Below, piece after piece: positions 1 to 21,400 of a stretch of 21,400 nt of DNA. The stretch is taken from positions 1 through 21,400 of IMG/VR virus record IMGVR_UViG_3300042539_000864. The stretch is one strand, 5' to 3'. The stretch comes from a virus. The notes under the pieces are model-generated. The model made no database searches and was not told where the DNA came from. It saw nothing but the letters and a program-made list of their open reading frames with translations. Numbering within the stretch: the first letter of the stretch is position 1; each line of letters starts with the position of its first letter. The translations under genes and the position numbers were made by a program.

Positions 1-220
1 GCACGAGCTGATCGTCGGCTTCCGCCTTCGTCTGCGACGCAAGCCACTCGGCCGCCTCGCCCACGATGATGCTCTTGCGGTACGGATCCACCTCCTGCAC
101 GAACCGCTGGCCGTAGCCAATCAGCGGGCTCCACTTCTGGAGCAGCATGAGGCTCTGCCAGAGGTTCAGGGCGTTGCCGTACTGGGCCTCTTCGGCAGGC
201 GTTGCACCGTAGTTTTCCAT
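1..220 (-). CDS. Unrecognised phage protein, N-terminal part only
   Basis: This is an open frame from an ATG at 220 that runs off the left edge of the window, so only about 73 residues are visible. The start is supported by an AGGAG Shine-Dalgarno sequence 6-7 bases upstream (minus strand, around 229-233). The visible part begins MENYGATPAEEAQYGNALN and includes a hydrophobic, aromatic stretch (LWQSLMLLQKWSPLIGYG) and an acidic/basic helix. I do not recognise the family. It follows the HTH gene ending at 275 on the same strand with about 54 bases between, so it is probably the next gene of the same leftward operon. Confidence 0.65.
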   Translation of the reverse strand, partial: MENYGATPAEEAQYGNALNLWQSLMLLQKWSPLIGYGQRFVQEVDPYRKSIIVGEAAEWLASQTKAEADDQLV

Positions 221-274
221 AGCGTGTCTCCTACCAGGATTCTGCCCAAAAGGCCGCCTACCCTTGCAGCGGCG

Positions 275-640
275 TCACCACTCGATGTCGCCGGCCTGGT
301 CCTCGAACGCCTCACGGGCTTCGTCGTTCATCTCGATCCGCTGGAGCGTCACAGGAGCCGACTTGATGACACGGCGTTGCTCGCGGATTTCCTCGGTCCA
401 CCCGGCTTGGATTTCCAGCTTGGCCTGGGCGATCTCGCGGGGCGTCGGGTCTCGTTGCCGCACCGGCTTGGCCCGCAGTCGCCTGTCGTGCCGAGGGGGC
501 AGATCCCAGGCGTGCTTCAGCCGGATCACCTGGTCGCGAGTAATAGTCCACCGCTGGCACAGTGCCCGCATGGGCATGTGCGTCATCCAGTCCGCGCGAA
601 AGGCGGCGACGCTAATCGTTGCTGTGCTGCCTGCCATCAT
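275..640 (-). CDS. Small helix-turn-helix-like phage protein
   Basis: This is a 121-residue basic protein. Residues about 15-50 (RADWMTHMPMRALCQRWTIT, then RDQVIRLKHAWDLP) resemble the short HTH of GcrA-like or sigma-region-4-like proteins: a helix, a Cys-containing turn, a recognition helix and a basic tail. The C-terminal half is a charged helix. The role is unknown; DNA binding is an inference from the HTH pattern. Its start overlaps the end of the glycosyltransferase gene by 29 bases, which suggests translational coupling. Two adjacent ATG codons (640 and 637) are both possible and the Shine-Dalgarno sequence is weak. Confidence 0.6.
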   Translation of the reverse strand: MMAGSTATISVAAFRADWMTHMPMRALCQRWTITRDQVIRLKHAWDLPPRHDRRLRAKPVRQRDPTPREIAQAKLEIQAGWTEEIREQRRVIKSAPVTLQRIEMNDEAREAFEDQAGDIEW

Positions 641-1607
641 CTGTCATCCAGTGCATCAGGGTTCGCTGTGCAGGGTTGTGGAAAATCCGCCACCCAGCCT
701 CACGCATGGAGCGATGCAGCCCGACGTGCTCGATGTCCCCTTCAATCGACCGATACTTGTGCTCGAAAAACGGCTTGGCCCGATACACCGCGGCCGCGCC
801 AAACGACGAGTAGACCTCGACAGGGTGAGCCCCTGGCGGCGGCAGCCACAACGAGAACCACGGCTCGAATCGCTGGCCCCAGCCATACGCCCGGAACGCC
901 CACTGGTCATAGTGCGACCATGCCGGCTTGCCATCCAGAAGCATCCCAGGGTGTTGAAAGAGCGACGTGCTCGCCATGCACGCCGCGTCAGAAATCCTGC
1001 CCAGCCAGCCGATGCCGTTCACGAGACCGTGGATGCTCCAGCCGCCCCACGGGTCGAGGTCAACGGCGAGGATGTAGTCGGCATCGGGATGCGTCGCAGC
1101 GGCGATCTCCCGGTACTGATTCCGGTACTCCGCATACGCCTGCACCCGTGCGGCCTCGAAGCCGCTGTAGTGCGGTCGCCCGAGGTCTTGGATCACTGCC
1201 GCCACCCGCTCAGGGTGTGCTGCCCGGAACTTTCGCAGCTCATCTCGCGTGCTGTCCGTCGAGTCGTTCTCAACCACGACCATGCCCCAGTCGCGAAACA
1301 GGTGCGTGAACTGGGCAAGCCGCTCGAACGACACCGGCAGGATAGCCCCGATGTTCCTGGCCATGCCGACGATCACGACCTTTGACGTGCCCGCAATCCG
1401 CAGCCCCTCCGCAGTCACGTCCACGTATTGCGCGGCGAACTCCCGGTCAACAGGCAGCACCGTGTCTGGCGTCGGGACAGGACGATCAAGCCTCACAGAC
1501 TCCGGGTTGAACCGCGACAGAATCCCCGCAACCATTCGAACCTCCTTGTCACTGTCGTTATCCCGCTCGATCTCCGCGAGACGCGAGCGAATCTCGTCGA
1601 GTGTCAT
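612..1607 (-). CDS. GT-A-type glycosyltransferase
   Basis: This is a 331-residue protein whose fold signals match GT-A glycosyltransferases of the CAP59/GT69-like kind. A beta-strand with VVIVGMARN near residue 77 is followed by VVVENDSTDSTRDEL at 111-124, the nucleotide-sugar binding region of this group, and by AVDLDPWGG at 181-189, where D183 and D185 form the metal-binding DxD. A later WSHYDQWAFRAYGW segment and a C-terminal HxGLHRSM region fit the acceptor side. The donor and acceptor are unknown; phage DNA, a virion protein or a host surface glycan are all possible. I chose the ATG at 1607 because it overlaps the upstream methyltransferase stop by ATGA. A GTG at 1616 with a GGGAG sequence upstream is an alternative. 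It is cytoplasmic, with no signal or membrane segment. Confidence 0.8.
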   Translation of the reverse strand: MTLDEIRSRLAEIERDNDSDKEVRMVAGILSRFNPESVRLDRPVPTPDTVLPVDREFAAQYVDVTAEGLRIAGTSKVVIVGMARNIGAILPVSFERLAQFTHLFRDWGMVVVENDSTDSTRDELRKFRAAHPERVAAVIQDLGRPHYSGFEAARVQAYAEYRNQYREIAAATHPDADYILAVDLDPWGGWSIHGLVNGIGWLGRISDAACMASTSLFQHPGMLLDGKPAWSHYDQWAFRAYGWGQRFEPWFSLWLPPPGAHPVEVYSSFGAAAVYRAKPFFEHKYRSIEGDIEHVGLHRSMREAGWRIFHNPAQRTLMHWMTDDGRQHSND

Positions 1608-2137
1608 TTCTTCCACGCGACTCCCAGGCCGTAATCATCCGTGATGATCGTGTGCGGCATCCGGTGCAACTTCACGAACACATCGAAACACCGCATCAGG
1701 TCAGGGTGAGCCGGGTGCATGATGTCATGAAACACGACGCAGCCGCCGGGCTTCACGAGCGGCCATGTGTTCACGAGGTCGGCCATGCCGCCCTCGTATG
1801 AGTGGTCGCCATCCACGAGCACGAGGTCGAAAGCCTCGGCCTTCTCAGGCATCAGGGCCGGGATCGTGTCGCGGCTATTGCCGTCGAGGAACGCGCGGCG
1901 GCCGTCGAAGTTGAAGTCATCGAGCATCTGGTCGATGTGAGCGTGGCTGCCGCGTCCGGTGCCGCCGTAGTCGCTGCCCCATAAGTCGGCCACCCACACC
2001 TCACGCAGATGCGGCTGGGCGTTCTCCAGCACGACCCGCAGCGAGTCGCCTTCGCGCGTGCCGATTTCAAGGTAGTGCTGCACCGTGTGCCGCTGGCAGT
2101 GATCGGCAAGGTAGCGGTACAGGCTGGCGTTGCTCAT
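1604..2137 (-). CDS. Class I SAM-dependent methyltransferase (Methyltransf_24-like)
   Basis: This is a 177-residue protein. HYLEIGTREGDSL at residues 21-33 is the glycine-rich SAM-binding motif I. DLVLVDGDHSYEGGMADL at 104-121 is the characteristic VDGDHSYE signature of Methyltransf_24 proteins, and PLVKPGGCVVFHDI at about 126-139 is the following strand region. Such enzymes often sit in glycan or small-molecule modification loci. Here it is directly upstream of a glycosyltransferase and coupled to it by an ATGA overlap, so the two may act on the same molecule (inference). The start at 2137 is fixed by a second ATGA overlap, with the RusA stop. The frame stays open upstream, but that part is the antisense-free shadow of the rusA gene and is not used. 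Confidence 0.85.
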   Translation of the reverse strand: MSNASLYRYLADHCQRHTVQHYLEIGTREGDSLRVVLENAQPHLREVWVADLWGSDYGGTGRGSHAHIDQMLDDFNFDGRRAFLDGNSRDTIPALMPEKAEAFDLVLVDGDHSYEGGMADLVNTWPLVKPGGCVVFHDIMHPAHPDLMRCFDVFVKLHRMPHTIITDDYGLGVAWKK

Positions 2138-2535
2138 CCGATTCGCACGGTTGTCCGTGCCTCCGTTCCGTAGGACTTCTCGACCACCAGGCGGGCGACC
2201 TGCGAATCGTCTTCCCACGCGACGCCGTTGAGCGAGTCCAGAACGCTTTTTGTGGCGTTGTCGATGTCGAACCTGGGCAGCGCCGGGGCGTCGGCCTTCA
2301 GTCCACCTTTTCGCAGGTGCGACTTGGGGCGCGATGCCACGAAGTCGATCACGACGCTCACTGGATCTCCGTGCACGCCAGCCCCAGCGGCTCGAGCAGC
2401 CTCCGCAATCGCCTGGCGGTACGCATGCACCGCGTGCGTCTTCGGCACGTATGCCCGCGCGAACCCGCCACGAGTCGAGACTCGCGGCCTCGGCTGCGGA
2501 ACGGGCTCGCCTGGAACGGTGAACGTCAATGCCAT
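2134..2535 (-). CDS. rusA: RusA-like Holliday junction resolvase
   Basis: This is a 133-residue protein, the usual size of RusA resolvases, which cut Holliday junctions formed in phage recombination and replication. The N-terminus MALTFTVPGEPVPQPRPRVS is typical of the family (a beta-strand followed by a basic PRPR segment). The catalytic core is clear: D90 and D92 of PRFDIDNATKSVLDSL, with K96 and D100, and the acidic pair D109-D110 in WEDDSQV followed by K120. These correspond to the metal-binding aspartates and lysine of RusA. It probably acts with the RecT-like protein at 11,044-11,952. The next gene starts inside its stop codon (ATGA). Confidence 0.92.
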   Translation of the reverse strand: MALTFTVPGEPVPQPRPRVSTRGGFARAYVPKTHAVHAYRQAIAEAARAAGAGVHGDPVSVVIDFVASRPKSHLRKGGLKADAPALPRFDIDNATKSVLDSLNGVAWEDDSQVARLVVEKSYGTEARTTVRIG

Positions 2536-2556
2536 GCACGCAGCATGGCGGCGTTG

Positions 2557-2760
2557 TCAAACTTCCAGGCACGCCTGGGGAATCATCTCCCGCAGCGTCT
2601 CGCACAACTGGCGGACCTCGTCGCTCGGGTCGTGGTGCTTCAAGATCGCGCGGCAGTGCTGGTCAATCTCCCACAGAGCGGAGATGGCCTCGCGGCCCAG
2701 CAAGGCGGCGTCGAAGTCGCCCTGGTCATCGGGGAGCGAAAACGCCAGCGTGGCTTTCAT
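2557..2760 (-). CDS. Small conserved phage protein, function unknown
   Basis: This is a 67-residue acidic protein starting MKATLAFSLPDDQGDFDAAL. The pattern of a short beta-strand, LPD-(D/E)-x-x-(D/E)-F, then a helix with W-E-(I/L)-D-Q-H-x-R and a final helical part is shared by a widespread family of uncharacterised phage proteins that I recognise but that has no known activity. The start is supported by GAGGAG 8 bases upstream. It lies 21 bases before rusA in the same direction, in keeping with a recombination/replication neighbourhood. Confidence 0.75.
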   Translation of the reverse strand: MKATLAFSLPDDQGDFDAALLGREAISALWEIDQHCRAILKHHDPSDEVRQLCETLREMIPQACLEV

Positions 2761-2779
2761 GCCGTCCGCTCCTCTGTCC

Positions 2780-2809
2780 GAATTAGGCTGCCAACTGGCG
2801 GCCTAATTC
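2780..2809 (-). repeat. Perfect 9-bp inverted repeat (intergenic hairpin)
   Basis: GAATTAGGC at 2780-2788 pairs with GCCTAATTC at 2801-2809. Inside, GCC at 2790-2792 pairs with GGC at 2797-2799 around an AACT loop. It lies just after the stop of the gene at 2819-3085 and just before the Shine-Dalgarno of the gene starting at 2760. There is no T-run after it, so it is not a standard intrinsic terminator. mRNA processing or a protein-binding site are alternatives. Confidence 0.6.
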
Positions 2810-2818
2810 TGGTTCTCG

Positions 2819-3085
2819 CTACCCACCCGCAACGATCCTCTCGCAATGCTTGCATCGCTGGACTCCCTTTGCGAGCAGGCGAGCGGCGTACGATGTCTTT
2901 GGCTTCTCGTAGCACCACGCGCCACAAACAGCGCGGCCGGCGCTGTCGGTGCCGCCAGCGTCAGCAATCTTGATGCAGTGCAGGCGGGTCGCGTACCAGC
3001 CCGCGAACCACGCGAAAGCACCGTCTGCGGCAGGCAGTTTCTCATGTAACAGTTTTGGCGATTCGGCAACAGGTTTTTCGGTCAT
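2819..3085 (-). CDS. Small Cys-containing phage protein (probable zinc-binding)
   Basis: This is an 88-residue protein beginning MTEKPVAESPKLLHEKLP. The middle is aromatic (FAWFAGWYATRLHCIKIADA), and the C-terminal half carries CGAWC and CKHCERI, two Cys pairs spaced like a small treble-clef or zinc-ribbon knuckle. The function is unknown; many phages carry such small zinc-binding proteins. The start at 3085 has GGAG 6 bases upstream. A longer frame exists, but it would run through the attC-like hairpin and has no ribosome site. The stop codon is followed at once by CGAGAACC and then by the 2780-2809 hairpin. Confidence 0.65.
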   Translation of the reverse strand: MTEKPVAESPKLLHEKLPAADGAFAWFAGWYATRLHCIKIADAGGTDSAGRAVCGAWCYEKPKTSYAARLLAKGVQRCKHCERIVAGG

Positions 3086-3116
3086 GTCGTCTCCAGTAAC
3101 ATTGTGCCACTCAGCG

Positions 3117-3161
3117 AGAACCACGCGATGCAGCGGACGGGCCGCTGATCGCTGGCGTTCT
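3117..3161 (-). repeat. attC-like hairpin element 1
   Basis: On the plus strand the order is AGAAC (3117-3121), three unpaired bases, GCGAT (3125-3129), one extra G (3130), CAGCGG (3131-3136), a 5-base loop, CCGCTG (3142-3147), ATCGC (3148-3152), four unpaired bases and GTTCT (3157-3161). All three arm pairs are perfect complements. The order outer box, unpaired spacer, inner box, single extrahelical base, stem, loop is the architecture of integron attC sites. The stop codon of the zinc-knuckle gene (3160-3162) lies in the outer box, as in many integron cassettes. The outer boxes do not match the RYYYAAC/GTTRRRY consensus exactly. Relative to the genes, the extra base is on the opposite arm from the class 1 attC sites I remember. 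Confidence 0.5.
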
Positions 3162-3396
3162 ACGGATGTATTGCTGACGCCAGTTTGCACTCATCGCGGT
3201 GGCCTTGATTGTTCGGGAGGTCGCCATGCGAGTCAGCGCCATGTCCGGGCTTAATGCCACCACAGACCGGACAGCACGGCCAGCCAGTGCAATAAGAGTA
3301 GGTGGCCGACCACTCCAGCCCACTCAAGACAGCCACCGCAGAACCAGCGGATGCAAGAGACGGCTCGGCTGCGTCTTGCGTGTTGTCTGTGTTCAT
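3160..3396 (-). CDS. Small zinc-knuckle phage protein
   Basis: This is a 78-residue protein whose C-terminal half, WPCCPVCGGIKPGHGADSHG followed about ten residues later by HRDECKL, looks like the small CxxCGG...H...C domain found in many phage proteins that bind a structural zinc. The N-terminal 30 residues are low-complexity and probably disordered. The function is unknown. The start at 3396 has AGGAG 8 bases upstream. It lies 30 bases downstream of the HAD gene in the same direction, and its stop codon lies inside attC-like element 1, so with the HAD gene it forms a two-gene cassette. Confidence 0.6.
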   Translation of the reverse strand: MNTDNTQDAAEPSLASAGSAVAVLSGLEWSATYSYCTGWPCCPVCGGIKPGHGADSHGDLPNNQGHRDECKLASAIHP

Positions 3397-3426
3397 TGTT
3401 CGCCGCTCCTGATCCTTGTCGTTCTC

Positions 3427-3765
3427 TCAGGTAACCCCGACGATCCAACCGGGAGAATCGTCAATCCAGATGTCAACCGCGATGCCGCGCCGCTTGGCGT
3501 AATCGGCCTTCGGCTCGTCGTAAGAGAAGTGAGCCTCAACGTCGGTAGGCAGCGTCTCGCGGAGCTCCTTCATGTTGTCGAACGTCTTGCGGCGAGCAGT
3601 GACGCAGACGAACCGATGCCCGAACTTGCGGCCAACGTCCACCACTGCTGCCCAAAACGCCGGGTCTTCGGTGTAGGTGTCATCGTAGTCCAGTGCAATC
3701 GTCAACGTGCGGGCCGACGAGTGAGAACCACGCATCGAATCAAACCCGGCATCGTCCTGCGTCAT
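3427..3765 (-). CDS. HAD-superfamily phosphatase-like protein
   Basis: This is a 112-residue protein with all four HAD motifs in a minimal, capless core. Motif I is LDYDDT with D26 as likely nucleophile, D28 as general acid/base and T30. Motif II is the T56 of FVCVTARR. Motif III is a lysine of DEPKADYAKRRGI (K86 or K91). Motif IV is IWIDDSP with D102 and D103. The substrate is unknown; phage HAD proteins often act on nucleotides or polynucleotide ends. The ATG at 3765 has AGGAG 4-5 bases upstream. The Shine-Dalgarno and start codon lie in the loop of attC-like element 2, and the first 15 codons overlap its arm. A later start at the Met of MRGSH is possible. Confidence 0.75.
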   Translation of the reverse strand: MTQDDAGFDSMRGSHSSARTLTIALDYDDTYTEDPAFWAAVVDVGRKFGHRFVCVTARRKTFDNMKELRETLPTDVEAHFSYDEPKADYAKRRGIAVDIWIDDSPGWIVGVT

Positions 3766-3807
3766 GGTTGCTCCTGTGTTCGATGCCGCTGATCGCGGGC
3801 GTTCTCA
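3722..3807 (-). repeat. attC-like hairpin element 2
   Basis: TGAGAAC (3722-3728) is complementary to GTTCTCA (3801-3807), and GCATCGAA (3732-3739) to TTCGATGC (3779-3786). The unpaired spacers are 3 bases (left) and 14 bases (right), and the loop is 39 bases. The right part GCCGCTGATCGC-GGCGTTCT matches element 1 at 19 of 20 positions, and the left part GAGAACCACGC also matches. The stop codon of the upstream gene (3805-3807) forms part of the outer box, exactly as in element 1. The loop contains the Shine-Dalgarno and ATG of the HAD gene, so an RNA regulatory role is a second possibility. Confidence 0.5.
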
Positions 3808-4665
3808 GCCTAGACGCCGCAGTAATCCCAGTAATACTTCCGCCCGCCTCGCCTCTGCCTGCAAATCCCCATACCCGGCAAACCAGCGTATCGCCTCCCG
3901 CTCCTCGTCGGTGAGCGTGGCATCCATCGTCACAGTCACGTTGCCGCCGCACACCGACAGCGTGGCGTCCTGATCCGCGAGGCGGCGGATGGCGTCGCGC
4001 AGCCGTTCGATCTCGGCATCCCGCTCCGCGTCGGTGAGCGTGGGTTTTCCGCTTTCGCCGCTATTTCTGGCGTCGGAAAATGTGTCGCTGCTGGAAACTG
4101 GCGGCGAGCGGTAGAGCGGGACGACCTCGCTCCCCGGCTCGTCCTTCTGGCAGAAGATCGCCCTGTCTTTGATGTGCGACAGGTACGGGAAGTCGCGACC
4201 TGGCAGGGTCACCCACCACGCCACCGGCTGCGTACACTCCGGCGGTACGCTGCACTCGCCATGGGTAGTATGCAATGGCGGCGTAGCGGCGAGCGTCGGT
4301 GAGCGGTAGAGCGGGACGACTGCCGTGTCGAATGCGTAATCCGACTGCATATCCACCGCGTCGATGCGTGAGATGGATGTAGCGAGCACGCCGCCGCTGC
4401 TGGACGCCACGCCCCACGCTACCGGCTCCTGTGTGTCGCCGGTGCCCAAGCCGGGTCGGGTGGCCGCGTTATCGGTGCGGTCCCTGTCGGCGTCTGTACG
4501 GGCTCTCGCCGCCGGCGCGGCGTCATGATTCGTTCGCTCCCGCTCGCGGAGCATGGCGTCGGCCAGGGCGTAGGCCTCACCGGCAACGTCTTCCGGCGAG
4601 TGGTAGCCACATTCGCCTACCAGCCCCGTCAACACCGCAGCGGCGAAGTGGTCGCGGTCAGTCAT
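3805..4665 (-). CDS. Ea22-like phage protein with internal duplication
   Basis: This is a 286-residue protein. Residues 1-45 form a helical N-terminus, followed by a disordered Arg/Asp-rich linker. Two related units follow. Residues 80-123 start EPVAWG and end VVPLYRSP; residues 146-188 start QPVAWW and end VVPLYRSP. The PVAW...PLYxxP unit is typical of Ead/Ea22-like phage proteins, whose function is not established. The C-terminal part is a charged coiled coil and a short domain with an EREAIRWFAGYG motif. The start at 4665 is fixed by an ATGA overlap with the upstream regulator. The stop codon lies in attC-like element 2. Confidence 0.65.
   Translation of the reverse strand: MTDRDHFAAAVLTGLVGECGYHSPEDVAGEAYALADAMLRERERTNHDAAPAARARTDADRDRTDNAATRPGLGTGDTQEPVAWGVASSSGGVLATSISRIDAVDMQSDYAFDTAVVPLYRSPTLAATPPLHTTHGECSVPPECTQPVAWWVTLPGRDFPYLSHIKDRAIFCQKDEPGSEVVPLYRSPPVSSSDTFSDARNSGESGKPTLTDAERDAEIERLRDAIRRLADQDATLSVCGGNVTVTMDATLTDEEREAIRWFAGYGDLQAEARRAEVLLGLLRRLG
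4106..4320 (-). repeat. Exact 20-bp direct repeat inside the Ea22-like gene
   Basis: The 20-base sequence GAGCGGTAGAGCGGGACGAC occurs at 4106-4125 and again, unchanged, at 4301-4320. It encodes the VVPLYRS end of each PVAW unit. The rest of the two units differs. Identity at the third codon positions suggests a recent duplication or gene conversion rather than protein-level selection alone. Confidence 0.8.
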
Positions 4666-5105
4666 ACCCCGCACCTTGCCCGTCTCTTGCTGAGTTTGCT
4701 GTCGGTCGCCGTTGCCGTTTCCGCTCGCCGCTGTGCCATGTGACGCTCGCGGCATTCCCTCGCCCGCTCGGCAATCTCGTCAGGCGTCGGGTCATCCATC
4801 GAAAACGCCCGATGCTGTCTACCACGCGGGCCAAGCCCATAGCGTGCCGCGAGCCGCGTCAGGTTGCCCTCCGTCAGGCCCAGTTGCCGGGCCACCTCGG
4901 CGCGGGTCAGTGTCATGTCGCCCCACAAGCGGAACAGCATCGGCACGTCCACCTGTCGGGCACGCCTCGGCAGACGCATCTCGCACGCCTTCCGAAGCAC
5001 CGTGTTGCGGTGAATGTCGAACCGCTCCGCGATGCGGTCAATCGACAAGCCCTCTGCCCAGAGACGGGCAAACTCCTGATGGTCTACATCGACGTTGCGT
5101 GGCAT
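4662..5105 (-). CDS. Tandem helix-turn-helix transcriptional regulator
   Basis: This is a 147-residue protein with two HTH units in series. The first, residues about 10-48, has FARLWAEGLSIDRIAERFDI followed by HRNTVLRKACEMRLP. The second, 56-95, has LFRLWGDMTLTRAEVARQLG followed by LTEGNLTRLAARYGLGPRGR. The C-terminal DDPTPDEIAERARECRERHM segment is a motif I associate with small phage and alphaproteobacterial-type regulators of this build. It probably binds DNA; the target is unknown. The start at 5105 has AAAGGA 5 bases upstream. The leader contains an 11-bp inverted repeat (5126-5175) that may be an autoregulatory site. It ends in an ATGA overlap with the next gene. Confidence 0.75.
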   Translation of the reverse strand: MPRNVDVDHQEFARLWAEGLSIDRIAERFDIHRNTVLRKACEMRLPRRARQVDVPMLFRLWGDMTLTRAEVARQLGLTEGNLTRLAARYGLGPRGRQHRAFSMDDPTPDEIAERARECRERHMAQRRAETATATDSKLSKRRARCGV

Positions 5106-5125
5106 GGTGTCCTTTCTCGGGAGCG

Positions 5126-5175
5126 GCCCCGGCTGGTGACGAGCGGAGATGCGACGCACGCCAGCCAGCCGGGGC
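5126..5175 (-). promoter_or_regulatory. 11-bp perfect inverted repeat in the leader of the tandem-HTH gene
   Basis: GCCCCGGCTGG at 5126-5136 is the exact complement of CCAGCCGGGGC at 5165-5175, with a 28-base loop. It sits in the 120-base gap between the dnaN stop and the Shine-Dalgarno of the regulator. It has no T-run, so it is more likely an operator or an RNA leader structure than an intrinsic terminator. Confidence 0.55.
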
Positions 5176-5225
5176 ACCCCGTTTCCTCAGTCGTGATACC
5201 GAACGACGCAACCGTAGGCCGCCCG

Positions 5226-6341
5226 TCAAGCGTCGGGAGCCAGCGGCATGATGACGCCGGTGAACGTGTCCGTCCGCAGCACGACGGCCGACTGAGCGTC
5301 CTTCGCCTGGACGCTGATGGTCGGCTCGCCGTCAGCCGGCAAGCCCTGCAGCCACTCCTTGACGAACGTCGGGTCGAGCTTCACCGTGCAAGCGTGCCCA
5401 GCCTCGACGATCTCGCACGTCACACTTGACTCGCCGGCCTCGGCCGACTGCCCGTGCAGGTGGATGCCTTCAGCCGTGAACGTGTACTGCACGCCCTTCG
5501 ACTGCTCACTCGTGACGATGGCGGCTGCCCTGGTGGCCGACAGCAACGCCGTCGCCAGCACCGTGGTCGGCTCGGCACCGTCAGCCGGGATCACGTCACG
5601 CCACCGGGGAAACCGTCCCTCGGTCAGCCGGGCCGTGACAGTCGTGCCGCCGATGGACGCGAGCAGTTCGTTGCCCGTGGCTTCGAGCTGCACCGACTCC
5701 TCGTCACCCGTGCCGGCCACGCGAGCGAGGATCTGCATCACCCGGCTCGGCACCAGCGTCGCGGAGTCATCGACCGCCAAGTCGTGTTCCATCTCGCACG
5801 AGCACAGCCGGCGACCGTCCGTGGCAACAAGGTTGACCACGCCGTCCTTCACGTCAACCAGCACCGCCCCGAGGGCGTAGCGGCTCGACTCCTGGTCGGC
5901 CGCGAACACCACGCCACGCACCGCACGGGCGAACTGGTCAGCCGGCAGCCGCGTCACCGGCTGCGCGTCCTTTGGCTCCCACAGCGGGAACTCGGCCGCA
6001 TCCTCAACCGGCAGCGTCCACGTTCCATGACCACACCGCACGACGCATTGCGTGCCCTTCGGCTCGAGCGTTACCTCGTCACCGCCAGCAGCGTTGAGAA
6101 TCGCCAGCAGCCGCGAGTGAGGCAGCAGCATCGCATCGCCGTGGTAGTCGATGGCCACGTCGATCCGCACCTCCAGGTCCGTGCCCGTTACGAGCCCGTC
6201 ACCGAGGCGGACGTTCGTCAGGACCGGCTTTTGTGCTCGGCTTGGTACAGCCGGGCTTACCGCGCCGAGCGCACTCTTCAGCTCGCTCGCGTTCAATACG
6301 ATGCCACCACTCTTGCGACGTTCCTTCGTTGCCGTAGCCAT
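5226..6341 (-). CDS. dnaN: DNA polymerase III beta subunit (sliding clamp)
   Basis: This is a 372-residue protein, close to the size of bacterial beta clamps, which form a ring around DNA and tether the polymerase. Domain 1 starts at about residue 14 with IVLNASELKSALGAVSPAVP. The region ADQESSRYALGAVLVDV followed by NLVATDGRRLCSCE is the highly conserved family signature. The C-terminus TDTFTGVIMPLAPDA matches the closing MPMRL-type strand. The start at 6341 has AAAGGGA 7 bases upstream and gives a 13-residue basic N-terminal extension. Phages encode full-length clamps of the bacterial type only occasionally. With the initiator gene upstream, it suggests the phage brings its own processivity factor while using a host-type polymerase (inference). 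Confidence 0.95.
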   Translation of the reverse strand: MATATKERRKSGGIVLNASELKSALGAVSPAVPSRAQKPVLTNVRLGDGLVTGTDLEVRIDVAIDYHGDAMLLPHSRLLAILNAAGGDEVTLEPKGTQCVVRCGHGTWTLPVEDAAEFPLWEPKDAQPVTRLPADQFARAVRGVVFAADQESSRYALGAVLVDVKDGVVNLVATDGRRLCSCEMEHDLAVDDSATLVPSRVMQILARVAGTGDEESVQLEATGNELLASIGGTTVTARLTEGRFPRWRDVIPADGAEPTTVLATALLSATRAAAIVTSEQSKGVQYTFTAEGIHLHGQSAEAGESSVTCEIVEAGHACTVKLDPTFVKEWLQGLPADGEPTISVQAKDAQSAVVLRTDTFTGVIMPLAPDA

Positions 6342-6450
6342 GTGAAATCCCTTTCTTCGTGAGTGAAACCCCAACCAAAATGCCGAGCACGAACGTGCAG
6401 GCAAGACTGATATGCCCCAGTGAAATCAGGGCGAATTGTTCGAGTGTCAT
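6199..6450 (-). CDS. Small membrane protein overlapping the start of dnaN
   Basis: This is an 83-residue frame. Residues about 5-30 (FALISLGHISLACTFVLGIL and following VGVSL) form one transmembrane segment, followed by a basic and charged cytoplasmic tail. The start at 6450 is fixed by an ATGA overlap with the upstream gene. The last 47 codons overlap the first codons of dnaN in another frame, an unusually long overlap. Codon third positions in the overlap are mixed, so dnaN is the constrained frame there. The function is unknown; small single-span proteins are common in phage early operons. Confidence 0.5.
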   Translation of the reverse strand: MTLEQFALISLGHISLACTFVLGILVGVSLTKKGISHGYGNEGTSQEWWHRIERERAEECARRGKPGCTKPSTKAGPDERPPR

Positions 6451-6683
6451 AGCCCCATCCCCGGGTCTTCATCGTTCAACAGAGGGAACCGCATCGAAGC
6501 CATCTCGGCCTCGACCACTTCGAGCACCTTCGAAGTCGCGACCAGGCGAGCCATCAACTCCGTGATCGTGTCGTGGGCCTGCTCGAGCAGCAGTCTCGAC
6601 TCGTCGTCAATCTCGTCACGCCACGCCGAGGCAAGGCAAACGTCGGCCACGGCGCGAGGGGAAGGCTTGCGGCGGCGTTTCAT
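6447..6683 (-). CDS. Small helical phage protein, function unknown
   Basis: This is a 78-residue protein with a basic N-terminus (MKRRRKPSPRAV) followed by a long acidic amphipathic helix (DESRLLLEQAHDTITELMAR and LVATSKVLEVVEAEMASM), which looks like a coiled coil. I do not recognise the family. It is joined by ATGA overlaps to both the upstream LexA-like gene and the downstream membrane-protein gene, so translation of the three is probably coupled. Confidence 0.65.
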   Translation of the reverse strand: MKRRRKPSPRAVADVCLASAWRDEIDDESRLLLEQAHDTITELMARLVATSKVLEVVEAEMASMRFPLLNDEDPGMGL

Positions 6684-6901
6684 TCCGTCACCTCGATTCC
6701 GCGAATCTGGTTGGCGTGCCGGCGGATGAGCCCCTTGCGCTCCAGGGCGACCAGGTGGCAGACGGCCCCGTTGGGCGACGTGAACCCGAACTGGGCCATG
6801 ATCTCGCGAATCGTCGGGCCGTAGCTGCGGGTCCGCTCGCGGATGAAGTCGAGGACTTCCTGCTGGCGGGGCGTCAGGGTTGGTTGGGTGCTGGTGGTCA
6901 T
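6680..6901 (-). CDS. LexA-type winged-helix DNA-binding protein without peptidase domain
   Basis: This is a 73-residue protein equivalent to the N-terminal DNA-binding domain of LexA only. PTLTPRQQEVLDFIRERTRS is the LexA start signature, YGPTIREIMAQFGFTSPNGA contains the recognition helix, and CHLVALERKGLIRRHANQIR is the wing and final helix. The Ala-Gly cleavage site and the Ser/Lys peptidase domain are absent, so it cannot self-cleave on SOS induction. It may compete with host LexA or act as a phage operator-binding protein (inference). It has ATGA overlaps at both ends. Confidence 0.85.
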   Translation of the reverse strand: MTTSTQPTLTPRQQEVLDFIRERTRSYGPTIREIMAQFGFTSPNGAVCHLVALERKGLIRRHANQIRGIEVTE

Positions 6902-7755
6902 GTGTCCTCCTCCGTGAGTTTCAGGCTTGATGCAAGTGCGGCGACTTCCTTGGGCGTGCGATACGGGGCCGGGCGGTATTCGTCCCGCCAGACCTTCGGC
7001 GGCGGTTTCTCATCCGGTCGCCTGCCTGGCTCGCGGTTCGTCCCGCCACGGTCCTGGGAGCGAGTCAGCCAGGACACAAGGAAACGCCGCCAGTTCGACT
7101 TGTGAGCCTTTGCGGGGTTCGCCTTGAGCCAAGACGTGGCTTTCGCCAGTTCGCCCGCCAGATCGCACGCTGGGTACGCCAGACGCCATTCCTGCCGGTC
7201 GGCGTCGGTGATTCCCTGCCACCCTGCGTCAGCAGTCCACACGATGCCGCCTGCGGGCTGCGAGCGTTTCCGCCGCTTCGGCGGTTCGCTCGTAGCTACC
7301 GGCGCAGCCGGTTGTATCTCTTCTCTTGTTCTGTCCTGTTCTGTTATGTCCTGTGGTAGACGCGCCTGTAGACGCGCCTGCGCCTCGCAAGCGTCTACAA
7401 CAGCGCCTCCGGTGCGCCTCCACTTGTCCTGACGCCTGTTTTTCAGGGCTCTACGCTTGGCGGCACCGCCGAAACGCTCCTCCCATTTGGGAATCTGGGC
7501 AGTCTCGCCGTCGAAAACAATCCAGCCGACAGCGGCCACCGCCTCCCAGAATGGGGCTTCGCCGCCGCAGATGCGCCCCAGGCGGGCAGGCGTCGAACGG
7601 AATCGGCCGTCCGCCGTGTTGAGTTGCACCCAGCCCCAGAGCTTCAGCAGCCGGAAGACGATCACCTCCACCGGCTCGCCGGTCAGGTCAACGAGCTCCT
7701 GGACCTCTGGCTTGGTGTCCAGCGACACGTCTACAGGGAACCATTCAGCGGCCAT
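6898..7755 (-). CDS. Phage replication initiator-like protein (DnaT/DnaD-like organisation)
   Basis: This is a 285-residue protein. Residues 1-110 form a winged-helix-like domain (WFPVDVSLDTKPEVQELVDL, then FRLLKLWGWVQLN) resembling the N-terminal domain of phage replisome organisers, ending in a basic ALKNRRQDKWRR segment. A proline-rich linker follows. The C-terminal domain from about residue 175 (ITDADRQEWRLAYPACDLAG and WLKANPAKAHKSNWRRFLVS) resembles the DNA- or helicase-loader-binding end of such proteins. The exact family is not certain. The start at 7755 has AAGGAG 7 bases upstream and lies 11 bases inside the end of the methyltransferase gene. Its position before the LexA-like and clamp genes supports a replication role. 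Confidence 0.65.
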   Translation of the reverse strand: MAAEWFPVDVSLDTKPEVQELVDLTGEPVEVIVFRLLKLWGWVQLNTADGRFRSTPARLGRICGGEAPFWEAVAAVGWIVFDGETAQIPKWEERFGGAAKRRALKNRRQDKWRRTGGAVVDACEAQARLQARLPQDITEQDRTREEIQPAAPVATSEPPKRRKRSQPAGGIVWTADAGWQGITDADRQEWRLAYPACDLAGELAKATSWLKANPAKAHKSNWRRFLVSWLTRSQDRGGTNREPGRRPDEKPPPKVWRDEYRPAPYRTPKEVAALASSLKLTEEDT

Positions 7756-9100
7756 CCATGGACTCCTTAACCATCTGGATGCGGTTCCCAATCCACGCCA
7801 TGACCGGCACGGCCATGCTGTTGCCCAATGCCCGATAGCGCGGCCCGTCGGCGGCTGGCTTCCCTCGGTATGTGACGTCCGTATAGCCGTCTGGAAAACC
7901 TTGCAGCCGCTCGCACTCTTTCGGTGTCAGCCTGCGCACTGCCATGCCGTGCATGATGTGCATTGCGGCCTCTGTCTTCGGGTCGCTGTTGTTGCGGTGG
8001 TTGCTGCGAAGTGTTCCGATTGTTTCGCCGTCGCCGCACACAACGCCGACGCCTTGATGGCTCCCGTCGCTGTGTCCGCTCGCAGGCAGGCAATCAGTGC
8101 GGTCGCCGGTCATCCACGCAGGCTGGTTGCTGTAGCCGCTGTAGGCGAAGCCTTGGGCCACGGCTTGCCCGCCGCCACGGCTCGGCCGCGTGGTGTCGAG
8201 CGTCCCGGCGAGATCGCCTCCGACCTGGACGTTCTGGAGGTCGATAGCCACAGCCTGCGTGCAGCACCCGCCCTTTGAGCCGCAGCCCATCGCGTGCGTC
8301 GAGCCGTCAACGCTGCTGATCGGGTCTTGCGTGGGGTGGAAGGCTACGATCGGCGTCTGCCCCTCGTCGCACGTCGTGTTTATGCCCTTTGTCATCCGGG
8401 CCGTCAGCGGGTTGGCTACTTGGGGTGCCGCGAGGACAACATCGTCCTGCCCTCTGGATTCGCCACATCGTTCAACGCCCCTGCCGCTGCTTGTAAGGCT
8501 TGCCGCAGTTGACCGGGCAACTCCTTCCCACGTCGTTCCGCGCGTCGGAGGATTCCCGCGCAGGCTTTCGCGCTCAAAAAGTACCGCTGCGGCACGTCGC
8601 CAGTCTCGAGCGTGTGCGACAACGAACACACGCCGACGGCGCTGGGCGACTCCAAACCACTGAGCGTCCAGAACTCGGTAGGCGAACCCATACCCGAGTT
8701 CTGCCAACGCCCCGAGGAAGGCGCCAAAGTCCCGTCCTCCTGCGGATGACAAGACTCCAGGGACGTTCTCCCAGACAACCCATTCGGGACGAAGCACGCC
8801 AACAAGCTGTACGAATCGGAGGGCCAGGTTGCCACGCGGGTCAGCCAATCCGCCTCTGAGACCTGCGACTGAAAATGATTGGCATGGAGTTCCTCCGGCC
8901 AAAAGGTCAACTGGGCCGCAGCCATTAAGCACCTCCTCCGTGAGTTGTGTCATGTCGCCGAGGTTTTTGAACTTCCAGTGATGGTCAACCACTGCGGCCG
9001 GGAATGGCTCAATTTCTGAAGTCCAAGCGCATTCCCAGCCGAGTGGCTGCCAAGCCACATGTGCCGCACCGATGCCGTCGCAAACGCTTGCGTAACGCAT
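7745..9100 (-). CDS. C5-cytosine DNA methyltransferase (orphan phage type)
   Basis: This is a 451-residue enzyme that would methylate carbon 5 of cytosine in a short DNA target. The motifs are in order: motif I VCDGIGAAHVAW at 6-17, motif IV GGTPCQSFS at 69-77 with catalytic C73, motif VI WENVPGV at 110-116, motif VIII AQWFGVAQRRRRVFVV, a variable region, motif IX RRLTPKECERLQGFPDGYT and motif X YRALGNSMAVPV. The variable region is long and Gly/Thr/Ser-rich, with an LTARMTKGINTTCDEGQTPI segment I associate with phage-borne enzymes. No restriction endonuclease gene is adjacent, so it is probably a protective or regulatory methylase. I chose the ATG at 9100 because AGGAG lies 5 bases upstream; an ATG at 9112 has a worse-spaced site. 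Confidence 0.93.
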   Translation of the reverse strand: MRYASVCDGIGAAHVAWQPLGWECAWTSEIEPFPAAVVDHHWKFKNLGDMTQLTEEVLNGCGPVDLLAGGTPCQSFSVAGLRGGLADPRGNLALRFVQLVGVLRPEWVVWENVPGVLSSAGGRDFGAFLGALAELGYGFAYRVLDAQWFGVAQRRRRVFVVAHARDWRRAAAVLFERESLRGNPPTRGTTWEGVARSTAASLTSSGRGVERCGESRGQDDVVLAAPQVANPLTARMTKGINTTCDEGQTPIVAFHPTQDPISSVDGSTHAMGCGSKGGCCTQAVAIDLQNVQVGGDLAGTLDTTRPSRGGGQAVAQGFAYSGYSNQPAWMTGDRTDCLPASGHSDGSHQGVGVVCGDGETIGTLRSNHRNNSDPKTEAAMHIMHGMAVRRLTPKECERLQGFPDGYTDVTYRGKPAADGPRYRALGNSMAVPVMAWIGNRIQMVKESMDGR

Positions 9101-9113
9101 GTAGCTCCTCATG

Positions 9114-9941
9114 TCAGGCGACCGCCTCCACTGCGATGTCAACTCGGCTCTCGTCCCAATCAAGGGCTTTGGAGCCGAGTCGGACGTTGTAGACCTTGTG
9201 GAAAGCGCGGGCGACGCCTTCATCCCGCGTTGTGCCGCTCATCATCTTGAACGTGTCACCGTTTCCGATCAGCGAGTTAGGCGACTGCCGCTCCATCAGC
9301 CCTTGCAGCCGCTTTCGGTCCACGTTGTCCCCGAATCGACGCAAGAAAAACGCAAGCCCACCGATGACAGCGCAGTGGTACGCCGTCTCTTGATGCTCTT
9401 GCCCCCACGTCCGCCGCAACATCGTCAGCACTTCGGTCACGTGAGCCGCGCCGGTCTCGCCCCCGCCCATTCGGCGGTATGCGGTCTGGCACTGCTTGAC
9501 GCCGCCGATACTCTGCCGTCTGCCGTTGGGCTTCATTCCGCGAACATTCAGCCCAGCCTCAGTGATCGCTTCGTAGACAGCGACCGCATCCGGCTTTCCG
9601 GCGCACACGTCAGCCTTAAAAAGCTGGTGCGTGCTCAATCCGCGACGCTTGTTGAGCTTGCCGAACAACTCGGCCTCATGCTCCGCGCCGCGACTCTTGA
9701 TGATCTGGCACGGAACATGAGCCACACCGCGTTCCATTGCGGCATTCAGCCGCTGGAAGCCATCGACCGGGTGAAGGCTGCCATCGTCCCGCTCGCCAGC
9801 GACGATGACGCCAAACGCCTCCTCGTCAAAGTTCTTGGCAATGCCAGCCACATGGGCCGCAATCGCTTCACGCTGATACTCCTCGTCCACGATCAAGTCG
9901 CGCACGGCGACCATCCGCACGTCGGGCTTATGCAAACGCAT
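9114..9941 (-). CDS. ParB-like phage protein (DUF6551-like)
   Basis: This is a 275-residue protein. The N-terminal 80 residues match the ParB/sulfiredoxin fold: VAVRDLIVDEEYQRE at 12-25, FGVIVAGERDDGSLHPVDGF near 43-62 and the QRLNAAMERG helix. In ParB proteins this region binds nucleotides or DNA. The remainder is helical, with GRRQSIGGVKQCQTAYRRMG and later conserved-looking stretches typical of phage ParB-like proteins that lie beside methyltransferases or replication genes. The activity is unknown; nuclease or partition roles are only suggested. The start at 9941 has AAAGGA 7 bases upstream. The methyltransferase follows directly. Confidence 0.75.
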   Translation of the reverse strand: MRLHKPDVRMVAVRDLIVDEEYQREAIAAHVAGIAKNFDEEAFGVIVAGERDDGSLHPVDGFQRLNAAMERGVAHVPCQIIKSRGAEHEAELFGKLNKRRGLSTHQLFKADVCAGKPDAVAVYEAITEAGLNVRGMKPNGRRQSIGGVKQCQTAYRRMGGGETGAAHVTEVLTMLRRTWGQEHQETAYHCAVIGGLAFFLRRFGDNVDRKRLQGLMERQSPNSLIGNGDTFKMMSGTTRDEGVARAFHKVYNVRLGSKALDWDESRVDIAVEAVA

Positions 9942-10013
9942 ATGCAATCCTTTCGTGATTACTGAACCACCAACCATGCCGCCGCCTCTAGCGAGGCTGT
10001 CACGGCGTGTTCG

Positions 10014-10322
10014 TTACGCCACCCTCCATTCCCTCTCGCCCCTGCCGCTGGCACTCTCGACCACGCGGCCCGTCTCGAGGATCATTCCCGCCTTGGCAAG
10101 TTCCGCGATGCGTTTGTTCACCTGGTGCGGTAGCAGTCCGCATCGCTCCGCGATCACACTCTGACCAGCCGGGCCGAGCGACAACGCCTGCAGGATCTTG
10201 CGGGCGTGCTCGCCGCGAAACTCGCCAACGCGACGGGCAGCAGCGTGCGACGTAGGCGGGTCACTGCGGCGAGCCGATGCGAACAGCGGCAGGTCACACT
10301 GCGAGTCGATGAAGACGCTCAT
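10014..10322 (-). CDS. Small winged-helix DNA-binding protein
   Basis: This is a 102-residue protein. ARRSDPPTSHAAARRV near residues 17-32 is a motif I associate with a common group of phage HTH proteins. A winged helix follows: ARKILQALSLGPAGQSVIAE, then RCGLLPHQVNKRIAELAKAG and a wing MILETGRVVESASGRGEREW. It probably binds DNA as a small regulator or replication accessory protein. The start at 10,322 overlaps the upstream stop by ATGA. A 72-base gap follows before the ParB-like gene, containing a small hairpin (GCCTC/GAGGC at 9984-9997). Confidence 0.75.
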   Translation of the reverse strand: MSVFIDSQCDLPLFASARRSDPPTSHAAARRVGEFRGEHARKILQALSLGPAGQSVIAERCGLLPHQVNKRIAELAKAGMILETGRVVESASGRGEREWRVA

Positions 10323-10642
10323 GGCTTGGCCTCCATGGCGTTCGCGATTCGCTCAAGCTGATAAGAGATGGAGTTGATCGCCAGCAATAAGGCGTCAGGC
10401 ACAACCTCGACGCAAGGCTTTTGCCTAGCCGTCGATGGCTTCGCGTGTTTCGCAAGGTATGCGTCAGCCTGCGTCTTGTTGACCAGCTTTCCGCGAATGC
10501 CTGCGACAGTCATCACGTCGATTTCTCGGCGAGCTGCAGCAGCAAGCAAGACGCGATACTCGTCCCCAGGGTTTCCGTGCTTCTTGTCTGGTCGCGTGTC
10601 ATACGCGGCCATGCGAACCCATCCATTTGGAATCAGACTCAT
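10319..10642 (-). CDS. Small phage protein, function unknown
   Basis: This is a 107-residue protein beginning MSLIPNGWVRMAAYDTRPDK. The N-terminal half is basic and could be a small alpha/beta domain (DEYRVLLAAAARREIDVMTV). The C-terminal helix (DALLLAINSISYQLERIANA) is amphipathic. I do not recognise the family. The start at 10,642 has AAGGAG 8 bases upstream. The leader, around 10,640-10,660, resembles the translation initiation region of the RecT-like gene. Confidence 0.6.
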   Translation of the reverse strand: MSLIPNGWVRMAAYDTRPDKKHGNPGDEYRVLLAAAARREIDVMTVAGIRGKLVNKTQADAYLAKHAKPSTARQKPCVEVVPDALLLAINSISYQLERIANAMEAKP

Positions 10643-10804
10643 CTCTCACGCTCCTTCGTGTATTGGCCCCGTGACGTGGGGCAGGCGGTCGCGTCACCCT
10701 CGGGAGGCGGGGCTGCGACGGCACTGGAATACGAAGGCTCTCGGTGCCTGCCTGCGGATGCGGCCGCTATTGGAAGCCGCTGTGGAGAACCGCGTCCCGC
10801 TGTG
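10643..10804. other. Non-coding gap of about 160 bases
   Basis: I see no well-supported gene here. A minus-strand frame from a GTG at 10,908 crosses it, but it is low-complexity (Ser/Pro/Arg-rich) and overlaps the real gene upstream by more than 100 bases. The only structure seen is a short inverted repeat, GCCCC...GGGGC, at about 10,666-10,682. Confidence 0.5.
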
Positions 10805-11047
10805 TCAGTCTCCGGTGAAGTACAGAGGTGCCATTGGTCCTTGCCGCTGGTTGAGTGCCGTGTGGCCCCAACGCTCGTCGAACGCTTGACGGCAAGCGTC
10901 GGCGTCACGCTCCGGCCGCTTCTTGTGCATGGCTGCCAAGGCGACTTGATTGCGGATGCCTGCCGCTATGTGGTGGTTCACTGCGGTGATGATGCGATGG
11001 ATCGCCACCTCGGTCGGCCACTCGCCTGCCGTCTCGATTTCGCTCAC
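10805..11047 (-). CDS. Small phage protein, function unknown
   Basis: This is an 80-residue protein beginning MSEIETAGEWPTEVAIHRII. It has a helical core with several His and Arg residues (HRIITAVNHHIAAGIRNQVA) and a second helix rich in Asp/Arg, ending YFTGD. I do not recognise the family. Its ATG overlaps the stop of the RecT-like gene by ATGA, so translation is probably coupled to that gene. Confidence 0.6.
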   Translation of the reverse strand: MSEIETAGEWPTEVAIHRIITAVNHHIAAGIRNQVALAAMHKKRPERDADACRQAFDERWGHTALNQRQGPMAPLYFTGD

Positions 11048-11952
11048 GACTGCACCTCATGCTCTGCGGCTTCGTGGGCGAACTCCTGGCCGCCGTCCTC
11101 GCTGGTCAGCCAATCGAGTTTGTTGTCGATGAGGTTGAACAACTCGTCGGCTTGCGACGGCGTGTACGCCCCAGACTTCAGACGCTCCTCGGTGATGCTG
11201 CGGAACCGCTCGAGCTCGGCCACCGTCTTCGCACGGTTGACCGCGAGGCGGCTCTGCTGCATCCGCTCCTCATTGGCCGAGAGGGCCGGCGGCTGTGCCG
11301 TCTGCTGCGCGTGGCTATCAACGGCTGTTGCAGGGGCGTGCGCACGCTCCACAGCCGCCGGGCGACTCTCGGTTTGCGGGAACTTGGGATGCACCACGAC
11401 AGGCTCGCGGGCGGGATCAGGAGCCGGGGCATCTGCGATCTCGTCTGGGTCGTAGATGCCGACCGAGCCTTCCCAGCCGATGCTCTTGAGCCCTGCCGTG
11501 ATCGCACGACTGCGAAGCATCGCCTTCGGGTGCTTGGCGTAGTTGTCATTGGACGCCAGTCCAGCCCTCTTAGCGTCCTCAATCGTGAACGTCTCCGTGT
11601 GCTCGTCACCGTTTGGATGACGTAGCACGAGCACGGCCCGAGCCTCGGTCAGTTCCTTGAACTGGGCACGGCCACCGCACGACTTGAACCGTGCGAGCTG
11701 TGAGTCAGCCCGCTCCGTCACGGTGCCTTTGATGACCTGCAGCTTGCGGCAGGCAGCCATCGTGCCCATGCCCAACTCGCGGCCCATCAAGACAATGGCG
11801 GCGAACGAAACGCCGTCCTTGATGTGGCTCGGCAGAAAGCCAGTTTTCCGCAGCGAATCGCCCATGTGTACGAGCGACTCAAACGAGGGCTCGGCATGGT
11901 TTGCAACGGCCATAGATCCGGCCGCGTTCAGGGTTGTAAGGGCTGTGGTCAT
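11044..11952 (-). CDS. RecT-like single-strand annealing protein
   Basis: This is a 302-residue protein. Phage annealing proteins pair complementary single strands during recombination. The features are FLPSHIKDGVSFAAIVLMGR followed by ELGMGTMAACRKLQVIKGTV (the opening of the RecT-type core), FTIEDAKRAGL and the diagnostic YAKHPKAMLRSRAITAGLKS segment, then GIYDPDEIADAP. The residues after about 180 are a proline/alanine-rich linker and a C-terminal charged helix, a plausible SSB- or partner-binding tail. No exonuclease partner is visible in the window; RusA at 2134-2535 would resolve the products. The start at 11,952 has AAAGGA 7-8 bases upstream. Confidence 0.8.
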   Translation of the reverse strand: MTTALTTLNAAGSMAVANHAEPSFESLVHMGDSLRKTGFLPSHIKDGVSFAAIVLMGRELGMGTMAACRKLQVIKGTVTERADSQLARFKSCGGRAQFKELTEARAVLVLRHPNGDEHTETFTIEDAKRAGLASNDNYAKHPKAMLRSRAITAGLKSIGWEGSVGIYDPDEIADAPAPDPAREPVVVHPKFPQTESRPAAVERAHAPATAVDSHAQQTAQPPALSANEERMQQSRLAVNRAKTVAELERFRSITEERLKSGAYTPSQADELFNLIDNKLDWLTSEDGGQEFAHEAAEHEVQS

Positions 11953-12491
11953 CTCTCGCGTCCTTTCGTGTGGGGGTGTTGGTCAGTTCATCAGTTCGCC
12001 GTTCATGTCTCGCCACGCTCCTGCAGGCTCGTGCTGCTTTGGAGCCGTTGCGATGCTCTCGACGGCAGTGGCAAGCCGCTCAAGCATGGTCACGACGTGT
12101 CCAAGACCTGATGCAATGTCCGCCAGCGATTCGCAGGCGGACTCGCCTTGGAAATACGCCCACCGAGTAGGATCTACCTTTTGCGCAGCCTCTCGCTTCT
12201 GCGTCGGACCTTCAGTGCCAGCGGCACGAAGGCCAGATTGACGCATCAACTCGTCTGCCTGCTTCGCATCGACAAACACAAGGCCGGAGTGGTCAGATGG
12301 CGTTCTCATGTGCTTGACGGCGTTGATCCGGCGCTGCCGGTATGCCGCATGAATCAACTCATACTCAGGCGAACCGCTCTCGCCGTTGCTTCGGCGACCA
12401 AAGCTTTTCAATGGGACGTAACCCGGCGGCACGTCGGACTCATTGAGAATCACTCGCTGAATGCAATCTCGTCTCATCTCTCGCGTCCTTT
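11950..12491 (-). repeat. Repeated 17-base translation start region
   Basis: The plus-strand sequence CATCTCTCGCGTCCTTT occurs at 11,950-11,966 (start of the RecT-like gene) and, unchanged, at 12,475-12,491 (start of the upstream gene). Read on the minus strand it is AAAGGACGCGAGAG followed by the ATG. A related version with four changes precedes the gene starting at 10,642. The range covers both copies and the sequence between them. Confidence 0.75.
11983..12477 (-). CDS. Phage protein with HTH-like segment, function unknown
   Basis: This is a 164-residue protein. Residues about 35-80 (SPEYELIHAAYRQRRINAVK, then HMRTPSDHSGLVFVDAKQAD) look like a short excisionase-type helix-turn-helix with its wing. 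A C-terminal amphipathic helix (SLADIASGLGHVVTMLERLA) suggests oligomerisation. I do not recognise a named family. It lies 30 bases upstream of the RecT-like gene, with an identical ribosome-binding region, so the two are probably expressed at matched rates. Confidence 0.55.
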   Translation of the reverse strand: MRRDCIQRVILNESDVPPGYVPLKSFGRRSNGESGSPEYELIHAAYRQRRINAVKHMRTPSDHSGLVFVDAKQADELMRQSGLRAAGTEGPTQKREAAQKVDPTRWAYFQGESACESLADIASGLGHVVTMLERLATAVESIATAPKQHEPAGAWRDMNGELMN

Positions 12492-12554
12492 CTGCGTGGT
12501 GTGAAAATCCCGCTCGGCGTCCTGCGTTGCGGGTGGTTCGTGCGTCCTTGCTGC

Positions 12555-12602
12555 CCCGGTTCCACCGGGCTCCTTCCGGCGACTAGCTCCGCTGGCCGCC
12601 GG
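12555..12602 (-). repeat. Two GC-rich hairpins between genes
   Basis: In the 140-base gap 12,478-12,617, CCCGGT (12,555-12,560) pairs with ACCGGG (12,564-12,569) around a 3-base loop, and CCGGC (12,576-12,580) pairs with GCCGG (12,598-12,602). They follow the stop of the 12,618-12,887 gene on the minus strand. No T-run follows, so they could be weak terminators or pause sites. I see no gene in this gap. Confidence 0.4.
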
Positions 12603-12617
12603 TCCTTCGTCAGTCGG

Positions 12618-12887
12618 TCAGTACGGCGTGATCTGGTCGGCGTGCACCGCGTAGTGCAGGTTCCCGTGGTCGGGCACGTGACGCCGCACGTGGTAGGTGT
12701 CCTCAGTCAGCACCTCGACTACGACGCCCGCGAGCGTCTGGCCCTTCTCGATGAAATAGATGCGGTCGCCCACGGCGTAGGTCGTGACGAGCGTGCCGTC
12801 TCGGTAGCGGGTCGTGCCGCTCGAGACGGTGTGCTCGCCCATGTAGGCGACGGCGGCGGCGTACTCACGGTCGTGCGGGTCGTTCAT
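12618..12887 (-). CDS. Small KOW/SH3-like phage protein
   Basis: This is an 89-residue protein beginning MNDPHDREYAAAVAYMGEHT. The second half, TTYAVGDRIYFIEKGQTLAG followed by VVVEVLTEDTYHVRRHVPDH, has the GDxVxF...GxVxEV...TYxV pattern of small KOW- or SH3-barrel domains that bind nucleic acid or protein. The function is unknown. I chose the ATG at 12,887, with AGGAG 6 bases upstream; a GTG directly before it is also in frame. It is served by the promoter at 12,913-12,940 with a short leader and is probably an early gene. Confidence 0.65.
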   Translation of the reverse strand: MNDPHDREYAAAVAYMGEHTVSSGTTRYRDGTLVTTYAVGDRIYFIEKGQTLAGVVVEVLTEDTYHVRRHVPDHGNLHYAVHADQITPY

Positions 12888-12907
12888 CACGTTCTCCTGG
12901 GGGTGGC

Positions 12908-12940
12908 GGGGTAATGTACCCCTGTTCAGTCAACGGTCAA
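12908..12940 (-). promoter_or_regulatory. Promoter with palindrome over the -10 box
   Basis: On the minus strand, TTGACC (12,940-12,935), a 16-base spacer and TACATT (12,918-12,913) form a sigma-70-like promoter pointing at the gene starting at 12,887. A perfect 6-bp inverted repeat, GGGGTA-ATG-TACCCC (12,908-12,922), covers the -10 box and would suit a repressor operator. Confidence 0.55.
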
Positions 12941-12988
12941 GGGGGTGGGTCAACAAAATGAGGGGATTGAAAATCCGTACAGTATCAA

Positions 12989-13027
12989 GGCTATCGGCAT
13001 ATGGGCTGTAGGCTATCGGTATCTGGG
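12989..13027 (-). promoter_or_regulatory. Two copies of a 17-bp repeat (operator-like)
   Basis: GGCTATCGGCATATGGG at 12,989-13,005 and GGCTATCGGTATCTGGG at 13,011-13,027 differ at only two positions and are spaced 22 bases apart, about two turns of the helix. A third related copy, GGTTATCGGTAGTTGGG, forms the exact spacer of the promoter at 13,535-13,563. Together they suggest binding sites for a phage repressor. Confidence 0.55.
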
Positions 13028-13264
13028 TCAGCGAACAACACCGAGGGCTGCGTCGGCCAGATTCAGCGTGGCTCGGCCGAACTGCTGAAGCCGGCCCGGT
13101 TGCGGCTGCGGCATCGGCTGGTACGCCATCGTTGGCTGCGGCTGCGTTGCCATCCTGGATGCGAGCTCGACCGCCGCGAGGCGTTGCCGCGTCTCGACCA
13201 GGAGCGAACTGCCGGCGGCGAGCACGGCGATGATGAGCAGGGCACGGAGCGTGTCGTGGATCAT
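13028..13264 (-). CDS. Small single-span membrane protein with Pro/Gln tail
   Basis: This is a 78-residue protein. Residues 5-24 (TLRALLIIAVLAAGSSLLVE) form a membrane segment or uncleaved signal anchor, followed by a basic helix, a Pro/Gln-rich stretch (MATQPQPTMAYQPMPQPQPG) and a short helical C-terminus. The function is unknown. The start at 13,264 has AAAGGA 7 bases upstream. It may affect the host membrane during early infection, but nothing in the sequence proves this. Confidence 0.6.
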   Translation of the reverse strand: MIHDTLRALLIIAVLAAGSSLLVETRQRLAAVELASRMATQPQPTMAYQPMPQPQPGRLQQFGRATLNLADAALGVVR

Positions 13265-13284
13265 GGCGAAGTCCTTTCGCGGTT

Positions 13285-13309
13285 GCCCGCCGGCGAAGTG
13301 CCGGCGGGC
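13285..13309 (-). repeat. 10-bp perfect GC hairpin between two small genes
   Basis: GCCCGCCGGC (13,285-13,294) pairs with GCCGGCGGGC (13,300-13,309) around a 5-base loop. It lies after the stop at 13,321 and just before the Shine-Dalgarno of the gene starting at 13,264. It is very stable but has no T-run. It may stabilise or process the mRNA, or partly terminate transcription. Confidence 0.6.
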
Positions 13310-13320
13310 GTGGCGGCTGG

Positions 13321-13482
13321 TCAGGCGGCGGCCTTCTGTCGCAGTTCGTTGTAGAGCGAGTCGATCAACAGCTCGAGCTTGTCCTGGCCGAGCACTGCGG
13401 CGAAGGCCTCCTTGATGCTCATGCCTTCGGCGACCTTCGCAAGAATCCGGCGGCTGATCTCAGCGTTCTTGGCGGCGTCCAT
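13321..13482 (-). CDS. Very small helical protein, first gene after an early promoter
   Basis: This is a 53-residue protein beginning MDAAKNAEISRRILAKVAEG and continuing MSIKEAFAAVLGQDKLELLI. It looks like three short helices, possibly a small DNA- or protein-binding helical bundle. The function is unknown. The start at 13,482 has GGGAG 8 bases upstream; a longer frame from 13,518 would begin inside the inverted repeat of the leader. It is directly served by the promoter at 13,535-13,563. Confidence 0.6.
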   Translation of the reverse strand: MDAAKNAEISRRILAKVAEGMSIKEAFAAVLGQDKLELLIDSLYNELRQKAAA

Positions 13483-13504
13483 CGTTTCGTCTCCCGTTGG
13501 CGTT

Positions 13505-13529
13505 GCGTCAGGTCTCAATCGCCTGACGC
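13505..13529 (-). promoter_or_regulatory. 8-bp inverted repeat at the predicted transcription start
   Basis: GCGTCAGG (13,505-13,512) is the exact complement of CCTGACGC (13,522-13,529). The predicted start of the transcript (about 13,528) lies at its edge, so it is either an operator just downstream of the promoter or a hairpin at the very 5' end of the mRNA. Confidence 0.5.
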
Positions 13530-13534
13530 GAGGC

Positions 13535-13563
13535 AGTGTAGGTTATCGGTAGTTGGGCGTCAA
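13535..13563 (-). promoter_or_regulatory. Strong sigma-70-like promoter for the leftward early operon
   Basis: On the minus strand, TTGACG (13,563-13,558), exactly 17 bases and TACACT (13,540-13,535) lie upstream of the gene starting at 13,482. The 17-base spacer is itself the third copy of the repeat seen at 12,989-13,027, so a bound regulator would sit on the promoter. Confidence 0.6.
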
Positions 13564-13589
13564 GGGGATGAATCGGATTTTTTGGGAGT

Positions 13590-13611
13590 GCGTTTTCTGC
13601 GGGGAAAACGC
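13590..13611 (-). terminator. Hairpin directly after the excisionase-like gene
   Basis: GCGTTTTC (13,590-13,597) pairs perfectly with GAAAACGC (13,604-13,611), loop 6 bases. It starts immediately at the stop codon of the excisionase-like gene (13,611-13,613), on the minus strand. The bases that follow are not a T-run, so termination would be inefficient or factor-aided. Confidence 0.4.
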
Positions 13612-13889
13612 TACTTCTTCCGCCGGGCGGCCTTCTTGGCCGGCTTCCGCTTCGCGGCCGGACGCTTGGCGAGGTGCTTTTTCCCGGTCGCCCTGGTGGT
13701 CAGGGTGTCGCGGACGTGGGCGGCTGAGCGTTTTGCCACCAGCCGCAGCCGCTTCCCGAGCATCCGGCTCTCAAGCTTTTCCTCGCGGCACAGGTGTCGG
13801 ACCCAGCCTTCTGTGCAGCCGATGAACTCGACCGCCTCGGGAACGGTGAGGTAGTCCACGCCGTCGATGTTGTAAGCCATAGCAACCAT
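13611..13889 (-). CDS. Excisionase-like MerR-type HTH protein with histone-like tail
   Basis: This is a 92-residue protein. Residues 13-62, starting YLTVPEAVEFIGCTEGWVRH and continuing LCREEKLESRMLGKRLRLVA, match the HTH_17/excisionase pattern. The last 27 residues are Lys/Arg/Ala-rich (KRPAAKRKPAKKAARRKK) and resemble histone H1 tails, suggesting non-specific DNA binding or bending. It lies divergent to the integrase and could be its directionality factor or the regulator of the shared control region. The ATG at 13,889 coincides with the predicted transcription start, so the mRNA would be leaderless; a Met three codons later is an alternative. Confidence 0.7.
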   Translation of the reverse strand: MVAMAYNIDGVDYLTVPEAVEFIGCTEGWVRHLCREEKLESRMLGKRLRLVAKRSAAHVRDTLTTRATGKKHLAKRPAAKRKPAKKAARRKK

Positions 13890-13895
13890 GCCCAA

Positions 13896-13924
13896 ATACT
13901 AGGGCGCCGACAGTTCGGCGTCAA
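13896..13924 (-). promoter_or_regulatory. Promoter of the excisionase-like gene with internal palindrome
   Basis: On the minus strand, TTGACG (13,924-13,919), exactly 17 bases and TAGTAT (13,901-13,896) make a near-consensus promoter. The expected start of RNA is about 13,889, the first base of the ATG. CGCCGA (13,905-13,910) and TCGGCG (13,915-13,920) form a palindrome between the boxes and touching the -35, as expected for a repressor operator. Confidence 0.6.
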
Positions 13925-13951
13925 ACCTGCCAGCCGCTTGCCCCGGCCGGC

Positions 13952-14004
13952 CGATCCTCCGTAGGATCGACCGCAGGGGGTAGTTTGAACGGAGAGGGCT
14001 CCGT
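13952..14004. promoter_or_regulatory. Inverted repeats in the divergent int/xis region
   Basis: CGATCCT (13,952-13,958) pairs with AGGATCG (13,963-13,969), loop 4. ACGGAG (13,989-13,994) pairs with CTCCGT (13,999-14,004), loop 4. TTGAAC occurs on both sides of the second palindrome (13,985-13,990 and 14,004-14,009). These may be integrase arm sites, excisionase sites or operators; which one cannot be told from sequence. Confidence 0.4.
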
Positions 14005-14031
14005 TGAACACCTGTACACTGCTGCTATCAT
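14004..14031 (+). promoter_or_regulatory. Probable integrase promoter
   Basis: TTGAAC (14,004-14,009), a 16-base spacer and TATCAT (14,026-14,031) lie 24 bases before the integrase ATG. The palindrome ACGGAG/CTCCGT ends at the first base of the -35 box, so binding there could control the integrase. Confidence 0.45.
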
Positions 14032-14054
14032 GGGCAGAAAAAAGGGGGTGCGAG

Positions 14055-14972
14055 ATGACGTTGCGAGAGTTGTTGGATCGGTACGCCCTGCTGATGAATC
14101 TGTCGGATCGGTCGGTGTCGCTATACGGTCACACCATCGACAAGTTCGCAGAGTTCCTGGGGCGCGAGCCCATGGTCGCGGACCTCGAAGACGTGGCGGT
14201 GTCGAAGTTCTTGCGGTGGCGGGCGACCAACCCGTGCCGAGGCCGCGTGGTCAGCCCGCACACCGTGGCCAAAGACCGCAGCCAACTGCTGGCGATCTGG
14301 ACCTGGGCGTGCAAGAAAAAGTTGCACGCCGGCGAGTGGCCGGGACTGCCACGCCAAAAGCGGGTGAAGCGGGCACCGACGGCGTACACCGTCGATGAAA
14401 TGAGCAGGCTAGTGAAGGCTGCACGGCAACGCCGCACGATGATGTCTGGCCTGCCGTCAGCCTGGTGGTGGAGCACCCTGCTGCAGGCCGCATGGCAGAC
14501 CGGCGAGCGAATCGGCGCCCTGCTGAATCTCCGGTGGCGTGAGGTCGATACGGCCAGCCATAGGCTTCTATTCCTTGCCGAGACACGCAAGGGCCGCGAG
14601 CGGGATCTGGTGTCGCCGATCACCGCCGAACTGGCTGCCGAACTGGATGCGCACAGAGGCCCGCCAGACGCTCTGGTGTGGCCCAGGACAGGGCATCCGC
14701 TGTCGCACTATGCGTCCATGCGTCTGCTGTGCAAGCGGGCTGGCGTGCCATCTAGGGCGTTCCACGCGATCCGCAAGGCGAGCGCGTCGTACGTCGCTGC
14801 TGGAGGAGGTGACGCCACGGCCCACCTCGGGCACGCGGATCCGGCGATGACGAGAGGGCACTACCTAGACCCGCGAATCACGGAGACGGCACGCGGGCTC
14901 GACTACCTGCCGCCGCTCGACCTCAATGGGCCACCCAAGGACGAGGAAGGGCCGCCCAGGAAGCCACGGTAG
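14055..14972 (+). CDS. int: Tyrosine-family phage integrase
   Basis: This is a 305-residue site-specific recombinase that would insert and excise the phage genome. Residues 1-90 form the SAM-like core-binding domain (MTLRELLDRYALLMNLSDRS onwards). The catalytic residues are in order: R152 in QTGERIGALLNLRW, K179 in ETRKGRERD, H237 and R240 in FHAIRK, H260 in HLGHADPAM and the nucleophile Y270 in TRGHYLDPR. All are present, so it should be active. The start at 14,055 has AAGGGGG 5-6 bases upstream; an upstream ATG in frame (14,004) lies in the promoter. It lacks a long arm-binding N-terminal domain. It is the first gene of the plus-strand island. Confidence 0.95.
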   Translation: MTLRELLDRYALLMNLSDRSVSLYGHTIDKFAEFLGREPMVADLEDVAVSKFLRWRATNPCRGRVVSPHTVAKDRSQLLAIWTWACKKKLHAGEWPGLPRQKRVKRAPTAYTVDEMSRLVKAARQRRTMMSGLPSAWWWSTLLQAAWQTGERIGALLNLRWREVDTASHRLLFLAETRKGRERDLVSPITAELAAELDAHRGPPDALVWPRTGHPLSHYASMRLLCKRAGVPSRAFHAIRKASASYVAAGGGDATAHLGHADPAMTRGHYLDPRITETARGLDYLPPLDLNGPPKDEEGPPRKPR

Positions 14973-15092
14973 GCGACAACACTAGCCCGGCGGCGTAGAC
15001 TGCCGGGGAAGGCGCATGTGTTGGGCCTAGAAAACAAGGCAAATGCTGGATGATCGCGAAACAGATTTCGGGATCACGACACGGAGCATGAC
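14973..15092 (+). promoter_or_regulatory. Intergenic region after int with hairpins and a weak promoter
   Basis: This 120-base gap holds no gene. CCCGGC (14,986-14,991) pairs with GCCGGG (15,002-15,007), which could terminate int transcription weakly. GCGACA (14,973-14,978), 17 bases and TAGACT (14,996-15,001) form a possible weak promoter for the small plus-strand genes. GATCGCGAAA (15,052-15,061) pairs with TTTCGGGATC (15,066-15,075) with one mismatch. An attP core could lie here or upstream of int but cannot be recognised without the host attachment site. Confidence 0.4.
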
Positions 15093-15371
15093 ATGAGCTA
15101 CATGAAAGACCTCGACATTCGGCTACGCAACGGCGGCGATGACGCGATTGCGGCGGCGTGCGAACTGATGCCGAAGTGGATTTCTGTCTGGGAACAATTG
15201 CCAGCACTCAACACGCGAGTCCTGGTGCTCGTGGATTGCAAGCCGCACGAGCATCCGCACACGATCGGCGCGTTCATGTTCTACGGCAACTGGGAACTGG
15301 ACGCCGAATACGAAGAGGCCACCGAGCCGAGCTACTGGATGCCGTTGAGCGACCCGCCGGAGGTGAAGTGA
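15093..15371 (+). CDS. DUF551-like phage protein
   Basis: This is a 92-residue protein. The DUF551 pattern is clear: WISVWEQLPALNTRVLVLVD at residues 29-48, a central IGAFMFYGNWELDAEYEE strand region and the terminal SYWMPLSDPPEV. DUF551 proteins are very common in phages and prophages and have no established function. It starts at 15,093 with GGAG 6 bases upstream; an ATG three codons later is also possible. Its last codons contain the Shine-Dalgarno of the next gene, whose ATG overlaps its stop by one base. Confidence 0.8.
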   Translation: MSYMKDLDIRLRNGGDDAIAAACELMPKWISVWEQLPALNTRVLVLVDCKPHEHPHTIGAFMFYGNWELDAEYEEATEPSYWMPLSDPPEVK

Positions 15372-15709
15372 TGGAACTAGTAACGCGGCACACGATGGCA
15401 GCAGGAGCGGCGAATCGGTGGTTTGACGTTTACCGAGGAGACCGTGACGGAAAGGCAGCCGCCATACGGGCTCTTGGTGAATCTCCCGATCCAGACGCCG
15501 TCGATGCAATCATTGGCAACGGCAGTTGGACTAGGGTGCCGCAATGCAATGAATGCAAAACGAACGGTGCTGCGGTTGTCCAAATAGGCGACGAGCCAGA
15601 CTACGAGTCTCATACTGCCTGGGTCTGCGAGGGCTGCCTGAAAAAGGCGCTGGCGTTGATTTGCCCGCGATACTGGATGCCGGTTCAAGCACCGCCGGAG
15701 GTGAAGTGA
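15371..15709 (+). CDS. Small zinc-ribbon phage protein with DUF551-like tail
   Basis: This is a 112-residue protein. Residues about 59-92 contain CNECKTNG and CEGCLKKA, two CxxC pairs about 28 residues apart, as in a zinc ribbon. The C-terminus RYWMPVQAPPEVK is nearly the same as the end of the DUF551 protein before it, but the WIxVxExLP part of that domain is missing, so this looks like another protein carrying the end of a DUF551 unit. The function is unknown. The start at 15,371 is fixed by the TGATG overlap and embedded Shine-Dalgarno. Confidence 0.7.
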   Translation: MELVTRHTMAAGAANRWFDVYRGDRDGKAAAIRALGESPDPDAVDAIIGNGSWTRVPQCNECKTNGAAVVQIGDEPDYESHTAWVCEGCLKKALALICPRYWMPVQAPPEVK

Positions 15710-15912
15710 TGCCTTGCCCCATCTGCGACCAGAAGCCGATGAACTGCGACTGCACAGAGGCAGAGAAGCGGATGTATAGCGAGGCGGAAGACTTGGAGAA
15801 TGAGATCACACGCCTGCGGATGCTGATCCAGAACGCCGCGTACTTGCTTCAAGGCTCTCCGGTGGGAAGCGGGTGTTATGAAGCGTGGCAGATACTGACG
15901 GAGGTGAAGTGA
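15709..15912 (+). CDS. Very small Cys/coiled-coil phage protein
   Basis: This is a 67-residue protein starting MPCPICDQKPMNCDCTEAEK. The four Cys residues (CPIC and CDC) may bind zinc, and the following helix (YSEAEDLENEITRLRMLIQN) looks like a short coiled coil. The function is unknown. The start at 15,709 is fixed by the TGATG overlap with the previous stop and by the Shine-Dalgarno inside that gene. It ends TEVK, with the same module driving the next gene. Confidence 0.7.
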   Translation: MPCPICDQKPMNCDCTEAEKRMYSEAEDLENEITRLRMLIQNAAYLLQGSPVGSGCYEAWQILTEVK

Positions 15913-16013
15913 TGAATGGCCAGGATCGAAGAATGTTCTATGGAATAGTCTTCTATGTCTGCATCGACGCCCTTGGAAAAGTGTCTGACTTCATCGCCCG
16001 GCTCGCTGGATGA
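15912..16013 (+). CDS. 33-residue peptide gene
   Basis: The ATG at 15,912 follows the third copy of the coupling module and is in frame for 33 codons to a TGA at 16,011-16,013. The peptide begins MNGQDRRMFYGIVFYVCIDA and has a short hydrophobic, aromatic middle, possibly a weak membrane segment. Its stop overlaps the ATG of the next gene as ATGA. The strong ribosome site and both couplings suggest that it is translated, though it may serve mainly as a coupling leader. Confidence 0.55.
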   Translation: MNGQDRRMFYGIVFYVCIDALGKVSDFIARLAG

Positions 16014-16477
16014 CGCTAGAGGCGGCCGAAACAGGCGTAGACTCGCTGGACGGCGGCGGTACGATGGCGGGCATGGAAGACATCATCGCCCGCATCGACG
16101 CCCTCTTGGCGAACACGCCGCAGAGCGAGATCGAAGAGTTTGAGGTGACTCGCTGTCTGCGGGATTGCCGAGACGAGATCATCGCCGCCCGAGCCTGTGC
16201 CGAGATGATGCTGCAAGGCACCGGCCAGCGGCTTGCCGAAGGCATGGCAGAGCGAGTCATCAACGGTCAGACGGTTGGGGCTTGGATCGCGGTGAGCGAG
16301 CGAATGCCGGAAGAGTACGAGCGAGTGATCGGCTGGCGGGCTGGCTTGGTGCGTGCGGGAGAAGTCTGGCGTAACGAAAGCGGCGGGTGGCTTTGCGGCG
16401 ACTGCGAGCCTGCCGGTGGGATCACCCACTGGATGCCGCTACCCGAACCGCCGGCCAATTATCCAGAATTATCCTGA
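16010..16477 (+). CDS. Second DUF551-like protein with helical N-terminal part
   Basis: This is a 155-residue protein. Residues about 20-80 form a helical region (MEDIIARIDALLANTPQSEI and later CRDEIIAARACAEMMLQGTG). The C-terminal 65 residues are a DUF551 domain: WIAVSERMPEEYERVIGW, a central GEVWRNESGGWLC and HWMPLPEPP near the end. The function is unknown. The start at 16,010 is supported by the ATGA overlap with the 33-residue peptide gene. A Met at 16,064 (start of the helical region) is a plausible alternative, as the first 18 residues look unstructured. Confidence 0.75.
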   Translation: MTLEAAETGVDSLDGGGTMAGMEDIIARIDALLANTPQSEIEEFEVTRCLRDCRDEIIAARACAEMMLQGTGQRLAEGMAERVINGQTVGAWIAVSERMPEEYERVIGWRAGLVRAGEVWRNESGGWLCGDCEPAGGITHWMPLPEPPANYPELS

Positions 16478-16502
16478 ACCCCGAGCACAGCCGGGAGTCG
16501 CA

Positions 16503-16523
16503 GTCGTGGGAAGGGGACACGAC
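16503..16523. repeat. Small hairpin between convergent genes
   Basis: GTCGTG (16,503-16,508) pairs with CACGAC (16,518-16,523). It lies between the plus-strand stop at 16,477 and the minus-strand stop at 16,548, where a two-way terminator is expected, but neither side has a T-run. Confidence 0.3.
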
Positions 16524-16547
16524 CGCACCTCGACCGGCTGGCCCGGG

Positions 16548-16757
16548 TCAATCTCCTCGGATGTGCGACAGGCACGGCCGCTCGTCCCGCTGCGCAATCG
16601 TCACGGCCAACTTTCCCTTCACCCGCGACAACTCCGCGAGCAGCCGCATGACGTGGGCCGCGAGCACGCCGCTCGTGCCCTGGTCCCAGGTGCCCTGGAA
16701 CTTGCGGGCGTCGAACTCGCACTGCTGGAGGTAGGCGTCAGAGAGGGGCTCGGGCAT
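16548..16757 (-). CDS. Small helical phage protein
   Basis: This is a 69-residue protein starting MPEPLSDAYLQQCEFDARKF. The LSDAxL... start and the helical DVxxLLAEL-like middle (SGVLAAHVMRLLAELSRVKG) are like a very common group of uncharacterised small phage proteins. The start at 16,757 has AGAGGA about 6 bases upstream and lies 20 bases inside the end of the previous gene. A longer frame from 16,805 has no ribosome site. Confidence 0.6.
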   Translation of the reverse strand: MPEPLSDAYLQQCEFDARKFQGTWDQGTSGVLAAHVMRLLAELSRVKGKLAVTIAQRDERPCLSHIRGD

Positions 16758-17307
16758 CGCGTTCCTCTCGGTAAAGCAACAGGGCCAATAGCGAATAACT
16801 GGCAAGGTCCAGCAGCGTGTCCTCGACCGACTCGTGCGGCAGGTTGCCCGTCTTGTTGAACACAGACAGCCGCGTCACCTTGTCACTCAATCGCACCATG
16901 GCTCCCTGCCACGCTGGGATGCCGACGAACTCCGCGCCTCGCCGGATATTGAGCAGCGGGTCTGTGCCATCTGGGCACCCATATCCGGCACTCTTGGATA
17001 TATGAAGCTGCCGCAGCGTATCGAGTAGGTCGAAGTACGCTTGGCTCGTGGGGTGCACCTCGGGCTTCAAGAGCCCGTCGCCTGCGAGCCGCTGCAGCAG
17101 GTGCTCGATGTACGGCCCGTCGGTCAGCTTGTCCCAATCGATGCCGTGATCGTCCTGTGACATTTCCTCTGCCCCTTCAACTTCCGGCAGCGGTTCCGTC
17201 ACAGCCTTGTACCCCGCCATCTTCGGATCATCCGCCGGCGTCGCGTCCAGCCTGGTTCGCACAGCGTGGCGCAAAGATTCGTTCGCTTCCTCAAGTGTTG
17301 CACTCAT
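16738..17307 (-). CDS. Nmad1/DUF1599-like nucleotide-related protein
   Basis: This is a 189-residue protein. The C-terminal 100 residues show the family pattern: YFDLLDTLRQLHISKSAGYG, NIRRGAEFVGIPAWQGAMVR, LSDKVTRLSVF and the acidic helix HESVEDTLLDLASYSLLALL. This all-alpha fold is related to MazG-type pyrophosphohydrolases and is proposed to act in nucleotide modification or pool control in phages; the substrate is unknown. The N-terminal 80 residues are disordered and acidic. The start at 17,307 has AAAGGGG 6 bases upstream and an ATGA overlap with the metallophosphoesterase gene. Confidence 0.75.
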   Translation of the reverse strand: MSATLEEANESLRHAVRTRLDATPADDPKMAGYKAVTEPLPEVEGAEEMSQDDHGIDWDKLTDGPYIEHLLQRLAGDGLLKPEVHPTSQAYFDLLDTLRQLHISKSAGYGCPDGTDPLLNIRRGAEFVGIPAWQGAMVRLSDKVTRLSVFNKTGNLPHESVEDTLLDLASYSLLALLLYREERDARAPL

Positions 17308-18410
17308 GCTTTCCCCTTTCTTAGATCCCTGTCGCAGAACAATGGATATGCCTTCGTGACTTCGTTCCTGCCGTGGTCGATCACGAACGCTGCCTGACAC
17401 GGACGCTCGCTGCCTTCAGCCCCGATACGCACGGCGTATGCGGAGTAGCCGATAACGCTTCCGTTCGTGATGTAGCGGCCCGAGCGACCCCAACTGAACT
17501 GGTGCCAATGTCCGATGCACGTCAAGTCGGCGCGGCTCGTGGCGTCCCATGCCGCAATCTTCTTGCGAAGTGGCACATGCACACCCCCGATGCCGCCTTG
17601 ATATTTCACTGAGTGACCATGCGTGAACCGCACGCGAAACCCGTCGAGGTCCACGTAGTTCAGATGCCCCTCGCCAATCTGCCAGCGGACGTTCTTTCGC
17701 CGCTCCTCGGCCTGCATCGTCAGGTACAGGTCGTGCTCGTAGGACGTGTCGGCTTCGTTGGTCCGCATCTTCTCGGTCGTGCGGCCATGGTTTCCGCAAG
17801 AAGTCGCTACCACGATTTCTTTCACACGCTCGCTCGCGGCGTCGATGAACCCTCGTAAGCGGGAGCCAATCCACCGCTTCGCCGCCAGGGGGTGCAGGCT
17901 GTTTTCTTCGGCAAGCTCCGGGTGGATCATGCCGCTGATGAGGTCGCCGCCCAGCCAGATGCACACCCGGTCGATGCGGCACAGTTGCCGCTCGTGCTCG
18001 AGCATGGCGAAGAACCGCGACCACAACTCCGCGAGCCGGGCATCGCACACGTCAAGGTTGAACTCATTAAGCCCGTTGACCGTCTCGGGTCGCACGACCT
18101 CTTCGCAGTGAATGTCCGACAGCAACACGACCATCGTGGCGGCGTGCTGGGTCGTTTTCCGCTTTCCGGAAAATGGAACGACCGGCTCGATGCCACGCAG
18201 TTGCACGAGCACATCCGCCCGCTCACGCTCGCGGTCGATCTGTGCGAGTGCGGCCTTGTACCGTTTTTGGTATGTCGCCACGTCAGACCGCAGCCGCGCG
18301 AGTTCGGCGTCACGGGCGAGCTGGTCGACCGTCGCCATCTGCTCGGCAACGTCATCCGCTAGCGTTGGCGTAGCCAATCGCTCAGTTGCTTTTCGCCGAC
18401 GAGTTGCCAT
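17304..18410 (-). CDS. Metallophosphoesterase with N-terminal coiled coil
   Basis: This is a 368-residue protein. Residues 20-70 form a coiled coil (EQMATVDQLARDAELARLRS onwards). The calcineurin-type phosphoesterase motifs follow in order: LLSDIHCEE with D99 and H101, LGGDLISG with D156, CGNHGR with N207 and H208, FTHGHS with H264 and H266, and IGHWHQF with H301 and H303. These would hold two metals. Phage members can be DNA nucleases or phosphodiesterases; the substrate is unknown here. The start at 18,410 has GGAG 8 bases upstream and overlaps the previous gene by 52 bases. Confidence 0.9.
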   Translation of the reverse strand: MATRRRKATERLATPTLADDVAEQMATVDQLARDAELARLRSDVATYQKRYKAALAQIDRERERADVLVQLRGIEPVVPFSGKRKTTQHAATMVVLLSDIHCEEVVRPETVNGLNEFNLDVCDARLAELWSRFFAMLEHERQLCRIDRVCIWLGGDLISGMIHPELAEENSLHPLAAKRWIGSRLRGFIDAASERVKEIVVATSCGNHGRTTEKMRTNEADTSYEHDLYLTMQAEERRKNVRWQIGEGHLNYVDLDGFRVRFTHGHSVKYQGGIGGVHVPLRKKIAAWDATSRADLTCIGHWHQFSWGRSGRYITNGSVIGYSAYAVRIGAEGSERPCQAAFVIDHGRNEVTKAYPLFCDRDLRKGKA

Positions 18411-18607
18411 CCACGTTTCTCCGCTGCGGCCTTGATTGCCTTGTAGAACGCCCGCTTCTGATGCACAGCCGGGTCGAACGCCGCGCGAACCGCCAGCAAC
18501 TCGTGCTGTGCTTCGGGCGGCAGTTTGTCGAACCAGTTGCGTTGGCCTGGCCGGTGGTTCGCCACGTTCGCCAGTACCTCGTCAGTCAGGCTAGTGGCCT
18601 TCGCCAT
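18359..18607 (-). CDS. Small basic helical phage protein
   Basis: This is an 82-residue protein beginning MAKATSLTDEVLANVANHRP. GQRNWFDKLPPEAQHELLAV is followed by a basic helix (KAIKAAAEKRGWQLVGEKQL) that could be a HTH end, similar in outline to small DNA-binding accessory proteins near phage terminase or packaging genes. I cannot name the family. It overlaps its upstream neighbour by 17 bases and its downstream one by 52, so all three are probably co-translated. Confidence 0.6.
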   Translation of the reverse strand: MAKATSLTDEVLANVANHRPGQRNWFDKLPPEAQHELLAVRAAFDPAVHQKRAFYKAIKAAAEKRGWQLVGEKQLSDWLRQR

Positions 18608-18884
18608 TCGGCACCTCCCTGTAGTCGTGAGCCCAGAGAACCTTCGCGATGTCCTTCCCGGCCTGCTCGATCACTTCCTCGCTCGCCTGCGGAAAGATGG
18701 CGTGCAGTAGTTCATGGATGAGAATCGTCAGCCGGTGTTTGCCACGCATCCCGTCGTGCAAGACGATTCGCGGACGCTTCGCTTTCTGCGTGTACGTGAT
18801 GCCGTAGTTCGCGCCTTTGAGCGTGGTCCATCGGACAAGCCATTGCTCGTCACCGTTCAGCGTGAATACGTGATCGTCGGGCAT
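18591..18884 (-). CDS. Minimal HExxH metallopeptidase-like protein
   Basis: This is a 97-residue protein. The zinc-protease helix LTILIHELLHAIFPQASEEV (H57, E58, H61) is clear, and the preceding KRPRIVLHDGMRGKH strand fits the SprT/ImmA-like fold. The protein is short for the family but the third ligand could be an acidic residue of the next helix (E69, E70 or E73). Such proteins in phages may process a virion or host protein; there is no evidence of the substrate. The start at 18,884 has GAAGGGA 6 bases upstream. Confidence 0.75.
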   Translation of the reverse strand: MPDDHVFTLNGDEQWLVRWTTLKGANYGITYTQKAKRPRIVLHDGMRGKHRLTILIHELLHAIFPQASEEVIEQAGKDIAKVLWAHDYREVPNGEGH

Positions 18885-18917
18885 CGCAGTCCCTTCGCCC
18901 GCAGCATGGCTGATGCG

Positions 18918-19367
18918 TCAAGCGGGCTCGGCCTTGAGGGCGTTCCTGATCGCCCGCCTGACCAGCATCCGGCCGGCCGCATCGACGAACGGCAGTTTCC
19001 GCCGGCCCGCCTCCTCGCGGAGCCAGCCGACGATCTCGTCGATGTGCTCCTCGCACCAGTCGCAGCCCCGCTCGTCCATCGTGCGGGCGCGTGCGTTGCA
19101 TGAGCAGTCAGGCGTTGCCGTGATGCCGACGGTGGCGAGGAGTTTCTTCAGTTCTGTTCCTGGGCCTCGCGTGGGAATCGGCGGCAGTGGTTGCGGCGGT
19201 GCCTGTTGAGGCAAGGCTGCCGTCGCTGGCACGCTCGGGAAATCGGCGTGCGTCTCGTCCACCGCGAGCACATCGCCGCGCTCGATGATGCAGCCGTCGC
19301 ACTCGCCGTTGCGGCGGCCAGCCTCGCGGCAGCGTCGATTGAGCCAGTGTTGTGAGCAGTACCGCAT
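18918..19367 (-). CDS. Cys-rich protein linked to the Cys-rich structural gene
   Basis: This is a 149-residue protein. The N-terminal 30 residues contain four Cys (CSQHWLNRRC and CDGC). A Pro-rich linker follows. The C-terminal 80 residues, from GPGTELKKLLATVGITATPD, contain CSC and CDWC and a conserved-looking IVGWLREEAGRRKLPFVDAA segment that I have seen as a domain in phage proteins of unknown role. Metal binding is likely. It starts one base after the stop of the large Cys-rich gene, so translation is tightly coupled. Confidence 0.6.
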   Translation of the reverse strand: MRYCSQHWLNRRCREAGRRNGECDGCIIERGDVLAVDETHADFPSVPATAALPQQAPPQPLPPIPTRGPGTELKKLLATVGITATPDCSCNARARTMDERGCDWCEEHIDEIVGWLREEAGRRKLPFVDAAGRMLVRRAIRNALKAEPA

Positions 19368-19368
19368 T

Positions 19369-21120
19369 TCAGCACGCCGGGGGTGGGTCTGGATCGAACA
19401 CGCCAGCGGTGCCGCCCGAGTTGCACGCGGAGCCGGTGAACGTCGCGGTGCCGGTGACGGTGCCGGTCAGTTGCGACGAGCCGCTGAGAGTGGCATCGCC
19501 GTTGATGGTGCCGCCGATGACAGCCGTGCCGCTCGCGGTCACGTTGCCATCGATGGTGCCGTCGTTTGTGGAGTTGTCCTCAAAAACACAGTCACCGACA
19601 ATCTGGAGCGGGCTGTAGTTCGCATTGTTCGCAGCGCCGTTCTTGAACGTCGCGGTGCCGGTGACGTTGATTGCGAAGCCGTCCGAGCAGAGCATATTGC
19701 CCCAGACGCCTGACCAGTCCTCTACTGCCGCATCGTCCACCACCAGCGTCTCGGTGGTCAGGCTGATAGCCAGAACGGCGCCAGGCTCAAGAGTGACCGA
19801 CGAAAACGTCGGAGGAGAATACGCAACACCAGGCCGCCATCCGCGCATCGCTCCTGCGATGACAATATCGGAGTTGGTCTTACTGGTGCCATTCCACCCG
19901 TTTTCAGTTGGCAACCAGCCCGCTGGCGAGTTGCCATCGGCGTCTTCCCAGTTCCACAGGTTGGTGCCCTCTTCATCGACCGCGCCGGTGAATCGCACGC
20001 CCATGCCGTGCCCGAGATACTCCAGGCCGCTGCCGCAGGTGGAGGTCAGCGCCGCGTTGCATTGCCGGCAGCAGTCTGTGCTGGTGGCGCTCGGCAATGT
20101 CACACGCTGCCCTGTCGCCGGGTCTACCATGCACGAACAGCCTGGCGGCGACTTGACTGGCAACGTGTCGTCTATTTGCAGCCCGGCGTAGGACCACAAT
20201 GTGTTCCAACTAGAGCAGTCCAGGCCGTCGGGCCAAAGGTTATCGAGCCCGTTATTGACGCATAGCTCGTTGTCGCCGTCGGTGCCCTGCCTGTGAACCG
20301 TTTGCCAGTTGGCTTCGTCGCAGCCGAGAACCTCAACGTCAAATGAGCGTGCGTCGCCAAATGGTACCGGCCACCCGGACGGCCAGCGGGCCAAACAACC
20401 TGCGGAACTGGAGCCCGATGTCGACATTGGGTAGTTGACCATGACGAGTCGCGGCGTCTCCCAGACTGGGTCCCATGGGTCGCTGCACAGATTTCCGCCT
20501 GTATATGCCGGGTTCAGAACGATGTCGCCCGCGAACCAGACAACGCCATCGGATACAATCCGCCACTCGGTCGGAAGCGGCCCGCAGGCCAGCGAACATT
20601 CCTGGCACGGCTCAGGATTCTCCGGGCAGTAGACGCCCTCCAGCACATCGCACGCCGCCTCGTCCGCGACAGCGACCACTGCCCCGCAACGTGGCGTGGC
20701 GTACTGGGCCTCGGCCTGCTCGTCGCAGTCCAGCTCCGCCGTGAGCGATGCAAGATCGCTCGGCATCGTCTCGGTCCACTCGCCGCCGACGAGGTACTCG
20801 ATGGCACTGACTGTGCAGTCGGTGTCGCAGTCCTCGTCGGCGTTGTAGCCAGAGCACGTTATCTTCACGCGGAATGTGACCGAGCACTCTCCAACCGTGA
20901 GCGTGTAGTCCGCGTAGCAGTCGTTGCCGACGCTCACGGTGGCCGTGCCACTGGAACCGCCGCAGCCAGACGAGAACGCGAACGTGAACGTGATCGTTTG
21001 GCAACAGAGCTTGTTGCAGTATCGGACGCAGCAGCCGAGCTTGCAGCAGCACCCTTGCGCCGTGCCGACCTTGCCATTGCGGAAGACCGGCTGGCCGTTG
21101 TCGAAGGTGATGAGCGTCAT
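19369..21120 (-). CDS. Large Cys-rich, beta-repeat probable virion protein
   Basis: This is a 583-residue protein with no signal peptide. Residues 23-40 are extremely Cys-rich (GCCCKLGCCVRYCNKLCC). The middle 400 residues keep many Cys pairs and aromatic, Gly/Ser/Thr-rich beta strands (DECDTDC-like clusters, CPENPEPCQECSLACGPLP). From about residue 490 there is a repeat-like stretch, TGTATFKNGAAN and later DGTIDGNVTASGTAVIGG, which reads like a right-handed beta-helix as in tail fibres or spikes. A role in tail tip, fibre or host binding is an inference. The start is an ATGA overlap with the upstream gene. Confidence 0.65.
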   Translation of the reverse strand: MTLITFDNGQPVFRNGKVGTAQGCCCKLGCCVRYCNKLCCQTITFTFAFSSGCGGSSGTATVSVGNDCYADYTLTVGECSVTFRVKITCSGYNADEDCDTDCTVSAIEYLVGGEWTETMPSDLASLTAELDCDEQAEAQYATPRCGAVVAVADEAACDVLEGVYCPENPEPCQECSLACGPLPTEWRIVSDGVVWFAGDIVLNPAYTGGNLCSDPWDPVWETPRLVMVNYPMSTSGSSSAGCLARWPSGWPVPFGDARSFDVEVLGCDEANWQTVHRQGTDGDNELCVNNGLDNLWPDGLDCSSWNTLWSYAGLQIDDTLPVKSPPGCSCMVDPATGQRVTLPSATSTDCCRQCNAALTSTCGSGLEYLGHGMGVRFTGAVDEEGTNLWNWEDADGNSPAGWLPTENGWNGTSKTNSDIVIAGAMRGWRPGVAYSPPTFSSVTLEPGAVLAISLTTETLVVDDAAVEDWSGVWGNMLCSDGFAINVTGTATFKNGAANNANYSPLQIVGDCVFEDNSTNDGTIDGNVTASGTAVIGGTINGDATLSGSSQLTGTVTGTATFTGSACNSGGTAGVFDPDPPPAC

Positions 21121-21400
21121 GCGGCTGGCGAGCAGGTTGTGATGTCGTACCAGCGGATGCTCACGCAGTCCGTGCTGTCGCTGGCTGTCGTGCCGCTGTT
21201 GTGCCCAAGCAGCTGGATCTTGGTGCGATCAAAACCTGGAAGGGCTGCAAAGTCCACGCCGGCGTAATCCATCGAACATGTGCTCGTGCATGCCTTTTCC
21301 TGGCTGATTGCGTACCACCCCCAGCCGTTGTGGCCAAGAGCCACCCACCGCTGCGTACACGCTGTCGTGGTCGAGAACGTCACGAACTGGTTGTGGGCAA
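21117..21400 (-). CDS. C-terminal part of a Cys-rich structural-type protein
   Basis: The frame is open to the right edge, so its start lies outside the window; a GTG at 21,383 is in frame but has no evidence as a start. The visible 93 residues are rich in Thr, Trp and Cys (RWVALGHNGWGWYAIS, ACTSTCSMDYAG, WYDITTC) and beta-type, similar in style to the next gene. It overlaps that gene by ATGA. It is probably a virion or host-recognition protein. Confidence 0.5.
   Translation of the reverse strand, partial: AHNQFVTFSTTTACTQRWVALGHNGWGWYAISQEKACTSTCSMDYAGVDFAALPGFDRTKIQLLGHNSGTTASDSTDCVSIRWYDITTCSPAA

Follow-up and report, generated by a model that had tools for sequence, protein, structure and literature searches.

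The window analysed here is a 21.4-kb viral record that carries genes characteristic of temperate phages, including those for RusA, RecT-like, replication initiation, sliding clamp, ParB-like and phage integrase proteins, and we regard it as a fragment of a temperate phage of freshwater type. Just 5' of the rusA-like gene, three sites resembling integron attC recombination sites follow one another on the plus strand, accompanied by small open reading frames (ORFs) on the minus strand (Table 1).

Table 1. Positions and properties of the rusA-like gene, cassettes, attC sites and ORFs in the window.
Feature	Position	Strand	Properties
rusA-like Holliday junction resolvase gene	2134-2535	-	phrog_140, E 4e-31; anchors the position of the array
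Cassette 0	2813-3157	+	G|TT cut on either side; termini GTTCTCGC / GCGAGAAC complementary throughout (5/5)
88-aa ORF of cassette 0	2819-3085	-	Reads against the attC; no family matched
attC 1, short class	3114-3164	+	R1 47.0 bits, E 4e-14; fold z -2.7/-3.4
Parts of attC 1			R'' AAC 3119-3121; spacer; L'' 3127-3136 (one extra G); loop; L' 3142-3150; spacer; R' GTT 3157-3159
Cassette A	3158-3421	+	Ends complementary 4/5
'Zinc-knuckle' ORF of cassette A	3160-3396	-	CPVCGG motif; start and first ~18 codons inside attC 2
attC 2, class 4	3337-3428	+	AAC 3342-3344, GTT 3421-3423; R1 28.6 bits, E 9.5e-8
Cassette B	3422-3801	+	Ends complementary 4/5
HAD-like ORF of cassette B	3427-3765	-	DYDDT motif; start inside attC 3, leader MTQDDAGFDSMRGS
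attC 3, degenerate/chimeric	3721-3808	+	AAC 3726-3728, GTT 3801-3803; R1 14.4 bits, E 0.0075
ORF next to cassette B	3805-4755	-	Stop in right R box of attC 3

The original prediction for this locus had proposed an attC covariance model as a check. We used R1, a home-made planctomycete model distinct from those of IntegronFinder and HattCI, which was built only from 11 bacterial attCs on contigs with an integron integrase and whose E-values are rough. Scanned over the whole window with filters off, R1 finds three sites that stand out from background, each of them on the plus strand, the next best match having an E-value of 0.94. An Rfam scan of positions 2900-4000 gave nothing up to an E-value of 5. 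Two of the three sites correspond to hairpins with common outer parts that had been predicted at 3117-3161 and 3722-3807; both are present there, and each holds the stop of the gene upstream of it, the minus-strand stops falling at GTT|CTA (3160-3162) and at 3805-3807. The attC order proposed for both elements holds for the first. AttC 1 has the outer stem, unpaired spacer, inner stem and single extra base of a hairpin attC, and folds better than its shuffles on both strands. AttC 3 lacks this anatomy: it folds no better than shuffled sequence on either strand (z -0.2 and -0.4), and most pairs in its model alignment are non-standard, with many broken. Its left half resembles the class 5 'MTQDDAGSAPM' class, its right half the 'CTCCTGTGTTCGATGC' class; it is a degenerate site, seemingly a chimera of two attC classes. 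AttC 2, which has dozens of copies in other viral contigs, had been overlooked. Because it lies between the other two, within the N-terminus of the zinc-knuckle ORF, what was supposed to be one two-gene cassette of about 640 bases is in fact two cassettes.

We considered an attC orientation running with the genes, on the minus strand, and rejected it. In a set that took in some bacterial loci, the hairpin moves together with its left spacer; moreover, the arrays found beside the integron integrase, IntI, extend in the plus sense, and a plus-strand reading of the attC puts the extra base on L'', the arm where it is usually found. The placement of this base on the unexpected arm, which the original prediction had counted against an attC, was therefore a misreading.

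The best-supported cassette of the window, cassette 0, lies outside the interval that had been singled out. Two other viral contigs, L015 and L161, carry its 304-bp spacer at 97-98% identity between unrelated flanks, and the homology (window 2812-3159, about 97%) starts at the G of the GTT at 2812 and ends at the GTT at 3157-3159. There is no attC at the left edge of this cassette; directly before its GTT, where one would be expected, lies a perfect inverted repeat (GAATTAGGC...GCCTAATTC, 2789-2811), which may be a terminator or else a secondary site of insertion. The body of cassette A recurs in another contig (L045, 86%), behind another attC class. The motifs behind the predicted HAD and zinc-knuckle genes are present, but these remain motif-level calls, with no Pfam or NCBIfam match at E<0.01 for either ORF. 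Relatives of the HAD protein in 23 viral loci are mostly without attCs, and the HAD gene itself is therefore not a cassette hallmark. The ORF next to cassette B is a composite of a type ('PVAW..VPLYR..LTDEERE..LLRRLG') often seen in phage cassette proteins, and looks as if repeated 'PVAW...VPLYR' and 'LTDEERE...LLRRLG' modules, each of which phage cassettes contain singly, had been fused. Elsewhere in the window (15093-16477, plus strand), a series of small DUF551-like ORFs is linked by a repeated junction like CCGCCGGAGGTGAAGTGATG, in three copies, which couples stop, Shine-Dalgarno sequence and start; these ORFs are of the same gene type as cassettes, and a convincing attC match is absent there. 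Overall, the proposal of a captured integron cassette had the kind of element right, in that a model of IntI-linked attCs matches all three sites and the junctions are integron-like. It erred in the details, since there are three cassettes, one of its two elements is degenerate, and the array is one instance of a widespread phage family.

Four scans recovered this attC family at a minimum of about 157 viral loci, with more than 430 sites in at least five classes distinguished by size or loop. Many phages have these sites with differing genes between them, rather than fixed hairpins around invariant genes. Thirty control loci (294 kb), visually selected as chance hits of the search pattern and so not a random sample of viral DNA, contained no family sites; R1 gave 71 matches to an E-value of 0.1 on 17 further sources and none better than 0.04 in eight viral control loci. 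Over 449 unique elements the inner stem (L''/L') covaries, with 364 double-change cells against 99 in shuffled alignments (maximum 127), a count to be taken as a guide and not a probability because the sequences are related. The extra base occupies a single position and is G in 413 of these elements. AAC and GTT are nearly invariant, the RRRY of GTTRRRY is poorly kept, and GTTCT occurs in 205 of 314 cases in a set that took in some bacterial loci. This poor fit counts against the cassette reading, although the IntI-linked bacterial relatives are similarly loose. As regular-expression counts of elements miss classes, the cassette-end and polarity tests described below were repeated with the covariance model. 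The sources are metagenomic contigs, partly related, and pair and cassette counts are not independent.

The arrays also keep a fixed place and orientation. All attCs of a locus point the same way in 105 of 107 loci, and among the 34 array loci that have a RusA homologue, 29 carry an attC within 2 kb on the 5' side of its gene, with 83 of 84 elements antiparallel to it. The layout of the window matches that of these other loci. Phage_portal was present in 19 and TerL in 9 of 50 array records.

IntI was absent from the window and from all 50 array-bearing viral records examined, which are fragments; the arrays are therefore CALINs (attC clusters lacking an integrase) and not integrons. The motif is also held by 21 bacterial genomes, mostly Planctomycetota bins, and 13 of these have an IntI over the model cut-off, which in five cases (L211, L213, L215, L216 and L221) lies within a few kb of attCs of the family. 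This sharing of motifs suggests that the hosts are mostly Planctomycetota. The class 4 pattern was not found in 294 genomes of the phylum, where the use of an exact pattern rules out strict copies only, and the short attC consensus had no match among 50,697 isolate phage records. Planctomycete-like attC motifs were also seen in bins labelled Kuenenia, Afipia and Myxococcota (L129, L132, L133 and L139), reflecting either mis-binning or a wide spread.

Two bacterial integrons appear, from their sequence, to contain phage-type cassettes. In a labelled planctomycete bin (L122), an IntI gene and a class 2 attC adjoin a reversed DUF551 cassette. In a contig labelled Cyanobium sp. FGCU52 (L135), IntI is followed first by reversed ORFs with attCs of class 4 and the short class, then by forward PemK cassettes; this contig (JANWUS010000039.1, L135:5069-7725) also has RecR-like and LipA-like ORFs, and its reversed cassettes share one array with two near-identical forward cassettes that carry a PemK/MazF-like gene. 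Additionally, a second contig of this Cyanobium assembly (L123) and a viral contig (L097) have a cassette in common at 93%.

The enzyme that moves the cassettes could instead be a phage-encoded tyrosine recombinase, such as the one at 14046-14972 in the window, rather than a host IntI. PF00589 was found in 25 of the 50 array records, and the window protein is XerC/XerD-like. However, at 21 bits against an IntI model cut-off of 265 this protein was rejected as an IntI, half of the array records (fragments, as noted) show no recombinase, and the same attCs adjoin true IntI genes in bacteria. Taken together, these observations make a phage enzyme unlikely.

In integrons, the bases that follow G|TT are the start of the next cassette, whose opposite end they pair with. 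The phage arrays follow this logic. By position after GTT, spacer ends are complementary at frequencies of.95,.97,.95,.82 and.75 before falling to.37, against.62,.72,.46,.25 and.37 in shuffled sequence, in a set that took in some bacterial loci. With sites defined by the covariance model in six loci, all viral, 47 of 53 cassettes have ends complementary at four or more of five positions, compared with 16 of 60 when shuffled, and the two flanks of one and the same element match at this level in only 19 of 68. In bacterial arrays the ends are complementary in 43 of 54 cassettes. The 5' end of such a cassette pairs with its own R'', and in circular form the cassette would rebuild one attC.

Exchange of the units can be followed between contigs. 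We found 37 pairs of homologous cassettes in different contigs with both neighbours different, a count of pairs of which some are bacterial-bacterial or between related contigs. Cassette 0, in its three contigs, shows exchange of an exact unit, with a cut that can be placed from sequence no finer than GTT. When a recurring spacer appears in a new context, the length of its hairpin differs in about a third of cases, and such differences are not explained by pure G|TT exchange.

These data bear on the possibility that the arrays are fossils of a single capture from a bacterial integron, now passively inherited and decaying. The degenerate attC 3 and the missing attC at the left edge of cassette 0 are what such decay would leave, and because of them the array of the window may be partly immobile. 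Nevertheless, cassettes at 97-100% identity recur with differing neighbours on both sides, and L'' and L' still covary, so that we find passive inheritance quite improbable. A further view, that the hairpins are conserved linkers, namely short islands of homology at gene boundaries that serve RecT/RusA-type homologous recombination with no site-specific enzyme, finds some support in the RecT-like and RusA proteins of the phage, in the position of the arrays next to rusA, and in the swapping of hairpin classes that is sometimes seen on the same spacer. We judge it very unlikely, as linkers of this kind would neither give complementarity of spacer ends over just the R-box positions nor put the sites in bacterial integron arrays beside IntI.

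The polarity of the cassette genes separates the phage arrays from those of bacterial chromosomes. Taking the longest ORF between sites defined by the covariance model, 50 of 53 phage cassettes (viral loci only) read against their attC, whereas 44 of 54 bacterial chromosomal cassettes read with it and 10 are reversed (Fisher p about 1e-16, the cells not being fully independent). The same model and method were applied to both sets, with differing spacer limits. Phage cassettes thus depart from the usual polarity of gene with attC, which is not strictly defining for cassettes. In the same viral set, 49 cassettes have a start supported by a Shine-Dalgarno sequence, 31 of these starts lying inside the attC, and 44 have their stop codon no more than 12 nt from the boundary of the cassette. 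Since starts lie inside the attC, families of cassette proteins have common attC-encoded N-termini, such as MTKEVDEMSAASRGS, MNTDNTQDAAEPSPASAGS and MTQDDAGSAPMLGS, again in viral loci only. The short-class attC, read on the minus strand across all loci, is seemingly free of stops in three frames (PLHRVV, RCIAWF and AASRGS in different cassette proteins), and would therefore be translatable whatever the frame of the junction. The cassette bodies encode C5 and N4/N6 methyltransferases, HNH and DUF551 proteins. That the hairpins, which are G+C-rich, lie between genes and hold start codons and Shine-Dalgarno sites, are only transcription terminators or translation regulators is hardly credible given the spacer-end complementarity and exact junctions, which are not expected of regulators, although a regulatory side role would be compatible with cassette exchange.

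Our analyses establish the anatomy of the attCs and their homology to IntI-linked bacterial attCs, the complementarity of cassette ends, the exact GTT-to-GTT exchange of a window cassette among three viral contigs, the absence of IntI from the viral records examined, and arrays of fixed place and orientation with inverted genes, stops packed against boundaries and attC-encoded leaders. We therefore think it very probable, on sequence grounds, that positions 2813-3801 of the window form a short CALIN just 5' of rusA, whose units would be joined by a host IntI. Each unit would be a DNA segment running from TT to an attC hairpin followed by G; the host-encoded integrase would bind attC in its folded, single-stranded form and link the units at G|TT, and phages would thereby swap small early genes in cassette form. 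The simplest enzyme for this purpose is a host IntI, which would presumably act in trans, and the exchange would take place during infection or lysogeny. The inversion would place the cassettes in the phage's own transcription unit and not under the integron Pc promoter. Extending this reading, it is tempting to hypothesize, and we lean slightly towards the idea, that phages of freshwater Planctomycetota maintain a private cassette economy, with a bay 5' of rusA, inverted cassettes, attCs that code for leaders, shuffling by host IntI, and spill-back into chromosomal integrons, where the cassettes would lie silent and backwards.

The shuffling of phage modules is usually ascribed chiefly to homologous or illegitimate recombination. 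Our data suggest that phages may trade early genes via the integron machinery of their hosts, and site-specific cassette exchange that relies on a host enzyme would constitute a distinct route of phage evolution. It would also connect phage early genes (methyltransferases, HNH, DUF551) with bacterial integrons in both directions, and the direction of traffic could be counted, since the inverted polarity makes phage-born cassettes recognisable in bacterial arrays. In addition, it raises the question of whether one attC serves as both a DNA recombination site and a protein-coding leader.

Conserved short sequences between exchangeable genes are familiar from mosaic phages as boundary or linker sequences. 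The phage attC arrays differ from these linkers, which lack R-box logic and any connection with IntI. Closer in kind are the phage CALINs described by Qi et al. 2023 (PMC9892861), who found 17 CALINs in 10,705 genomes and showed that five of six phage attCs are recombined by the class 1 IntI1 in E. coli; planctomycete-type sites are not mentioned there. Those elements resemble ours in being attC arrays without IntI in phage genomes, whereas here one coherent attC family occupies no fewer than about 157 viral loci, with a fixed position by rusA, inverted genes and attC-encoded leaders. The chromosomal integrons of planctomycetes, whose attC type was modelled previously (PMC8352920), share the same attC family by covariance model but differ in that their cassettes accompany IntI and mostly read with the attC. 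Atypical polarity has also been described for Treponema integrons, in which cassette insertion is highly orientation specific (PMC3607928); there, however, it concerns intI relative to the array and the cassette genes keep the canonical polarity, whereas in the phage arrays the cassette genes themselves are reversed. Searches of the open-access literature brought up no description of a phage-wide family of inverted cassettes. Thus, while CALINs in phages were already known, a pool of cassettes that is fixed in place, inverted and leader-encoding appears to be new.
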